Below are positions 1-64,000 of a stretch of DNA of 64,000 nucleotides, one piece after another. Source of the stretch: an uncultured Acidimicrobiaceae bacterium (GTDB taxonomy: Bacteria; Actinomycetota; Acidimicrobiia; Spongiisociales; UBA5794); NCBI GenBank assembly GCA_947259365.1, contig CAMYMC010000017.1, forward strand, positions 69,083-133,082, in the 5' to 3' direction. The notes beneath the pieces are model-generated. The model worked only from the letters and a program-made list of their open reading frames with translations, was not told where the DNA came from and did not search any database. The position numbers and the translations under genes were made by a program. Positions within the stretch are counted from its first letter, which is position 1. The number at the start of each line of letters is the position of its first letter.

Positions 1-26
1 TTCCTTGACGGGCGGACGAGCGTCGC

Positions 27-563
27 TCAGCCGTTGCGCAGCGCCACTCGGGTCTTGATCGTGCGGGACTCGAGCACGTCGGTGGCACCTTGCTCGACGT
101 TGAGCGAGAGTTCGATCTCGACGACGTTTCCGTTGAGCGTGAGAGAGCTCGCCGAGGTGTCGAGATCTTCGACCCAGGTCACCGCCGTCGAGACATCGTC
201 GTCGACGTAGCGGACGAGATCCCCGCTCATGATCCTCCAGATGACGTGCTCGCCGGCGCTGTCGGGGCCGGTGCCGCCGCTGTCGTCGAGGTCGATCCAC
301 ACCTCGATCGAGTCGGGGTTCGTCGCCGTCAGGCTCCCCGTGGCGAAGCGAAGCTCCTTCGTCATCTGCGACTTGGCGAACCGGAGCTCGTTGAGGCCCT
401 CGAAGTCGGCGTCCTGGTCGAGGTCGACGCGGGTCGCCGCGATGAGCCACGTGACGACGATGATGACGGCGATGACCGCGATCGCGGCGGCGACCATGAG
501 CTCGAGCATCGACATCCCGCACTCGGGAGCGGAGCGGAGCCGAGCGCGGATGCGGGCCGTCAT
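27..563 (-). CDS. Type IV pseudopilin, PilW/GspJ-like
   Basis: A 178-residue prepilin-like protein. A short basic leader (about 16 residues) ends in Gly and is followed by MSMLELMVAAAIAVIAV, so the class III cleavage site would be G|M with the conserved Glu at +5. The hydrophobic helix that follows serves as membrane anchor and assembly helix. The remainder is a small beta-rich globular domain with Asp-rich stretches and no recognised family signature. It is the second gene of a pair: its ATG overlaps the stop of the upstream pilV-like gene by four bases (ATGA), so the two are probably translated together. Minor pseudopilins of this kind prime or cap type IV pili or type II secretion pseudopili. 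No assembly ATPase, prepilin peptidase or major pilin is next to it, so the machine it serves is unknown. Confidence 0.72.
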   Translation of the reverse strand: MTARIRARLRSAPECGMSMLELMVAAAIAVIAVIIVVTWLIAATRVDLDQDADFEGLNELRFAKSQMTKELRFATGSLTATNPDSIEVWIDLDDSGGTGPDSAGEHVIWRIMSGDLVRYVDDDVSTAVTWVEDLDTSASSLTLNGNVVEIELSLNVEQGATDVLESRTIKTRVALRNG

Positions 564-1102
564 CCCGCCCCCAGCTCGCTGATCTGGGTCGATGTGAAGT
601 AGTCGGCGCTACGCCGGCCGCTATCCCATTCGATGAGGACGATGAACCGGCGCAGCCCGGTGTCGATGTCGCTCACGTACTGGTACACGTCGAACGACTG
701 CCCGTTGATCGTCTCTCCGCCCGGGTTGGAGGGAGCGAGAAGGCCGTTCGTCGTGTCGACGACGAGCGTCTCGTCACCCGGAAGGTCGAAGGCGGCCCCG
801 AGCACGAACCCACCGGACACGTTGGGGGTGCCGGCCGGCGGATCGACCGTCAGAGCGAACTCCTCCCACGACAGGGACCGGGCGAACTCGACGTATTCGA
901 GGGCCAGCCCCGCCGCCTGCTGCTGGAGTCGAACGTCGCGCTGGTGACGGATGGCGAGCTGCAGCGTCGTCGCGACACCGACGAAGAGGATGACGACGAG
1001 CATCATCGCCATGATCGATTCGACCATCGTGAATCCGTGCTCGCGCGCCGCGGCGACGCGCCACACGCGCCGGTCGGAACGTTCCGCCCGTGACAGCTTC
1101 AT
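560..1102 (-). CDS. Type IV pilus modification/minor pilin, PilV/GspI-like
   Basis: About 180 residues from the ATG chosen here; an in-frame GTG at 1126 would add eight residues, and neither start has a good Shine-Dalgarno. A basic leader ends in EHG|FTMVES, a textbook prepilin peptidase site with Phe at +1 and Glu at +5, followed by a 20-residue hydrophobic helix (MAMMLVVILFVGVATTL). The C-terminal part is a polar domain ending in a Gly-rich tail. It overlaps the next pseudopilin by four bases, forming a two-gene unit downstream of rel. Known relatives are minor pilins of type IV pili or pseudopilus subunits. The leader is longer than typical for class IVa pilins (24 residues), a common finding in Gram-positive pilins. 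Confidence 0.7.
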   Translation of the reverse strand: MKLSRAERSDRRVWRVAAAREHGFTMVESIMAMMLVVILFVGVATTLQLAIRHQRDVRLQQQAAGLALEYVEFARSLSWEEFALTVDPPAGTPNVSGGFVLGAAFDLPGDETLVVDTTNGLLAPSNPGGETINGQSFDVYQYVSDIDTGLRRFIVLIEWDSGRRSADYFTSTQISELGAG

Positions 1103-1162
1103 CACGACGGGTATCGACACGAACACCGGCGTGCTTGAGCCGGTGCGCCCCCAGAGGGTGGC

Positions 1163-3364
1163 TCAGTCGCCGGCCTGGGGCACCAGCCGGTACACATCGA
1201 AGACGGCGTCGACCTTGCGCAACTCGGCGATGGTCCGCTCGAGGAGGCCGGCGTCGGAGAGCTCGATCTCGTAGCGGAGGATCGCGATGCGGTCCCGGCC
1301 GGTCGCCGACGACGAGGCGTAGATGTTGGCGCCGAGGTCGGAGAGAGCGGTCGTGACGTCTCCGAGCAGTCGGGGACGGTCGAGGGCCTCGACCTGGATC
1401 CACACGAAGAACGACCCGCTCTGATCCGGCGCCCAGGCGACGTCGATCATCCGCTCGGAGCGGTCCTCGAGAGCACCGACGTTCGCACAGTCGGACCGGT
1501 GCACGGACACCCCCCTGCCCACGGTCACGAAGCCGACGATGTCGTCTCCCGGGACCGGGGCGCAGCAGCGGGCGATCCGCACGAGGAGATCGTCCATGCC
1601 CTCGACGATGATGGACCTGGCCGGGCGCGGGGTACGGCGTCGCGGCGTCGGCGGCTCGAGGAGGTCCTCTTCTGCCTCGTCCCCGTCGGGGCTCAGGATG
1701 CGGCGCAGCCGGTTGACGACGGTCTGGGAGCTGAGCCGGTTGTCGCCCACGGCGACGTAGAGCGAGTCGAGATCGGGGTGCCCGAGATCCTCGGCGGTGG
1801 CCTCGAGCTGACGCTCCCGACCGGGGGAGCTCATCCCCATGCCGTCACGTCGCAGCGCCCGCGTGACGAGGTCTTTGCCTTCGGCGAGTGCAGCTTCGCG
1901 ACGCTCCTTCGTGAACCACTGCCGGATCTTGGCCGCGGCCCGCGAGGAGACGACGAAATCGAGCCAATCCCGGCTCGGGTGGGCGTCCTTGGACCGGGAG
2001 GTGATGATCTCGACGATGTCGCCGGACTCCAGCTGGGTGTTGAGCGGCAGCAACCGGGAATTGACCCTGGCGCCGACGCAGCGGTGCCCGACGTCGGTGT
2101 GGATGCGATACGCGAAGTCCACCGGCGTCGCCCCTTTGGGGAGGGTGACGACGTGGCCGCGCGGCGTGAGGGCGAACACCTCGTCCTGATAGAGGTCGAG
2201 CTTGAGGTGAGCGAGAAACTCCGCGGGATCGGTGGCGGTCTCTTGGAGGAACCTGAGGTCGGCGACGAACTCCTCGTCTGCCTCGGCTCCCCTGCCCTCT
2301 TTGTAGCGCCAGTGGGCGGCGATGCCGTACTCGGCGCGTTCGTGCATGTCGTGGGTGCGGATCTGAACCTCGAGCGCCGTCCCGTCGGGACCCACGACGG
2401 TCGTGTGGAGGCTCTGGTAGAGGTTGAACTTGGGCATCGCGATGTAGTCCTTGAACCGCCCGTGGATCGGCGGCCACAGGGTGTGAACGAGCCCGAGTGC
2501 CCCGTAGCAGTCCCGCATCTCGTTGACGAGGATCCGGATCCCGATGAGATCGTGGATGTCCTCGAAACCCAGCCCCGACTCGATCATCTTTCGATAGATG
2601 GAGTAGAGGTGCTTGGGCCGGCCGGAGACCTCGGCCTCGACGCCGGCCTCGCCGAGCGCAGCTCTCACCTCTGCCATGACCTTCTCGAGGTGGACCTCAC
2701 GCTCGCCCGTTCGGCGCCGCACGAGCTCCTCCAGCTCGGCCTTGCGTTTGGGGTACAGCTCGCCGAAGGCCCGCTCCTCCATCTCGTGCTTGATCTCCTG
2801 GACCCCGAGACGGCTCGCGAGCGGCGCATACACCTCGAGCGTCTCACTGGCGATCCGCGACCGTTTGTTCTCTGCGAGCGGGCGAAGCGTCCGCATGTTG
2901 TGGAGTCGGTCGGCGAGCTTGATGAGGAGCACGCGGATGTCCTTGGCCATGGCGATCGCCATCTTGCGGATCGTCGCCGCCTGCTGCTCCTCGCGACTGG
3001 AGAACTTGATCCGGTCGAGCTTGGTCACACCGTCGACGAGGGCCGCTGTCTCAGCTCCGAACTCACTCACGATGTCTTCGAAGCTGATCGGGGTGTCCTC
3101 GATGACGTCGTGGAGCAGCGCCGCGGTGAGCGTTGCCACGTCCATGCCGTAGTCGGCGAGGATGGAGGTCACGATGACGGGATGGGTCAGGTAGGGATCG
3201 CCCGTCTGGCGTGTCTGCCCTTCGTGGGCCCGCTTCGCCATCGTGTACGCCTTCTCCAGCACCGCGACGTCGCCATCGGGATGCTGATCGCGGTATGTCG
3301 CCAGCACCTCTGTGAAGAGCTCGTCGGGATCGAGCGGTGCCGAGAGCGATTCAGGTTCCGTCAT
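1163..3364 (-). CDS. rel: Bifunctional (p)ppGpp synthetase/hydrolase Rel
   Basis: A 733-residue RelA/SpoT homologue that makes and degrades the stringent-response alarmone (p)ppGpp. The N-terminal hydrolase domain has an intact HD pair (AALLHDVIEDTP, residues about 81-92) with an upstream metal His (LTHPV, about 61), so the hydrolase is probably active. The synthetase domain follows with GFEDIHDLIGIRI, YQSLHTTVVGPDG and EVQIRTHDMHERAEYGIAAH. A TGS domain (about 390-450, FALTPRGHVVTLPKGATPVDFAY) and a C-terminal ACT domain (WIQVEALDRPRLLGDVTTAL) complete the long-form layout. Length and order match actinobacterial Rel. It overlaps apt by 14 bases, the usual actinobacterial pairing downstream of secDF. 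Confidence 0.97.
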   Translation of the reverse strand: MTEPESLSAPLDPDELFTEVLATYRDQHPDGDVAVLEKAYTMAKRAHEGQTRQTGDPYLTHPVIVTSILADYGMDVATLTAALLHDVIEDTPISFEDIVSEFGAETAALVDGVTKLDRIKFSSREEQQAATIRKMAIAMAKDIRVLLIKLADRLHNMRTLRPLAENKRSRIASETLEVYAPLASRLGVQEIKHEMEERAFGELYPKRKAELEELVRRRTGEREVHLEKVMAEVRAALGEAGVEAEVSGRPKHLYSIYRKMIESGLGFEDIHDLIGIRILVNEMRDCYGALGLVHTLWPPIHGRFKDYIAMPKFNLYQSLHTTVVGPDGTALEVQIRTHDMHERAEYGIAAHWRYKEGRGAEADEEFVADLRFLQETATDPAEFLAHLKLDLYQDEVFALTPRGHVVTLPKGATPVDFAYRIHTDVGHRCVGARVNSRLLPLNTQLESGDIVEIITSRSKDAHPSRDWLDFVVSSRAAAKIRQWFTKERREAALAEGKDLVTRALRRDGMGMSSPGRERQLEATAEDLGHPDLDSLYVAVGDNRLSSQTVVNRLRRILSPDGDEAEEDLLEPPTPRRRTPRPARSIIVEGMDDLLVRIARCCAPVPGDDIVGFVTVGRGVSVHRSDCANVGALEDRSERMIDVAWAPDQSGSFFVWIQVEALDRPRLLGDVTTALSDLGANIYASSSATGRDRIAILRYEIELSDAGLLERTIAELRKVDAVFDVYRLVPQAGD

Positions 3365-3881
3365 AGTGCAACACCGAGTGGACCGTCACGTCCTGCAGCT
3401 TCGACCTCCCGTCGAGGAAGCCGAGCTCGATGAGCACCGTGACACCGGCCACCGCCGCACCGAGACCGCGCACCAGGTCGACGGCGGCGCGGGCCGTGCC
3501 TCCGGTGGCGAGCACATCGTCGACGATGAGAACCCGGTCGCCGCCGTGCACCGCATCCTCGTGCATCTCGAGCGCGTCGGTGCCGTACTCGAGTTCGTAC
3601 TCCTTGGCGGCGACCCGCCACGGCAACTTGCCGGGCTTGCGCATCGGGACGAACGAGGCACTCAGCCGGTTGGCGAGCGGCGAACCGAAGATGAAGCCGC
3701 GCGCCTCGATCCCGACGACGGCGGTGATGCCGTCGTCGTCGAACGGCGCCGAGAGCGCGTCGAGCGCCGAGCGGAAGGCGCCTGCGTCGGCGAGCAGCGG
3801 CGTGATGTCCTTGAACAGGATCCCCGGCTCGGGAAAGTCGGGGACGTCACGGACGAGAGCGCGAAAGCGTTCGACGGCCAT
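3351..3881 (-). CDS. apt: Adenine phosphoribosyltransferase
   Basis: A 176-residue purine salvage enzyme that converts adenine and PRPP to AMP. The PRPP-binding signature VLIVDDVLATGGTA is intact, and the N-terminal FRALVRDVPDFPEPGILFKDITP is typical of Apt. Full length for the family. It starts nine bases after the secF stop, ends inside the rel reading frame, and has no strong Shine-Dalgarno. A TAGACT hexamer overlapping the secF stop lies six bases before its ATG and could give a leaderless transcript, although read-through from secDF is equally possible. Gene order secD-secF-apt-rel is conserved across actinobacteria. Confidence 0.97.
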   Translation of the reverse strand: MAVERFRALVRDVPDFPEPGILFKDITPLLADAGAFRSALDALSAPFDDDGITAVVGIEARGFIFGSPLANRLSASFVPMRKPGKLPWRVAAKEYELEYGTDALEMHEDAVHGGDRVLIVDDVLATGGTARAAVDLVRGLGAAVAGVTVLIELGFLDGRSKLQDVTVHSVLHYDGT

Positions 3882-3887
3882 CGATCG

Positions 3888-3893
3888 AGTCTA
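3888..3893 (-). promoter_or_regulatory. Possible -10 element of a leaderless apt promoter
   Basis: TAGACT fits the TANNNT actinobacterial -10 consensus. It lies six bases before the apt ATG and overlaps the secF stop codon. No convincing -35 is visible, so this is weak and apt may simply be read through from secDF. Confidence 0.25.
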
Positions 3894-4952
3894 CCGCCGC
3901 TTGCGCCGCTGCCTGGGAGCTCGGGGAACTGCGCCGGTGTCGCGAGACTCGATTGCCAGCTCAGGCGCTGCCGAGCCCACCGAGACGACGACGGGGTCGG
4001 CGCCGCTGCGTCGCGCCGCCCGCCGTTGCATGCGCTGCCACTCCGGCTCCCGCTCCTTCCAGAGGACGAGCACCGGCGTTGCCACGAAGATCGACGAGTA
4101 CGTGCCGGCGGCGACGCCGATGAAGAGGGCGAGGGCGAACTCACGCAACGTCGCAGCACCGAGGAGATAAGAACCCACGGCGAGCAGGCTCCCGATCGGC
4201 AGCAGCGTCGTCAGCGACGTGTTGATCGAGCGCATGAGCACTTGGTTCATCGAGAGGTTGGCGATCTCGGTGAACGTGTTGCGGTTGAAGAGATCGCGGA
4301 CGTTCTCGGTGATCTTGTCGAACACGACGACGGTGTCGTAGAGGCTATAGCCGAGGATGGTGAGCACGGCGATGACGGTCGCCGGTGTGACCTCGAACCC
4401 GACGATCGAGTAGATCCCCGCCGTGATCAAGAGGTCGTGGACCAGGGCAGCGAGCGCGGCGAAGGCCATCTTCCACTCGAAGCGCCACGTGATGAAGATG
4501 GCGACCACGATGAGGAAGATGACGAGCGCCTCGACGGCTCGCCTCGTGATCTCCGCACCGAACGTCGGCCCGACGGCGTCGACGTTCGTGTCGTCGACGC
4601 CGACGCCGACGACCGCGGCGATCGCGGCGACGAGCTCGTCTTGCGCGGCGGGCTCCAGCGCCTCGGTCTGGACGAGGATCCTCCCGGCGGCGCCCTCCCC
4701 GGTCAGCTGGACCCGGGCGCCGTCCTGGCCGATCGCCGAGAGCGCATCGCGCACGTCGGCGACGCCGACCCCTGTGGCGTTGGGGGTGTCGACGATGGTG
4801 CCTCCGGTGAAGTCGACGCTCCCGTCGAGCCGAAGGACGAGCAGCGACAGGATGGAGACGACGAGGAGCACCGCGGAGAGCGCGAACCACCGTCCCCGCT
4901 GCCGGATGAAGTCGAAGGTCGTCTCGCCCCGGTAGAGCTCCCGCAGCCTCAT
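3891..4952 (-). CDS. secF: Protein translocase subunit SecF
   Basis: A 353-residue inner-membrane subunit of the SecDF complex, which uses the proton gradient to help complete Sec-dependent export. The start is the ATG at MRLRELYRGETTFDF, which overlaps the secD stop by four bases; the open frame extends upstream but that part is out-of-frame secD. First TM helix at about 20-38, then the extracytoplasmic domain with the SecF signature SVDFTGGTIVDTP, then five more TM helices including GYSLYDTVVVFDKITENVRD, the conserved proton-path region. A basic C-terminal tail follows (APRQRRKRR). Co-transcribed with yajC and secD. Confidence 0.95.
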   Translation of the reverse strand: MRLRELYRGETTFDFIRQRGRWFALSAVLLVVSILSLLVLRLDGSVDFTGGTIVDTPNATGVGVADVRDALSAIGQDGARVQLTGEGAAGRILVQTEALEPAAQDELVAAIAAVVGVGVDDTNVDAVGPTFGAEITRRAVEALVIFLIVVAIFITWRFEWKMAFAALAALVHDLLITAGIYSIVGFEVTPATVIAVLTILGYSLYDTVVVFDKITENVRDLFNRNTFTEIANLSMNQVLMRSINTSLTTLLPIGSLLAVGSYLLGAATLREFALALFIGVAAGTYSSIFVATPVLVLWKEREPEWQRMQRRAARRSGADPVVVSVGSAAPELAIESRDTGAVPRAPRQRRKRR

Positions 4953-6520
4953 GCGACGGCCTCCACGGCTTCTGAAGCCTCGACGGCGGTGCGGCCCATT
5001 GCGCCGCGAATGCTGAAGATCCCACCCTCCCCCAACCGGGAGCGGACGAGGAGGGCAACGGCCGGGCGGGTGTAGAAGTAGGCGACGGCGACGTCGATGA
5101 CCGTGGCGATCCCCAAGGTGATGGCGAATCCCTTCACCGGGCCTATCGCGAGCACCCACAACAGCAGGGACCCGGCGAACGTGACGGTGTCGGCGGTGAG
5201 GATCGTGCGGAACGCCCGCTTGAACCCGTGGTCGACAGCCGGACGCAGCGCCCTGCCCCGCCGGTGCTCCTCCTTGATCCGCTCGAAGAACACGATGTAG
5301 GAGTCGGAGGTGATCCCGATGGAGACGATGATCCCGGTGACGCCGGCGAGGGTCAGCGTCGTTCCCTGGAACTCGCCGAGGAGGATGATGGCGAGCACGA
5401 GGAAGGAGCCGAAGACGCTGAGACCCAGCATGGCGACGAGGCCCAGCGCCCGGTAGTAGAGGAACATGGCGATCGCGACGAGTCCGAGCCCGCCGATGCC
5501 GGCGACGAGACCGGCGCGGAGCGAGTCGCTCCCCAGGCTCGCCGAGACGGTCTCGACCCGCTCCCGCTCGAACGTCGTCGGGAGGGCGCCATAGCGGAGG
5601 ATGGTGGCGAGGTCCTCGGCCTCGGCCTGGGGCTCCTCGGAGGCTCCGATGGTGATGAAGACGGCGTCGGCGTCGAGTGGCTCACCGGGGAGGAGGTCGG
5701 TGTCGACCTGGGGGGCGGACACGACTCGCCCGTCGACGATGATCGCCATCGACCGGCGCGGGTCGTTCGCCGGGAACTGGGAGAGCAGCGCCGTCGCCAT
5801 CTCGAACGCGTCGCCTCCCTCGCCCGAGAACGCGGGATCGACGACCCAGCCGCCGCCTCCCCCACCCTGGAAGCCGCCGACGAAGCCGGCGTCGGCGCCC
5901 TCGATCTCGGCCCCCGTGAGAAAGGCGCGGCCGACCTTGTAGACCGCCCCGTCCTCGGCAGGCAGATAGGCAACGTCGAGGTCTGGCGAGTCGACGATGG
6001 TGAGCCCCGTCTCCGGGTTGACGTTGGGGGGCGGTTCCGGCGGGATCGTCGTGGTGGTGGTCGTCGTCGTCGTTTCGGCGCCGTCTTCGACCGCGGCGTC
6101 CTCTCCTTGGAGCTCGTCGGGAAACGGCAGCGTGCCGTCGAGGAATGCGGGGCTGATGCCGAACTGGCGGTCGATGACGGGCCGGAACGAGAGCTCACCG
6201 GTCGTACCGACCGCCTGGAGGGCGCGCTCGCGATCCTGAACTCCGGGGAGCTGGACGAGGATGCTGCGGTCCCCCTGCACGGAGATCTCGGGTTCCTGGA
6301 CGGACCCGAGGTTCTCGATCCGTCTCCGCATGATCTCGACGGCCTTGTCGAGGACCTCGGGGTCGCCCACGCCTTCCGGAGCCGTGAGGACCACGGCGAA
6401 GCCACCCTGCAAGTCGAGGCCGAGCTTGGGCTCGAGCCCGGCGCCGAGGGCGGCGCCCACCGACCCCCACGCGACGACGACGGTGAGGACGAGCGTGACG
6501 AACAGCCCGCGCCGGCTCAC
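4949..6520 (-). CDS. secD: Protein translocase subunit SecD
   Basis: A 523-residue partner of SecF. A TM helix occupies residues 7-27, followed by LGLDLQGGFAVVLTAPEG (the P1 base motif) and the large extracytoplasmic head. The C-terminal half has five TM helices with VTGIIVSIGITSDSYIVFFERIKEEH, corresponding to the conserved D(S/A)xIVxxERIKEE block. GTG start overlapping the yajC stop (GTGA). Odd point: a run of ten threonines (TTTTTTTTTT-type, encoded by gtg/gtc triplets near 6052-6074 on the plus strand) followed by IPPEPPPN sits in the head domain. It looks like a flexible actinobacterial insertion, not a defect. Confidence 0.95.
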   Translation of the reverse strand: MSRRGLFVTLVLTVVVAWGSVGAALGAGLEPKLGLDLQGGFAVVLTAPEGVGDPEVLDKAVEIMRRRIENLGSVQEPEISVQGDRSILVQLPGVQDRERALQAVGTTGELSFRPVIDRQFGISPAFLDGTLPFPDELQGEDAAVEDGAETTTTTTTTTIPPEPPPNVNPETGLTIVDSPDLDVAYLPAEDGAVYKVGRAFLTGAEIEGADAGFVGGFQGGGGGGWVVDPAFSGEGGDAFEMATALLSQFPANDPRRSMAIIVDGRVVSAPQVDTDLLPGEPLDADAVFITIGASEEPQAEAEDLATILRYGALPTTFERERVETVSASLGSDSLRAGLVAGIGGLGLVAIAMFLYYRALGLVAMLGLSVFGSFLVLAIILLGEFQGTTLTLAGVTGIIVSIGITSDSYIVFFERIKEEHRRGRALRPAVDHGFKRAFRTILTADTVTFAGSLLLWVLAIGPVKGFAITLGIATVIDVAVAYFYTRPAVALLVRSRLGEGGIFSIRGAMGRTAVEASEAVEAVA

Positions 6521-6861
6521 TCCGTGTCGTCTCCGAGGCGCTCGGCGATGGCGCGCTTGGCCACCCGCAGCGTCGTACCGCCACCGATGTCGATGATGAC
6601 GTCGGCGTCGGTGAGGTTCGTGATGCGGCCATAGATGCCGCCGACGGTGCGGATCTCATCTCCGATCTCCATGGCGGCGCGCAGTTCCTGCATCTGCTTC
6701 TGCCGGCGTCGCTGGGGCATGATGAGGAGGAAGTAGAAAAGCCCGCCGAGGATCACGAGCGGGAGCAGGAAGCCGAGGGCCGAGCCGCCGCTCGAGGGCT
6801 CCGATTCTTGGGCCAGCACGATGCCGGCCTGGCTGACGAGGTACAACACGGGATCCTCCAT
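6517..6861 (-). CDS. yajC: Preprotein translocase subunit YajC
   Basis: About 114 residues from the ATG at MEDPVLYLVSQAG; an in-frame start at 6897 would add 12 residues that do not resemble the family. One TM helix (GFLLPLVILGGLFYFLLIMP) is followed by the basic RRRQKQMQEL segment and the small beta domain typical of YajC (GDEIRTVGGIYGRITNLTDADVIIDIGGGTTLRVAKRAI). YajC associates with SecDF at the translocon. The stop overlaps the secD GTG. A GGAG lies about 13 bases upstream of the chosen start, and a TAACCT hexamer at 6909-6914 (minus strand) could be the -10 of the yajC-secDF operon. Confidence 0.93.
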   Translation of the reverse strand: MEDPVLYLVSQAGIVLAQESEPSSGGSALGFLLPLVILGGLFYFLLIMPQRRRQKQMQELRAAMEIGDEIRTVGGIYGRITNLTDADVIIDIGGGTTLRVAKRAIAERLGDDTE

Positions 6862-6960
6862 CGCGGGATGTGGGCTCCGACACGCCGACGGGCGCACCGG
6901 GAGCGGTCAGGTTAGTGGGTGTTTGGCGACAGGCGGCAGCGACACCCGCAACCGGCGGCC

Positions 6961-8067
6961 TCAGGCTTCGTTGCGACGGCCCACCGTCGCCGCAGCGAAC
7001 TCACGGAACGATCCGGATGAGATGGCCTCCCGCGCTCGCCGCATGAGCTCGAGCGTGTACGCGAGGTTGTGCAGCGTCAGAAGGCGCAGCCCGGCGAGCT
7101 CGCGGGTGGTGAAGAGGTGGCGGAGGTAGGCCCGCGAGTAACGCCGGCAGGTCGGGCAGGGGCATGCCGCATCGAGCGGCTCCGCGGCGGCGGCGAGCTC
7201 CGACCTCCGGATCGAGAAGTCACCATCGGGGTGGAGCACCTTCCCGTGCCGGGCGAGGCGGGTGGGGAGCACGCAATCGAACAGGTCCGCGCCCTTGCCC
7301 ACCGCCGCCAGCATGCCCACGGTGTCGCCGAGTCCCATGACATAGCGGGTCGCGTCCTCCGGGAGCTCGGGGATCGCCGCATCGAGCGCGGCGTCTCTCT
7401 CCGCCGCCGACTCCCCCACCGAGAGACCTCCGATGCCGTAGCCGTCGAAGCCGATGGCGGCGGTCTCCGCCGCCGATCTGGCGCGAAGCTCCGGATCGGC
7501 GCCACCCTGGACGATCCCGAACAGCGCCGTGTCCTCCCTCCGCCGGGCCCGCCGCGATCGCTCCGCCCAGCGCAGCGTCCGCTCCATCGCCTCCGCGACG
7601 TCCTCTCGCGGCGCGGGAAGGCCGATGAGGACGTCGAGCGTCATGGCGACGTCCGAGCCGAGTGCCTCCTGGACGGCGACCGCTTCCTCGGGGGTGAGGC
7701 CGACGGCGGCCCCGTCGTAGGTGGAGCGAAAGGTGACCCCGTCCTCCGTGAGCCGGGGAGCAAGCGAGAACACCTGGTACCCGCCGGAGTCGGTGAGGAT
7801 GGGGCCCTCCCACGCCATGAACCGGTGGAGCCCGCCGAGCCCGGCGACGACGTCGGTGCCGGGTCGCAGCATGAGGTGGTACGTGTTGGCGAGGACCATC
7901 TCGACACCGAGGGCGGTGAGATCGTCGCCGTCGACCGCTTTCACGGTGCCCCGGGTGCCCACCGGCATGAACCCCGGGGTCGCGACCACCCCGTGCGGGG
8001 TCGTCAGCGTCCCGCTGCGGGCAGGCCCATCTCGCGCCGTCGGCTCCCACTGCACTGGTGTGCTCAC
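6961..8067 (-). CDS. tgt: tRNA-guanine transglycosylase
   Basis: A 368-residue enzyme that exchanges guanine-34 for preQ1 in GUN-anticodon tRNAs during queuosine synthesis. It shows the active-site stretch GPILTDSGGYQVFSL, the nucleophile-region motif (MTLDVLIGLPAPRED, which differs from the usual LD(E/H)C form) and the C-terminal zinc site (CPCPTCRRYSRAYLRHLFTT). The GTG start (VSTPVQWEPTA) overlaps the queA stop by four bases; the open frame further upstream is an antisense-like shadow of queA. Together with queA this indicates queuosine modification. No preQ1 biosynthesis genes (queC/D/E/F) are in the window, so precursors must come from elsewhere in the genome or by salvage. Confidence 0.95.
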   Translation of the reverse strand: MSTPVQWEPTARDGPARSGTLTTPHGVVATPGFMPVGTRGTVKAVDGDDLTALGVEMVLANTYHLMLRPGTDVVAGLGGLHRFMAWEGPILTDSGGYQVFSLAPRLTEDGVTFRSTYDGAAVGLTPEEAVAVQEALGSDVAMTLDVLIGLPAPREDVAEAMERTLRWAERSRRARRREDTALFGIVQGGADPELRARSAAETAAIGFDGYGIGGLSVGESAAERDAALDAAIPELPEDATRYVMGLGDTVGMLAAVGKGADLFDCVLPTRLARHGKVLHPDGDFSIRRSELAAAAEPLDAACPCPTCRRYSRAYLRHLFTTRELAGLRLLTLHNLAYTLELMRRAREAISSGSFREFAAATVGRRNEA

Positions 8068-9092
8068 CGGCGCCTCCCGGTGTCGTCGAGGTACATCGCG
8101 TCGCCGAAGGAGAGGAACCGGTAGCCGCGCTCGATCGCGGTGGCGTACACGGATCTCCATCGTGCTCCGAGCAGCGACGCGATCAACACGGTGAGCGTCG
8201 TCGCCGGTGCGTGGAAGTTCGTCACGAGCGCATCGACGACGCGGGGCTCGTAGCCGGGGGCGATGAAGAGGTCGGTCTCGCCGCGACGCGCCTCGATACG
8301 GCCTTCGGGCACGGCGACCGACTCGAGCGTGCGGACCACCGTGGTCCCGATCGCGACGACCCTCCCGCCCCGGGCGCGGCATTCGTCGACGGCCGCGACC
8401 GCGGCTTGCGGCACGGCGAACCGCTCCGTCTGCATGACGTGGGCGTCGAGGGTCTCCGTCGCGATCGGCCGGAACGTGTCGATCCCGACCTCGAGATCAA
8501 CGGTGGCGACCGGAACGCCCCGGGCGGCGAGGCCGGCAAGCACCCCGGGAGTGAAGTGCAATGCCGCCGTCGGCGCCGCCGCCGACCCGACCCGTTTGGC
8601 GAACACGGTCTGGTAGCGCTCGGGATCGGAGAGGGTCCCATGGAAGTACGGGGGGAGGGGAACCGTACCGACGGCGGGAAGGGCATCTTCGACATCGCGA
8701 CCTCCTGTCGCCGACAGCGCCACCACGGCCATCCCGCCGATCGGGTCGGAGAGGAGCTCCCCAGAGATCTCTCCCAGGTCGAGTTCGACACCGGAGCGCA
8801 ACCGCCTCGCCGGCTTCACCAACGCCTCCCAGCGTTGCGCGTCGACACGGCGCAACAAGAGCAGCTCCACCTCGCCTCCCGTTTCCCTCTTCCGCCCCAC
8901 CAGGCGAGCCGCCCGCACCCGGGTGTCGTTGACGACGACGACGTCTGCGGGGTCGAGGAGCGCGGGAAGGTCGGCGAATGTGCGGTCCTCCATCGTCGCC
9001 ACGACGAGGAGCCGCGCCGAGTCGCGGGGTTCGACGGCCTCCTGGGCGATCGACGCCGCCGGCAGCTCGTAGCGGAAGTCCTCGGTTCGCAC
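8064..9092 (-). CDS. queA: S-adenosylmethionine:tRNA ribosyltransferase-isomerase
   Basis: A 342-residue QueA, which transfers and isomerises the ribosyl moiety of SAM onto preQ1-tRNA to make epoxyqueuosine. Full family length, starting GTG (MRTEDFRYELPAASIAQEAVEPRDSARLLV). Characteristic segments include DPADVVVVNDTRVRAARL, PPYFHGTLSDPERYQTVFA, AAPTAALHFTPGVL and LVTNFHAPATTLTVLIASL. It lies 80 bases downstream of ruvB, separated by an unusual array of ten-base repeats, and is coupled to tgt. Confidence 0.95.
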   Translation of the reverse strand: MRTEDFRYELPAASIAQEAVEPRDSARLLVVATMEDRTFADLPALLDPADVVVVNDTRVRAARLVGRKRETGGEVELLLLRRVDAQRWEALVKPARRLRSGVELDLGEISGELLSDPIGGMAVVALSATGGRDVEDALPAVGTVPLPPYFHGTLSDPERYQTVFAKRVGSAAAPTAALHFTPGVLAGLAARGVPVATVDLEVGIDTFRPIATETLDAHVMQTERFAVPQAAVAAVDECRARGGRVVAIGTTVVRTLESVAVPEGRIEARRGETDLFIAPGYEPRVVDALVTNFHAPATTLTVLIASLLGARWRSVYATAIERGYRFLSFGDAMYLDDTGRRR

Positions 9093-9130
9093 CGGCGGAG
9101 GGTACCGCCCCGGGAGTGGCGTTCCGGAGG

Positions 9131-9180
9131 GCTCAGAGGAGCTCAGAGGAGCTCAGATGAGCTCAGATGAGCTCAGATGA
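9131..9180. repeat. Five tandem 10-bp repeats at the ruvB stop
   Basis: Plus strand reads GCTCAGAGGA twice then GCTCAGATGA three times, without spacers. The ruvB stop (9173-9175) lies in the last unit. On the minus strand every unit contains a TGA, and the ten-base period puts a stop in each of the three frames. The array ends 38 bases before the queA start. A simple slippage-derived tandem repeat is the safest reading. Confidence 0.95.
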
Positions 9181-10201
9181 GGGTCTGCTGCGGGTCGTCC
9201 GGTGATGGAGGCTCGAGGCCGAGATGGGTGTACGCCCGCGGGGTGGCGACGCGTCCCCGCGGCGTTCGCTTGATGAGGCCCTCCTGGAGGAGGAACGGCT
9301 CGTACGCGTCCTCGACCGTCTCCGGATCCTCGGACACCGCGATCGCGAGCGTCGAGAGCCCCACCGGGCCTCCCCCGAACTTCGCCACGATGGCATCGAG
9401 GATGAACCGGTCCACCTTGTCGAGTCCGAGCCCGTCGACCTCGAAGACGACGAGCGCCGCCTCGGAGGTGACGGCGTCGACGATGCCGTCCGCTCGCACC
9501 GTTGCGTAGTCGCGGACCCGGCGGAGAAGGCGATTGGCGATCCGTGGCGTGCCGCGGCTCCGGGACGAGATCGCCTTGGCTCCGTCCGCAGTGATCTGCG
9601 CATCGAGGATGGCCGCCGAGCGCACCACGATCTCGGCGAGCTCGGCATCGTCGTAGTAATCGAGACGGGCCACGTAGCCGAAACGGTCGCGAAGCGGAGG
9701 TGCCACCCTCCCGGTGCGGGTCGTGGCGCCGACGAGGGTGAACGACGGCAGGTCGAGGCGAATGGAGCGGGCTGCCGGGCCCTTGCCGACGACGATGTCG
9801 AGCTGGAAGTCCTCCATCGCGGGGTACAGCACCTCCTCGACCTGGCGGGGGAGACGATGGATCTCGTCGATGAACAGCACGTCGCCGGCATCGAGGTTGG
9901 TGAGCACCGCGGCGAGGTCGCCGGGCCTGTCGAGAGCCGGCCCGGACGTCGCCCGCAGGTTTGCCTCCATCTCGTTGGCGAGGATGCCCGCCAGCGACGT
10001 CTTGCCGAGCCCGGGTGGGCCGGAGAACAGCACGTGATCGACCGACTCCCTGCGGCTGCGGGCGGCCTCGATGAGAATGCTGAGACGCTCCTTCAGTGCG
10101 TGCTGGCCGATGAAGTCCTCCATCCGCCGCGGCCGGAGACCGGCCTCGAACTGCCGCTCACCGGATTCGGCATGACGGCTGAAGACGCCCTCCTCACGCA
10201 C
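9173..10201 (-). CDS. ruvB: Holliday junction branch-migration helicase RuvB
   Basis: A 342-residue AAA+ ATPase that drives branch migration of Holliday junctions with RuvA. Walker A is GPPGLGKT, Walker B is [10 protein letters not shown], sensor 1 is LVGATTRTG, and the arginine-finger region is PLRDRFGYV. The C-terminal winged helix ends [16 protein letters not shown] start, nine bases after the ruvA stop. Full length; the final residues (DPQQTLI) run into the ten-base repeat array. Confidence 0.97.
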
Positions 10202-10210
10202 GGCGAGTCC

Positions 10211-10789
10211 TCATCGCCGGTGCCTTCCGAGCTCGCGCAGCGAGAGCCGAAGGAGCTCTTCGACGGGCAAGTCGAGGGGCAGACCGGCCACCACGCTCCT
10301 GATCTCGGCCGATTGATAGCCGAGACCCTCGAGCGCCTCCCTCACCTCGGAGAAGCTGCCGCCGGCCGAGGCCGGCTCGGCGTCGGGGAGCTCGAGTTTC
10401 GGCCGCAGCTCGAGCATGAGCTTCTGGGCCGAGCGCTTCCCGATGCCGGGAACGGCGGTGAGCGCTCCGGCGTCCTCGGCGAACACGGCGGTTCGGAGTT
10501 CGTCGGGCGTCAGGGTCGCCAGGATGCCGAGCGCGACCTTCGGCCCCACCCCGCTCACGCTCAGCAACAAGCGGAACAGTCGGCGCTGGTCATCGGTCGT
10601 GAACCCGAAGAGGGCGAGCTGGTCCTCGCGGACGTGGAGGTGGGTGTGGAGCACGGCCTCCTCGCCGACACCGGGCAGCTCCCCGAGCGCCCGGGGCGTG
10701 ACGGCCACGTCGTAGCCGATCCCGGAGACGTCGATGACGACGCGATCTGCGCTCTTGGCCACGATGGTGCCTCTCAGCCGGCCGATCAC
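10211..10789 (-). CDS. ruvA: Holliday junction DNA-binding protein RuvA
   Basis: A 192-residue junction-binding subunit. The N-terminal OB fold (MIGRLRGTIVAKSADRVVIDVSGIGYDV) is followed by two helix-hairpin-helix motifs (LLSVSGVGPKVALGIL and LTAVPGIGKRSAQKLMLEL), an acidic/proline linker, and the C-terminal domain III (EALEGLGYQSAEIRSVV) that contacts RuvB. The ATG overlaps the ruvC stop by four bases. Confidence 0.97.
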   Translation of the reverse strand: MIGRLRGTIVAKSADRVVIDVSGIGYDVAVTPRALGELPGVGEEAVLHTHLHVREDQLALFGFTTDDQRRLFRLLLSVSGVGPKVALGILATLTPDELRTAVFAEDAGALTAVPGIGKRSAQKLMLELRPKLELPDAEPASAGGSFSEVREALEGLGYQSAEIRSVVAGLPLDLPVEELLRLSLRELGRHRR

Positions 10790-11283
10790 GTCGCCGCCTC
10801 CACGCGGGCCGCCAGCGGCGCCGCCTGCAGGTGACAGAGGGCGATCGCCAGCGCGTCGGCGGCGTCAGCCGGTTGCGGGGCCGCGGCAAGCCCGAGACGC
10901 ATCGCGACGACTTTTTGCACCTGGTCCTTGGGCGCGCCGCCGTATCCGACGAGCGCCATCTTGACCGCCGACGGGGTGTACTCGGCGACCTCGATCCCGG
11001 CTTGGGCTGCGGCGAGCACTGCGACACCTGAGGCTCTGGCGACGCTCATCGCCGTTTGCAGATTCTGGTTCACGAACACGCGCTCGACGGCGACCGCCGA
11101 TGGCGAGTGTTCGGCGATGAGCTCACACAGGTCGTGGTGCAGCTCGACGAGGCGCTCACCGAGGCTGGCGTGCCGATCGGTGACGATCGCGCCCGCGGTC
11201 ACGGCGTGCGGTGTCGATCCGGACGCCGCCACGATGCCGTAGCCGGTGCGGGTCAAGCCCGGGTCGATGCCGAGAACGAACAT
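10786..11283 (-). CDS. ruvC: Holliday junction resolvase RuvC
   Basis: A 165-residue endonuclease that cleaves Holliday junctions. Start chosen at MFVLGIDPGLTRTGYG, where the RNase H-like fold begins and an AGGGA lies six bases upstream; the open frame could start at 11322 but the extra residues are not family-like. Catalytic acidic residues are visible in GIDPGL, AVERVFV and PADAADALAIALCH. First gene of the ruvCAB cluster, 48 bases after yebC. Confidence 0.95.
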   Translation of the reverse strand: MFVLGIDPGLTRTGYGIVAASGSTPHAVTAGAIVTDRHASLGERLVELHHDLCELIAEHSPSAVAVERVFVNQNLQTAMSVARASGVAVLAAAQAGIEVAEYTPSAVKMALVGYGGAPKDQVQKVVAMRLGLAAAPQPADAADALAIALCHLQAAPLAARVEAAT

Positions 11284-11331
11284 ATGTTCCCTGAGGTTAG
11301 GACGGGCGGCCGTCGGGTCCAAGGACGCCGC

Positions 11332-12069
11332 TCAGCCGACGTCGGCGAGCACGTCGTCGGGGATGTCGAAGTTGGCAAAGACCTCTTGGACGTCGTCGAG
11401 GTCCTCGAGCGCATCGACGAGCCGGAGGACCTTCGGGGCCGTGGCCGCATCCACCGGAACCGACGTGGAGGCGAGCTGGGTGACGTCGGCCTGGTCGATC
11501 GTCACCCCCGCCTCCTCGAGCGCGGCTCGCACCGCCGCCAAGTCTCCCGGCGAGGCGATGACCTCCCACTGATCCCCGGATTCGACCACGTCGTCGGCAC
11601 CGCCCTCGAGCGCTCCCAACATCACCACGTCCTCGTCGCCGGTGGCCAGGATGTACGCCTTCTGCTCGAAGAGGTAGCCGACGGAGCCGGGCTCGCCGAG
11701 GCTGCCGTTGAACTTGTTGAAGACCGCGCGCACGTCCGAGGCCGCCCGGTTGCGGTTGTCGGTGAGGACGTGGACGTAGACGGCCACCCCACCCGATGCG
11801 TAGCCCTCGTACCAGACGTCCTCGTAGGAGACACCCTCGAGGTCGCCGGTGCCGCGAGCGACCGCCCGCTCGATGTTGTCCTTGGGAACGGAGGCGTCCT
11901 TGGCCTTTTGGATCGCGGTCGCCAACGTCGGGTTCGCGGCCGAGTCACCACCGCCGGCGCGCGCCGCCGCTTCGATGGCCCTGATGAGCTTGGCGAACAG
12001 CTTGCCCCGCTTGGCGTCCTGGCGGCCTTTGCGATGCTTGATGTTCGCCCATTTGGAGTGGCCGGCCAT
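11332..12069 (-). CDS. yebC: YebC/PmpR (TACO1) family protein
   Basis: A 245-residue protein of the YebC family, starting with the invariant [25 protein letters not shown]. Members bind DNA or the ribosome; some are described as transcriptional regulators and others as factors helping translation of proline-rich stretches, so the exact role here is open. Central KDNIERAVARGTG and C-terminal GDQWEVIASPGDL are typical. Its start/stop context is TGATG with pdxT (one shared base), placing it in the pdxS-pdxT-yebC-ruvCAB operon common in actinobacteria. Confidence 0.95.
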   Translation of the reverse strand: MAGHSKWANIKHRKGRQDAKRGKLFAKLIRAIEAAARAGGGDSAANPTLATAIQKAKDASVPKDNIERAVARGTGDLEGVSYEDVWYEGYASGGVAVYVHVLTDNRNRAASDVRAVFNKFNGSLGEPGSVGYLFEQKAYILATGDEDVVMLGALEGGADDVVESGDQWEVIASPGDLAAVRAALEEAGVTIDQADVTQLASTSVPVDAATAPKVLRLVDALEDLDDVQEVFANFDIPDDVLADVG

Positions 12070-12662
12070 CAGCCCTCCCGCGCCATCGCGATGAGCATCT
12101 CGTGGATCCTCGTGTCGTCGATGAGCTCGGGATGGAACGACGTGGCGAGTACGTTGCCCTGACGGACGAAGACGGGCCGCGGGTCGTCACCTGCCGCGTC
12201 CTCGACGACCGCAAGCACCTCGACCCCGCTCCCGAGCTTGGCGATCCACGGCGCTCGGATGAACACGGCGCGGACCGGCTCGTCGAAGCCGGCGACGTCG
12301 AGTTCGCTCTCGAAGGAGTCGACCTGCCGCCCGAACGCATTGCGCTCGACGACGGCGTCGAGCACACCGAGCTGTGGCTGTTCCGGTCCCGTCGTCGCCG
12401 CAGCGAGGAAGATCATGCCAGCGCACGTGCCCAGGGTCGGCATTCCCGCCTCGATGCGGGCCCGCAGCGGCTCGATGAGGCCGTAGATGCGAGCGAGGCG
12501 ACCGATCGTCGTCGATTCCCCGCCGGGAACGACGAGGGCGTCGACCGTCTCCAGCTCAGCGGCCGAGCGGACGGGGACCGCCTCGACGCCGAGGCGTTTG
12601 AGCATGGCGATGTGCTCCCGGAAGTCACCCTGGAGGGCGAGCGCACCGGCGCGCACGCTCAC
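12069..12662 (-). CDS. pdxT: Pyridoxal 5'-phosphate synthase glutaminase subunit PdxT
   Basis: A 197-residue class I glutamine amidotransferase that feeds ammonia to PdxS. The triad is visible: nucleophile Cys in [11 protein letters not shown] and the His/Glu pair in [22 protein letters not shown] is the glutamine-binding loop. GTG start overlapping the pdxS stop by four bases, which fits their obligate complex. Confidence 0.96.
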
Positions 12663-13558
12663 AACCCCCGGTCCTGCATCCGGTCCTGGGGCTCGAGGGT
12701 GTCGATGTTGATGCCGACCATCGCCTCGCCGAGGTTGCGGCTCACCTTGGCGATCTTGTCCGGATCCGAGTAGTAGGTCGTCGCCTCGACGATGGCCCGG
12801 GCCCGCACCGAAGGGTCTCCCGACTTGAAGATGCCGGACCCGACGAAGACCCCGTCACAGCCCAGCTGCATCATGAGCGCGGCGTCGGCCGGCGTCGCGA
12901 TTCCGCCCGCGGCGAAGTTCACGACGGGCAGGACACCGGTGGCGGCGACCTCCTCGACGAGGTCGTGCGGCGCGCGGAGCTCTTTGGCCGCCCCCATCAG
13001 CTCGTTGCGGTCGAGGGTCGTCAACCGCCGGATCTGTGCGTTCATGAGCCGCATGTGCTTGACGGCTTCGACGACGTTGCCGGTCCCGGGCTCTCCCTTG
13101 GTGCGGATCATGGCGGCCCCCTCACCGACGCGCCGCAGCGCCTCGCCGAGATCCCGCGCCCCGCACACGAACGGCACGGTGAACCCCCGTTTGTCGATGT
13201 GGTTGTCGTCCACAGGGGTCAGCACCTCGGATTCGTCGATGTAGTCGACGCCGAGCGCCTCGAGCACCTGTGCCTCGACGAAGTGCCCGATCCGGGCCTT
13301 CGCCATCACCGGGATCGACACCGCGGAGATGATCTCCTCGACCTTGGTGGGATCGGCCATCCTGGCCACGCCGCCGGCCGCCCGGATGTCGGCGGGGACC
13401 CGCTCGAGCGCCATGACGGCGACGGCGCCGGCTTCTTCAGCAATCCTCGCTTGCTCCGCGTCGACGACGTCCATGATCACGCCGCCCTTGAGCATCTCGG
13501 CGAGGCCCCGCTTGACGAGGTCGGTGCCGTGACGACGCTCGGCGTTGGGCTGAGGCAT
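12659..13558 (-). CDS. pdxS: Pyridoxal 5'-phosphate synthase subunit PdxS
   Basis: A 299-residue TIM-barrel lyase that builds PLP from ribose 5-phosphate, glyceraldehyde 3-phosphate and ammonia. It has the family signature [10 protein letters not shown]-like [20 protein letters not shown], the Lys-containing [14 protein letters not shown] and [20 protein letters not shown]. The ATG has an AGGAG six bases upstream. It heads the PLP-yebC-ruv operon. Full length for the family. Confidence 0.97.
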
Positions 13559-13672
13559 TGTTGCTCCTGGCGTTGTCGGCGCCCTCGTGAAGGCGCCCCC
13601 GCGAATTCGTTGGCTCCCGACTCAGTGTACCGGTGGCGTCGACGCCGTCACCCGCCGCACGGCGCGGCGGGC

Positions 13673-15271
13673 TCAGTGGATCCTGGCGTCGTGACCGGTC
13701 CACTCTCGATCGCGCAACACGTACTTCTGGACCTTGCCCGTCGAGGTCTTGGGAAGCGCATCGACGATGGCGACGGTGTCGGGGGCCTTGAACCGGGCGA
13801 TGGTCGCTTTCACGTGCTCGATGATCTCGGCCTCGCCGGTGGAGGCGCCGTCTTTGAGCACGACGAAGGCCTTGGGGCGCTCTCCCCACGTGTCGTGGGG
13901 AACGGCGACGACCGCGGCCTCGAGCACCGCCGGGTGGCTCATGACTGCTTGTTCGACTTCGATCGTCGAGATGTTCTCTCCACCCGAGATGATGATGTCC
14001 TTCGCCCTGTCCCGAAGCTGGATGTAGTTGTCGGGATGTTGGACGCCGAGGTCCCCGGAGTGGAAGAAGCCCCCCCGGAAGGCCGCGGCGGTGGCGTCGG
14101 GATCCTGGAAGTACGCGGCCATGACGTTGTTGCCCCGCATGACGACCTCTCCCATGGTGGCGGCATCGCGGGGGACGTCGTCCATCGCCTCGTCCACGAC
14201 GCGGGTCGGGTCGGCGATGATGTACGAGACGCCCTGGCGGGCGAGGAGCCGTGCCCGCTGCGCGCCCTCGACGCCCTCCCAATCGTCCTGGACCTCGCAT
14301 ACCGTGTGCGGACCGTACGTCTCGGTGAGCCCGTAGACGTGAACGATGCGGGCCCCGAGCGCCTCCATCTCCTCGATGATCGTCGGGCTCGGCGGAGCGC
14401 CGGCCGTCGTCGCGATCAGCTCGCGAGGGAACGGGCCCGCCTCGGGCGCGTTCGCCATCGAGATGAGCACCGTCGGCGCCGCGTTGAGGTGCGACACGCC
14501 CTCCTCGCGGATCAGGCGCCAGATCTCGCCGGGGTCGACCGCGCGCAGGCAGACGTGCCGGGCGCCGATCCCGGTGATCGCCCACGTCGTGCACCAGCCG
14601 TTGCAGTGGAACATCGGCAACGTCCACAGGTAGACGCTGCCGGGTGTGTGCCGGGAGTGGATGAGCTCTCCGAGCGCGTTGAGATAGGCGCCGCGATGGG
14701 TATAGACGACGCCCTTGGGACGCCCGGTCGTCCCGGACGTGTAGTTGATCGAGATCGGAGCCCGCTCGTCGGTGACGGTCCACGGCAGCGGATCAGCACG
14801 AGCTGTGGCGACGGCGTCGGCCAGAGCGGACGTGCCCGCAGGCGTCCCGGTGCCAAGGTCGTCGACGGTGAAGACCTCCGCCAGCCCACCCGCCGCGTCC
14901 AGGTGCGGCGCCACCGTCGGGTAGAGCTCGGTGTCGACGACGAGGACGCGCGACCCGGAGTGATCGAGGATGTACTCGATCTCGGGGCCCGACAGGCGGG
15001 TGTTGATGGCGACGAGCACGGCCCCCGCCAGCGGCACGGCGAAGTGGGCAACGAGCATCTCGGGAAGGTTCGGCATGAGATAGGCCACACGGTCGCCGGC
15101 GCCCACACCGGCGTCGCGAAGCCCCCGTGCCGTCCTCGTAGCCTCGGCTGCCAGCTCGGCGTAGGTGGTCCTGCGATCCCCGTAGACGACCGCCTCTTTG
15201 GCGGCAAAGACGACCGACGCCCGCTCCATGAACGAGAGCGGAGTGAGCTCCGTGTGGTTCGCAGCGGTCAC
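13673..15271 (-). CDS. Acyl-CoA synthetase (AMP-forming)
   Basis: A 532-residue member of the adenylate-forming superfamily, activating a carboxylic acid to its CoA thioester via an acyl-AMP. The phosphate-binding loop is YTSGTTGRPKGVVYTH; VYGLTETYGP, the GGFFHSGDLG hinge-region motif, AKDIIISGGENIS and the catalytic-Lys tail LPKTSTGKVQKYVLRD are all present. The substrate cannot be told from sequence; it resembles medium-chain/fadD-like and dicarboxylate ligases. GTG start (VTAANHTELT) overlapping the crotonase stop, so the two form a two-gene operon acting on acyl-CoA metabolism. The long upstream extension of the frame is not coding. Confidence 0.9.
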   Translation of the reverse strand: MTAANHTELTPLSFMERASVVFAAKEAVVYGDRRTTYAELAAEATRTARGLRDAGVGAGDRVAYLMPNLPEMLVAHFAVPLAGAVLVAINTRLSGPEIEYILDHSGSRVLVVDTELYPTVAPHLDAAGGLAEVFTVDDLGTGTPAGTSALADAVATARADPLPWTVTDERAPISINYTSGTTGRPKGVVYTHRGAYLNALGELIHSRHTPGSVYLWTLPMFHCNGWCTTWAITGIGARHVCLRAVDPGEIWRLIREEGVSHLNAAPTVLISMANAPEAGPFPRELIATTAGAPPSPTIIEEMEALGARIVHVYGLTETYGPHTVCEVQDDWEGVEGAQRARLLARQGVSYIIADPTRVVDEAMDDVPRDAATMGEVVMRGNNVMAAYFQDPDATAAAFRGGFFHSGDLGVQHPDNYIQLRDRAKDIIISGGENISTIEVEQAVMSHPAVLEAAVVAVPHDTWGERPKAFVVLKDGASTGEAEIIEHVKATIARFKAPDTVAIVDALPKTSTGKVQKYVLRDREWTGHDARIH

Positions 15272-16065
15272 GATCCGCCGGCGGCCGGGGTTCGGCTGTG
15301 GGACCACACCGGCGCCCGCTTGTCCAAGAACGCGCCGATTCCCTCGCGGGCGTCGTCGATGGTCGCGTTCGAGGACATCACGTCCCGCGTGTGCTCGTAG
15401 GCGCCGTGTTCGTCGAGCTCGATCTGGGTGTAGAAGGCCTCTTTGCCCATCCCGATCACGACCGGGCTGTAACGGGTGATCTGGTCGACGAGCTCGAGGG
15501 TCGCCTTCTCGAGCTCGTCGGCGGCGACGACCCGGTTGACGAGCCCCCACGCTTGCGCCGTGGCTGCGGAGATCGGCTCGCCGGTGAGCAGCATCTCCAT
15601 TGCACGCTTGCGCCCCACCGCCCGGCTGATCGGCACCATCGGTGTCGAGCAGAACAACCCGATCTTCACTCCGGGGGTCGCGAACCACGCGTCCTCGGCG
15701 GCGACGACGAGGTCGCAGGACGCAACGAGCTGACATCCGGCCGCGGTCGCGATGCCCTCGACCTTGGCGATCACCGGCTGGGGCACGTGGTGAATCGTCT
15801 CCATCATGACGATGCAGGTGTCGAAGAGGTCCTGGTAGAACTCGAGGTCGCGCCCCCGCATCTCGGTCATGTCGTGGCCGGCTGAGAACGCCACGCCCGT
15901 CCCCTCGATGACGATCGCCTGGACCTCGACGGTGGCCGCGAGCTCGCGCAGCGCGTCGGTGACCTCCAGCATGAGCTCGGAGCTCAGTGCGTTTCTCTTG
16001 TCGGGCCGGTTCAGCGTGATCCGGCCGATGTTCCCGTCGTGTTCCACACGGATGTGTTCGTGCAT
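15268..16065 (-). CDS. Crotonase-fold protein, ECHDC3-like (lacks both catalytic Glu)
   Basis: A 265-residue enoyl-CoA hydratase/isomerase-family protein. The oxyanion-hole region FSAGHDMTEM and the GCQLVASCDLVVAA segment place it in the crotonase fold. In mitochondrial hydratase the catalytic glutamates lie in GGGCE and GQPE; the corresponding positions here read AAGCQ and ATPG, so neither acid/base Glu is present. The sequence GLFCSTPMVPISRAVGRKRAMEMLLTGEPI closely resembles the ECHDC3 subgroup, which shares this lack. A role as hydratase is therefore doubtful; a different CoA-thioester reaction or a binding function is possible. Coupled by GTGA to the acyl-CoA synthetase. Confidence 0.85.
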   Translation of the reverse strand: MHEHIRVEHDGNIGRITLNRPDKRNALSSELMLEVTDALRELAATVEVQAIVIEGTGVAFSAGHDMTEMRGRDLEFYQDLFDTCIVMMETIHHVPQPVIAKVEGIATAAGCQLVASCDLVVAAEDAWFATPGVKIGLFCSTPMVPISRAVGRKRAMEMLLTGEPISAATAQAWGLVNRVVAADELEKATLELVDQITRYSPVVIGMGKEAFYTQIELDEHGAYEHTRDVMSSNATIDDAREGIGAFLDKRAPVWSHSRTPAAGGS

Positions 16066-16116
16066 GCGTTTGGTCCCTCGTCGACGAGCGGAGTGTATCG
16101 GCGCCCGCGCTGGTTC

Positions 16117-17148
16117 TCAGGAGCCGGCGGCGTCCGCGTACGCGGCGAGGTACCCGTCGAGCACGACGGAGCGGTCGAAGCGCGCGACGCGCTCGCGGGC
16201 GGCGTGCTGGAGCGCGCGCCGGGCCGCGTCGTCGGCGAGCAGCATCGAGACGGCGTCGGCGGTCGCCGCGGCATCGCCGGGCGGCACGAGGATGCCGGCG
16301 TCGCCGAGCACGTGGGCGAAGGCGGGGAGACCCGAAGCCACGACCGCGCACCCCGCGGCCATCGCCTCGGCGAGGACGAGCCCGAAACTCTCGCCGCCGC
16401 GGTGGGGGGCGACGAAGACCTCGGCCTCGGAGAGGAACCGGCGCTTCTCCTCCTCGCCGGCCCGGCCGGCGAGGCGCACCGGGCCCCGTGCGCCCGGTTC
16501 GTCGGTCCCGGCGGCGACGAACGACGCCCCCGGATGTCTGCCGGATACGGCGACCGCCGCGGCCACGAAGACGTCGAGGCCCTTGCGCGGGTCGTCGCGG
16601 CCCAAGAACGCCACCCTTCCGGGGACGCGGTCCGGTTCCGGGTACGAGGCGACGTCGAGGCCGTTGGGAACGATCCGGTGCGCCACCACGCCCTTGAGCG
16701 GGACCGCGGCGACCGGGCTCACGGCGGTCACCACATCGAGCCGTCCCACCCTGCCCCCACTCAGGCCGAACATGCGCCGGTAGGCGGCGGCGACACCACG
16801 GGGGGCGTCGGCGTGGAAGGTCCCGACCGAAGCTACCCGAACCCCGAGCGTGGCGGTGAGCGAGGCCAGCGGCATCATCGGCTCGTGGATGTGGACGACG
16901 TCCGCTCCCGACACCGCGGCGAGCACCCGCCGGCGCGTCCGCAGGCCGAGTGCGATGGGCGTGCGCGACCCGTTGGCGTTGACGACCGTGACTTCACCGA
17001 CAGACACCGTGCCCTCGGGACCCAGACCCGGCCCGACGACCCAGGCGTCGTGGCCTTCGGCTCGCAACCAGGAGACAAGCTGGAGCGCCTGGCCCTGGAC
17101 GCCCCCGAATCGACCGAGATCGTAGGGGCACACGAGGGCGATCCTCAT
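16117..17148 (-). CDS. pimA: Phosphatidylinositol alpha-mannosyltransferase (PimA-like)
   Basis: A 343-residue GT4-family glycosyltransferase beginning MRIALVCPYDLGRFGGVQGQ, the hallmark PimA start, with the GT-B C-terminal donor motif GESFGLVLAEAMAAGCAVVAS. It would transfer mannose from GDP-mannose to phosphatidylinositol at the inner face of the membrane. The assignment rests on sequence together with context: it directly follows the phosphatidylinositol-phosphate synthase (pgsA) and the acyltransferase (patA) and overlaps patA by four bases. The open frame continues upstream but only as shadow of patA. Confidence 0.9.
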   Translation of the reverse strand: MRIALVCPYDLGRFGGVQGQALQLVSWLRAEGHDAWVVGPGLGPEGTVSVGEVTVVNANGSRTPIALGLRTRRRVLAAVSGADVVHIHEPMMPLASLTATLGVRVASVGTFHADAPRGVAAAYRRMFGLSGGRVGRLDVVTAVSPVAAVPLKGVVAHRIVPNGLDVASYPEPDRVPGRVAFLGRDDPRKGLDVFVAAAVAVSGRHPGASFVAAGTDEPGARGPVRLAGRAGEEEKRRFLSEAEVFVAPHRGGESFGLVLAEAMAAGCAVVASGLPAFAHVLGDAGILVPPGDAAATADAVSMLLADDAARRALQHAARERVARFDRSVVLDGYLAAYADAAGS

Positions 17149-18038
17149 CGCGACCTCTCCACTGCCCGGTCGCTCGGCCAGTTGGGCTGGAACAGGTGCC
17201 ACTGCTCCGGAGCTTCGCGAATGATCGCCTCGAGGGCGTGCGCGAAGCGTTGGGTGCCGGCGGCCACCCGCTCGGCGCGATCGGCGAGATCGGGGATCTC
17301 GACCGGTTCGTTGATGACGAACCGGTGGCCCCTCCCCGGCTTGAAGTAGGAACCGACCGGCAGCAGCGCGGCGCCGGTGCGGTCGGCGAGGGCGACGGGA
17401 CCCGCCGGCAACGTCGTCGTCTCGCCGAAGAACTCCACCTCGATCCCCCGCCCCGACAGGTCGCGATCGGCGAGGAGGGCGACCGCTCCCCCTTCCCGAA
17501 GCCGACCGGCGAGGCGCGCCGTGACCCGGTTCCCCCGTCCCGCGATCGCGACGTCGATGCCCATCGCCGCCCGCACGGCCACGAACCACCTGACGAGCCG
17601 CTCGTTGGCGAGCGCCTCGGCGGCCGCCAGCACCGGGATCCCCTCCGCCTCCGAACGGGCACCGGCAGCCTCCCAATTCCCGATGTGAGGAAGAGCGACG
17701 ATCACTCCGCGACCGGCCTTGCTGGCCGCGTGCAGCCGTTCGACGTGGTCGACGTCGGTGTGGGCCACGATCGTCGCCTTCCGCTGCGGCCTCACCCAGA
17801 ACACCTCCGCCCAGTAGCGGCCGTAGCTGGCGAACGCCCGCCGGGCACGTCTGCGCAGCCCGGCGCCCTCACCGGTGACGCGGAGCAGATGGCGCTCGAC
17901 GAGGCGAAGCCTGCCGGGCGCGGCGAACGATGCGAGCCAGCCGAGGCCCTCGCCGAGCCGGCGGGCGGCGGCCTCGGGAAGTACCCCGATGGCGACGGCG
18001 AGAGCGCGAAACGCCAGGTAGAGGGGCAGCTCCCTCAT
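17145..18038 (-). CDS. patA: Phosphatidylinositol mannoside acyltransferase (PatA-like)
   Basis: A 297-residue member of the LpxL/HtrB lysophospholipid-acyltransferase family. The catalytic HX4E-type motif is in ALPHIGNWEAAG, followed by LLADRDLSGRGIEVEFFG and PVGSYFKPGRGHRFVI. In actinobacteria this position between pgsA and pimA is occupied by PatA, which acylates the mannose of phosphatidylinositol mannosides. The C-terminal half ends with WHLFQPNWPSDR, a conserved closing segment. ATG start seven bases after the pgsA stop. Confidence 0.9.
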   Translation of the reverse strand: MRELPLYLAFRALAVAIGVLPEAAARRLGEGLGWLASFAAPGRLRLVERHLLRVTGEGAGLRRRARRAFASYGRYWAEVFWVRPQRKATIVAHTDVDHVERLHAASKAGRGVIVALPHIGNWEAAGARSEAEGIPVLAAAEALANERLVRWFVAVRAAMGIDVAIAGRGNRVTARLAGRLREGGAVALLADRDLSGRGIEVEFFGETTTLPAGPVALADRTGAALLPVGSYFKPGRGHRFVINEPVEIPDLADRAERVAAGTQRFAHALEAIIREAPEQWHLFQPNWPSDRAVERSR

Positions 18039-18045
18039 CGATCCC

Positions 18046-18666
18046 TCACGGCGTGAGCTGCTGCCACGTCCGCCGGATCCGTTGCGCCACGGTGAAGCCG
18101 CTGAGGACGACGAAGACCCAGAGCACCGGCATGAGCACCTTCAACCCGAGACCGCCGAGACCGGAGACACCGATGCCGACGAGGGCGAAGATCATCCGCT
18201 CGGCCCTGCCCATCCACCCGCCTCTCCCCTCCGCCCCCCACGACTCGGCCTTGGCGCGCACATACGGGGTGAGCAGGGAGAACGCGAGGGAGAGGAGGCA
18301 CAGCATGAGTGCGGTGCCGTTGTCGCGGAGGGTGAACGCCAGCCCTGCCCAGATCGCGACCTCGCCGAATCGGTCCGACATGGTGTCGATGAACGCGCCC
18401 CGGATCGACGCGGTCCCCTGCAGCCTGGCGAGGGGTCCGTCGAGGGCATCGAGGAGCGCACCCGCCCCGGCGATGCCCGCTCCCAGCACGTACAGGCCGT
18501 TCGCGATGAGCACGGCGCCTGCGATCGTGACGGCGAGGCCGAACGCCGTCACCATCGACGGTGTCAGACGTGCCCTCGACAGCCCCGCCACGACGGGGTC
18601 GAGGAACGGCGCGAGCCAATTCCGGCCTCTGAGATCGAGCACTGGCTCCTCCCCTGCGGGGGGCAA
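18046..18666 (-). CDS. pgsA: CDP-alcohol phosphatidyltransferase (phosphatidylinositol-phosphate synthase)
   Basis: A 206-residue integral membrane enzyme. The CDP-alcohol phosphotransferase signature D-x2-DG-x2-AR-x8-G-x3-D-x3-D is complete (DALDGPLARL, then GAFIDTMSDR), with about six TM helices. Gene neighbourhood (followed by patA and pimA) supports synthesis of phosphatidylinositol phosphate from CDP-diacylglycerol and inositol phosphate, not phosphatidylglycerol phosphate. It is divergent from citrate synthase, with a 105-base spacer between them. Confidence 0.92.
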   Translation of the reverse strand: MPPAGEEPVLDLRGRNWLAPFLDPVVAGLSRARLTPSMVTAFGLAVTIAGAVLIANGLYVLGAGIAGAGALLDALDGPLARLQGTASIRGAFIDTMSDRFGEVAIWAGLAFTLRDNGTALMLCLLSLAFSLLTPYVRAKAESWGAEGRGGWMGRAERMIFALVGIGVSGLGGLGLKVLMPVLWVFVVLSGFTVAQRIRRTWQQLTP

Positions 18667-18701
18667 AAGCTACCACGGGGATGGGCCCCCTCCCGCTTCG
18701 C

Positions 18702-18707
18702 TACACT
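18702..18707 (+). promoter_or_regulatory. Candidate -10 element for gltA
   Basis: TACACT fits the TANNNT consensus and lies 64 bases before the citrate synthase ATG, in the spacer divergent to pgsA. No clear -35 at 16-18 bases upstream. Suggestive only. Confidence 0.3.
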
Positions 18708-18771
18708 CGGAATCAGTCGGCCTGCGCTGGCCCGTTACTCCGCAGATTCGACGAGAGGAGATCTCAACGGC

Positions 18772-20067
18772 ATGACTGACGGCAAAGCCAACCTCCGCAT
18801 CGGCGACGACGACTATCCCCTCGACATCGTGCCAGCCGAGACCGGCAACACCGGCATCGACATCTCGAAGCTCCGGGCCGACAAGGGGGTCGTGACCTTC
18901 GACCCCGGGTTTGCCAACACGGCCGGTACCCGAAGCTCCATCACCCACGTCGACGGCGAGCAGGGCCTGCTTCGCCATCGCGGCTACCGGATCGAGGACG
19001 TCGCCGAGAACTGCACGTTCCTCGAGGTCGCGTACCTGCTCCTCTTCGACGACCTGCCGAACCAGAAGCAGCTCGAGGAGTGGACCCAGACGGTCAAGCA
19101 CCACACGCTCCTCAGCGAGGAGATGAAGCGCTTCTTCGACGCGTTCCCCCGTAGCGCCCACCCGATGGCGATCCTGTCCTCCGCGACGAACGCCATCTCC
19201 ACGTTCTACGAGAAGTACAACGACCCGCGGGATCCCGAGGCCGTGAGCGAGAGCGCACGACGCCTCATCGCCAAGATGCCGACGATCGCCGCATGGGCCT
19301 ACAAGAAGTCGGCCGGCCAGCCCTACATCTACCCCCGCAACGACCTGAGCTACGTGGAGAACTTCCTCCACATGATGTTTGCCCTGCCCGTTGCGGAGAT
19401 GAAGATCGACCCCGTGATCGCGCGGGCGCTCAACGTGCTTCTCATCCTCCATGCCGACCACGGGCAGAACTGCTCGACGGCCACGGTGCGCTTCGTCGGA
19501 TCGAGCCAAGCGAACCTGTTCGCGTCGGTCGCCGCCGGCATGAACGCCCTCTGGGGACCGCTCCACGGCGGCGCCAACCAGGCGGTCGTCGAGATGCTCC
19601 AGAGGTTCCACGACGACCCGGACATGGATGCGGACAGGGCGATCAGGCGGGCCAAGGACCGCGACGACGAGTTCCGGCTCATGGGCTTCGGGCACCGGGT
19701 CTACAAGAACTACGACCCGCGGGCGCGCATCCTCAAGAAGTTCGCGGACGACGTGCTCACCACGGTCGGTCTGGACGACCCGCTCCTCGCGATCGCCAAC
19801 GACCTCGAGAAGACAGCGCTCGACGACCCGTTCTTCCAGGAGCGCAAGCTCTACCCGAACGTCGACTTCTACTCCGGCATCATCTTCCGTGCGCTCGGAT
19901 TCCCGGCGCGCATGTTCACCGTGCTGTTCGCGATCGGCCGGCTGCCGGGATGGATTGCGAACTGGAAGGAGATGATCGAGGACCCGGCGACCCGCATCGC
20001 CCGGCCCCGCCAGATCTACGTCGGCGAGGTGGAGCGCCAGTTCGTCCCGATCACCGAGCGTCCCTGA
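18772..20067 (+). CDS. gltA: Citrate synthase
   Basis: A 431-residue type II citrate synthase, condensing oxaloacetate and acetyl-CoA at the entry of the TCA cycle. Active-site segments are clear: LILHADHGQN, GPLHGGANQAVVEML and the signature GFGHRVYKNYDPRA, with Asp in NVDFYSGIIF. The start is the ATG preceded by GAGAGGAG eleven bases upstream; the open frame runs far upstream through pgsA antisense sequence and is not used. Single-gene unit on the plus strand, closed by a hairpin shared with the convergent gene downstream. Confidence 0.96.
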   Translation: MTDGKANLRIGDDDYPLDIVPAETGNTGIDISKLRADKGVVTFDPGFANTAGTRSSITHVDGEQGLLRHRGYRIEDVAENCTFLEVAYLLLFDDLPNQKQLEEWTQTVKHHTLLSEEMKRFFDAFPRSAHPMAILSSATNAISTFYEKYNDPRDPEAVSESARRLIAKMPTIAAWAYKKSAGQPYIYPRNDLSYVENFLHMMFALPVAEMKIDPVIARALNVLLILHADHGQNCSTATVRFVGSSQANLFASVAAGMNALWGPLHGGANQAVVEMLQRFHDDPDMDADRAIRRAKDRDDEFRLMGFGHRVYKNYDPRARILKKFADDVLTTVGLDDPLLAIANDLEKTALDDPFFQERKLYPNVDFYSGIIFRALGFPARMFTVLFAIGRLPGWIANWKEMIEDPATRIARPRQIYVGEVERQFVPITERP

Positions 20068-20083
20068 GGCACACAGCCGCTCG

Positions 20084-20110
20084 GTGACGCCCGCCGTCGC
20101 GGCGCGTCAC
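20084..20110. terminator. Hairpin between convergent gltA and the 20.1-kb gene
   Basis: Inverted repeat GTGACGC (20084-20090) / GCGTCAC (20104-20110) with an inner CCGC/GCGG stem and a four-base loop. It sits just after the citrate synthase stop and overlaps the stop codon of the opposing gene. There is no T-run, so it would be an actinobacterial-type hairpin terminator at best. Confidence 0.4.
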
Positions 20111-20607
20111 GGGGCCGCAGGTTCCTCTATCGGCTCGACATACGTCTCGACGACGGTGCCGTCGATCCCGTCGACGCGCACGAGGCCCCGCATCGTCGGC
20201 GGCTCGTCCGCGGAGAACACGAGGACGTTCCAGACGGGGCGCGCCCGCCATCCGACGAAGCCGACCGCGGCCGAGGCGTGGCCTACGGGGAATTCGGTTG
20301 CGCGATTCGCCACTTCGAGTGCCCGCCCCTCCCGGACCCGCAGATGCCAGCCGGCCACGGCGTGGTACCCGGCGAGGACGAGGAAGCCTCCGACGAGGAG
20401 CCACATCCGCCCCGGGAGTCCGGCGAGGATCCCGAGCGCCGTGACGGCAGCGGCACCGACGTAGACGAACCCCGCTCGCCTCCGCCGGGTCGGGTCCGGC
20501 ACGGCGAACGGGTCGAGCACCGTCGAGTCGAGATCGTCGGGGACGCCCTCGGCGGCGGCCACCTCTCCGGGAATCTCGATCCGGCGCGACACGGGCTCGT
20601 CGGTCAT
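20107..20607 (-). CDS. Small membrane protein of unknown function
   Basis: A 166-residue protein starting MTDEPVSRRIEIPGEVAAAE. About 45 hydrophilic residues precede two adjacent TM helices (FVYVGAAAVTALGILAGL and MWLLVGGFLVLAGYHAVAG), followed by a 75-residue soluble domain (WHLRVREGRALEVANRATEFPVG...). I do not recognise a family. The soluble part, with FPVGHASAAVGFVGWRARPVWNVLVF, could be a small beta domain. Its ATG overlaps the stop of the upstream RND/MMPL exporter by four bases, so it is very likely co-translated and may assist or sense that transporter. Confidence 0.75.
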   Translation of the reverse strand: MTDEPVSRRIEIPGEVAAAEGVPDDLDSTVLDPFAVPDPTRRRRAGFVYVGAAAVTALGILAGLPGRMWLLVGGFLVLAGYHAVAGWHLRVREGRALEVANRATEFPVGHASAAVGFVGWRARPVWNVLVFSADEPPTMRGLVRVDGIDGTVVETYVEPIEEPAAP

Positions 20608-23222
20608 GCGCCGGGTACGCCCTCGGGTGCGGGGATGTCGTCGAAGGTCGCGTGAACGGCGGCGACATCGACGACCGACTCGCCCCGGTTGCGGTGCCAG
20701 CGATCCCACAGCACGAGCAAGCTCGGCAGGACGAGCACGCTGCCGACCAGCGCGAAGATGATCGCCCAGAACGTCACCTCACCGAACTGCTGGAAGGGCT
20801 TCAGCGTCGAGGTGATGAGAATGCCGAAGCCGGCGGCGGTGGTGAACGCGGAGCCGGCGAGGGCCCCGCCCGTGTGGGTCGTCGTCGACCGGATGGCCTC
20901 GTCGGGTGTGTCGTAGCGGATCCGGTCCTCCTGGTAGCGGTGGGTGATGTGGATCGTATACGGCACACCGATGCCGATGGCGAGGTTGGCGATCATCGCC
21001 GTCACCGGGTTGAAGGGGATCCCGCGCGCCGCCATGATCCCGAAGACCCAGAGGACGACGAGGGCCACCGGAAGGATCGTGATCACGCCGAGGGCGGGCC
21101 GGCGCGATTCGATCCAGAACGACAGCACGAGCACCCCCATCGCAGCGAGCAACGTGATCGCCAGCGACGACGCCTGCGAGTCCTGGAGCGCCTTGGCGAC
21201 GCCCTGGGAGACGATGTTCTGGTTCGTTGCGACCGCGGTGGCACCGGTCGCCGTCACCGGCGCGAATGCCCCCTTCATCGCATCGGCGAGCTCGAGTGCC
21301 CCGGCCTCGCCTGCCGTGGTCGACACGCCGACGTCGACGAAACGGAACCCGCCGTCGACCTCGGCGATGACGCGTCGCATCGCGTCGGGGGCGGCGGCGT
21401 GGGCGGTCCGGTACAACCCAGCGACGTCGGCGTCGGGCGCCACGGTGAGATCCGGTGCCAAGCCGAGCCCGGCCGCGGTCGCGGCGAACCCGGCGTCGTA
21501 TGTCTCCGGGTTCCCCCCCTGGTCGGGGGGCACGACGAGCTGAGCGATGACCGAGATGGGTGACTCCGCCGCCGCTCGGGTCCCGAAGAGCCTCACGTTG
21601 CCGACGCCGGCGAGGTTGTCCCAGGCGGAGACGAGGCCGTTGTGGACCTCCGGCGTGGCGACGTCGCCCTCGATGATGACCTCGGTCTCCTCCACTCCTC
21701 CCCCGAACTCGTCGGTGAGGAGATCGAACGTCTCGAGAAGGGGAGCATCCTCCGGCAGGAAATCGGTGAAGCTGAACGTCGTGTCGAGCTGGGTCAGGGC
21801 GGCAACGCCGGCGCCGCCGAGGAGCAGTGCCACGACGAGCGTCGTCGCGGCGAACCGCTCGGCGAGCACGGAGGTGGATCCCATGATCTTTGGCAGCAGG
21901 CGCTCGCTCTGGTGGCCAAAGGCCTCGCGGGCGAGTCGCTCCGCTCCCTCGGCCCTGCGATCGAGGATCACGCGGATCGACGGGACCACGGTCAGCATGA
22001 GGATGAAGGCGGAGGTGATCCCAACGGCGGCGAGGATGCCGAAGTCGGCGATCGCCGTGATCGGGTTGAACGCGTTGGTGAGGAACCCGATCGACGTCGT
22101 CACCGTCGCGAGGACGAGGGCGATCCCGACCGTGGTCGCCGCCCGCGACGCTGCCTCGGTCGCCGACTTGCCGGCGCCGAGCTCCTCGCGATACCGGCTC
22201 GTCGTGTGGATCGCGTAGTCGACTCCGAGCCCGATGAGCAGGATTGGGAGGATCTGGAGCACTTCGCTGAAGTTCCCGATGATCCCGAGGTACTTGGGGC
22301 CGAGGAGAACGCCTGCGCCGTTCATCCACACGATGGACATCACGATGACGAGCATCGTGAGCCCCATGTCGGCGAGGGCACGCCGCATCGACGCGCGGCG
22401 GGTCATCCGACCCTTCGGATGGATCCAGTACACGAAGAGGAGGATGACGATGATGATGAGGAACGCCGTCCCGAAGAGCCGCCCGATCTCGGCCTCGAAC
22501 TCGGATGTGTCGGCGAAGAGGAGAGCGAAGGAGAACGCGGTGCCCTCGGCGCCGGTCATCTGGACGGACTGGATGGCGTCCGCCATGTCGACCTCGATCC
22601 CCTGGAGGATCGTCTGGTCGGGGTCGTCGAGTTCGGCGACGTTGAGGAACACGACCATGAGCCCGACCTCGGCCTCGGGGACGGAGAGGTCGGTGGTCTC
22701 CGAGCCGAGGAGACCGACGAACTGGCCCCGGAACTCCTCCGGGATGCGCTCCAGGCTGTCGAGGAACCCGGCCTTGACCTCCTCGTCGCTGAGACCGACG
22801 ACGAGCTGCTCGAGCGTCGTGCCCCTCTCGGCGGCCTGTGTCTGGAGACCCTGGACGAGCGGGTCGAAGAAGCCGAGGAAGTCGCCGCCGGGGCGGTTCT
22901 TCAACAGCTGCGCCGCCTCGCTGCCACGGACCGCGTCCTGGATCGCGATGTAGTCGCGCAGCGCCGCTGCGGTGAGGAGGTCACCATTCGTCGACGTGAG
23001 CACCACCTGGACGGGTTCCTCGGAGTTGTCGGAGAAGTACTCGCTGATGACGTCGAGCGCGAGGAACTCCGGGGAGTCGGGCGAGAAGCCCTCGTTGCCG
23101 GTCGACATCTCCTGCTGAGGCAGGAACGCCCCGAAGAGCACGGTCAGGGCGACTGCGGCCGCCAGCACCGCCCACGGGGACCGGCGCACGAGCGCGGCCA
23201 GCAGTCTCACGAAGCGTTTCAC
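20604..23222 (-). CDS. MMPL/RND-superfamily transporter
   Basis: An 872-residue exporter with two repeats, each containing one N-terminal TM helix, a large extracytoplasmic loop, and a bundle of five or six TM helices. The sterol-sensing-like SIVWMNGAGVLLGPKYLGIIG and LLIGLGVDYAIHTTSRYREE in the first half match ANLAIGIGVPYTIHITHRYQEDR in the second. This pattern fits the HAE3/MMPL branch of RND transporters, which move lipids, hopanoids or other hydrophobic molecules using the proton gradient. The Asp in GVDYAIH is present in the first half and replaced by VPYTIH in the second. GTG start. The substrate is unknown. Confidence 0.88.
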   Translation of the reverse strand: MKRFVRLLAALVRRSPWAVLAAAVALTVLFGAFLPQQEMSTGNEGFSPDSPEFLALDVISEYFSDNSEEPVQVVLTSTNGDLLTAAALRDYIAIQDAVRGSEAAQLLKNRPGGDFLGFFDPLVQGLQTQAAERGTTLEQLVVGLSDEEVKAGFLDSLERIPEEFRGQFVGLLGSETTDLSVPEAEVGLMVVFLNVAELDDPDQTILQGIEVDMADAIQSVQMTGAEGTAFSFALLFADTSEFEAEIGRLFGTAFLIIIVILLFVYWIHPKGRMTRRASMRRALADMGLTMLVIVMSIVWMNGAGVLLGPKYLGIIGNFSEVLQILPILLIGLGVDYAIHTTSRYREELGAGKSATEAASRAATTVGIALVLATVTTSIGFLTNAFNPITAIADFGILAAVGITSAFILMLTVVPSIRVILDRRAEGAERLAREAFGHQSERLLPKIMGSTSVLAERFAATTLVVALLLGGAGVAALTQLDTTFSFTDFLPEDAPLLETFDLLTDEFGGGVEETEVIIEGDVATPEVHNGLVSAWDNLAGVGNVRLFGTRAAAESPISVIAQLVVPPDQGGNPETYDAGFAATAAGLGLAPDLTVAPDADVAGLYRTAHAAAPDAMRRVIAEVDGGFRFVDVGVSTTAGEAGALELADAMKGAFAPVTATGATAVATNQNIVSQGVAKALQDSQASSLAITLLAAMGVLVLSFWIESRRPALGVITILPVALVVLWVFGIMAARGIPFNPVTAMIANLAIGIGVPYTIHITHRYQEDRIRYDTPDEAIRSTTTHTGGALAGSAFTTAAGFGILITSTLKPFQQFGEVTFWAIIFALVGSVLVLPSLLVLWDRWHRNRGESVVDVAAVHATFDDIPAPEGVPGA

Positions 23223-23320
23223 GTTCTACCCCCTCAGGCTGTTCGTCGGGATGCCCGGTTCGGCGGAGGCGACAAGCCTACGCACCCGATGACCGTGTTC
23301 AAGTCGATCGGCCCGCTGCA

Positions 23321-25255
23321 TCATCGCGGTGCGGCGAAGGCGGTCGCGAGCTCGGCGGACGCCTCCTCGACGGGCACACCCCGACGCTCCCCGTCGTCAC
23401 CGCGAAGTCGCAACCCGACGGTGCCGGCCGCGACGTCCTGGTCCCCGACGACGACGACGGCCGGGTGCTTCCGGGTGATGGCTCTGCGGATCTTCTCGCC
23501 GACCGTCTCGTCCGAGCCGTCGACCTCGACCCGCAGCCCCGCATCGCCGAGTGAGGCTGCGACCTCCGCGGCGTAATCGCCGTGCCGGTCTGCGACCGGA
23601 ACCACGGTGATCTGCACGGGAGCCAGCCAGCCGGGGAACGCTCCGGCGTAGTGCTCGACGAGCACCCCGATGAACCGCTCCACGGCGCCGAACTTCGCCG
23701 AGTGGATCATGACCGGGCGCGCTTTGTCGTTGGCGGCAGTGGTGTACGCGAGTTCGAAGCGGTCGGGTAGGGAGAAGTCGACCTGGATCGTCGACATCTG
23801 CCAGCGCCTCCCGATCGCATCACGGAGGTGGACGTCGATCTTGGGCCCGTAGAAGGCGGCCTCGCCGTCGGCGACCTCGTATTTCACGGCGGCGTCTTCG
23901 AGCGCCCCCCTCAGCGCTTCGGTGGCACGGTCCCACAGCTCGACCTCGCCCATCCATTTCGCCTCGTTGCGCGTCGACAGATCCGCCTCGAAGTCCTCGA
24001 ACCCGAACTCGCGCAGCAGGGTGAGCACGAACTCGAGGTGGAGCTCGAGCTCTCCGGCGAGCTGGTCCGGGGTGCAGAAGGTGTGCGAGTCGTCCTGGGT
24101 GAAGCCGCGAGCGCGCAGCAGGCCTTGGACGACGCCCGAGCGCTCGTAGCGGTAGACCGTGCCGAGTTCCGAGAGCCGCATCGGGAGGTCCCGGTAGGAC
24201 CTCGCGTGAGACCGGTAGATGAGCACATGGAACGGGCAGTTCATCGGCTTGACGAGATAGCCGTCGCCGTCGTCGATCTCCATCGCCGGGTACATGTTCT
24301 CGGCGAAGTAGTCGAGGTGGCCCGAGGTCGCCCACAACCCCGACTTGGCGATGTGGGGGGAGTTGACGAAGACGAACCCGAAGTCCTCGTGGATCGTGCG
24401 CGAGTAGTCCTCGACGAGCTTGCGCAGCATTCCTCCCTTGGCATGCCACACCGCCAGGCCCGAGCCGAGATCGGTTGGGAACGAGTAGAGGTCGAGCTCG
24501 CGCCCCAGCTTGCGGTGATCGCGTCTCGCCGCCTCCTCGAGCCGCTCGAGGTACTCGTCGAGCATGCCGGCCGATTCCCACGCGGTGCCGTAGATCCGCT
24601 GTAGCTGAGGGCGGTGCTCGTCGCCCCGCCAGTACGCGCCGGCGGTACGCAGCAGCTTGACGGCCTTCAGCCTCCCCGTCGACGAAAGATGAGGACCGCG
24701 GCACAGGTCGACGAACTCACGGTTGTGGTACACGCTCACCTCGGAGCCGCCGGCGCCCTCAGCCTCGTCGACACCCTCGATGATCTCGACCTTGAACGGC
24801 TGGTCGGAGAAGACCTCGAGCGCCTTCTCCTTGGACATGACCTCGCGCTCGAACGGCTGGTCCTCGGTGATGATCTCGGCCATCCGCGCCTCGATCCTCT
24901 CCAGGTCTTCGGGGGTGAACGGTCGCCCGATGTCGAAGTCGTAGTAGAAGCCGTCGGTGATCGCGGGTCCGATCGCGAACGCCGCTCCTTCGAAGAGATC
25001 GAGGACCGCCTGGGCCATGACATGGGCGGCGGAGTGGCGGATGACGTGCCGTCCCTCCTCGGTGTCGGCGGTGACGATCTCGAGCGCCGCGTCCGCGGTG
25101 ATCGGGCTGGTGAGGTCGGCTAACTCGCCGTCGAGGCGAACGGCGACGGCGGCCCTGGCGAGCCCGGGCCCGATGGCCGCAGCTACCTCCTCCCCGGTGA
25201 TTCCCTCGGGGTGCTCGTGGTCGCTTCCGTCGGGAAGCGTGACAACGACCGACAC
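23321..25255 (-). CDS. thrS: Threonyl-tRNA synthetase
   Basis: A 644-residue class II aminoacyl-tRNA synthetase. The N-terminal TGS domain (VTLPDGSDHEHPEGITGEEVAAAI) is followed by the editing domain (RHSAAHVMAQAVLDLF and the DLCRGPHLSSTG motif), then the catalytic core with zinc ligands in KPMNCPFHVLIY and DDSHTFCT, motif 2 RYERSGVVQGLLRARGFTQDD and motif 3 GAVERFIGVLVEHYAGAFP, and the anticodon-binding domain. Start chosen at the GTG 5 bases after an AGGAG; longer in-frame starts read through the divergent gene. Full length, no obvious T-box in the short spacer. Confidence 0.96.
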   Translation of the reverse strand: MSVVVTLPDGSDHEHPEGITGEEVAAAIGPGLARAAVAVRLDGELADLTSPITADAALEIVTADTEEGRHVIRHSAAHVMAQAVLDLFEGAAFAIGPAITDGFYYDFDIGRPFTPEDLERIEARMAEIITEDQPFEREVMSKEKALEVFSDQPFKVEIIEGVDEAEGAGGSEVSVYHNREFVDLCRGPHLSSTGRLKAVKLLRTAGAYWRGDEHRPQLQRIYGTAWESAGMLDEYLERLEEAARRDHRKLGRELDLYSFPTDLGSGLAVWHAKGGMLRKLVEDYSRTIHEDFGFVFVNSPHIAKSGLWATSGHLDYFAENMYPAMEIDDGDGYLVKPMNCPFHVLIYRSHARSYRDLPMRLSELGTVYRYERSGVVQGLLRARGFTQDDSHTFCTPDQLAGELELHLEFVLTLLREFGFEDFEADLSTRNEAKWMGEVELWDRATEALRGALEDAAVKYEVADGEAAFYGPKIDVHLRDAIGRRWQMSTIQVDFSLPDRFELAYTTAANDKARPVMIHSAKFGAVERFIGVLVEHYAGAFPGWLAPVQITVVPVADRHGDYAAEVAASLGDAGLRVEVDGSDETVGEKIRRAITRKHPAVVVVGDQDVAAGTVGLRLRGDDGERRGVPVEEASAELATAFAAPR

Positions 25256-25352
25256 ACTGACTCCTGAGAATGAGCGAGCCGGTAAGGGTACAGCGGATAC
25301 TCCCCCCAGCCGCCACTTCGTGAGAGAATGTTCCGACGCGGAAGAAGGTGCA

Positions 25353-26216
25353 GTGGTGGACCCAGTGGCTGTCGCCGAACGGCTGGCTCGGGGTGGACGC
25401 GTCCAGGAGCTGACCCGCGTCGACCGCGGCACGGCCGCCAACCGGATCTTCCGGCTCTGGACCGACGCCGGGACCCGGATCGCGAAGGTGTACGGAACCC
25501 CTGCACGCGAGCGGCGCGAGCGCCACGCCCTCGACGCCCTCGGCGGGCTCGAGGGTCTCCCCCGGATCGTCGATCGCGGAACCGACGGCGACGCCCACTG
25601 GGCGATCTTCGAGGACGGCGGGCGATGGAACCTCGGCTCACTCCCGGAGAACCCCGGCCTCGCCAGGAAGGCTGGCGAGATCCTGCGCAACGTTCACGAT
25701 GCCGCCCCCAAGCCGATCTCGAACCTCTCCCGAGGCATCGACCAGGAATGGGTCGCGGTCGATTTCGTCTCCACATTCCGCCGCCTCGAGCGCTTCAGGG
25801 GCAAGGTCCGGGTCGCCGCCGATCTGCTCGAGCAGGCTCGCGGGGTACGCCCACCGTACGCCTCGGAGCCGAAGGTGGCGCACACCAATGCGTCACCGGA
25901 GAACTTCCTCGTCGACGACGACGGCAACGTCACGCTCATCAACTGGGAGTGGGCGACGCTGGCGCCTGCGGAGTGGGACCTGTCGAAGGCGGTCTGGCTC
26001 GTGTCGCTGCGTTCCGGGCCCGACGCCGCAGTGGCGGTGATGGACGGCTACGGCCGGGAGCTCGAACCGGCGCAGCTCGACCGGTGGATCGTCTACCACG
26101 CCGGGATGATGCTCGTCTTCGAAGCCGAGAACACGCTTCGCCACGACCTCTCGGAGTTCGACTATCTCGTCAACGAGCTCCAGCGCGCCGTCGCCGGGGC
26201 GCACTCGAGCGCCTAG
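25353..26216 (+). CDS. Aminoglycoside-phosphotransferase-fold protein, catalytic Asp residues replaced
   Basis: A 287-residue protein with the APH/choline-kinase fold. N-lobe pieces GRVQELTRVDRGTAANRIFRL and RIAKVYG supply the nucleotide-binding Lys. The catalytic loop, normally HxD(x4)N, reads VAHTNASPENFLVDDDGN, and the metal-binding IDWE motif reads LINWEWATLAPAEWDLS. Both aspartates are therefore asparagine (codons AAT and AAC). The fold is otherwise intact, so it is probably an inactive or altered kinase that binds nucleotide. GTG start with GAAGAAGG upstream; divergent from thrS by about 97 bases. An in-frame GTG follows immediately. Confidence 0.8.
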   Translation: MVDPVAVAERLARGGRVQELTRVDRGTAANRIFRLWTDAGTRIAKVYGTPARERRERHALDALGGLEGLPRIVDRGTDGDAHWAIFEDGGRWNLGSLPENPGLARKAGEILRNVHDAAPKPISNLSRGIDQEWVAVDFVSTFRRLERFRGKVRVAADLLEQARGVRPPYASEPKVAHTNASPENFLVDDDGNVTLINWEWATLAPAEWDLSKAVWLVSLRSGPDAAVAVMDGYGRELEPAQLDRWIVYHAGMMLVFEAENTLRHDLSEFDYLVNELQRAVAGAHSSA

Positions 26217-26301
26217 GTCTCCGCGAACCGGCTCGCGAAATCCCCCGCTATCGCCCGCGTCGCTCGTAGCCTGGGCGGTAACGGGAGAAAGGCGGGCGGC
26301 G

Positions 26302-26499
26302 TTGGTCGAGTTCCTCGTCGCGGGTGGCTTCCTGACAGCAGCCGTCGTCGTGCTGTCGCGACGCTCGGCACCGCTCCCATCGACGTACGGCGACGACCGG
26401 CTCGAGCTCGCCGACCCGGACCTGCCGTGCCCGTGGTGCGAGGGTCCGACACGTGAGGAAGACAGCCACTGCCCCAGCTGCGGCCAGCGTTTCGGCTGA
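26302..26499 (+). CDS. Small membrane-anchored zinc-ribbon protein
   Basis: A 65-residue protein starting at TTG, with GGGAGAAAGG in the right place upstream. An N-terminal TM helix (FLVAGGFLTAAVVVLSRR) is followed by a short linker and a C-terminal zinc ribbon with two CxxC knuckles (CPWCEGPTREEDSHCPSCGQRFG). Zinc ribbons of this kind are known in small scaffold or nucleic-acid proteins; no closer function is apparent. It lies 85 bases after the pseudokinase gene on the same strand and converges on mshD. Confidence 0.7.
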   Translation: MVEFLVAGGFLTAAVVVLSRRSAPLPSTYGDDRLELADPDLPCPWCEGPTREEDSHCPSCGQRFG

Positions 26500-26505
26500 C
26501 CAGGC

Positions 26506-27378
26506 TCAGCCGACCGGCTCGTAACTCCGGATCCGGGCGGCCTCCCAGAACCCCAGCGACCCGTAGAGCCGACGCGCCGGGGCGTTCGTCTTCTCCACCC
26601 ACAACACCGCGCTCGATGCGCCGCAGTCGACGGAGAGATGGCGAAGACCCTCGACGACGAGCAGACGGCCGAGTCCACGCCCGGCGGCGTCGGGTCGAAC
26701 GCCGATGATGTAGATCTCTCCGGCGCCGTCGGGATGGACCTTCGTCCAGCACGAGCCGAGGAGAACGCCGTCGCTCCAGGCCATCCGGACCCCCTCCGGG
26801 TCGTACCACTCCGCTTCCATGCGACGAGTCAGGTCGTCGATGGTGACCGCACCGTTCTCCGGATGGCCGGCAAACGCCGCATTGTTCGCTTCGATCCACG
26901 CGTCCTCGTCGCGACCCGGGCGAAAACCAGTCACGAGCACGTCGGGGAATTCGAGCGGCGCCTCGGCAAGCGGCAGCCCCACCTCGAGACGGACCAGGGT
27001 TCTCGTGCACCGAAGGCCGAGACGAGCCGCAACCTCGTCCTCGACGTCACGGCGAGCCCAGAGCACCCAACGGGCGCCTGCTGCGAGCCTGGCTACGACG
27101 CTCCGAACGAGCTCGCTGCCCACGTCGCTACCAGCCGTCGTCGCCAGCTCGATCGCCCAGTGACCGGCGTCTCCGGGCGCAGCCGGCCGGTGCCACGCGG
27201 CCTGGGCGTACCCGACGACGCCGTCATCGGCGGCAACGACCTCGCAGACCTCCGCTTCGTTCCCGATCCGGACGGTCTTGTGCTCACTCAGCGCCTCCGC
27301 TCCGTCGGAGCTCACGGCCTCGAGAAGCGAGCCGAGTCCAGAGAGCTCGGCGGACGTCGGCGTACGGATCTCCACCAT
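26506..27378 (-). CDS. mshD: Mycothiol synthase (MshD-like)
   Basis: A 290-residue protein with two tandem GNAT domains. The C-terminal acetyltransferase half has the acetyl-CoA loop GEIYIIGVRPDAAGRGLGRLLVVEGL and the NNAAFAGHPENGAVT segment characteristic of MshD, which acetylates Cys-GlcN-inositol in the last step of mycothiol synthesis. The N-terminal half is a degenerate GNAT. Mycothiol is restricted to actinobacteria, so this supports the taxonomic inference. No other msh genes lie in the window. Confidence 0.9.
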   Translation of the reverse strand: MVEIRTPTSAELSGLGSLLEAVSSDGAEALSEHKTVRIGNEAEVCEVVAADDGVVGYAQAAWHRPAAPGDAGHWAIELATTAGSDVGSELVRSVVARLAAGARWVLWARRDVEDEVAARLGLRCTRTLVRLEVGLPLAEAPLEFPDVLVTGFRPGRDEDAWIEANNAAFAGHPENGAVTIDDLTRRMEAEWYDPEGVRMAWSDGVLLGSCWTKVHPDGAGEIYIIGVRPDAAGRGLGRLLVVEGLRHLSVDCGASSAVLWVEKTNAPARRLYGSLGFWEAARIRSYEPVG

Positions 27379-27439
27379 CGGCCGACCCTACCGCGGTCTG
27401 GCGCGACCCGGTATGCTCCGCTGCGATCGGCACAGCCCG

Positions 27440-27445
27440 TATCCT
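27440..27445 (+). promoter_or_regulatory. Candidate -10 of a leaderless patatin promoter
   Basis: TATCCT (TANNNT) ends eight bases before the GTG of the patatin gene and no Shine-Dalgarno is present, which would fit a leaderless transcript. A second hexamer, TATGCT at 27412-27417, could give a short leader instead. No strong -35. Confidence 0.4.
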
Positions 27446-27453
27446 GGCCGCTT

Positions 27454-28416
27454 GTGAGCACCGTTGGACTGGTACTGGGCGGCGGGGGCATCACCGGCGC
27501 GGCGTACCACCTCGGCGCTCTCCTCGCCATCGAGATGGCCACCGGCTGGGACCCCGACGAGGCCGAGGTCATCGTCGGTACCTCGTGCGGGGCATTCACG
27601 GCTGCGCTCGTCCGCGGCGACGCACTCTCGCTCGACACGTTCCTGGGAGGCGCCCAGAGCCGGGACGAGGTCGCAGATCACCTCCGTGGACTCATCTACC
27701 GTCGCACCAGGCCGCGCGGCGTCCTGCGCTGGCTGCGTCGAGGAATCCTGCCGGGCCTCGCCCGACCCGACCTCAACCTCGTCCTCGGGTCACCTGCCCT
27801 CTACGAAACGTCCGGCATCAGCGAGTGGGTCGAGGACGCCGTCGGCGACCTCGCCGAGGGGTGGCCGGAGCACGCCACCGTCATCGTCGCATACGACCTC
27901 GGCTCCCGGACCCGGGCGCCGTTCGGCACCGCAGGGGCGCCACCCGCACGTCTCAAGGACGCGGTCGCCGCTTCGGTCGCGGTGCCGTTCGTGTTCTCCC
28001 CCGTCGGCATCGACGGCCGCTGGTACGTCGACGGCGGAATCGCGACGGGAACGAGCGCCGACCTCGTGCTCGCCAACCGGGAGCCGCTCGACCTCGTCCT
28101 CGTCATCGCTCCGATGGCCGCCACCGAGGCCAGGCCGGGAGCCCGGTTCTACGAGGAGATGTTCGACCGGGTCGGCCGGGTCGCCCTCGATGCCGAGATC
28201 TCGGTCATCCGGGAGGCATGGCCGGACACCGACATCGTCGTGCTCCGCCCCGATCAGAGCGTGCTCTCGGCGGCGAGACCGAACCCCCTCTCGGTGCGGG
28301 CTGCGGTCCCGGCGTTTCTCCGTACGCTCCGGTCGCTCAAGGACGAGCTCGCCGGCGAGGAGAACTGGTCGATCCTCGAGCGTCATCTCGTCCGGTCCGT
28401 CAGCGGGCGAGGTTGA
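27454..28416 (+). CDS. Patatin-like phospholipase
   Basis: A 320-residue serine lipid acyl hydrolase of the bacterial patatin (RssA-like) family. The oxyanion Gly-rich loop is GLVLGGGGITGAAYHLGALL, the nucleophile elbow is VGTSCGAF (Ser in G-x-S-x-G), and the catalytic Asp is in WYVDGGIATG. The dyad is complete, so it is likely an active esterase/phospholipase. No signal peptide, hence cytoplasmic or membrane-peripheral. GTG start without Shine-Dalgarno. It is divergent from mshD and convergent with the DivIVA gene. Confidence 0.88.
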   Translation: MSTVGLVLGGGGITGAAYHLGALLAIEMATGWDPDEAEVIVGTSCGAFTAALVRGDALSLDTFLGGAQSRDEVADHLRGLIYRRTRPRGVLRWLRRGILPGLARPDLNLVLGSPALYETSGISEWVEDAVGDLAEGWPEHATVIVAYDLGSRTRAPFGTAGAPPARLKDAVAASVAVPFVFSPVGIDGRWYVDGGIATGTSADLVLANREPLDLVLVIAPMAATEARPGARFYEEMFDRVGRVALDAEISVIREAWPDTDIVVLRPDQSVLSAARPNPLSVRAAVPAFLRTLRSLKDELAGEENWSILERHLVRSVSGRG

Positions 28417-28441
28417 TCCCGACGGGGCCTTCTTCCGCGGC

Positions 28442-29086
28442 TCAGGCGTCGATGTCGCGCAGCTGCCCGAGGAGCCGGTCGACGGGGTCGCTTCCGCGGT
28501 CTCCCCTCGCGGTCACGGGAGCCCGGACGAGCTCGACGTCGAACCCGCCGCCGTCACCGTCTCCGGCGTCGATGAGGTCCTCGGCCTGCGCCAGCTCCTC
28601 GAGGGCGCCGGCGGCCATCCCCTTGAGGAGCGTTCCGGTCTTCTTCACGACGCTGCGGAGGACCTCGACGTCGCCGAGCAGCTCTTCGTGGTCGCCTTTC
28701 GCCGAGGCCATGACTCGTTCGGCTTCTTGGCGGCTCTCCTCGATGAGCGTGAGCGCTTCGCGACGGGCCGCCGTCAATGCCTCTTCCGCGCGCGCTCTCG
28801 CCGTTGCCAGCAGTTCGTCCGCATCCTCGTTGGCACCGGCGAGAATCTCGTCCTTCGCCCGGGTGGCGGCGACCATCGTGAGCCGCACCGCCTCCTCGGC
28901 GGAGCGCGCCTCGTCGAGTCCTCGTTCGAGCTTCTGGATCTCGGCTCGGGCCGCGGCGATCTCCCTGTCCCTCGAGGCGATCATCTCGGCGACGCGCTCC
29001 AGGAACACCCCGACCTCTTGCGGGTCGAACCCCCTCCGCACCTGCTCGAACTGTTGCCGCCTGATCTCGGACGGGGTCAACTCCAC
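28442..29086 (-). CDS. DivIVA-domain coiled-coil protein
   Basis: A 214-residue protein that begins with the DivIVA N-terminal domain: VELTPSEIRRQQFEQVRRGFDPQEVGVFLERVAE. A long uninterrupted coiled coil of about 120 residues rich in Ala, Glu and Arg follows. DivIVA-family proteins (Wag31/SepIVA-like) mark poles and septa and organise wall growth. The start is the GTG with GAGG five bases upstream. Ends in a Gly/Asp-rich tail (DAGDGDGGGF). It is divergent from a Flp pilin gene. Candidate for growth-zone organisation, though the short length fits the SepIVA-like subgroup better than Wag31. Confidence 0.85.
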   Translation of the reverse strand: MELTPSEIRRQQFEQVRRGFDPQEVGVFLERVAEMIASRDREIAAARAEIQKLERGLDEARSAEEAVRLTMVAATRAKDEILAGANEDADELLATARARAEEALTAARREALTLIEESRQEAERVMASAKGDHEELLGDVEVLRSVVKKTGTLLKGMAAGALEELAQAEDLIDAGDGDGGGFDVELVRAPVTARGDRGSDPVDRLLGQLRDIDA

Positions 29087-29237
29087 GCGCACCTCTTCCG
29101 GGCTCGGGCCCTCCCACCCGGTTTCGGCGTCCGCTCGAGCGCCCTGCGATCCGCCAGCACGATGAGTGTACGACAGACTGCTCTGAGTGGTCAAGGGCGG
29201 ACGTGACCAACCAGCAGTGGACCACGGGGGTCGAAAT

Positions 29238-29251
29238 GGGTCGGCCGACCC
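29238..29251. promoter_or_regulatory. Perfect 14-bp palindrome in the divIVA-flp spacer
   Basis: GGGTCGGCCGACCC is an exact inverted repeat in the 254-base divergent intergenic region, 90 bases before the flp pilin ATG. It could be an operator, but G+C-rich chance palindromes occur and no regulator is adjacent. Confidence 0.35.
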
Positions 29252-29340
29252 GTAGACGCAAGCTCCCGTCCCGGTTACGTTCACGTGGAAACCGGTGGGG
29301 CCGGCACCGTGCACCGGTCTTCGGCGAGTAGGGACTGGCT

Positions 29341-29523
29341 ATGCGGGCAGCGAGCAGAGCGATGGTGCGGGTGCGCACCGCAATTCCCGTTGGGGAACGT
29401 GGTGCCAACCTCGTCGAGTACGCCATCCTCATCGCCTTCATCGTCGTGCTCTCGATCGCCGCGATCACGATCATCGGCGAGGAGACGAGCTCGAAGTTCG
29501 TTCCCGTCGCGCAGACGCTCTGA
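29341..29523 (+). CDS. Flp-type (type IVb) pilin
   Basis: A 60-residue prepilin of the Flp/Fap family. A basic 19-residue leader ends in G and is followed by the Flp motif ANLVEYAILIAFIVVLSIAAITII, with the family's conserved Glu-Tyr pair. A short polar tail follows. Flp pilins are assembled by Tad machines; no tad gene (ATPase, CpaB, TadB/C, prepilin peptidase) lies nearby, so this is an orphan in the window. An AGGGA seven bases before the ATG supports the start. Confidence 0.88.
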   Translation: MRAASRAMVRVRTAIPVGERGANLVEYAILIAFIVVLSIAAITIIGEETSSKFVPVAQTL

Positions 29524-29651
29524 CACCCGGGCGGGCTCCCACCGTCCCGCCGACGTCGTCTCACCCGCCACTTCGTCGCACCCCTCGTCGTCCCCCCGCC
29601 CCTCGTGCCGTCGTCCGGCGATCGGCCGCTCCGGGGAGGGTCCTCTAGCCC

Positions 29652-29657
29652 TACTGT
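29652..29657 (+). promoter_or_regulatory. Candidate -10 for nifJ
   Basis: TACTGT, fitting TANNNT, 51 bases before the nifJ GTG, in the 185-base spacer after flp. No -35 recognised. Weak. Confidence 0.22.
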
Positions 29658-29708
29658 GTGCTCACGAGAGGTGGTCCCATTGAGGGCAGTCGAGCGAGGA
29701 GTGGCACC

Positions 29709-32700
29709 GTGACCTCAGCCGCAACGGCCCGCCGAAGCGTCATGATCGACGGGAACGAGGCTGCGGCATCGATCGCCTATCGCACGACCGAGACAATCGC
29801 CATCTACCCGATCACTCCCGCATCACCGATGGGCGAGCTCGCCGACGCATGGGCGGCAAAGGGTAGGGAGAACATCTGGGGGACGGTTCCCCAGGTCATC
29901 GAGATGCAGTCGGAGGCCGGCGCCGCAGGTGTCGTCCACGGTGCGCTTCAGGCCGGCGCGCTGTCGACGACGTTCACCGCCTCCCAGGGCCTGCTGCTCA
30001 TGATCCCCAACATGTTCAAGATCGCTGGTGAGCTCACACCGTGTGTCTTTCACATCGCCGCTCGCACCGTCGCCACCCACGCTCTGTCGATCTTCGGGGA
30101 CCACAGCGACGTGATGGCCGCCCGGGCGACGGGCTGGGCGATGTTGGCGAGCAGCTCGGTTCAGGAGGCTCACGACCTCGCCCTCGTCGCCCACGCCGCC
30201 ACCCTCGAGACGAGGGTCCCCTTTCTCCACTTCTTCGACGGTTTCCGCACGTCCCACGAGGTGAACAAGATCGAGGAGCTCACCGACGACGACGTCCGAT
30301 CCCTCATCTCTCTCGACGCAGTGCTCGGCCATCGTGGCCGCCGGCTCGATCCGGACGCTCCGGTCCTGCGGGGCACCGCCCAGAACCCGGACGTGTTCTT
30401 CCAGGCGCGCGAAGCCGTGAACCCGTTCTATGCCGCGACACCTGCCGGCGTCCAGGCCGTCATGGACAGGCTCTTCGAGGCCGTGGGCCGGCGGTACCAC
30501 CTCTTCGACTACGTCGGGCCGTCCGACGCCGAAACCGTCCTCGTCATGATGGGCTCTGGAGCGGGTGCCGCGGAGGAAGCGGTCATGCGCCTCGCCGGCG
30601 ACGGTGCCCCCATCGGGCTCGTGAAGGTACGGCTCTACCGTCCCTTCGCCGCCGATGCGTTCCTCGCCGCACTCCCGGATTCAGTCTCCACGATCGTGAC
30701 CCTCGACCGGACGAAGGAGCCCGGCGCCGTGGGCGAGCCTCTCTTCACCGACGTGGCGGCGGCGGTGCTCGGCGCGTCGGGTGCCGGGAACCGCTGGCCC
30801 TCGCCGCCGCGGGTCGTCGGGGGCCGCTACGGGCTCTCTTCGAAGGAGTTCACGCCGGCGATGGCCAAAGCGGTGTTCGACGCCGCTCCGACCGTCGGGC
30901 ACGACTTCACCGTCGGGATCGTCGACGACGTCACCGGTCGCAGCCTCTCGTGGGATCCCGAGTTCAGCTGTGAGCAGGAAGACGGGATACGGGCCGTCTT
31001 CTACGGCCTCGGCTCGGACGGGACCGTCGGTGCCAACAAGAACTCGGTGAAGATCATCGGCGAACACACGAAGCTCCACGCCCAGGGCTACTTCGTCTAC
31101 GACTCGCGCAAGGCGGGGGCGGTCACCGTGTCCCACCTGCGCTTCGGCCCCGACCCCATCAACTCGACGTATCTCATTTCCGAGGCCGATTTCGTCGCGT
31201 GCCACCAGTTCGGCTTCCTGGAGAAGATGGACGTCCTCGACGTCGCCAAGCGCGGCGCCAAGTTCCTCCTCAACTCGGAGCACGGACCCGATGCGCTGTG
31301 GGACCGGCTCCCCCGTGAGGTGCAGGAGACGATCATCGACAAGCAACTCGAGGTCCACGTCGTCGACGGCGACCGAGTCGCCTCCGAAGCCGGCTTGGGG
31401 GGCCGGATCAACACCGTGCTCCAGACGTGCTTCTTCGCCCTGGCGAACGTCATGTCGCGCGGCGAGGCGATCGCTGCCATCAAACACGCCATCGAGGACA
31501 CCTACGGCCGCTTCGGCAGCTCCGTCCTAGAGCGGAACTTCGCCGCCGTCGACGGCGCGCTCGATGCGATGTACCGCCTCGACGTGCCCGCCACGGTCAC
31601 CTCGTCGCTGTCGATGCGCGCCATGGTGCCGGACACGGCCCCGGACTTCGTGCGCAGAGTCACGGCGATGATGCTCGAGGGTCGGGGTGACCTCCTCCCG
31701 GTCAGCGCCATGCCGGTCGACGGCACGTTCCCCTCCGGCACCACACAGTACGAGCGGCGCTCCATCGCTCGCGAGATCCCCATCTTCGACCCGGACATCT
31801 GCATCGAGTGCGGCAGGTGCGCGATCGTCTGCCCCCACGCCGCGATCCGGATGAAGGCCTTCACTGCGGACGCCCTCGCCGGAGCCCCCGCCGGCTTCAA
31901 GCACCGCCCGTTCCGATTCCGGGAGCTGCCGGACCACCTCATGACGATCCAGGTTGCGCCGGACGACTGCACCGGGTGTGGGGTCTGCGTCGACGTCTGC
32001 CCGGCGAAGTCGAAGGAGGAGGTCAGGCACAAGGCGATCGACATGGAGCCCAAGGACGAGCACCTCGAGACGGAACGGGAGAACTGGGAGTTCTTCAAGA
32101 CGATCCCGGAGCCCGATCGGTCACGGTTCCGGCTGGCGACGGTCAAGGGCTCCCAGCTGCTCGATCCCCTCTTCGAGTTCTCCGGTGCCTGCAGCGGCTG
32201 CGGCGAGACCCCGTATCTCAAGCTGCTCACCCAGCTCTTCGGCGACCGGATCCTCGTCGCCAACGCCACCGGCTGCTCCTCGATCTACGGGGGAAACCTG
32301 CCGACGACGCCCTGGCGGGCCGGGGCCGACGGCCGGGGGCCGGCGTGGGCCAACTCGCTGTTCGAGGACAATGCCGAGTTCGGTCTCGGGATGCGCCTCG
32401 CCCTCGACCAGGAGGCCACCGAGGCTCGGCTGCTGGTGCGCGAGCTCTCCGACGCGCTCGGGCACGGCCAGGCGTACGCCATCGTGACGGCCGATCAGAC
32501 GGGAGAAGACGGCATCGCCGCACAGCGCCGGCGCGTGGACGAGCTCGTCGATGCGCTCGGCCCCATCGATGACCCGAGAGCGCGCCGTCTCGAGGCGATC
32601 GCAGGCGCGCTGGTGCGCAAGAGCGTGTGGATCGTCGGCGGCGACGGGTGGGCCTACGACATCGGGTTCGGCGGCCTCGATCACGTCCTCGCGTCGGGAC

Positions 32701-33329
32701 GGGACATCAACCTCCTGGTGCTCGACACCGAGGTCTACTCCAACACCGGAGGCCAGGCGTCGAAGGCCACTCCGCGCGCCGCCGTCGCCAAGTTCGCCGC
32801 CGGCGGCAAGCCCATCCCGAAGAAGGATCTCGGGCAGATCGCGATGTCGTACGAGGACGTCTACGTCGCCCAGATCGCGCTCGGGGCCAACAACACCCAG
32901 TCCGTGAAGGCCTTCGCCGAGGCCGAGGCGTACGAGGGCCCATCCCTCGTCATCGCATACAGCACGTGCATCGCCCACGGCATCGACATGACGACGTCGA
33001 TGACCCACCAGAAAGCGCTCGTCGACGCCGGCTATTGGCCGCTGTATCGCTACGACCCGCGGGTGATCGCGCAGGGAGAGCACCCCTTCCACCTCGACAG
33101 CCGCAAGCCGACGCTCAAGTTCGCCGACGTGGCCAAGAACGAGGCCCGGTTCGCGATGCTCGCCCGCTCCGATCCCGACACCGCAGCGCACCTCCAGTCG
33201 CTCGCCCAGCACGACATCGACGAGCGGTGGCAGCTCTACGAGCAGTTCGAGGAGCTCGACCGGCTCCCCCTCGAAGACGACCTCGAACTGCCCGATGCCG
33301 GCCACGACACCGAGGAGGCGGCACCGTGA
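29709..33329 (+). CDS. nifJ: Pyruvate:ferredoxin (flavodoxin) oxidoreductase
   Basis: A 1206-residue single-chain PFOR that interconverts pyruvate plus CoA and acetyl-CoA plus CO2 with ferredoxin or flavodoxin. Domain order: pyrimidine-binding domain I (AYRTTETIAIYPITPASPMG), transketolase C-like domain, gamma domain, two [4Fe-4S] ferredoxin motifs (CIECGRCAIVCP about residue 698, and CTGCGVCVDVCP about 752), and the TPP domain (GACSGCGETPY about 826, with GGDGWAYDIGFGG about 976). All cysteines are present. GTG start with an AGGAG seven bases upstream. It overlaps the dihydroorotate-dehydrogenase-like gene by four bases. Confidence 0.95.
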   Translation: MTSAATARRSVMIDGNEAAASIAYRTTETIAIYPITPASPMGELADAWAAKGRENIWGTVPQVIEMQSEAGAAGVVHGALQAGALSTTFTASQGLLLMIPNMFKIAGELTPCVFHIAARTVATHALSIFGDHSDVMAARATGWAMLASSSVQEAHDLALVAHAATLETRVPFLHFFDGFRTSHEVNKIEELTDDDVRSLISLDAVLGHRGRRLDPDAPVLRGTAQNPDVFFQAREAVNPFYAATPAGVQAVMDRLFEAVGRRYHLFDYVGPSDAETVLVMMGSGAGAAEEAVMRLAGDGAPIGLVKVRLYRPFAADAFLAALPDSVSTIVTLDRTKEPGAVGEPLFTDVAAAVLGASGAGNRWPSPPRVVGGRYGLSSKEFTPAMAKAVFDAAPTVGHDFTVGIVDDVTGRSLSWDPEFSCEQEDGIRAVFYGLGSDGTVGANKNSVKIIGEHTKLHAQGYFVYDSRKAGAVTVSHLRFGPDPINSTYLISEADFVACHQFGFLEKMDVLDVAKRGAKFLLNSEHGPDALWDRLPREVQETIIDKQLEVHVVDGDRVASEAGLGGRINTVLQTCFFALANVMSRGEAIAAIKHAIEDTYGRFGSSVLERNFAAVDGALDAMYRLDVPATVTSSLSMRAMVPDTAPDFVRRVTAMMLEGRGDLLPVSAMPVDGTFPSGTTQYERRSIAREIPIFDPDICIECGRCAIVCPHAAIRMKAFTADALAGAPAGFKHRPFRFRELPDHLMTIQVAPDDCTGCGVCVDVCPAKSKEEVRHKAIDMEPKDEHLETERENWEFFKTIPEPDRSRFRLATVKGSQLLDPLFEFSGACSGCGETPYLKLLTQLFGDRILVANATGCSSIYGGNLPTTPWRAGADGRGPAWANSLFEDNAEFGLGMRLALDQEATEARLLVRELSDALGHGQAYAIVTADQTGEDGIAAQRRRVDELVDALGPIDDPRARRLEAIAGALVRKSVWIVGGDGWAYDIGFGGLDHVLASGRDINLLVLDTEVYSNTGGQASKATPRAAVAKFAAGGKPIPKKDLGQIAMSYEDVYVAQIALGANNTQSVKAFAEAEAYEGPSLVIAYSTCIAHGIDMTTSMTHQKALVDAGYWPLYRYDPRVIAQGEHPFHLDSRKPTLKFADVAKNEARFAMLARSDPDTAAHLQSLAQHDIDERWQLYEQFEELDRLPLEDDLELPDAGHDTEEAAP

Positions 33330-34336
33330 CCGCCGATCTCCGCACCACGTATCTCGGCCTCGCGCTGAAGAGCCCGGTCGTTGCGTCCTCCTCGCCGCTC
33401 ACCGGGGACCTCGACTCTCTGTGGGCACTCGCCGACGCAGGTGCCGGCGCCGTCGTGCTGCCCTCGATGTTCGAGGAGCAGATCGAGCAAGAGGCCATCG
33501 AACTCCAGCGGCTCTACGAGGCGGGCACCGGCAGCTTCGCCGAGGCGCTGAGCGGCTACCTGCCCGACATGCAGAGCTACAACACGGGGCCGGAGAAGTA
33601 CCTCGACCACCTCGGCGCCGCCAAAGAATCGCTGGCGATCCCGGTCATCCCCAGCCTCAACGGCACGACCCGGGGCGGCTGGGTGAAATACGCCAAACGG
33701 CTCGAGGCCGTCGGCGCCGATGCCATCGAGCTGAACATCTACCTCCTCCCGACCGACCCCTACGCCGACGGCCGCGACGTCGAGCAGCGGTATCTGGACC
33801 TCGTCGAGGCCGTCCGAGCCGCCGTCGACGTTCCTCTCGCGGTGAAGATCGGTCCTTACTTCAGTGCGCTGATCTCGATGGCGCGCCGCCTCGCCGAGGC
33901 CGGGGCGGACGCGCTCGTCCTGTTCAACCGCTTCTACCAGCCCGACATCGACCTCGAAGCGCTCACGGTCGTGCCGAACATCAAGCTGAGCGCTCCCGTC
34001 GAGCTTCGCCTCCCGCTGCGCTGGGCGGCGATGCTGCACGGCCAGGTGAGATCGGACCTCGCGGTGACGAGCGGTGTGCACTCCGGCGAGGACGTGGTGA
34101 AGGCGCTCCTCGTCGGCGCTGACGTCGCGATGGTGGCATCGGCGCTGCTGCGCAACGGCGCCCGATTCATGGCGACGGTCGTCGAGGACCTGCAGCGCTG
34201 GCTCGACGAGCACGAATACGAGTCGGTCGACCAGCTGCGCGGGTCCATGAGCGTGGCCAAGGCACCGAACCCGGAGCAGTTCGTCCGGTCCAATTACATG
34301 ACCGTGCTTCGCAGCTACACGGCCAAGAACAGCTGA
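33326..34336 (+). CDS. Dihydroorotate dehydrogenase-like flavoprotein
   Basis: A 336-residue TIM-barrel flavoenzyme related to dihydroorotate dehydrogenase/oxidase. It shows LGLALKSPVVASSSPLTGDLDSL, IPSLNGTTRGGWVKYAKRLE, DAIELNIYLLPTDP and LAVKIGPYFS, and the C-terminal FMN phosphate region LAVTSGVHSGEDVVKALLVGADV. Such genes are often found immediately downstream of nifJ in diverse bacteria, but their substrate is not established; a true pyrimidine role is unlikely because the active-site neighbourhood differs from PyrD. GTG start within the nifJ stop (GTGA), which argues for obligate co-expression. Confidence 0.88.
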   Translation: MTADLRTTYLGLALKSPVVASSSPLTGDLDSLWALADAGAGAVVLPSMFEEQIEQEAIELQRLYEAGTGSFAEALSGYLPDMQSYNTGPEKYLDHLGAAKESLAIPVIPSLNGTTRGGWVKYAKRLEAVGADAIELNIYLLPTDPYADGRDVEQRYLDLVEAVRAAVDVPLAVKIGPYFSALISMARRLAEAGADALVLFNRFYQPDIDLEALTVVPNIKLSAPVELRLPLRWAAMLHGQVRSDLAVTSGVHSGEDVVKALLVGADVAMVASALLRNGARFMATVVEDLQRWLDEHEYESVDQLRGSMSVAKAPNPEQFVRSNYMTVLRSYTAKNS

Positions 34337-34344
34337 CGGCGGGT

Positions 34345-34680
34345 TCAGTCGCTCAGCGTCCTCACGAGCGACAGCCCGAGGGCAAGCACGGCGACCACCC
34401 ACACCGTGATCCGCACCCAGTCCGGCGCGTGATGCCACAGGTGCTTCACTTGGGCATAGACGACGGCGGCGACGACGAGCCCGGCGGTCGCCAGACCGGC
34501 GATCGCCATCGTGATTCCCAGCGTCGAGTCGACGCCGGAGCCGTCGTCGGGGTCGAGGAAGAGGAGCCCGGCTCCGGCGAGGAGGGCGACGAGGGCTCCC
34601 AGAACGCTGAGCACGACGAGCGCTTTGACGGTCCGCAACGCCCGCTCGTGGGCCGACCCGGTTGCCGGAGAGACCGTCAT
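34345..34680 (-). CDS. Small membrane protein of unknown function
   Basis: About 111 residues from the second of two adjacent ATGs, which has GGAGG at a five-base spacing; an in-frame GTG at 34695 is possible but lacks a binding site. Three TM helices are evident (LVVLSVLGALVALLAGAGLLF, GITMAIAGLATAGLVVAAVVYA and ITVWVVAVLALGLSLV). A short polar loop with HLWHHAPDW joins the second and third. No family recognised. It converges on the DHOD-like gene, eight bases apart. Confidence 0.65.
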   Translation of the reverse strand: MTVSPATGSAHERALRTVKALVVLSVLGALVALLAGAGLLFLDPDDGSGVDSTLGITMAIAGLATAGLVVAAVVYAQVKHLWHHAPDWVRITVWVVAVLALGLSLVRTLSD

Positions 34681-34753
34681 CATGACCTCCGCCACCCAAG
34701 GCTAGAGCTCACGCCGTCCGGCCGCCCCTTGTCAGCCGGCTGCTGCCCTCGTG

Positions 34754-34759
34754 TACCGT
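34754..34759 (+). promoter_or_regulatory. -10 element of a leaderless promoter
   Basis: TACCGT (TANNNT) lies exactly seven bases before the GTG of the small gene at 34767, and there is no Shine-Dalgarno. This spacing is what a leaderless actinobacterial transcript requires. Confidence 0.45.
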
Positions 34760-34766
34760 CCTCTCC

Positions 34767-35033
34767 GTGCCCCGTCTCACTCGCGAGATCGCCGCGACGC
34801 CCGTCACTGCCGGACAGATGACGGTGCGACCCGTCGCCCGTGTGTGGGGGGTGTGGGGCGCCGGGAGGTCGCGTGGTGCGGGCGTCGCGCTCGTCCTTCC
34901 CTCCCGGGTGGAGGTGACCGACGGGAACGGCGTGACCCGGAGCGCCGCGATCCCCGACGCCGTGCTCTGGGTGAGGGTCGCCGCGATCGCGGCGATCCTG
35001 GGAGCGGCGGGCGTGAGGAAGGTACGTCGATGA
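34767..35033 (+). CDS. Small protein coupled to a GerW-like gene
   Basis: An 88-residue protein (VPRLTREIAATPVTAG...). A 60-residue polar domain, probably beta-rich, with GQMTVRPVARVWGVWGAGRSRGAGVALVLPSRVEVT, precedes a C-terminal TM helix (AVLWVRVAAIAAILGAAGV) and a basic end. No family recognised. The GTG start is supported by a -10 hexamer seven bases upstream and by the four-base overlap of its stop with the ATG of the next gene. Its layout (soluble N-terminal domain, single C-terminal TM) is the same as in that partner, so the two may form a complex. Confidence 0.6.
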   Translation: MPRLTREIAATPVTAGQMTVRPVARVWGVWGAGRSRGAGVALVLPSRVEVTDGNGVTRSAAIPDAVLWVRVAAIAAILGAAGVRKVRR

Positions 35034-35416
35034 GTGCACCACGACAAGACCCGGAAGCCGTCGTCGAGGCGGTAGGGGTACGCGTCGAGCGAGGATTCGA
35101 ACGACTCATGGGCGGGCTCAGCGCCGACGATGTCTTCGGCTCCGTCACCCACGCCGACCGCGTCGTCGTCACTGCGGCCACGATCGAACGCGCCGGCGGC
35201 TTCGGCTTCGGCGCCGGCGCGGGGACCGACCCTGACGAGGCGGGCGGCGGGGGCGGCGGTGGAGGAGGCGGCGGCACGGCCGCGGCGAGACCCGTCGCCG
35301 TCGTCGAGGTCACGCCCGACGGTGCCGTCGTCCGTCCGGTCCTCGATTACACGAGGATCGGGATCACCGTCGCGCTCGCCGCGCTCGCCGTGTGGCGAAC
35401 CCTCCGCGCCGGCTGA
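35030..35416 (+). CDS. GerW/YtfJ-family protein
   Basis: A 128-residue member of the GerW (YtfJ) family. The N-terminal half (FERLMGGLSADDVFGSVTHADRVVVTAATIERAGGFGFGAGAG) is the family core, followed by a run of eleven glycines and the closing strand RPVAVVEVTPDGAVVRPVLD, with a C-terminal TM helix. GerW is known from Bacillus spore cortex hydrolysis, but homologues are widespread in non-sporulating actinobacteria with unknown role. ATG with GAGGAAGG upstream, overlapping the preceding 88-residue gene by four bases. Confidence 0.78.
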   Translation: MSAPRQDPEAVVEAVGVRVERGFERLMGGLSADDVFGSVTHADRVVVTAATIERAGGFGFGAGAGTDPDEAGGGGGGGGGGGTAAARPVAVVEVTPDGAVVRPVLDYTRIGITVALAALAVWRTLRAG

Positions 35417-35477
35417 TCACCGGTCGGGGGCCGGTGCCGACGCGGTAGCGTTGGCCGAAAGGAGCGAAGGAGCGGAC

Positions 35478-36935
35478 ATGGGCCTGATCCAGGATGTCAT
35501 CGCCACCGGCGCCACCGGTCTCGTCATCGGCGGCGAGCCGCAACCGGCCTCGGACGGGGCAACGATCGACGTCCTCGACCCGTCGACCGGGTCAACGATT
35601 GCAGGGGTGTCGAGCGGCTCGACGGAGGATGCCATCCGGGCCGTCGACGCCGCGGCGGCTGCGGCCGAGGGGTGGGCAGCGAGCACGCCGCGCCAGCGAG
35701 CCGACGTGCTCCAGCGCGCGTTCGAGATCATGATCGAGCGCAAGGACGAGCTCGCCGAGCTCATCGTCCTCGAGATGGGAAAGGCGTTCCCCGAGGCCGT
35801 CGGCGAGATCGCCTACGCCGCCGAGTTCTTCCGCTGGTACTCGGGCGAGGCGGTGCGCAACATCGGGCGGCTCTACGACGCCCCGGCCGGCGACAAGCGC
35901 ATCATCGCCATCCATCAGCCGGTCGGCATCTCCCTCCTCGTGACCCCCTGGAACTTTCCGTCGGCGATGGCGACGAGGAAGATCGGTCCGGCAATCGCCG
36001 CCGGCTGCACGATGGTCCTCAAGCCCGCATCGGACACCCCGCTCAGCGCGCTCGCCATCGGCCGGGTCATGGAGGAGGCGGGCCTGCCCCGGGGCGTCCT
36101 CAACGTCCTCCCGTCGCGGCGCTCGTCGGAGGTCGTCGGCGCGATGCTCGCCGACCCGCGTGTCCGCAAGCTGTCGTTCACGGGGTCGACGGAGGTGGGG
36201 CGCATCCTCCTCAGGCAGGCGGCCGACCAGGTCATCAACTGCTCCATGGAGCTCGGTGGGAACTCACCGTTCCTCGTCTTCGAGGACGCCGACGTCGACG
36301 ACGCGGTCACCGGCGCGATGATCGCCAAGATGCGCAACGGTGGGCAGTCATGCGTCGCCGCCAACCGGTTCATCGTCCACGCTGCGATCGCCGACGAGTT
36401 CTCCGCGGCGTTCAGCGCCGCGATGGCGGGGGTGCACACCGGGCCCGGCATGGAGCCCGGTGTCGAGCTGGGGCCGATGATCAACCGGCAGGCTCAGGAC
36501 GACCTCCATCACCTCGTCGACCTCGCCACCGACGCCGGGGCCACGATCGAGATCGGGGGTGCGCCGCTCCCCCGCCCCGGGTTCTTCTTCCCCCCGACCG
36601 TGCTCAAGGGCGTCGGCGCCAGCGATCCGATCCTCGAGCACGAGATCTTCGGCCCGATCGCCCCCATCATCACCTTCGAGACCGAGGAGGAGGCGATCTC
36701 GATCGCCAACGACACCCACCACGGCCTCGCCGCCTACCTCTACAGCGGGGACCTCGCGAAGAGCTTGCGGGTCGCCGAGGCCCTCGAGTCGGGCATGGTC
36801 GGCGTCAACCGCGGCATCATGTCGGACCCGGCGGCGCCGTTCGGCGGCGTCAAGCAGTCGGGCCTGGGGCGAGAGGGCGCCCACGACGGCATGCTGGAGT
36901 TCCAGGAGACGAAGTACATCGCCGCCGACTGGTGA
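35478..36935 (+). CDS. NAD(P)-dependent aldehyde dehydrogenase (succinate-semialdehyde-type)
   Basis: A 485-residue aldehyde dehydrogenase. The catalytic Cys is in NGGQSCVAANRF, the general-base Glu in MELGGNSPF, and the cofactor loop in FTGSTEVGRIL; TPWNFPSAMATRKIGPAIAAGC is the usual family block. Overall it is most like the GabD/succinate-semialdehyde group, but substrate specificity cannot be set from sequence. ATG preceded by GGAGCGAAGGAG. A TAGCGT hexamer (35446-35451) 26 bases upstream may be its -10. It marks the end of the conserved core before the exopolysaccharide region. Confidence 0.92.
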   Translation: MGLIQDVIATGATGLVIGGEPQPASDGATIDVLDPSTGSTIAGVSSGSTEDAIRAVDAAAAAAEGWAASTPRQRADVLQRAFEIMIERKDELAELIVLEMGKAFPEAVGEIAYAAEFFRWYSGEAVRNIGRLYDAPAGDKRIIAIHQPVGISLLVTPWNFPSAMATRKIGPAIAAGCTMVLKPASDTPLSALAIGRVMEEAGLPRGVLNVLPSRRSSEVVGAMLADPRVRKLSFTGSTEVGRILLRQAADQVINCSMELGGNSPFLVFEDADVDDAVTGAMIAKMRNGGQSCVAANRFIVHAAIADEFSAAFSAAMAGVHTGPGMEPGVELGPMINRQAQDDLHHLVDLATDAGATIEIGGAPLPRPGFFFPPTVLKGVGASDPILEHEIFGPIAPIITFETEEEAISIANDTHHGLAAYLYSGDLAKSLRVAEALESGMVGVNRGIMSDPAAPFGGVKQSGLGREGAHDGMLEFQETKYIAADW

Positions 36936-36956
36936 GGCGGGGTGGTTCCCTCGACG

Positions 36957-38510
36957 TCAGTAGATGCTGGGGCCGAGGTTGGCGCTCCAGTCGTTGTCGT
37001 CCCAGCCGGCGATGACGCCGCAGTTGCCGCCATCCCATACACCACCTGTCCCACCGGATGCCGAAGTCCAGTCGACCTGGTTGCCGCGCACCTCGATCGA
37101 GCCGCATTGAGTCGGGTACTGATTCCACGTGTAGATCCATTCGACCACGGATGCGAACTCGAATAGACCCTGTTCGACAACACCCGGATATCAGTGCCAC
37201 TCGCCACCCCGATCCCAACCTGACCCGGATCAACCAACACGTTGTCCTGAATCACTTGATACGAGCCCCCACCATCACCCGCCATGATCCCCGACCCCGA
37301 GGACGAAGGACCACCATTCCGCAACCGATTCCCCACCACCTGGAGCGGATCCCCCGGCGTTCCATGAGACCGCCACAGATTGATGAAATCCTCAGCATTG
37401 CTCGCACCCAACGCGTTCCCACCCACGTTGTACCGAATCCGATTCCCCCCACCCGTCACCTTGTCGAACTGAACGAAGTTCCGACCCGCATTGGTGAACC
37501 TGTTGTTCTCAATCCGAATCGACTCCGAAACGACAACCAGCACACCATTCTTCGTCTCTGCGATCTCGTTGTTCGACACCTCTAATCCCACCACCTCGAC
37601 CGCAGCCACCGCGTCATCCCCACACGGCCCGATCCGATTCCCCGTGATCGTGATATTCGAAGAATCCTGGACCCGGACACACTCACCATCCAGATTCGAA
37701 ATCGCCAACCCCGAAATCACCACATCACTCTCACCGCTCACCACCACCGGACCCGACTCCACAAACCCACCCCGGCACCGTCGTCGCAGGCGGCACCGTC
37801 GTCGCAGGCGGCACCGTCGTCGCAGGCGGCACCGTCGTCGCAGGCGGCACCGTCGACGCAGGCGGCACCGTCGACGCAGGCGGCACCGTCGTCGTCGACG
37901 AAGAAGGCACAATCGATGCTGAGTCTGCCGCCGGCTCGCTGGCCAGAGCGAGGGGTGAGCCGTCTAAGGACTCGGCGAGCCCTACCCTCCTACGTGCCTG
38001 TGTTTCGGTATCGAGTTCATGGGGCGCGACGGTGCGGAATGTCGCGACCGTCACCCCAACCGAGCCATCGTCGTAGACCAGGTTCGCAACAAGCGTCTGG
38101 CGTCCCAGCCTGAGAATCGACAGGTCCAGCGGCGTCGCATTCCCTGCCGCGTCAGTGGTCAAGTAGAACGGGGGCTCCGCTGAAGTGAAGTGGATACCGG
38201 CGTCGGCAACCGTGTACTCGACGGCTGTGACGCCGGAGACATCGAGGAAGATGACCACCTCACCCGTCAATACGGCCCCTTCGAGCGTTCGCGCCCCTGA
38301 CCCATCCGCGTGAAGACTGACCACCAGCCGAGGCTCGGTCGTCGCCGACGCCGCCGAAACGACCGAAGGACCCGCCACGACAACAGCGAGCGCCAGCATC
38401 AGCCACACCCTCCGGATGCTCGCGAGCCGCGCCAAGCGGCTTCGCGGACGGTTCGCGGCCACGGGTGTCTGCGCGTGGGACTCCAACGCTGCCCATACGC
38501 TCTGCGACAT
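36957..38510 (-). pseudogene. Secreted beta-helix surface protein, broken by two frameshifts
   Basis: A gene of 518 codons if uninterrupted. From the ATG at 38510 (GAAGGGG upstream) it reads a signal peptide (VWLMLALAVVVAGPSVVSAAS), a beta domain, and a TVPPAT/TVPPAS repeat, then meets a stop at 37731. The parallel beta-helix part (VVISGLAISNLDGECVRV, ITGNRIGPCGDDAV, NNRFTNAGRNFVQF) is in a second frame from about 37773 to 37160. The last 60 residues (EWIYTWNQYPTQCGSIEVRG ... WDGGNCG ... GPSIY) return to the first frame. Removing one G from the GGGG run near 37770 and adding one base near 37157 restores a single protein. Whether these are real mutations or sequence errors cannot be decided here. 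Confidence 0.75.
37774..37881 (-). repeat. Six tandem 18-bp repeats encoding TVPPA(T/S)
   Basis: Plus-strand unit GGCACCGTCGTCGCAGGC, four perfect copies followed by two with GTCGAC in place of GTCGTC. Each unit encodes six residues in frame, a Thr/Pro-rich spacer typical of cell-wall or secreted actinobacterial proteins. The unit length keeps frame, so copy-number change alone would not cause the frameshift found next to it. Confidence 0.95.
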
Positions 38511-38582
38511 ACGGCGATTCCCCTTCGATCCACCTCAGTCGATGCCAACGTTTATCGACCCACGGGCGGAAACCTTGAGTGG

Positions 38583-38606
38583 TTGCATTCACTACTATGA
38601 GTGCAA
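38583..38606. promoter_or_regulatory. Inverted repeat in the 38.5-38.8 kb spacer
   Basis: TTGCATTCA and TGAGTGCAA flank a six-base centre (8 of 9 positions complementary). It lies about 73 bases upstream of the broken beta-helix gene, inside a 279-base spacer in which I see no gene. Similar TTGCA(C/T)T words occur at 50821 and twice near 51617. A possible operator; no regulator is known. Confidence 0.35.
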
Positions 38607-38789
38607 GCGACGCCAGCGGTGGTCCGGCGAACTGTGGGGCAACTGAGCGCTGTGGTCAACTTCGATTCGCCGCGATCGGCCCAATATCGGTCAGATCGCT
38701 CCTACGGCCGCCGCACGGGGCCCGGGAGTGGAGCAGTGACCGGTCTCGGCCCTGTCCGCTAGCTACGACCGAGGCCTCGGCCCGATCGT

Positions 38790-39809
38790 TCAGCCTGAAA
38801 TCGAGGCGCGGACCTTCGGGTCGAGATGAAAAGCGATCGCGTCGCGGAACGTCGTGCGAAGATCCCGCTTCGGCTCCCAGCCGAGCGCGCTGAGTTTGGA
38901 GATGTCCGGGGCAACGCGATCCATGTCCTCGTAGCCGGATCCGTAGAACTCCTCACCGGAGATGACTCGCAGCTCGTTGTCGGCTTCTTTGCCCGTCAGC
39001 TCCCGATAGATGTCCTTCATGAGAGCTGCCAGATCGAAGATCGATATGTCGGTCTCGGGATTCCCGATGTTGAAGATCTCGTTCTTTGCTTCCGGTGATT
39101 CGAGGAGGATGGTGAAAGCCTCATTGCAGTCCTGGATGTGGGTAAACGCCCGGTGCTGCTCACCGCCATCGACGAGGTACATCGGTCCTCCCGTCAGCAG
39201 AGCGGACATGAAGTGGGCGAATACCCGGGGCCCACCGGTCGCGCCGGCCGGCACGAGATAGTCGAAGCGAGGCCCGACGAAGTTGAACGGCCTGACGATC
39301 GTATGGACAAGATCCCCGCGCAGGCCGTGAGCGTGGATGATTCTCTCGAGCAACTGCTTCGAACACGCGTAGATCCAACGCTGCTTGCTGATCGGACCCA
39401 GGATGAGGTCGGACGCATCCTCGACATACGCATCCCCTGCGGGCTTCCCATACACCTCGGACGTCGAGTACTGGAACAGCCTCTTGCCGTGGGCGACGCA
39501 AAGGTCGACGATCTTCAGGTTCTGGAGGAAGTTGAGTTCGAAAACGTCCAGCGGCGTATCGACGTAGATGCTCGGGTTCGCATACGCTACGAGGTCGACG
39601 ACAACGTCGGAATCCCTGACGAGTTCCTCTACCAGCCGATCCGACTTGCGCACGTCACCCTTCACGAAGGTGAAGTTCGGGCCTTCGATGCCCTCGAGTT
39701 TGTCGTCCGCAATGTCCATTCCAACAACGGTGTGCGTCCGATCGGCGATGAGGTGATCGACCAGATTCGAGCCGATGAACCCCCCGGCCCCGAAGATGAC
39801 GAGCTTCAC
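38790..39809 (-). CDS. UDP-glucuronate decarboxylase-like NAD-dependent epimerase (ArnA C-terminal type)
   Basis: A 339-residue extended SDR with GAGGFIGSNL (NAD loop) and the catalytic SDR pair, present as the Ser-containing QYSTSEVYGKP and the Tyr/Lys motif IYACSKQLLERI. RPFNFVGPRFDYL, ILGPISKQRWIYA and EEFYGSGYEDMDRV match the dehydrogenase/decarboxylase domain of ArnA. ArnA converts UDP-glucuronate to UDP-4-keto-pentose; related enzymes give UDP-xylose. No formyltransferase domain is attached. With UDP-glucose dehydrogenase 7.5 kb away this supplies a UDP-pentose precursor for the polysaccharide. GTG start with GGAGG upstream and a TTGCGC-N16-TATACT promoter. Confidence 0.85.
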   Translation of the reverse strand: MKLVIFGAGGFIGSNLVDHLIADRTHTVVGMDIADDKLEGIEGPNFTFVKGDVRKSDRLVEELVRDSDVVVDLVAYANPSIYVDTPLDVFELNFLQNLKIVDLCVAHGKRLFQYSTSEVYGKPAGDAYVEDASDLILGPISKQRWIYACSKQLLERIIHAHGLRGDLVHTIVRPFNFVGPRFDYLVPAGATGGPRVFAHFMSALLTGGPMYLVDGGEQHRAFTHIQDCNEAFTILLESPEAKNEIFNIGNPETDISIFDLAALMKDIYRELTGKEADNELRVISGEEFYGSGYEDMDRVAPDISKLSALGWEPKRDLRTTFRDAIAFHLDPKVRASISG

Positions 39810-40152
39810 TTGTTCCTACCTCCAGTCGGTGTCACGGCGGGTGGATCAACGCCGCGACCACTGCGGGTCGGCTGCTTACGACACGCCGACGAGCTGGCAA
39901 TCCGGCCACTGGCAGTATATGAACCCCGTGTTGGAGCGCAAGGGCGGCATTTCGGCCACCTGACAGGACTAGTCCGTCCGGCCGAGCCCCCCGGTGAGAG
40001 AGCCGACGCAGTTGACCGGACGGCACCAAAGCCGTGGCCCAAACCAGGCCACTCACCGGTTTCGAACACACACCTCAACGTCTATCGTGCGCGCGCTGAG
40101 CGGGCCACGGACCGCATGCGAACGGTAGGTACGATTTCGCGGAGGTTGTCTC
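39810..40152. other. Divergent intergenic region, epimerase / PIG-L gene
   Basis: A 343-base spacer with no reading frame that resembles a protein. It carries the minus-strand promoter listed separately, and on the plus strand a TACGAT hexamer at 40130-40135, 18 bases before the PIG-L gene start, that could be its -10. Nothing else seen. Confidence 0.6.
39914..39941 (-). promoter_or_regulatory. Sigma-A-type promoter for the ArnA-like gene
   Basis: Minus strand TTGCGC (39936-39941), 16-base spacer, TATACT (39914-39919). The -10 is close to consensus and the spacing right. The implied leader is about 100 bases. Confidence 0.45.
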
Positions 40153-42663
40153 TTGTCACGGGCCATACTGCGTACAACGTCGCGGAGAGTTGCGCTCCTC
40201 GTGACGGTCCTCTTCATGCTCTCATCGAGCACCGTCGGCGGGCCCACTCGCCCCGAAGCGAGCGCCGCCCCGGGTTCGATCCTGGTTGTGTCGCCACATC
40301 CTGACGACGACTTGCTCGCCGCGGCGGGGATCATATCTGCTGCGATCACGAACGGAGACACAGCAACGACTGTCTACCTGACGAATGGTGACTTCGATAG
40401 CGTCGCCACCGGCCTCATCCGCCAGAACGAGGCTGTCACGGCGCAAGTCACTCACCTGGGCGCAGCCGAGAACGACCTGATCTTCCTGGGTTACCCGGAC
40501 GGTTCGCTCTTTGAGATCATCAGCAACTACCCGGACGCGTCGGATGTGTTCACCGCACCGAACGGTCAGTCGATGACGTACGGAACGCGAGGGCTCGGGG
40601 GCAAGGATTACCACTCTCACGCTTTCGGCTCTCCTGCCGACTACAACATGGCGAACATCATTCAGGACCTCACGTCGATCCTCCAGACGTACCGTCCGAC
40701 CGATATCTACGGGTTGAGTGAGTTCGACCTGCACGGCGACCACTCGACTGCGTACTACCTCTTGAATCTCGCGCTCGCTGACGCGATCGCTGCGGACCCC
40801 ACATACTCACCCGTCGTGCACACGACCATCGTCTGGTCGTCGGGTCCAGGCTCCTGGCCGGAGCCTGCTGACCCGAGCGCGATTCACGTCCCGATCCCTG
40901 GTCTCGACGACACAGATCTGTTGTGGGGGGATCGCCAGAGCATCATCGTTCCAGTTTCGATGCAGGCCACCAACCTGAGTGTGAACCCCAAGTGGCTCGC
41001 TATCGATGGGCACGCGAGCCAAGGCGGTGCCGGGGGGTTCCTCGGCAAGTTCGTCCACAAGGATGAGATCTTCTGGGCCGAGGCACCATCGATCAGCAAC
41101 CAGCGGCCCTTCGCAATCGCCGGGCCCAATCAGACGCTCGGAGTTGGTATGCCCGTCGAGCTCGACGGGACCGGGAGCTTCGACCTCGACGGCGACCCGT
41201 TGACCTACTCATGGACACAAACGGGGGGTCCGACGGTGACCCTGTCCGACGCGACGTCCGCTGCGCCCACCTTCACCGCACCCGTCACCGGGACGACCTT
41301 GACCTTCGATCTCGTCGTCAACGACGGTACCGAGACGAGCCAGGCGTCTTCGACCACAGTGACCATCGACGACTCGAACATCGCGGGATTGGCCACCGCC
41401 TCAGCCAACAGCGAAGCAACCGGACAGGAGGCTTCGAAGGCGATCGACGGGATCGCCGACGGGTGGCCCACCGGTCCCACCAATGAGTGGTCCACGGTCG
41501 GCGGCGGCGTCGGTAGCTGGCTTGAGTTGAACTGGGCCAGCCCTGTCACCATCGATCAGCTGACGCTGTACGACCGGCCGAATCTGAGCGACCACATGAC
41601 GGCCGCCGAAATACAGTTCAACGACGGCTCGACCGTTGCCGTCGGGTCGCTCGTCAACGACGGCAGCCCAACGACGGTGCCGGTGCCGACCAAGACGATC
41701 ACGAGCCTCCGGGTCACCGTCACCGCAGTTGCCGGCTCGACATCGAGCATCGGTCTCGCCGAAATCGGAGTGCGGAGTGCTCCGAATACGGCGCCGACGG
41801 TCGCCATCACGAGTCCTCCCGACGGGACTGTCGTCGACCAAGGGGACGCCGTGACGCTTGTCGGGACCGCATCCGACGTCGAGGACGGCGACCTCACGGC
41901 TTCGATCTCCTGGACGTCAGACGTCGACGGACCGCTCGGCACGGGTGCCTCGATCACACCTGTGCTCAGCTCTGGAGCGCATACGGTCACGGCGTCCGCA
42001 ACCGATGCTGGTGGCATGCCTGGCTCCGACATCCTCTCGCTTCGCGTGAATATGGCTCCGGCTGCGACGTACGCGGCATCCTGTGTGGAGTTGGAATGTC
42101 TCTTTACGGATTCCAGCACGGACGTCGACGGCTCCGTCGTCTCCTGGAGCTGGGACCTCGGGGACGGAAACGCGTCATCGGCAGCCGGACCGCTCGTGCA
42201 CACCTATGCGTCGGGTGGGACCTATGCCATAACGCTCACCGTGACGGATAGCGACGGCGCGGTGGACACTGCTGCGAAGAACGTGACGGTTGAGTCGTCC
42301 GGGGGGGGTGGCCCATCGTTCATTGACACCGCGACTTCGGCGTTCATAGATGACATCGAGTGGCTGGCGGCGGAAGGCATCACCCGTGGGTGCAACCCAC
42401 CCAAGAACGATCGATTCTGCCCTGACGATCCCGTGACCAGAGGCCAGATGGCCGCGTTCCTCGTTCGTGCGTTGGGCCTCACAGACGGCCTGAGCGACCC
42501 GTTCGTCGACGACAACGGATCGATCTTCGAGGCGGACATCGAGCGACTCGCCGCGGCCGGCATCACCCGTGGGTGCAACCCACCCAAGAACGATCGATTC
42601 TGCCCTGACGATCCCGTGACCAGAGGCCAGATGGCCGCGTTCCTGCACAGAGGCCTTGGCTAG
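40153..42663 (+). CDS. Secreted PIG-L deacetylase with F5/8C, PKD and S-layer-homology domains
   Basis: An 836-residue multidomain exported protein. Signal peptide at 1-39 (cut near AAP). PIG-L/LmbE de-N-acetylase at about 43-315, with metal ligands in VVSPHPDDDLL (49-53) and FDLHGDHSTAYY (194-197). A PKD/Ig-like domain at 318-407, F5/8-type C carbohydrate-binding domain at about 412-541, an Ig-like domain at 545-633 and a second PKD at 635-715 follow. A Ser-Gly linker leads to two SLH repeats (722-775 and 782-836) that anchor to cell-wall polymer. It would remove N-acetyl groups from a surface glycan while bound to the envelope. TTG start seven bases after GGAGG. The SLH repeats are almost identical. 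Confidence 0.88.
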   Translation: MSRAILRTTSRRVALLVTVLFMLSSSTVGGPTRPEASAAPGSILVVSPHPDDDLLAAAGIISAAITNGDTATTVYLTNGDFDSVATGLIRQNEAVTAQVTHLGAAENDLIFLGYPDGSLFEIISNYPDASDVFTAPNGQSMTYGTRGLGGKDYHSHAFGSPADYNMANIIQDLTSILQTYRPTDIYGLSEFDLHGDHSTAYYLLNLALADAIAADPTYSPVVHTTIVWSSGPGSWPEPADPSAIHVPIPGLDDTDLLWGDRQSIIVPVSMQATNLSVNPKWLAIDGHASQGGAGGFLGKFVHKDEIFWAEAPSISNQRPFAIAGPNQTLGVGMPVELDGTGSFDLDGDPLTYSWTQTGGPTVTLSDATSAAPTFTAPVTGTTLTFDLVVNDGTETSQASSTTVTIDDSNIAGLATASANSEATGQEASKAIDGIADGWPTGPTNEWSTVGGGVGSWLELNWASPVTIDQLTLYDRPNLSDHMTAAEIQFNDGSTVAVGSLVNDGSPTTVPVPTKTITSLRVTVTAVAGSTSSIGLAEIGVRSAPNTAPTVAITSPPDGTVVDQGDAVTLVGTASDVEDGDLTASISWTSDVDGPLGTGASITPVLSSGAHTVTASATDAGGMPGSDILSLRVNMAPAATYAASCVELECLFTDSSTDVDGSVVSWSWDLGDGNASSAAGPLVHTYASGGTYAITLTVTDSDGAVDTAAKNVTVESSGGGGPSFIDTATSAFIDDIEWLAAEGITRGCNPPKNDRFCPDDPVTRGQMAAFLVRALGLTDGLSDPFVDDNGSIFEADIERLAAAGITRGCNPPKNDRFCPDDPVTRGQMAAFLHRGLG
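42376..42644 (+). repeat. 86-bp identical direct repeats in the two SLH domains
   Basis: Positions 42376-42461 and 42559-42644 are identical over 86 bases (183-base period), beginning GGCATCACCCGTGGG and ending GCCGCGTTCCT. They encode the same GITRGCNPPKNDRFCPDD...GQMAAFL block. Identity at silent positions points to recent duplication or gene conversion. Confidence 0.97.
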
Positions 42664-42808
42664 CACAGGTCGGCGCCGACGGCAATGGAGCCGGCGGACG
42701 GCACCCGATACGCTGGTCCGATCGCAGAACCTGGGCGCGCTCGCGGCCGGGAATGCTGCCTGGCGCCGAGGGCCGCGAGCGGGGCCGCGTTTCGAAAGGG
42801 AGTCAGTG

Positions 42809-43987
42809 ATGGGAGAAGGCGGCATTGCCCCGCTGTTCCTCGCATCGATCCTCAGGCCTGTCGGGACGACCGGTGTCCAGACCCACGCAAACGAGACGGT
42901 CCTGTATCTGCGGAGTGTCGATCAGCCCACAGAGCTCGTAACGCCGTACTCCGATCCATCGTGGTTGCGGACGCCGACGTTCGGGCTTCGGCGCGTCATC
43001 GACCTGTTCCACCGCCCCTCTGGCGTTCGATGGTACCGCCACTGGCATGGCGTCTTCCTCGAGGGCGCGTTGCGAGCCCGTCTGCACAACCTCGGGCCGG
43101 CGGTGGTCTACGCGCAATCTCCCGAGGCGGCGCAGGCGGCGTTGGGTGCTAGACACGCCGGCCAGGCCGTGGTGATGGCCGCCCACTCAGGTGAGTCGCT
43201 TGCGCCCGGGTGGATTCGTAGCGGGCATCTCCGGCCCGGTGACTCCGCCGATCGGGTGATCCGTCGCCAGGAGCAATCGATCATCTCGCAGCTCGATGGA
43301 TTGGTCTACGTCTCGGATTTCGTCCGGCGCCGCATGGAGACGTCGTACCCGGCCGCCACGAGGGTTCCGAGCGCAGTGATCCCAGGGTTTGCCGACATCC
43401 CACCGCCGCCGCCCAACCCGCAAGACCCGATACGCGATCTGATCACCATCGGATGGATGGACGACAACAAGAACCACCGCTTCCTCATCGATGTCGTCGC
43501 CCGGGCCCGGACGTCGGGCCGTGATGTAACGCTCACCGTCGTGGGCGGAGGACCGGACCACGCCCGTCTCCTCGGACATGCTCGCGAGCTTGGAGTGGAT
43601 GATCTGCTCGAGTTCACGGGGCGCGTAGAGAACGCCGCGAATCTCATCCCCCTGCACAGTCTCTACGTCCACGCCGCACGCGTGGAAAGCCTGGGAATCG
43701 CTCTCGTCGAAGCGCTCGGCCACGCCCGCCCGATCCTGGCCCCTGCCGTTGGCGGAATACCTGAGATCTTCACCGACGGGATCGAAGGACTCGTGTGGAA
43801 GACGGACGATGTTGCTGGTGCCACACAGCTCATGTTGACGTTGCTCGGCGATCATGAACGACGGTCGCTCATGGGGTTTGCAGCTCGCGAGACGTTCGAG
43901 CGGCGATTCGCGAAAGCCGTGGTCGCTCCGAGGCTCACGACCTTTCTTCTCGAGGCCTCGGCGAGGCGAGGACGGCAAGCCGGTTGA
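42809..43987 (+). CDS. Glycosyltransferase family 4
   Basis: A 392-residue GT-B glycosyltransferase. The N-terminal acceptor domain contains ILRPVGTTGVQTHANETVLYL; the donor domain has TIGWMDDNKNHRFLIDVVARA, VVGGGPDHARLLGHARELGV and the GT4 EX7E-like ARVESLGIALVEALGHARPILAP. The start is the ATG six bases after a GGGAG. It probably adds one sugar of the polysaccharide repeat on the cytoplasmic face. The exact sugar is unknown. Second gene of a plus-strand group (PIG-L, GT, GT, GMC). Confidence 0.85.
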   Translation: MGEGGIAPLFLASILRPVGTTGVQTHANETVLYLRSVDQPTELVTPYSDPSWLRTPTFGLRRVIDLFHRPSGVRWYRHWHGVFLEGALRARLHNLGPAVVYAQSPEAAQAALGARHAGQAVVMAAHSGESLAPGWIRSGHLRPGDSADRVIRRQEQSIISQLDGLVYVSDFVRRRMETSYPAATRVPSAVIPGFADIPPPPPNPQDPIRDLITIGWMDDNKNHRFLIDVVARARTSGRDVTLTVVGGGPDHARLLGHARELGVDDLLEFTGRVENAANLIPLHSLYVHAARVESLGIALVEALGHARPILAPAVGGIPEIFTDGIEGLVWKTDDVAGATQLMLTLLGDHERRSLMGFAARETFERRFAKAVVAPRLTTFLLEASARRGRQAG

Positions 43988-44078
43988 ACGGGTCAAACCC
44001 CGAAGGGCGGGAGCCGCCGGTTACCCGAAACAAGCCACAACGGCTCGTCTCTCGGGTACCACATCTCAGGGCAATGCA

Positions 44079-45278
44079 GTGCGGGTTCTGACATTTGCGT
44101 TCTCCTGCAGGCCCGGATGGGGCTCCGAACCGGGCGCAGGATGGGGCCTCGTCAGCGCAACGGCTGAATTCGCGCACTGCACGGTGCTCACCGCACCCAT
44201 TGACCACGGTCTCATGACGACCCACCTCGAGGAGCACGGACCGTCATCTATCGAGCCAGTCTGTATTCCTCAACCCGAGCTGCCGAGTGCCCTGCGAAAG
44301 AGTCGCGTGGCGCAGTACATCGAGTACTACGGCTGGCTCCGCAGAGCTCGCCGCGTAGCTGAAGAGCTCGTGCAGAGACGAGCGTACGATCTCGTCCATC
44401 ACGCCACGTTCTCCGTCTACTGGCTCCCGACACCCGCCACGGACCTGGGCCTACCCTCGGTTTGGGGACCCGTCGGCGGGGCCGTGACGACGCCACGCGA
44501 GCTGAGGTCGTTTCTCGGCGTGTCGGGTCTGCCGGAGGAATGGAGCGATCTCGTCTCCGTGTCCGCGCTCGAGAGGCTCCCGGCCACCAGGCGGTCCTGG
44601 CGGAAGTCAACGGCCATCATCGCCCAGAACGAGGAAACGGCGCACCGCATTGCGACCACCGGTCGGAGGGCGCACGTCATCAACCATGCGTTGTTTGTGG
44701 ACTTCCCGGTTGTGGCACCTGAGCCTGCGGGGGAAGCGCTCCTATGGATCGGCGCGATCGAAGCACGCAAGGGTCTTCCGCTCGCTTTGCGCGCGCTTGC
44801 GCAGACGCGACCCGACGTTCGCATGGACATCATCGGCGACGGACCTCTGCGACCGCGAGCGGAGCGTCTCGCCTCCCGGCTGGGTCTGGAGGGCCGAACC
44901 AGGTTCTTGGGAAGAATCGCACGCGAGGAAGCGCTCCGACACGTGTCCAGCGCCACAGCTTGTGTCTTCACCGGCTTACGCGAAGAAGGGGGTCTCGCAC
45001 TCGGCGAGGCGATGCGGCTTGGTTCACCGGTGGTTGTACTCGACCACGGCGGTGCCGGTTCGATTGCGCGCACTGCGGTGGACCCGTCGCGCGTGAGTCT
45101 GATAAGGCCCTCGCAAGCGCAGACCACCGTTCTCGAACTCGCCGCGGCGATGGAGGCGTTCCACGACTCCCCGCCTCGATCCAGGCGCTCGCAGATCGAC
45201 ACCGCCGGCGCCAAGGCACAGCTCTACGAGGTCTTTCAGGAGACGGCCGGCTCAAGAGGTGAGGAAGATGCCGGTTAG
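44079..45278 (+). CDS. Glycosyltransferase family 4
   Basis: A 399-residue GT-B enzyme. Start taken at the GTG of VRVLTFAFSCRPGWGSEPGAGWGL, where the Gly-rich acceptor-domain loop begins; the frame is open upstream but that sequence is not family-like. The donor domain shows ALLWIGAIEARKGLPLALRALA, IIGDGPLRPRAERLASRLGL and VFTGLREEGGLALGEAMRLGSPVVVLD. Lies 91 bases after the previous glycosyltransferase, same strand. Acceptor and donor sugars are not predictable. Confidence 0.85.
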   Translation: MRVLTFAFSCRPGWGSEPGAGWGLVSATAEFAHCTVLTAPIDHGLMTTHLEEHGPSSIEPVCIPQPELPSALRKSRVAQYIEYYGWLRRARRVAEELVQRRAYDLVHHATFSVYWLPTPATDLGLPSVWGPVGGAVTTPRELRSFLGVSGLPEEWSDLVSVSALERLPATRRSWRKSTAIIAQNEETAHRIATTGRRAHVINHALFVDFPVVAPEPAGEALLWIGAIEARKGLPLALRALAQTRPDVRMDIIGDGPLRPRAERLASRLGLEGRTRFLGRIAREEALRHVSSATACVFTGLREEGGLALGEAMRLGSPVVVLDHGGAGSIARTAVDPSRVSLIRPSQAQTTVLELAAAMEAFHDSPPRSRRSQIDTAGAKAQLYEVFQETAGSRGEEDAG

Positions 45279-45335
45279 TACAATCGAATTCGCTGGAAAG
45301 ACGGCTGCATCGGGTGGATCGGAGGGCTGAGCACA

Positions 45336-47000
45336 TTGCTCCTCGACGCGTCTGAGATCGCGCACGACACCATCCTTCAGACGGACCTTTGCATCGTGGG
45401 GGCCGGCGCGAGCGGAATCTCGTTCGCCCGGGAGTTCATCGGAGCACCGCTCGACGTGTGCCTGATCGAGGGCGGCGGTCTCACGGAGGAACGTACGAGC
45501 CAGTCCCTGAATCGAGGTTTCCTCGACGGCCTCCCCTACCACGATCTCGATGAGGCCCGGTGGAGGGTGTTCGGAGGGAGTACAGGCAGATGGGCGGGAT
45601 GGTGCCGCCCTCTCGACCCAATCGACTTCGAGGAACGGCCTTGGGTTCCGCTGAGTGGATGGCCCTTCGACCTGGAAGACCTAGAGCCGTATTACCGGAA
45701 GGCGCAGGAGCTCGTCCAGATCCCCACCTATGCATACGAGCCTGATGGGTGGGGGAGCGCTGTACCGCAGCTCTACCGGCCGCCCTTTTCGGGTGGACCG
45801 ATAGAGACGGCTGTGTGGCAGGGCAGCCCCCCGACGAAGTTCGGCGCCGTCTACGTAGAGGAGCTGACACGAGCTCCCAACATCAAGACAATCCTCCACG
45901 GCAACGCGATCGAGCTCGAAGCAGAGCCGGAGAGCTCCCGAGTGTCCGGATTGCGCGTGTCATCTCTCGCCGGACGGACATTCAAAGTGATGGCCCGGAC
46001 GTACGTTCTGACGTGCGGAGCAATCGACACGACACGCCTCCTGCTCGGGTCAAACTCGACAAGATCGGCCGGATTGGGCAACGAGCATGACAACGTTGGC
46101 CGCTACTTCATGGAGCATCCTCACGTCACCGTTGGACGACTGGTCGTTGACCGCCGCGCGTCGAGGTCTGAGGTGCCGGCGGTTGACCGAGGATTCGCTG
46201 GTGCTCGCGAACGGCTGAACCTCCAGCGGCCCTCTCACGGTATAAAGTGCGCGTTCAAGCTGACGGACCACGTTCAGCGCGCCGAGGGTCTCCTCAACTT
46301 CTCCGCTCACCTCAATACGCTTACCCCCGGCGGTGTTCGGGACTCGGACGGCTACAAGGCCTTGAAGCTCATCGTGACGAATCTACGCTCGATGCGTCGG
46401 TTGGCGTCCCAGGTGCGGAATCGGGCCTTGCCAGCTGGCGTCGCGAGACAGATTGGGATGGTGCTCAAGGAGTCCCCCTCACTCACCCGTGCGATCTACC
46501 ACGAGATAGCGAAACGTCCGACTGAACTGGCGATCTATGCGCAGGCAGAGCAGTCGCCGAATCGGGCGAGTCGGGTAAGGCTTGCGGACCAGCGCGATGC
46601 TGTGGGCGTGCCGCTCGCTCGGCTGGACTGGAGGATGACGCAACTGGACAAGATCTCCATCCGTCGATCGTTGGAGCTCCTCGGCGACCACCTGGCGCAA
46701 ACAGGCATAGGACGCGTTGAACCTGCCGAGTGGCTCACGTTGGACGATGAGAGCTGGGGCCCCGACCTCATTGGGGGCATGCACCATCTCGGGACGGCCC
46801 GCATGAGTGCCAGCGCCCGTGACGGGGTCGTGGATGCCACGGGCCGACTCCACAGCATCGACAACGTCTACGTCGCCGACGGATCGGTCCTTCCCACGGG
46901 TGGCTTCTCGAACCCGGCCCTGACGATCGTCGCCGTAGCATTGAAGATTGCCGGCCACGTGCGTAACCGGCTCATCCACCGGTTGCCTCCGGTTATCTGA
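45336..47000 (+). CDS. GMC-family FAD oxidoreductase
   Basis: A 554-residue flavoprotein. The ADP-binding loop DLCIVGAGASGISFARE is at residues about 17-33; WRVFGGSTGRWAGWCRPL is the GMC flavin-contact region; and the C-terminal active-site block contains GGMHHLGTARM and VYVADGSVLPTGGFSNPALT, with the His and Asn expected in the family. GMC enzymes oxidise alcohols or sugars (glucose, choline, pyranose). In an exopolysaccharide cluster it may oxidise a lipid-linked or nucleotide sugar, a tentative idea based only on context. TTG start with GGAGGG upstream. Confidence 0.87.
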   Translation: MLLDASEIAHDTILQTDLCIVGAGASGISFAREFIGAPLDVCLIEGGGLTEERTSQSLNRGFLDGLPYHDLDEARWRVFGGSTGRWAGWCRPLDPIDFEERPWVPLSGWPFDLEDLEPYYRKAQELVQIPTYAYEPDGWGSAVPQLYRPPFSGGPIETAVWQGSPPTKFGAVYVEELTRAPNIKTILHGNAIELEAEPESSRVSGLRVSSLAGRTFKVMARTYVLTCGAIDTTRLLLGSNSTRSAGLGNEHDNVGRYFMEHPHVTVGRLVVDRRASRSEVPAVDRGFAGARERLNLQRPSHGIKCAFKLTDHVQRAEGLLNFSAHLNTLTPGGVRDSDGYKALKLIVTNLRSMRRLASQVRNRALPAGVARQIGMVLKESPSLTRAIYHEIAKRPTELAIYAQAEQSPNRASRVRLADQRDAVGVPLARLDWRMTQLDKISIRRSLELLGDHLAQTGIGRVEPAEWLTLDDESWGPDLIGGMHHLGTARMSASARDGVVDATGRLHSIDNVYVADGSVLPTGGFSNPALTIVAVALKIAGHVRNRLIHRLPPVI

Positions 47001-47363
47001 TGAACCCACCGTGCCACAGTCGTGTGGGCGGACAGACCGAACACCATGCCATCGATTACCCGATAAAGCATCAAAAGGAAGGGTCGCAGGCCGATAAGAG
47101 GGATCAGTGCTCCGCCCGTCAGTGCGGTCGATTGGCGGTTCGTCGGCGAGAGGAATGACGCTGTGCCACGGATGATTACTCATCCCTCGAGCGGGTACTC
47201 GCTGGCGGGGGGTGACGAAGACTCGTCGATCCGAGGTTGGAAAAGTACCCTCCGTAGTGGTAGAACACAGAGGGTACTATTCCCACGCAGAGTAGGCTCT
47301 TCTACTAAGGTATCCACTACGGGGAACCTTGGGCTAGGCATCAGGGCAAGGGGGTAGGTCAGT
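47001..47363. promoter_or_regulatory. Long structured leader/intergenic region before ugd
   Basis: A 363-base spacer without a convincing gene; an in-frame 64-codon ORF inside it has no family likeness. From 47239 it holds a near-perfect inverted repeat (47239-47252 with 47270-47283, 13 of 14 pairs, 17-base loop) whose loop and arm junction, CCGTAGTGG at 47252-47260, is the exact complement of CCACTACGG at 47314-47322. A smaller AGTAG/CTACT hairpin lies between. The pattern is pseudoknot-like. The stretch is also visibly less G+C-rich than its surroundings. Confidence 0.55.
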
Positions 47364-48740
47364 ATGAAAGCGAACCGGGTGGCCGTCGTGGGGAGCGGCT
47401 ACGTCGGCACCGTCGTGGCCGCCTGCCTCGGCAGCGTCGGCCACGAGGTCATCGGTGTCGAAAACGACGCCGAGAAGCTGGGAAGGCTCCAGACAGGCAG
47501 CGCGCCGTTCTACGAGCCCGGCCTGGATGAAGTCATCGCAAAAGCGATGGAAACCGGCCAGCTCGTGTTCACAGACGACATGTCACTCGCGATGGACCGG
47601 TCGGATGTTGTGTTTCTCTGCGTCGGCACACCATCCGGAGGGAATGGCCATCCCGAATTGGACGGGGTCGCCGCTGCAGTTCGAGCCATCGGGGCCAGTC
47701 TCCGACACAGCCACGTCCTCGTGACCAAGAGCACCGTTCCTATTGGGAGCGGGATGTGGCTGGAGCAACTCCTGGAGGATGCGCTGCCGAACGGCGGTTC
47801 GGACACGCCGCTCTTCTCAGTGGTGTCCAATCCGGAGTTCCTTCGTGAAGGCAGTGCGATCGAAGACTTCCTACATCCAGATCGCATCGTGCTGGGGAGC
47901 GGCGACCAGAGCGCGATCGCGATAGCTGAAGACGTGTACAGGCCAATCCTTGACCAATCCTTCGATGGCGGAGATCCCGAGCATCGCCCCGTGATCATCC
48001 GGACGGGCCTCGAGACCGCGGAGACGATCAAGTACGCGGCCAACGCCTTTCTCGCCTCCAAGATCAGCTTCATCAACGAGATCGCGCAGATCTGCGAGCG
48101 CGTTGGTGCTGACGTCACCGTCGTCGCCGATGCGATCGGGTTGGACAGCCGGATCGGGAGGGACTTCCTGAACGCCGGTGTCGGATGGGGTGGCTCGTGC
48201 TTCTCCAAGGACTTGGGTGCACTGTCCGCCATGGCCAAAGACTATGGGGTTGCTCCCCGCATGCTCGATGCGGTTGCCGCGGTCAACAAGAGCCAGCGGT
48301 TCGTCTTGGTGGAGAAACTCCAGGCCAGGCTGAAGTCGCTTCGGGGCCGGCGGGTGGCACTACTCGGTCTCGCCTTCAAGCCTGGTACGGACGATCTCCG
48401 AGACGCACCATCGCTGGAAATCGCCGAGCGACTCCACGAGTTGGGTGCGTCCGTCGTCGCATACGACCCGGTCGTCAAGGACCTGCCTGAGGATCTGCGC
48501 CTCCGGAGGGCCTCTGACCCCTACCTGGCTGCCGAGAGGGCGGATGCCCTCATTCTCGTAACCGACTGGCCAGAGTTCGCCGAACTCAACTTTGAGAGAC
48601 TGGCGACCGCGATGCGCGGTTCGATCGTGCTCGATGGCAGGAACATGCTTCCGGTCGACGCCGTGACGAAGGCTGGTCTCACCTACGAAGGCGTGGGCCG
48701 TGGCGACATCGGACCTCTCCGCGATCGCGGCCCCGGTTGA
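47364..48740 (+). CDS. ugd: UDP-glucose 6-dehydrogenase
   Basis: A 458-residue enzyme that oxidises UDP-glucose to UDP-glucuronate with two NAD+. The Rossmann loop is VAVVGSGYVGTVVAACL, the central region SNPEFLREGSAIEDFLHPDRIV is conserved, and the catalytic Cys is in GVGWGGSCFSKDLGAL. The third domain has LLGLAFKPGTDDLRDAPSLEIAERL. Full length. It supplies glucuronate for the exopolysaccharide and for the ArnA-like decarboxylase. The ATG is preceded by a G-rich stretch and by the structured leader. Confidence 0.96.
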   Translation: MKANRVAVVGSGYVGTVVAACLGSVGHEVIGVENDAEKLGRLQTGSAPFYEPGLDEVIAKAMETGQLVFTDDMSLAMDRSDVVFLCVGTPSGGNGHPELDGVAAAVRAIGASLRHSHVLVTKSTVPIGSGMWLEQLLEDALPNGGSDTPLFSVVSNPEFLREGSAIEDFLHPDRIVLGSGDQSAIAIAEDVYRPILDQSFDGGDPEHRPVIIRTGLETAETIKYAANAFLASKISFINEIAQICERVGADVTVVADAIGLDSRIGRDFLNAGVGWGGSCFSKDLGALSAMAKDYGVAPRMLDAVAAVNKSQRFVLVEKLQARLKSLRGRRVALLGLAFKPGTDDLRDAPSLEIAERLHELGASVVAYDPVVKDLPEDLRLRRASDPYLAAERADALILVTDWPEFAELNFERLATAMRGSIVLDGRNMLPVDAVTKAGLTYEGVGRGDIGPLRDRGPG

Positions 48741-48796
48741 AGCTCCGAGAAGGCGCGTAACGCGGCGGGAAGCGAAGGTGACCGTGCCGGCCCGGG

Positions 48797-50611
48797 TCAG
48801 GAAGTGTGGCCGAGAACGTCCGCCATCGACCCCTCCGACGCCGTCATGTCGGCGCGAAGCGGCGCGAGGTTGTAGATGTAGCCGACTGCCCGCGTTCCGA
48901 GGAGTTCGAGCCGGCCGCTGAGTTGTTGGAGGTCCGCCGCGTGGCCTCCGTGCGGAACGACGATGAGAGCACCGTCAACGAGTCCGACCACGGCGCTGGC
49001 GTACGCGACCTGAAGGAGCGGCGGCGTGTCGAGCAGGACGAAATCGTATGACTCGCTGACCCGATGTAGGAATTCACGCGTCTCCGGAAGGCTGAAGAAC
49101 TCAGGCGCGTTGCTCCTCCGCATTCCCCGGGCCAGGAGGTGGAGCCCCGAGCCGTCCGAACTCCCCTCAACGGCTACGACAGACTCGGAAAGCGGCAGCC
49201 CCTCCAGCACAACCTCAGTGAAGCCGCGCTCGGGCCGCGCATCGGGTGCAAGGAGTTGGGTGGCAAGTTGGTTTCCGAAGTCGGCATCGATCAGGAGCAC
49301 CCGCTTGCCCGTGCGGGCCACGGCAAGGGCGGTGTTCACCGCGACCACGGTCTTGCCCTCCGCCACCTTCGCAGAGGTTATTGCGATCGACGTTCCGCCT
49401 CCCCCGCCTGGTGCGACGCGGTTGTTTCCGGCGACACGCGCCGACTGAAGAGCGGAAGCAGCAAACCGGAAGGCTTCGGCCGAAGCCGATCGGGGCGCCG
49501 TCCGCACCGGCACAGGTGACCTCACGCCCTCTTGCCGGAAGGAGGGGACCTCTGCGATCAGCGGCGACCCGAGGACGAGTGCCGGCTCGCCCCGGTCGTC
49601 GAAGCGACGCCGTCGGAGGGCGAGGGAATAGGCACCGATCACGCCCAGGACCGCACCGATAATCGCTCCGAGCGCCGTAGTCTGTGCCGTGTTGGACACC
49701 CGGACGGCTTCCTCCGCCGTCGTGCTGATGCGTACGCCGGTGCCGAGCAGCTCACCGTCGAGCCGGATTCCGTCTCGCCTCGCCTCGAGGTCGTCGATGC
49801 GATTGATGAGTTGTGTTTGGCGGAGAAGCAGCTCTGCTAGCTCAGCGTCGGTTGCCTCGAGCGCGCGCACCGAGTTGACGGCGTCGAGGATCAGCGTGAT
49901 GTCATCGATTTCATCCCGGAGGGCCGTCCGCGCCTCGGGCGTCGTCGCTGCGAGCAGGCGGGTTTGGAGGCTGGTGAGCCTTGCACGTAGCGCGTCCAGG
50001 TCTCCAAGTAGCGCGTCCTCGCCCGGGTCGGTCGTTCCAGTGATCTCGTTGATCCGCGCCCTCACCTCGGTCGACTGCCGATTCAACTCGTCGATCGACT
50101 CGTCGAGAACGGTGATCGAAGAGGCAAAAGTCGCACTCGCCTGCGATCGCAGCAAGGTCTCGTAACTCTCGATGAAGCTGTTTGCCCCGAGAATGGCCTG
50201 GTCGCGGGTCACCGCGATGACGGTGATGTTGATGAGGGCCGTGCCCTCCCCCTTCGTGTCGACATCGACTGAGTCCAGAAGGTCCTCGGTCGAAACCGGG
50301 GGGGCCACCCCTTTCTCGTTCATGAGATCGGCGGCGCGCCTTGCCACCTCGGACGAGCGCATAACCTCCACCTGGTCGGCGACGTAGTCTTCCGTCCGCT
50401 GGCGCGGAGCGGCCTCGAACAGGATGGAGGCTCGTGGGTCCTCGACGATGATCGACGCGGTCGCTGTGTAGCGTTCCGATTCGACTCCGATGGCAAAGAG
50501 CCACGCGAGGAATCCGAACATGGCGGTCGCGACCACCACGAGGCCGCGGTATCGCCAGGCCGCACCCAAGACGGTGGGCTCGAGAGTTCCCGTCGGTTCA
50601 ATCGCTCGCAC
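48797..50611 (-). CDS. Chain-length determinant / BY-kinase-like ATPase (Wzc/CpsD fusion)
   Basis: A 604-residue inner-membrane protein controlling polysaccharide length and export. N-terminal Wzz domain: TM helix (LVVVATAMFGFLAWLFAIGV), periplasmic coiled coil, second TM helix (ALGAIIGAVLGVIGAYSLAL) followed by the cytoplasmic ATPase (ITSAKVAEGKTVVAVNTALA as Walker A, VLLIDADFGNQLA as Walker A', FVLLDTPPLL as Walker B). The C-terminus ends LRADMTASEGSMADVLGHTS without the tyrosine cluster that is autophosphorylated in classical BY-kinases. So it is a Wzc-like ATPase of uncertain kinase activity. GTG start; a 215-base spacer with nothing recognisable separates it from the sugar transferase. 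Confidence 0.87.
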   Translation of the reverse strand: MRAIEPTGTLEPTVLGAAWRYRGLVVVATAMFGFLAWLFAIGVESERYTATASIIVEDPRASILFEAAPRQRTEDYVADQVEVMRSSEVARRAADLMNEKGVAPPVSTEDLLDSVDVDTKGEGTALINITVIAVTRDQAILGANSFIESYETLLRSQASATFASSITVLDESIDELNRQSTEVRARINEITGTTDPGEDALLGDLDALRARLTSLQTRLLAATTPEARTALRDEIDDITLILDAVNSVRALEATDAELAELLLRQTQLINRIDDLEARRDGIRLDGELLGTGVRISTTAEEAVRVSNTAQTTALGAIIGAVLGVIGAYSLALRRRRFDDRGEPALVLGSPLIAEVPSFRQEGVRSPVPVRTAPRSASAEAFRFAASALQSARVAGNNRVAPGGGGGTSIAITSAKVAEGKTVVAVNTALAVARTGKRVLLIDADFGNQLATQLLAPDARPERGFTEVVLEGLPLSESVVAVEGSSDGSGLHLLARGMRRSNAPEFFSLPETREFLHRVSESYDFVLLDTPPLLQVAYASAVVGLVDGALIVVPHGGHAADLQQLSGRLELLGTRAVGYIYNLAPLRADMTASEGSMADVLGHTS

Positions 50612-50826
50612 GTTTTGCCCTCAGCGGTGTTCCAGCACGGTACTGCGACGCATCATCTTCAGCGAGCGAACGACCCGAGGGGTCAACCGGCCGCATCGTA
50701 CCGAGCTTCGGGGTAGCGACAGGGCGGAGCGACACTGAAAACCGCCGCGTCGCGGGTGACTGCGGCCGCCGAGTCCTTCTTGTCGCGCCGCAAGGGCCAG
50801 AAGCGAAACATCGACCGGTGTTGCAT

Positions 50827-51516
50827 TCAGAAGCCGCGCCGCATGCCGAGGACAGCTGGGATCGTCAGGATGAGGATCTTGAAATCCTGCATGAACGAGA
50901 CGCTCCGGACGTACTCGATGTCGAGCTCCGTTGCCTCGTGCAGGGGCACGTCGCCCCGAGCTGAGACCTGCCAGAGGCCGGAGATACCCGGCTTGACCGA
51001 GTGCCGCTCGTGCTGCCAAGGTTCGTACCCGTCGACGATGGTCATGATTTCGGGCCGCGGACCGACGAGGCTCATGTGCCCGAACGCGACGTTCCACAGC
51101 TGCGGGATCTCATCGAGGCTCCAACGCCTGAGGAACCGTCCAAGGCGCGTGATGCGCGGGTCGTCTCGCGTCTTGTGCGACAGACGGCGGTCATTCATGG
51201 TGATTGGCATACTCATCGAGCGACGATCCGGGACCATGGTGCGGAACTTGTACATGCGGAACGCGCGACCGCCGCGTCCAACTCGCTGTTGAACGAACAG
51301 TGCCGGTCTGCCCATCGTCGACCATATTGCGACGGAGATACCCACTGCCAAAGGCACAGTGACCACCGATAGTGCAACACCGACGAGGCGATCGATGACG
51401 GGCTTGCCGAACAGGACATAGACAGTGCGCGGGGCAGATGCTGTCGTAACTGCCTGCAGATTCCCGTCGCGTGACGCGCTCGCGATGTGAGCGGTCGCCT
51501 GCTCGTGAGCGTCCAT
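50827..51516 (-). CDS. Polyprenyl-phosphate sugar-1-phosphate transferase (initiating enzyme)
   Basis: A 229-residue protein of the bacterial sugar transferase family (WcaJ/WbaP/ExoY type, without the N-terminal five-TM extension). One TM helix (LVGVALSVVTVPLAVGISVAIW) precedes the catalytic domain with VQQRVGRGGRAFRMYKFRTM, LGRFLRRWSLDEIPQLWNV and MSLVGPRPEI, the family hallmark. It would transfer a sugar-1-phosphate from UDP to undecaprenyl phosphate, starting the repeat unit. The ATG chosen (MDAHEQATAH) has a G-rich upstream stretch; the longer frame starts in unrelated sequence. Confidence 0.9.
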   Translation of the reverse strand: MDAHEQATAHIASASRDGNLQAVTTASAPRTVYVLFGKPVIDRLVGVALSVVTVPLAVGISVAIWSTMGRPALFVQQRVGRGGRAFRMYKFRTMVPDRRSMSMPITMNDRRLSHKTRDDPRITRLGRFLRRWSLDEIPQLWNVAFGHMSLVGPRPEIMTIVDGYEPWQHERHSVKPGISGLWQVSARGDVPLHEATELDIEYVRSVSFMQDFKILILTIPAVLGMRRGF

Positions 51517-51685
51517 CCTGCCCCCCACCGGTCGTCTAGCCCTGGTGCCGATCCCCCGGATCGGACCGCCGAAGTGTACACACGGGTCCGCTCGTGACCA
51601 TGATGCACAGCCAACATTGCACTGAGTTGCACTCGGGCAAAGCTCGGATCGGGTCAGTGATGGCGCACTGTGGGCTGACGCGTAC

Positions 51686-52445
51686 TCACCCGCTGCGAGA
51701 ACCTCCACGGGCGCGCCGGCGCAGCTGCGTTGTGACGACCTGATAGCCAGCGAGCATCAGGTACGCGGGGTTGTTCCAGATGTACCGCTTCCAGAGTCGG
51801 CGCGGCTCATGAACCAGGCGATACAGCCACTCGAGCCCTGATCGCTGCATCCAACCCGGCGCTTGCTTTTTCGTGCCTGCCAGGAAATCGAAGGCAGCCC
51901 CGACGCCGATCAATGCGACGCCTGGCAACCGGTCACGAACACGGTGCATCCAGAGCTCTTGTTTGGGCATGCCGAGTCCGACCCACACGATGTCGGCCTT
52001 GCTCGCACGGATTGCAGCAACGTCCACGTCCTCTTCAGCTGTGGTGAGCGGGCGGAACGGGGGCGCCTTCGCGCCGACGACCACGGCAGCCGGTGCAACT
52101 TCGAGGATGCGTCTCCGAATCGCCTCGAGTACTTCGGGTGAGCTCCCGTACAAGTAGTGTCGCCACCGGGAGTGGTCTGATGCCTCGAGGACTCGCAACA
52201 TCAGCTCTGGTCCGTAAACCCGCTCCTGGTTGGGTCGCACCGTTCGCCGAAGGCACCACACAACGGGGACGCCGTCCGGCGTGACGATGTCAGCATCATG
52301 AAGCGCTGATCACCGAGTGGACATTGCAGACCGCGACCACGGTCGCCCGATCCCGACGCCGCTGGGAGAGCGAGGCCAGCACCTCGTCGTAGGAGGTCAT
52401 CGAGATGGGCGTGCCCACGACGGAGGCTCTCGGAGGGAAGCTCAA
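51686..52445 (-). pseudogene. WecG/TagA/CpsF glycosyltransferase, broken by a short deletion
   Basis: The C-terminal 75% is intact in frame (from ADIVTPDGVPVVWCLRR through VRPNQERVYGPELMLRVL and IVWVGLGMPKQELWMH, the family signature, to the Arg-rich end). The N-terminal 50 residues (VVGTPISMTSYDEVLASLSQ ... VVAVCNVHSV) lie in another frame, ending at a stop at 52296-52298. The two join at about 52300-52313: after VHSV only seven bases separate the two frames where the family has roughly 12 residues. That implies a deletion near 29 bases, not a single-base error. The gene likely cannot make a full WecG, which adds ManNAc-type sugars to the lipid carrier. The start is uncertain (TTG at 52445 is the best candidate). 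Confidence 0.78.
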
Positions 52446-52543
52446 GAGGTCACCGGGCGCTCAACGGTCGGGAGCCGGGTCGACCCAGCGCTGCCACGAT
52501 CTCGGGGGCATGACCACGGAGCCGAGCGCACGCGGGGCCTGGG

Positions 52544-53584
52544 TCAATCGCCGGGTACATCTCGCGAACCTGTGTCGAGAAGCCCAGCATCGACGAGCGT
52601 CCGCTCGCGCTTCGCTAGCGCGAGATCCGCCTCGATCATCATCTCGATCAGTTCCACAAAACCCACCCTCGGCTCCCAGCCGAGGACCTCGCGTGCCTTG
52701 GACGCGTCCCCTTGGAGCAGGTCAACCTCTGCAGGCCGGATATAGCGTTGATCGATCTCCACATGTTGAGACCAGTCGAGGCCGAGAAGGTTGAAAGCGA
52801 CCTCGCAGAGCTCTCGCACTGAGTGCCGCTCACCGGTCGCTATCACGTAGTCGTCCGGATCGTTGTGCTGGAGCATCAGCCACATGGCCTCCACGAAGTC
52901 GCCGGCAAAACCCCAATCCCGCTCAGCATCCAGGTTCCCGAGATAGAGAGTGCTCTGGAGGCCCAACTTGATGCGCGTTGCGGCCCGCGTCACCTTTCGG
53001 GTCACAAACGTCTCCCCCCGTCGTGGCGATTCGTGGTTGAACAGGATGCCGTTGCACACGAACATCCCGTACGCCTCCCTGTAATTCGCGCTCTGCCAGA
53101 AGCTGTAGGCCTTGGCCGCCCCGTACGGGCTCCGAGGGTGGAAGGGAGTCTGTTCGGTCTGTGGAATCTCGGTGACCCTGCCAAACATCTCGGAAGAGGA
53201 AGCCTGGTAGAAGCGCACACCGGGATCGAGCTGTCGCGCCGCCTCGAGAAGACGCAGAGTGCCGAGCGCATCGACGTCGACGCTGTAGATGGGGTTCTGG
53301 AAGGACACGGCGACGTGTGACTGGGCGCCGAGGTTGTAGATCTCCGTGGGTGCAATCTGCTGGAGCAGGTTGCTGAGGGAGTTGCCGTCTGTGAGGTCAC
53401 CGTAGTGAAGAAACAGTCGCGCGGACTCCACGTGCGGATCGACGTAGAGGTGTTCGATTCTCTCAGTCGAGAAGGACGATGATCGTCGGATGAGGCCGTG
53501 TACCTCATAGCCGCGTTGGAGCAGCAGTTCGCTGAGGTAGGAACCGTCCTGGCCTGTGATCCCTGTTAGGAAAGCCCTCTTCAC
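52544..53584 (-). CDS. gmd: GDP-mannose 4,6-dehydratase
   Basis: A 346-residue SDR. The NADP loop is [22 protein letters not shown], with the typical [14 protein letters not shown], the Tyr-x3-Lys motif [12 protein letters not shown], and the substrate region [24 protein letters not shown] and [10 protein letters not shown]. It converts GDP-mannose to GDP-4-keto-6-deoxymannose, precursor of fucose, rhamnose or perosamine. The next enzyme of such a pathway (for example an epimerase-reductase or aminotransferase) is absent from the window. GTG start six bases after an AGG; divergent from the polymerase gene. Confidence 0.95.
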
Positions 53585-53644
53585 GTTCACCTGCAGTACC
53601 GTCGCATACGGGCCGCTGGACACCTCCCCGGCGCCGACTCGGTC

Positions 53645-53672
53645 TTGCCAGCTGGGGTCGCAGCGGTACAGT
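53645..53672 (+). promoter_or_regulatory. Sigma-A-type promoter for the Wzy-like gene
   Basis: TTGCCA (53645-53650), 16-base spacer, TACAGT (53667-53672). Good match to both hexamers and spacing, 83 bases before the polymerase ATG, in the spacer divergent to gmd. Confidence 0.45.
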
Positions 53673-53754
53673 AGCTGCGGCCACGCAATCCTGGACTCGT
53701 GTGGCCGCTTCCGCCGTAGGGCTGCGGTCGGATGACGAGGACGGTGGGGAACGC

Positions 53755-55272
53755 ATGATTGCGCAGATCGGCGGCGAGGCGCCGCATTGGACGCCATGGC
53801 TCGCCTCCGGCATCGTAGGTGTATCGATCCTCGCTGCGGTAGCCCTCGTCTCCCGCCATCAGCAGCCGCTGCTCGGCTGGGGCGGCACCGAGATACTGGT
53901 CGTCGATAGCAGTCAGCCTGAGCCCGCTTCGCTGAGGAGGCTCGCAACCGCCCTGACCTGGCTCATTGCCGGGTACCTCTTCTTCGACAGGGGCTTTGCC
54001 TGGCTACATGTGCCCGGGACCCCGTTGTTCGTCGGAGAATCCGTGATCATCGCGGGCGTGGTCACACTGATGATGGTCTCCACGCAACTCGGCCGCATCG
54101 TTCGTTCTTCCGGATCGCTGCAATTCCTCGTCGGGTACATGGCTTGGGGAGCAGTGTTGCTGGCGATCGCTCTTCCTCGGTGGGGACTCGACGCGTTGCG
54201 CGACTCTGCTCTGTGGTACTACGGCATCGTCGCGCTCTTCGTCGCAATCCTGGTGATCTCGCGCCCGCAAAGGGTGGTCGAATGGCCTCAGCTGTTCGGG
54301 CGAGCAATCCCTGCCCTCTTGTTGTGGTACCCCATGGTCACGTTGGTCCAGGACCTCTTCCCGAGTTCACCGCTCGTCCCGGATTCGCAGGTGCCCCTCA
54401 CCGCGCATCGCGCCGGCAACATGGCGGTGCTTGCCGCCCTCGCCATCGCGTATCTCTGGATCGTCGATCGGGACCACGAACTCTTCACGACACAGCAGCG
54501 AGCGGCGCTGACAGCCCTGGGCATCTTTGTGATCCTTCTGAACGGAGTTCAGAATCGCGGCGGTCTCGTGGCAGCCGCCGTTGCCTTCCTGCTGCTCGCG
54601 GTCGTCACCCAGCGGGTCCGGCTCGACATCTTCGTCATCTCGACCGGCATCATCACGTTGCTGGTGTCCTTCGCGCTCGTCTTCGACCTCAAGATCGATC
54701 TCCTCGGCAGTCGCGACTTCTCGGTCGACCAACTCCTGAGGAATGTCGTGACGGTGGTCGACAGCGAAGCCGCAGGTGGGTCTCAGTCGGGAACCGTCCG
54801 TTGGCGGCTCCGAATATGGTCGGACGTCGTCGAAGACGTGACGGCTGAGAAACCCCTGACCGGCTTCGGGCCGGGTCCCGACTTGGGTAGGCGCTATGAC
54901 ATCACCCAGGCCTTCGACATCCGCCTCCGGAACCCCCACAACTCGCACATCGGAGTCCTGGGGCGCATGGGATGGGTAGGTGTCATGTTGTGGGTCGGGG
55001 TCTGGGTTTCTTGGGCATTGGAGATGGCGCTGCTGCGACGAAGACTCACCAGGGCCGGCAGGCCGCGAGAAGCCCGGCTCGCCGGCTGGCTGATAGTCTT
55101 CGCCGTGCCCATCCTTGTGAACGCGATCTTCGACCCGACACTGGAAGGCCCGCAAGTAGCGGTTGTGCTGTGGGCCTTTTTCGGGCTGGGTTCGGCTCTG
55201 GTCATTCTCGAGCGCGCGGGCCTCCTGCCCAGCAGTATCGGTCCACCCTCGGCGAGAGCCGCCTTGCGTTGA
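53755..55272 (+). CDS. O-antigen ligase/polymerase-like membrane protein (Wzy)
   Basis: About 505 residues from the ATG at [12 protein letters not shown] with GGTGGGGAACGC upstream. Eleven to twelve TM helices are visible. A large extracytoplasmic loop contains [17 protein letters not shown] and the [18 protein letters not shown] segment, matching the Wzy_C/O-antigen polymerase pattern with its conserved Asn-His core. It would polymerise lipid-linked repeat units at the outer face of the membrane. Followed 40 bases on by the flippase gene, so the two form an export pair. Confidence 0.8.
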
Positions 55273-55312
55273 TCGAGCGAGCCCCTGGCCTGCGCGCAGC
55301 CGTTAGCCCGAC

Positions 55313-56632
55313 GTGACAGCTGGCGGGCAGCGAGACGGACCCCCCAAAGTCGAGTCTCTCGGCAGCCGCGATGTCGGTCGGTCACTGCCGGCCGGCGTGC
55401 TCGACGCCGGAATGGCGTCTCTGGCGACGTTCAGCACCGGCCTCGTCGCAGCCAACATCCTGAGCCGCTCGGAGCTCGGAGTGTACGGCGTGTTTTTCGC
55501 CGCATTCATGTTGGGGCAGATGATCTCCAATCAACTCATCTACGCGCCGGCCGAGATCGCAGCCGTCAGAGAGCCGGTCCACGTCCGCGTCGGTGTCCTG
55601 CGGGACAGCCTCCTGCTCGGCATCGGCCCCGCCACGGTGGGTGTCCTCGCGATCCTCATAGCTCTCTTCATTGCCGCCCGAGTCGGAGACACCGACCTCG
55701 TGTTCGCGTTGACACTCACTGCGGCTCTCACGACCTTCTTCTGGCCGACCCAAGATCACGTTCGCAGAATGCTGCACATCTCCGGCAGGTCCTGGCGGGC
55801 GGTGGGTGTCTCGAGTATTCATCTGACCGTCACGCTCCTGTCGCTCGGCGTCATGCACATTGCGGATGTGCCGGTCGCCTGGGTTCCCTTCGGTTCGTTG
55901 GCCATCGCCAACATCATCTCGCTGGCCGCCGGGATCATGCTCTCCGGGACCTTGTGGCGCGACCCTGCGGCACCCGTGACTCGCTTGGAGTTCATGTCGC
56001 TCGTGAGGGCCGGGCGTTGGTTCCTCATCGGAGCCGGCATGCCAACGGCCATGATCTTCGTGGCCGTGGCAGTGATGACGGCCCTAGCCGGCGCAGAAGC
56101 CGTCGGGCATGCCGAGGCAGCTCGAATCATCGCGCAACCGGTCGGCGTCCTCGGGACCGGCCTGGCTGCGGTCCTGAGCCCACGAGCGATGGAAGCCGCA
56201 GCCGCACGGGATTCTGCATCGGCCAGCCACCCGCGCCGCCTCTTCGTCGGCTTGAACGTTGGAGCAGGACTCGTCTACATGGTGATTGCGGGGCTGCCGT
56301 GGGCGCTGAACCCCATGCGGCTCCTCGTGCCCGCCGCATATGACGTGGAGTGGCTGGCGCTCGCGAGCATCGCGGCGACGTTGATCTCGATCTTGCTGGC
56401 GATCGTCGTCAGTGAGCTTGCGGCCGCGCGCGGAGAGCTGACGATCGCAAGAATCTCGACGGCTGCGACACCTTTCTCGCTGGCTGCGGCGGCCACGGCG
56501 GGCTTTTCTGGTGCCTTCGCGCTACCGCTGAGCAGAGCCGTCGGCAGCGTCGTTCGCATCGCGGCCATGGCACGCGCCCTCCGGCGGTATTACGCACATC
56601 CAACAACCATCGAAGCCACGCACCGCACGTGA
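55313..56632 (+). CDS. Polysaccharide flippase-like membrane protein (Wzx/MOP superfamily)
   Basis: A 439-residue protein with 10-12 TM helices. VLDAGMASLATFSTGLVAANIL at the N-terminus and the repeated Ala/Gly-rich helices fit the MOP superfamily of lipid-linked oligosaccharide flippases. No catalytic motif is expected. GTG start. It follows the Wzy-like gene by 40 bases on the same strand. Placement between polymerase and a glycosyltransferase supports the Wzx assignment; a mere membrane-protein label would be the conservative alternative. Confidence 0.75.
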   Translation: MTAGGQRDGPPKVESLGSRDVGRSLPAGVLDAGMASLATFSTGLVAANILSRSELGVYGVFFAAFMLGQMISNQLIYAPAEIAAVREPVHVRVGVLRDSLLLGIGPATVGVLAILIALFIAARVGDTDLVFALTLTAALTTFFWPTQDHVRRMLHISGRSWRAVGVSSIHLTVTLLSLGVMHIADVPVAWVPFGSLAIANIISLAAGIMLSGTLWRDPAAPVTRLEFMSLVRAGRWFLIGAGMPTAMIFVAVAVMTALAGAEAVGHAEAARIIAQPVGVLGTGLAAVLSPRAMEAAAARDSASASHPRRLFVGLNVGAGLVYMVIAGLPWALNPMRLLVPAAYDVEWLALASIAATLISILLAIVVSELAAARGELTIARISTAATPFSLAAAATAGFSGAFALPLSRAVGSVVRIAAMARALRRYYAHPTTIEATHRT

Positions 56633-56664
56633 GCAGTCCAGCCCGTCGAGTTGTAGAAGGTGGC

Positions 56665-57843
56665 CTATCGGGAGCCACTGAGACGAGCGTCGATTGCGTC
56701 TTCGTAGATGCGCTCGAGCTGCTCGATGTTCGCGGTTGCGGTGAAGTCATGGGCAAACTTGGCCCGGGCTTTCGCTCGCATTGCCCGTAGTACGCGGGGT
56801 TCGGCTGATAGGCGCGTCATGATGGCAGCCAGGTCGCCGGTCGCACCGGGTTCGAAGAGAAACCCCGTTCCTCCATCGTCGACCAACTCCGTGAGTGCAC
56901 CGATACGTGAAACGACCACCGGCGTTGCCGACGCATATGCCTCAAGGGCCACCCTGCCGAAGGTCTCGTACACCGTGGACGGCACCACCACGACTGCAGC
57001 TGCCCCCATCAAGGCATACACATCCTCGAGGCTCTTGCGCCCGAGATAATCGACGAGAGGATTGCTCGTCGCGCTCGCTCGCACCAGCGGTTCAAGCGGT
57101 CCGTCACCCACGATCCGAATCGGCATTGTCACGCCCGGCGCCGACCACGCTTCGAGCAGCATCTCGATACCCTTCTCGCGGGAAAGCCGCCCAACGAACA
57201 GCGCGAAACCGCCTTCCCCTCGTCCGGGCCCCGGATCGGGATAGACGGTGTGGGGCTTCACCTCGATACGGACACCACTGAAGCCACCTTCCAGGTATTT
57301 GTCCCGGGCGAACTGACTCGGCGCAACATAGACGTCTACGTCATTCGACCAGGTGCCGAGGAGGCGGTGCGCTGCCGCCATAGCGGCAATCGCGGCGGTG
57401 CCGGGCCTGCTGTCTCGATAGCAAGCGTGGAGAATCCCCGGCCACGAGAAACGGCGTCCCAGGCAGTCCTCACAAGGCGCTCCGTCGCGAAACAGAGTCG
57501 CAGCAGGACAGATGAGGCGGTAGTTGTGAAGGCTTTGGACGACTGGAACATCGTGGTGGCTCGCCACCCGGTGCGCGACGGGTGAGATCAGGGGAAAGAA
57601 GTTCTGGACGTGAACCACGTCGAACGGATCCGAAAGGACAACACCCATTCGACGCCGCGTTTCAGCCGACCAGATGGTGCGCGAAGCGGTGCGTATCAGT
57701 CCAAGCTGGGCAATGCGCTCGTTCGTCTCTTCGTACAGGACGACATCGTGACCGCGTTGACGCAACATGGCGGTCTCGATATCTGTGGTTTCGTCCTCCC
57801 CGCCGCGTTCCAGGTACCTGGTGTGGACCATGAGGATCTTCAT
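56665..57843 (-). CDS. Glycosyltransferase family 4
   Basis: A 392-residue GT-B glycosyltransferase. MKILMVHTRYLERGGEDETTD opens the acceptor domain; VVQSLHNYRLICPAATLFRDG and CEDCLGRRFSW are typical of this GT4 subgroup, with cysteines that may bind metal. The donor domain has FALFVGRLSREKGIEMLLEAWS, RIVGDGPLEPLVRA and VYETFGRVALEAYASATPVVVS. No Shine-Dalgarno before the ATG. Converges with the flippase gene. The frame stays open far upstream, but those residues are not protein-like. Confidence 0.85.
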   Translation of the reverse strand: MKILMVHTRYLERGGEDETTDIETAMLRQRGHDVVLYEETNERIAQLGLIRTASRTIWSAETRRRMGVVLSDPFDVVHVQNFFPLISPVAHRVASHHDVPVVQSLHNYRLICPAATLFRDGAPCEDCLGRRFSWPGILHACYRDSRPGTAAIAAMAAAHRLLGTWSNDVDVYVAPSQFARDKYLEGGFSGVRIEVKPHTVYPDPGPGRGEGGFALFVGRLSREKGIEMLLEAWSAPGVTMPIRIVGDGPLEPLVRASATSNPLVDYLGRKSLEDVYALMGAAAVVVVPSTVYETFGRVALEAYASATPVVVSRIGALTELVDDGGTGFLFEPGATGDLAAIMTRLSAEPRVLRAMRAKARAKFAHDFTATANIEQLERIYEDAIDARLSGSR

Positions 57844-58435
57844 CGGCGGGAATGGTACCGGACCGACTCTCCGCAAAACGACCTCGGGATTTGGGCTCGA
57901 GGCAGCTGGACTCGACCGGAGGGGACAGCAACCCTGGTGGCCGAGGGGCTCACATCGGCTCGCGGAGGCACCGGCTGTGACAGCGTTGAAGCATCGGTGA
58001 CCGTTAGCAGCCGAACCGGCGCACATGACCCTGCGCGGTCGGTCCGGCGCACGTCGCGCATGCGTGACCGGTGACCTCGTCACCCGAGGCGTTCGCGCCG
58101 GTTCCGCCCTCAGACCTGGGGGAACCCCAGCGGCGTCCAGCGCGGGGCCCGCGACGGGCGGTGCCCGGAAGACACCCGTACCCGCGGTCGGCACCTCACC
58201 ACGCGCAGCGGTCCGCAGCGCACGATCGACTCGAACCCAGGACAGACGAGGCACACGACGACGTCGACATCGCCCTGCTCGGGACAACCGACCATGCCGC
58301 CACCATCGACGATGTGCTCGGTGAGCTTCACAGACCGATCGTTGCGTCGCCGCCAGGCTCCCGCAAGAGGCGAAAGTCCCCGCCGCGATCGGCGCCGGTC
58401 TGGCGTTGGCGCGATCGAGACGCCAGACTGGCGAA
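57844..58435. other. 592-base spacer at the end of the exopolysaccharide locus
   Basis: No recognised gene. A 122-codon GTG frame on the plus strand (58071-58439) ends in a GTGA overlap with the next gene; see its own entry. On the minus strand the frame of the glycosyltransferase stays open but reads low-complexity Arg/Ala/Pro. I see no tRNA or repeat. Confidence 0.5.
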
Positions 58436-58439
58436 GTGA
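58071..58439 (+). CDS. Doubtful small ORF coupled to the MFS gene
   Basis: 122 codons from GTG, rich in Pro, Arg and Ser. It is notable only because its TGA overlaps the GTG of the MFS transporter in the GTGA pattern used throughout this chromosome, and because DDVDIALLGTTDHAATIDDVLGELHRPIV looks protein-like. No family is recognised and no Shine-Dalgarno is clear. It could equally be a chance open frame in G+C-rich DNA. Confidence 0.25.
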   Translation: MTSSPEAFAPVPPSDLGEPQRRPARGPRRAVPGRHPYPRSAPHHAQRSAAHDRLEPRTDEAHDDVDIALLGTTDHAATIDDVLGELHRPIVASPPGSRKRRKSPPRSAPVWRWRDRDARLAK

Positions 58440-59779
58440 CCGGCGCCACACCCCTCCCGACGGTGCGCCGCGTGCTGCGCGGCTATTACGCCCTCGCCGG
58501 GCTGTACACCCTCGCCGCCTCGGTCATCTGGGGCGTGAACACGCTCTTCCTCCTCGATGCCGGCCTCGGCATCGCCGAGGTCTTCATCGCCAACGCCGCG
58601 TTCTCTGCAGGCATGGTCATCTTCGAGATCCCGACCGGGGTCGTCGCCGACACGCTCGGGCGCAGGGCCTCCTTCCTCCTCAGTGTGGCGGTGCTCGCCG
58701 TCTCGACCGTTGCCTACGTCGGGCTCGCCGAGATCGACGCCGGTGTTGTCCCCTTCTCGGTCGTGTCGGTCTTCATCGGGCTCGGCTTCACCTTCTACTC
58801 CGGCGCGGTGGAGGCGTGGCTCGTCGACGCCCTGCGGGAGACGGGCTACACCGGCGAGCTCGACGACGTCTTCGCCCGCGGCCAGATGGTGACCGGCGCG
58901 ACGATGCTCGTGGGGACGGTCGGCGGCGGCATCCTCGGGGGCATCGACCTGTCGATCCCGTACATTGCCCGGGCGGTGATGCTCGTCGCGTTGTTCTATC
59001 TCGCCGCCCGTCTCATGCACGACGTCGGGTTCACCCCGCAGCCGGTCGCGCTCGCCCGGTTGCCGGCGGCGATGGGCGAGGTGGCGCGGGCCGGTGTGAC
59101 CTTCGGCTGGCGGCAGCGGCCGCTGCGGCTCCTCATGGTCGTCGCGCTCGTCCAGGGCGCCTTCCTGAGCTGGGGTTTCTACGCATGGCAGCCGTACTTC
59201 CTCGATCTCCTCGAGCGCGATGCGGTCTGGGTCGCCGGTGTCGTCAGCGCGCTGATCGCCCTGTCGACGATCGCCGGCAACGTCGTCGTCGAGTGGTTCA
59301 CGCGGTTGTGCGGCCGGCGGACGACTTTGCTGCTGTGGGCGGCGGCGGTGCAGACGACCGGCGCCGTCGTCGTCGGCGTCGCCACCTCGTTCTGGGTCGC
59401 GCTCGTTGCGCTCCTCCTCGTCACCGCGTCGCTCGGCGCCGCCGGCCCGGTGCGCCAGTCCTACGTCCACCAGCTGATCCCGACGCAGCAGCGAGCCACC
59501 GTGGTGTCGTTCGACTCGATGGTCGCCGGGGTGGGGAGCACCGGCGGTCAGGCGGGTCTCGGCGCTCTCGCCCAGGCGCAGTCGTTCTCGGCCGGATACG
59601 TCGTCGGGGGCGGCGCAACGGTGCTCGCCCTGCCGCTGCTGTGGCTGGTTCGCCGACTCGGCGGACCAGCCGACGAGATCGTCGGAGCGCGCGCCGGCGC
59701 CGAAGGGACGTGCGCCGCCCAGGGCCTGCCGAGCGTCGCTCACGTCGAGTCCCAGCCCCGCGAGACGGTCTCGGCCTGA
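58436..59779 (+). CDS. Major facilitator superfamily transporter
   Basis: A 447-residue protein with twelve TM helices. The loop 2-3 signature is present as PTGVVADTLGRRASFLLS, and its weaker counterpart in the second half is VVEWFTRLCGRRTTLLLW. The sequence resembles drug/metabolite efflux MFS proteins; the substrate is not predictable. The GTG start overlaps a doubtful small ORF by four bases; an in-frame TTG at 58406 is an alternative. The C-terminal 40 residues are polar and low-complexity. Confidence 0.87.
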   Translation: MTGATPLPTVRRVLRGYYALAGLYTLAASVIWGVNTLFLLDAGLGIAEVFIANAAFSAGMVIFEIPTGVVADTLGRRASFLLSVAVLAVSTVAYVGLAEIDAGVVPFSVVSVFIGLGFTFYSGAVEAWLVDALRETGYTGELDDVFARGQMVTGATMLVGTVGGGILGGIDLSIPYIARAVMLVALFYLAARLMHDVGFTPQPVALARLPAAMGEVARAGVTFGWRQRPLRLLMVVALVQGAFLSWGFYAWQPYFLDLLERDAVWVAGVVSALIALSTIAGNVVVEWFTRLCGRRTTLLLWAAAVQTTGAVVVGVATSFWVALVALLLVTASLGAAGPVRQSYVHQLIPTQQRATVVSFDSMVAGVGSTGGQAGLGALAQAQSFSAGYVVGGGATVLALPLLWLVRRLGGPADEIVGARAGAEGTCAAQGLPSVAHVESQPRETVSA

Positions 59780-59800
59780 GCGAATCACCCGGGGCCAGGC

Positions 59801-61000
59801 TCAGGCGACGAGTTCGGTGTCGGGGTGGAAGTTCGCCCAGACGAACCAGAGCACTCGACTGTGATGGAGGAAGGGCACCAGGTCGCTCCCACTCCCGTCG
59901 AGCGCCTTGCCGGAGCCGTCCCAGCGCTCACCGCTGCGCCGGTCCACCAGCTCTCCCGTCTCGGTTCGAGAGAGTTCGACCACGCCCCCGGATCGGGCTC
60001 GCTCGAATACCGCTACCGCTCCCCCGGCAGTGCATGCCAGCGTGATCGGCACATCGCCGACCGAGTCGTTGATGACGCCTTCTTGGCACACCCTGCTCAC
60101 CGCGTGGGCCCGCGCCCCAGCGGTGTGCTCGATCCCGATGACCTCGGTCTTGTTGGGGAGGCGGTCGTCGAAGCGCTCGATCGTGGGGAACATGGGAGCC
60201 TCCCGAGCCCGGTTGGCCTCGAGGAACTTCGTGCCGATGAACTTCCTCACGAAGGTGTCCCAGCCGCCGGCCGGGGGGTTGTAGAAGACCCGGGTGTCGG
60301 GGTGGAGCGCTCGCCACGATCCCCACGACATGATCTGGGTGGGGTGGACGTCGAGTCGTGACCCGGCGCCGGGCCCGTGGAGAACGGTGCCCTCGATCTG
60401 CTGGATGAGCCGCTTGCCGGCCGCGTCCCAGATCACCATGTTGTTCTCCCACTGGATCGGCATGATGCAGCGCATGGCCACGCCGTCGAGCTCGGGGGTG
60501 AAGGCGAGGCCGAGGTTGCTCAGCAGGCAATAGCTCATCACGACCGGCTCCCCCCCGACCGTTGCCTCGACGAGATGCGGCCGGAAGGACCAGTCCACGG
60601 GGAAGGCGCGCGCGTCGCCGTTGACCTCGAGTCCGATGACGGGATCGTCGTCGGTGAGGGTGACCCGGTCGTCGCCGGCTCCGAGCCACTCCGGGTCCCG
60701 GATCGAGGGGAACATCACGTAGGGCGACATGACGAACCCCAGCACGGTGAAGAGGGCGATGAGCACCCCGGTGACGATGATCAGCACGGTGCTCGTGGCC
60801 TCGACGGTGGCATGCAGGATGAGCGCGATGACCCACAACGCGACGCTGACGCCGATGATGCGAGAGCGCGTCCGTAGCACCCGATAGACCGCCAGCCGGG
60901 TCGGCTTGTACACCATCTGGGAGAAGTCGCCGGTGATGGCGCCGGCGTAGGCCACCGGGATCACGGCTGTGACGGCAACGAGCGCGGCGAGCACCGACAC
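59801..61000 (-). CDS. DUF3179-domain membrane protein
   Basis: A 399-residue protein starting at a GTG with a clear GGAGGG upstream. N-terminal TM helices (VLAALVAVTAVIPVAYAGAIT, and two more near VSVALWVIALILHATV and VLIIVTGVLIALFTVLGFV) precede a DUF3179 domain: DDPVIGLEVNGDARAFPVDW, VGGEPVVMSYCLLSNLGLAF, and the His/Trp-containing GTVLHGPGAGSRLDV and LHPDTRVFYN. The family is widespread but has no established function; a conserved Cys-containing CLLSN segment suggests metal or thiol chemistry. Nothing in the neighbourhood fixes its role. Confidence 0.8.
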   Translation of the reverse strand: MSVLAALVAVTAVIPVAYAGAITGDFSQMVYKPTRLAVYRVLRTRSRIIGVSVALWVIALILHATVEATSTVLIIVTGVLIALFTVLGFVMSPYVMFPSIRDPEWLGAGDDRVTLTDDDPVIGLEVNGDARAFPVDWSFRPHLVEATVGGEPVVMSYCLLSNLGLAFTPELDGVAMRCIMPIQWENNMVIWDAAGKRLIQQIEGTVLHGPGAGSRLDVHPTQIMSWGSWRALHPDTRVFYNPPAGGWDTFVRKFIGTKFLEANRAREAPMFPTIERFDDRLPNKTEVIGIEHTAGARAHAVSRVCQEGVINDSVGDVPITLACTAGGAVAVFERARSGGVVELSRTETGELVDRRSGERWDGSGKALDGSGSDLVPFLHHSRVLWFVWANFHPDTELVA

Positions 61001-61079
61001 CGTTCCCTCCTTCGTCGGGAGGTTCTCAGGGTATCGACTGCGACGAGCCGTCCATCGCTCCCGGCGGGCGATGCCGGGC

Positions 61080-62048
61080 TCAGACGTCGGCGAGCACCGC
61101 GGCGACGGTCTCCATGAGCGCCGACGCGCCCTCGATCTCGTAGACGGGGAGGAGGAACTCGTCGAAGCCGTGGCGCTCCATGACCTCGCCGAGCTCGGTT
61201 GCGCACTCCGACGGGGTGCCGGCGATGACGAACGGGTGGACCCACTCGTCGGGGATGAGCTCGGCGGCGGCGTGAAGCCCATCGCCCATTGCCCGCCGGA
61301 TCCTGTCGGCGTCGCGATCGGTGAGCCCGATGAGCTCTCGCACTTGTGGTGGGGAGTCGACGAGCCGGTACGTCATGTGCGGCTTGGTGTCCGCCATGGC
61401 CCTGTCGTCGGTGATGATCATCGTCGAGTAGCAGATCATCGGGGAGTTCCCCGTTCCCCGGGCTCCGGCGGCGATGCGAGCGGTGTAGTCGCCGAGCACG
61501 TCGCGGTGGATGAAGTCGAGCATCACCCCGTCCGCCGCGGCCCCACCGAGGCCGAGCATCCGCGGGCCGCGCCCGGCGAGCCACACCTCGATGCCAGGAC
61601 GCCCGTAGGCGAGCCGGGCCGCCCGCAGCGTCGTCGACGCACCATCGAGGTCGGCCACCTCGCCGCTCCACAGTCTGCGGCACACCTCGATCGTCTCTCC
61701 GACCGCGGTTACCGGCCCGGTCCGCTCGATACCGAGCGGTGCCAGCGTCAGGCTCCCTCCGGCGCCGATTCCGAGGAAGGCCCGGCCGGAGGACACCTCG
61801 TCGAGGCTGGCGACGGCGGCCGCCGTCGTTGCCGGATGGCGGGTGTACGGGTTCGTGATGCCGGGGCCGATGCGAATGCGCTCGGTTTCGGCGGCGATCG
61901 CCGTCATCGTCACGTAGACGTCCCTCGTCGCGAGGCCCTCGTCATAGACCCAGCAGCGGTCGTAGCCGAGGCCCTCGGCGACCGTGGCGAGCTCGATGAC
62001 CGCGGCAACGGGGTGCTCGGGGATGAGGTTCACGCCTGCGGTGATCAC
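61080..62048 (-). CDS. LLM-class flavin/F420-dependent oxidoreductase
   Basis: A 322-residue luciferase-like monooxygenase-fold protein. TAVGLGLGAG-like loops are represented by GRAFLGIGAGGSLTLAPLG, with GPGITNPYTRHPATTAAAVASLDEV and RMLGLGGAAADGVMLDF. The sequence is closest to the methylene-tetrahydromethanopterin reductase (Mer-like) F420 group, common in actinobacteria. The substrate is unknown. GTG start. It lies downstream of the amidohydrolase and Mo-enzyme genes and may take part in the same catabolic route. Confidence 0.85.
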   Translation of the reverse strand: MITAGVNLIPEHPVAAVIELATVAEGLGYDRCWVYDEGLATRDVYVTMTAIAAETERIRIGPGITNPYTRHPATTAAAVASLDEVSSGRAFLGIGAGGSLTLAPLGIERTGPVTAVGETIEVCRRLWSGEVADLDGASTTLRAARLAYGRPGIEVWLAGRGPRMLGLGGAAADGVMLDFIHRDVLGDYTARIAAGARGTGNSPMICYSTMIITDDRAMADTKPHMTYRLVDSPPQVRELIGLTDRDADRIRRAMGDGLHAAAELIPDEWVHPFVIAGTPSECATELGEVMERHGFDEFLLPVYEIEGASALMETVAAVLADV

Positions 62049-62075
62049 GAGCCGGGACTCTAGGAGGCGGCGGGC

Positions 62076-63383
62076 TCAGCCCGGCCAGAGCCGGTGCGCC
62101 TGAGCGTGGACCGCTGCCCGCTGGCGCTCGATGTCGGCGTCGACGACGGCGCCGCTGAGAACGCGCCACCGCCCGTCGACCATGACGTCGCGGACGTGGG
62201 AGCCGTTTCGCCACAGGACGAGCTGATCGATGAGGTTGTCCCGGGTCGCCGGGGTCGGGAACGCAGCATCGACGACCTGGAGGTCGGCGCGGTACCCGGG
62301 GGCGAGCACGCCGATGTCGTTGCGCCCGATCGCGGCCGCACCCATCCGGGTGGCCATGTCGAAGACGACCGAGGCCGGCATCGTCGCCGGATCGAGGAGT
62401 CGGGCCTTGTGCACGACGAAGGCGGCGCGCATGACCTCGTACATGTCGTTGACGTAGCCGTCCGTTCCGAGGCCGACGGTCACCCCCGCCGCGAGCAGCT
62501 CCGGCACGGGGGCGATGCCGGCGCCCACCTCCCCGTTGGAGAGCGGCATGTGAGAGCAGCGGACCCCGCCGGCGGCGATGATCTCGCGCTCCCGCTCGGA
62601 CAGCTGGACGCACTGGCTCGCCAGGAACCTCGGCGATACCACCCCGAGGTCCTCGTAGTACTCGAACGTGCGCTTGCCGTAGGTGGCGACGGCGCGCTCG
62701 GGCTCGTGGACGCCCTCGTTGCAGTGGGCGTGGCAGAGGACTTCGCGATCGGCGGCGAGGTCGAACGCGTGGCGGATGAACCCGGCCGAGCACGTGAACG
62801 TCGTGTGGAACGACACGGCCCCACCGACGAGTCCGTCGCCGGCGCAGTCGTCGACGTGCCGCGCGTTCTCCTCCAGCGAGGCGGCGGCGACGGCGGGCCC
62901 GGCGCGCTCGGTCGCCTCGAACGAGAGGATCCCGCGCAGGCCCCTCCGCTCGACGATCTCGGCCTCGACGCCGAGCGCACCGGGGAGGGCGGCGGGTGCC
63001 TCGAGGACGTCGAAGAACGTCGTCGTGCCCGTTTGCAGCATCTCGGTGCATGCCCAATCGGTCGCCGCCGCGATCATCTCGTGGTCGAGCGCATCCTCGA
63101 CCATCGGCCACCAGAAGTCGGCGAGGAAGTTCCAGAAGCCGGTCGGTGCCGCGTCGAGCGGGATCCCGTGGGCGAGCACCCCGTAGGCGTGCATGTGGCT
63201 GTTGACGAAGCCGGCGACGACGGCGTGGCCGGTGGCGTCGTGGACCTCGTCTCCGGGGTGGGCGGCGGCGAGGGCCGCGCCGTCACCGATCGCGGTGATG
63301 CGGTCGGCGACGATGCGGAGCCCACCGTTGCGCAGGGGCGGCTCGTCGACGGACGGCACGACCCAGTCGGCGAGGATCAGCAC
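62076..63383 (-). CDS. Zn-dependent amidohydrolase (SsnA/guanine-deaminase-like)
   Basis: A 435-residue amidohydrolase-superfamily enzyme. Metal ligands are in FVNSHMHAYGV (HxH), CHAHCNEGVHE and GLGTDGYVNDM (Asp). Family members deaminate or hydrolyse aminated heterocycles such as guanine, 5'-methylthioadenosine or atrazine-like compounds; the substrate here is open. The GTG start shares one base with the upstream stop (TAGTG), so it is co-transcribed with the molybdenum hydroxylase. Together they resemble purine or N-heterocycle catabolic sets. Confidence 0.87.
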   Translation of the reverse strand: MLILADWVVPSVDEPPLRNGGLRIVADRITAIGDGAALAAAHPGDEVHDATGHAVVAGFVNSHMHAYGVLAHGIPLDAAPTGFWNFLADFWWPMVEDALDHEMIAAATDWACTEMLQTGTTTFFDVLEAPAALPGALGVEAEIVERRGLRGILSFEATERAGPAVAAASLEENARHVDDCAGDGLVGGAVSFHTTFTCSAGFIRHAFDLAADREVLCHAHCNEGVHEPERAVATYGKRTFEYYEDLGVVSPRFLASQCVQLSEREREIIAAGGVRCSHMPLSNGEVGAGIAPVPELLAAGVTVGLGTDGYVNDMYEVMRAAFVVHKARLLDPATMPASVVFDMATRMGAAAIGRNDIGVLAPGYRADLQVVDAAFPTPATRDNLIDQLVLWRNGSHVRDVMVDGRWRVLSGAVVDADIERQRAAVHAQAHRLWPG

Positions 63384-64000
63384 TAGCCGTTGAGCGCGTG
63401 CCAGACCCGCTCGGGGGTGAACGGGATGTCGTTGATGGCGACGCCCGTGGCATTGAGGATCGCGTTGCGCATCGCGGGCGCGACGCCGTCCTTCGGGATC
63501 TCCGCCACGGCCTTGGCGCCGAACGGGCCGCTGTCTTCCATCGTCTGCACGAGGTAGACCTCTGTCTCCGGCGTGTCGTCGGATCGGTAGATCCAGTACG
63601 GGCCGAACCGCGGGTTCACCGTGCGGCCCTCGTCGTCGAGGACCATCTCCTCGCAGTGGCCGTAGCCGAGCGCCTGGAGCATTCCGCCCTCGACCTGGCC
63701 GCTGGCGGTGATCGGGTTGATGGCCACCCCGCAGTCGACGGCCATGACGAGCTTGGTCACCGTCACCTGGCCGGTCTCGACGTCGACCTCGAGCTCGACG
63801 AACTGGGCGGCGAACGGCGGCGGCGACTCGGGGGACACATAGGAGGCGGTGCCCATGATCTGCTCCTGGTCCTCGAGGTGCAGCGAGTGGAGGGCGACGT
63901 CCTGGAGGCTCACCGAGCTTCCGTCCTTCGCCCACGCCATTCGTTTGCCGAGATCGATCGAGGTGGGGTCGTCGACGTCGAGCATCTTCGCCGCCCGGTC
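63383..64000 (-). CDS. Molybdenum hydroxylase large subunit, C-terminal part (xanthine-dehydrogenase family)
   Basis: The open frame continues past the window edge; about 206 C-terminal residues are visible. Mo-cofactor region VMAVDCGVAINPITASGQVEGGMLQALGYG and the closing block with the catalytic Glu (GPFGAKAVAEIPKDGVAPAMRNAILNATG) are conserved. Xanthine-dehydrogenase-type enzymes hydroxylate purines or other heterocycles using molybdopterin, Fe-S and FAD subunits. Coupled by TAGTG to the amidohydrolase downstream. 5' partial. Confidence 0.87.
   Translation of the reverse strand, partial: DRAAKMLDVDDPTSIDLGKRMAWAKDGSSVSLQDVALHSLHLEDQEQIMGTASYVSPESPPPFAAQFVELEVDVETGQVTVTKLVMAVDCGVAINPITASGQVEGGMLQALGYGHCEEMVLDDEGRTVNPRFGPYWIYRSDDTPETEVYLVQTMEDSGPFGAKAVAEIPKDGVAPAMRNAILNATGVAINDIPFTPERVWHALNG

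Follow-up and report, generated by a model that had tools for sequence, protein, structure and literature searches.

A candidate kissing-loop leader upstream of ugd in an uncultured Acidimicrobiaceae bacterium

Leader RNAs of exopolysaccharide operons are located before polysaccharide genes, and the element described here has the same placement, directly upstream of ugd in an uncultured Acidimicrobiaceae bacterium. However, unlike those leaders it has no sequence or structure match in Rfam and no terminator. Riboswitches and protein-binding leaders that use loop-loop or pseudoknot contacts resemble the element in having compact hairpins and a long-range loop contact directly before the start codon, but the element differs from them in the lack of a conserved aptamer, of relatives and of an Rfam match. 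In H-type pseudoknot leaders, as in the element, the loop of a hairpin pairs with sequence farther downstream. In the element, however, a second predicted hairpin holds the downstream strand in its loop, and a classic stack would be awkward because stem and loop helix are joined by a link of zero nucleotides. A search of the literature on leaders known for ugd or for exopolysaccharide genes found nothing matching the element. The window (the whole 64,000-nucleotide stretch analysed) gave 0 matches to Rfam 15 at the gathering threshold and, at E<=10, only two chance matches on the minus strand, both to RNA families of animals, which agrees with the first-pass annotation, where the element was not recognised as any known class. 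A tRNA/tmRNA-like reading of GTGGTAGAACAC was dropped, as ARAGORN calls no gene there.

The gene itself (47364-48740, plus strand) encodes a UDP-glucose/nucleotide-sugar dehydrogenase of the Ugd type, 458 aa long, whose product matches the N, central and C domains of Pfam UDPG_MGDP_dh. These matches confirmed that the element sits in the gap preceding ugd, which is 363 nt long, and its G+C content was, as had been claimed, lower than that of its surroundings (50% for 47239-47322, compared to 58% for the intergenic gap and 67.5% for the 64-kb window). The reading we prefer, though only tentatively, is that the element gives the ugd mRNA a structured leader that acts in cis; its hairpins P1 and P3 would kiss, it would perhaps control translation, and it seems restricted to the source lineage. 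If functional, the element would add a new cis-regulatory RNA at the step that leads into UDP-glucuronate, and hence into exopolysaccharide, for an actinobacterial group in which few RNA switches have been studied. The element is currently a single-sequence candidate. A 64-aa open frame with a GTG start (47163-47357, plus strand) overlaps the element and stops 6 nt 5' of the ugd start codon; it is possibly a leader peptide but more likely a chance frame.

Table 1. Positions in the window of the candidate promoter, the strands and hairpins of the element, and genes around ugd.
Feature	Position	Strand	Remarks
Candidate flagellar/WhiG-type promoter, CAAA-N14-GCCGATAA	47072-47097	+	start expected near 47103
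P0 5' strand, TCCGAGGTT	47230-47238	+	partner 47325-47333; 9 pairs including 2 G-U
P1 5' arm, GGAAAAGTACCCTC	47239-47252	+	read directly from sequence
Kissing/pseudoknot strand, CCGTAGTGG	47252-47260	+	P1 loop and arm end
P1 loop, 17 nt	47253-47269	+	between P1 arms
P1 3' arm, GAGGGTACTATTCC	47270-47283	+	read directly from sequence
P2 small hairpin, AGTAG-GCTCTT-CTACT	47291-47306	+	AGTAG 47291-47295 / CTACT 47302-47306
P3 hairpin, 14-nt loop ATCCACTACGGGGA	47305-47332	+	CTAAGGT 47305-47311 / ACCTTGG 47326-47332
Kissing/pseudoknot partner, CCACTACGG	47314-47322	+	within P3 loop
P0 3' strand, AACCTTGGG	47325-47333	+	competitor of P3
Shine-Dalgarno region, GGGGGTAG, G-rich	47350-47357	+	complementarity read; putative role
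Glycosyltransferase	43854-45278		polysaccharide region around ugd
GMC oxidoreductase	45336-47000		polysaccharide region around ugd
Wzz/ATPase	48797-50611		polysaccharide region around ugd
Sugar transferase	50827-51708	-	polysaccharide region around ugd

Direct reading bore out the pairings that the first-pass annotation had reported. The arms of P1 pair at 13 of 14 positions around the 17-base loop, the sole mismatch being A-A (47243/47279), the small AGTAG/CTACT hairpin is present, and CCGTAGTGG is the exact reverse complement of CCACTACGG over 9 bases. However, base 47252 had been counted twice; it is common to P1 and the loop helix, so 8 bp are left when P1 is fully closed. The loop-loop match reaches 47250-47260/47314-47324 if one G-T pair is allowed. 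A listing of helices adds P3 and P0, both of which had been overlooked; these two are mutually exclusive, and P3 in its longest form overlaps P2 by 2 nt. The earlier description of a pseudoknot layout therefore holds for its pairings but not for an H-type topology, because CCACTACGG lies inside the second hairpin, P3, and the kissing-loop reading fits better. P1 and P3 together offer two hairpins with 9 complementary loop bases, which is a potential of the sequence only. The topology thus appears to be one of kissing loops, not a pseudoknot, and the element is best described as an orphan candidate leader. The topology also needs revising in that P0, an outer helix, offers an alternative state. 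It should also be noted that GGGTACT occurs twice within 90 nt (47193-47199 and 47272-47278), giving two possible partners for the P1 5' arm.

In a predicted fold of 47103-47400, the pair probability was 0.997 for P1 and 0.97 for P3, with a folding program that is blind to the loop-loop match. Before any kissing contact, the nested folds P0+P1+P2, P0+long helix+P2 and P1+P2+P3 had predicted energies of -32.3, -30.1 and -25.1 kcal/mol, which suggests that the nested alternatives are close to one another in energy. The simultaneous formation of P0, full P1 and the loop helix was judged unlikely on geometric grounds, as two nucleotides would have to bridge a 14-bp stem.

The mechanism proposed for the preferred reading is that P1 and P3 fold locally and that their loops would kiss via CCGUAGUGG/CCACUACGG, with P0 as a competing fold, such that the choice between P0 and P3 would take part in locking and releasing. 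The most likely role would be control of ugd translation through P1. The Shine-Dalgarno region is complementary to 47277-47284 (8 pairs) and partly to 47246-47252 (7 pairs), and these C-rich stretches of the P1 arms (CUAUUCCC and UACCCUC, respectively) may be able to pair with it. With P1 closed and locked by the kissing contact the ribosome site would be free, and with P1 opened it could be masked. The complementarities, their rarity for the composition and the location before ugd are established from the sequence; from these we infer transcription through the element, folding in the cell and any switching in response to a signal. Transcription attenuation is argued against because there is no intrinsic terminator after the element, no terminator-like site having been found in 46950-47400.

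One caveat is that such an arrangement may have arisen by chance. A stem with at least 13 of 14 positions paired (loop 3-30) appeared in 13 of 20,000 dinucleotide shuffles of the 363-nt gap, and the full arrangement of two hairpins with a loop-loop match in 2 of 34,957 composition-preserving shuffles of a 164-nt stretch. Whole-window shuffles gave an expectation of about 1.1 stems of P1 quality per 64 kb compared to nine in the real window; eight of these are inside long open frames, and P1 alone is not. In shuffles of the window, a stem of at least 9 bp crossed by a helix of at least 8 bp was expected about 0.5 times per strand, and the kissing-type score was exceeded in at least 20 G+C-rich stretches of the same window. 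It should be noted that the kissing arrangement was defined post hoc, once the sequence had been seen, in a 64-kb search with free choice of motif. We take the support as moderate: the element is unusual for its composition yet within reach of a search that wide. Chance, meaning an unconstrained intergenic stretch that by accident holds several complementary 7-9-mers alongside a strong inverted repeat and was picked out by motif reading of the whole window, is a serious possibility, nearly as probable as the preferred reading. It fits the expectations from the window shuffles and the fact that conservation was found in none of the genomes searched, samples that contained no congener of the source. 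However, it does not readily explain the rarity of the element for its local composition, or the packing of several helices into one non-coding 100-nt stretch before a start codon.

Several searches for relatives were made. BLAST of the element and leader against 50 family and 395 class genomes returned only short chance matches; plasmids gave no match, and phages only 30-base chance matches. Covariance models were built from P0+P1+P2 (R1; run on 138 order, 395 class and 397 phylum genomes) and from P1+P2+P3 (R2; run on 395 class genomes), and in these samples both returned the window itself and weak matches in or against coding frames, and no relative. Both models were built on one sequence and run with stricter filters on large samples, so distant relatives may escape them. 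The stronger model matches (L057 and L177, 27-27.9 bits) and the weaker ones (L058 and L178-L181, 19-24 bits) fell within long open frames or on the strand opposite them, in most cases retained only one hairpin, and were set aside as chance. The same was concluded for a 17-mer, GTAGTGGTAGAACACAG, present in three viral contigs, two of which matched little past that word in the model search (11.7 bits). The nearest Ugd proteins were only 65% identical, and the element was missing from the leader of every one of the closest ugd homologues that were examined, whose upstream DNA has no leader that aligns. An aptamer core conserved between species, as in a riboswitch, was thus not found by BLAST or the two covariance models in these congener-free samples. 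As far as can be seen from these genomes, the element appears confined to the source lineage. We consider it improbable that the element belongs to a new class of narrow distribution, a kissing-loop riboswitch or a protein-binding leader that would control how much UDP-glucuronate is supplied for exopolysaccharide in Acidimicrobiia.

Two further explanations concern the DNA. If a mobile element (a small inverted-repeat element or a recombination site) had left a remnant or has its end before ugd, this would account for the nested inverted repeats, with P0 as the outer ends, but the element is single-copy in the genome, plasmids and phages held nothing beyond the 30-base chance matches in the latter, and no mobile-element RNA was matched in Rfam, which makes this explanation very improbable. 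Alternatively, the inverted repeat AGTACCCTC-N17-GAGGGTACT may be an operator or overlap the ugd promoter, with RNA pairing being incidental. Six ugd leaders of another genus (L027, L033 and L035-L038) share a sigma-70-like GTTC-N6/8-TATA(A/C)T about 100 nt upstream, which is probably a conserved promoter. This is the position of the repeat here, where TACTAT (47274-47279) weakly resembles a -10 hexamer, and a start about 100 nt before ugd, as in those relatives, would put the 5' end within P1 and truncate the element. However, no sigma-70-type promoter was called in the gap before ugd, and 17 nt is a long gap for one dimer between arms of 9-14 bp. Only two other sites in the genome carry the half-site AGTACCCTC, fewer than carry its reversed control, and the repeat is absent from other family members, which argues against a regulon-wide operator. 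An operator would also leave the loop-loop match unaccounted for, and we consider this explanation unlikely.

The preferred reading, a leader acting in the mRNA, involves transcription through the element, and this is plausible from the candidate FliA/WhiG promoter. The flagellar/WhiG consensus has TAAA at -35 and GCCGATAA at -10 (PMC8325347). The candidate agrees with it at 8 of 8 positions of the -10 and 3 of 4 of the imperfect -35 (CAAA), with a spacer of 14. Its GCCGATAA box (47090-47097), which precedes the element by about 130 bases, is present as a single copy in the window, compared to 0.63 expected by chance, and if this promoter is used the element would lie within a leader of about 260 nt. 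The genome encodes one FliA/WhiG sigma factor above the family cut-off (268.9 compared to 189.6). Among 110 ugd upstream stretches the flagellar/WhiG-type pattern had 5 matches and the reversed pattern 2, a weak enrichment. In genus g3 (L028 and L029), TAAA-N16-GCCGAAGT before ugd, at -117 of the Ugd match, resembles such a promoter and, taken with the box in the window, is a hint that ugd may be under the control of WhiG in the family.

On contig C16 of the source genome, a single frame (L194; 4683-6338, minus strand) encodes a XerC-like tyrosine recombinase (aa 14-275) followed by a WhiG/FliA sigma factor (aa 293-546). Where these two parts meet, two residues are unresolved (N in the DNA), and the frame may be either a fusion or an artefact of assembly or masking.
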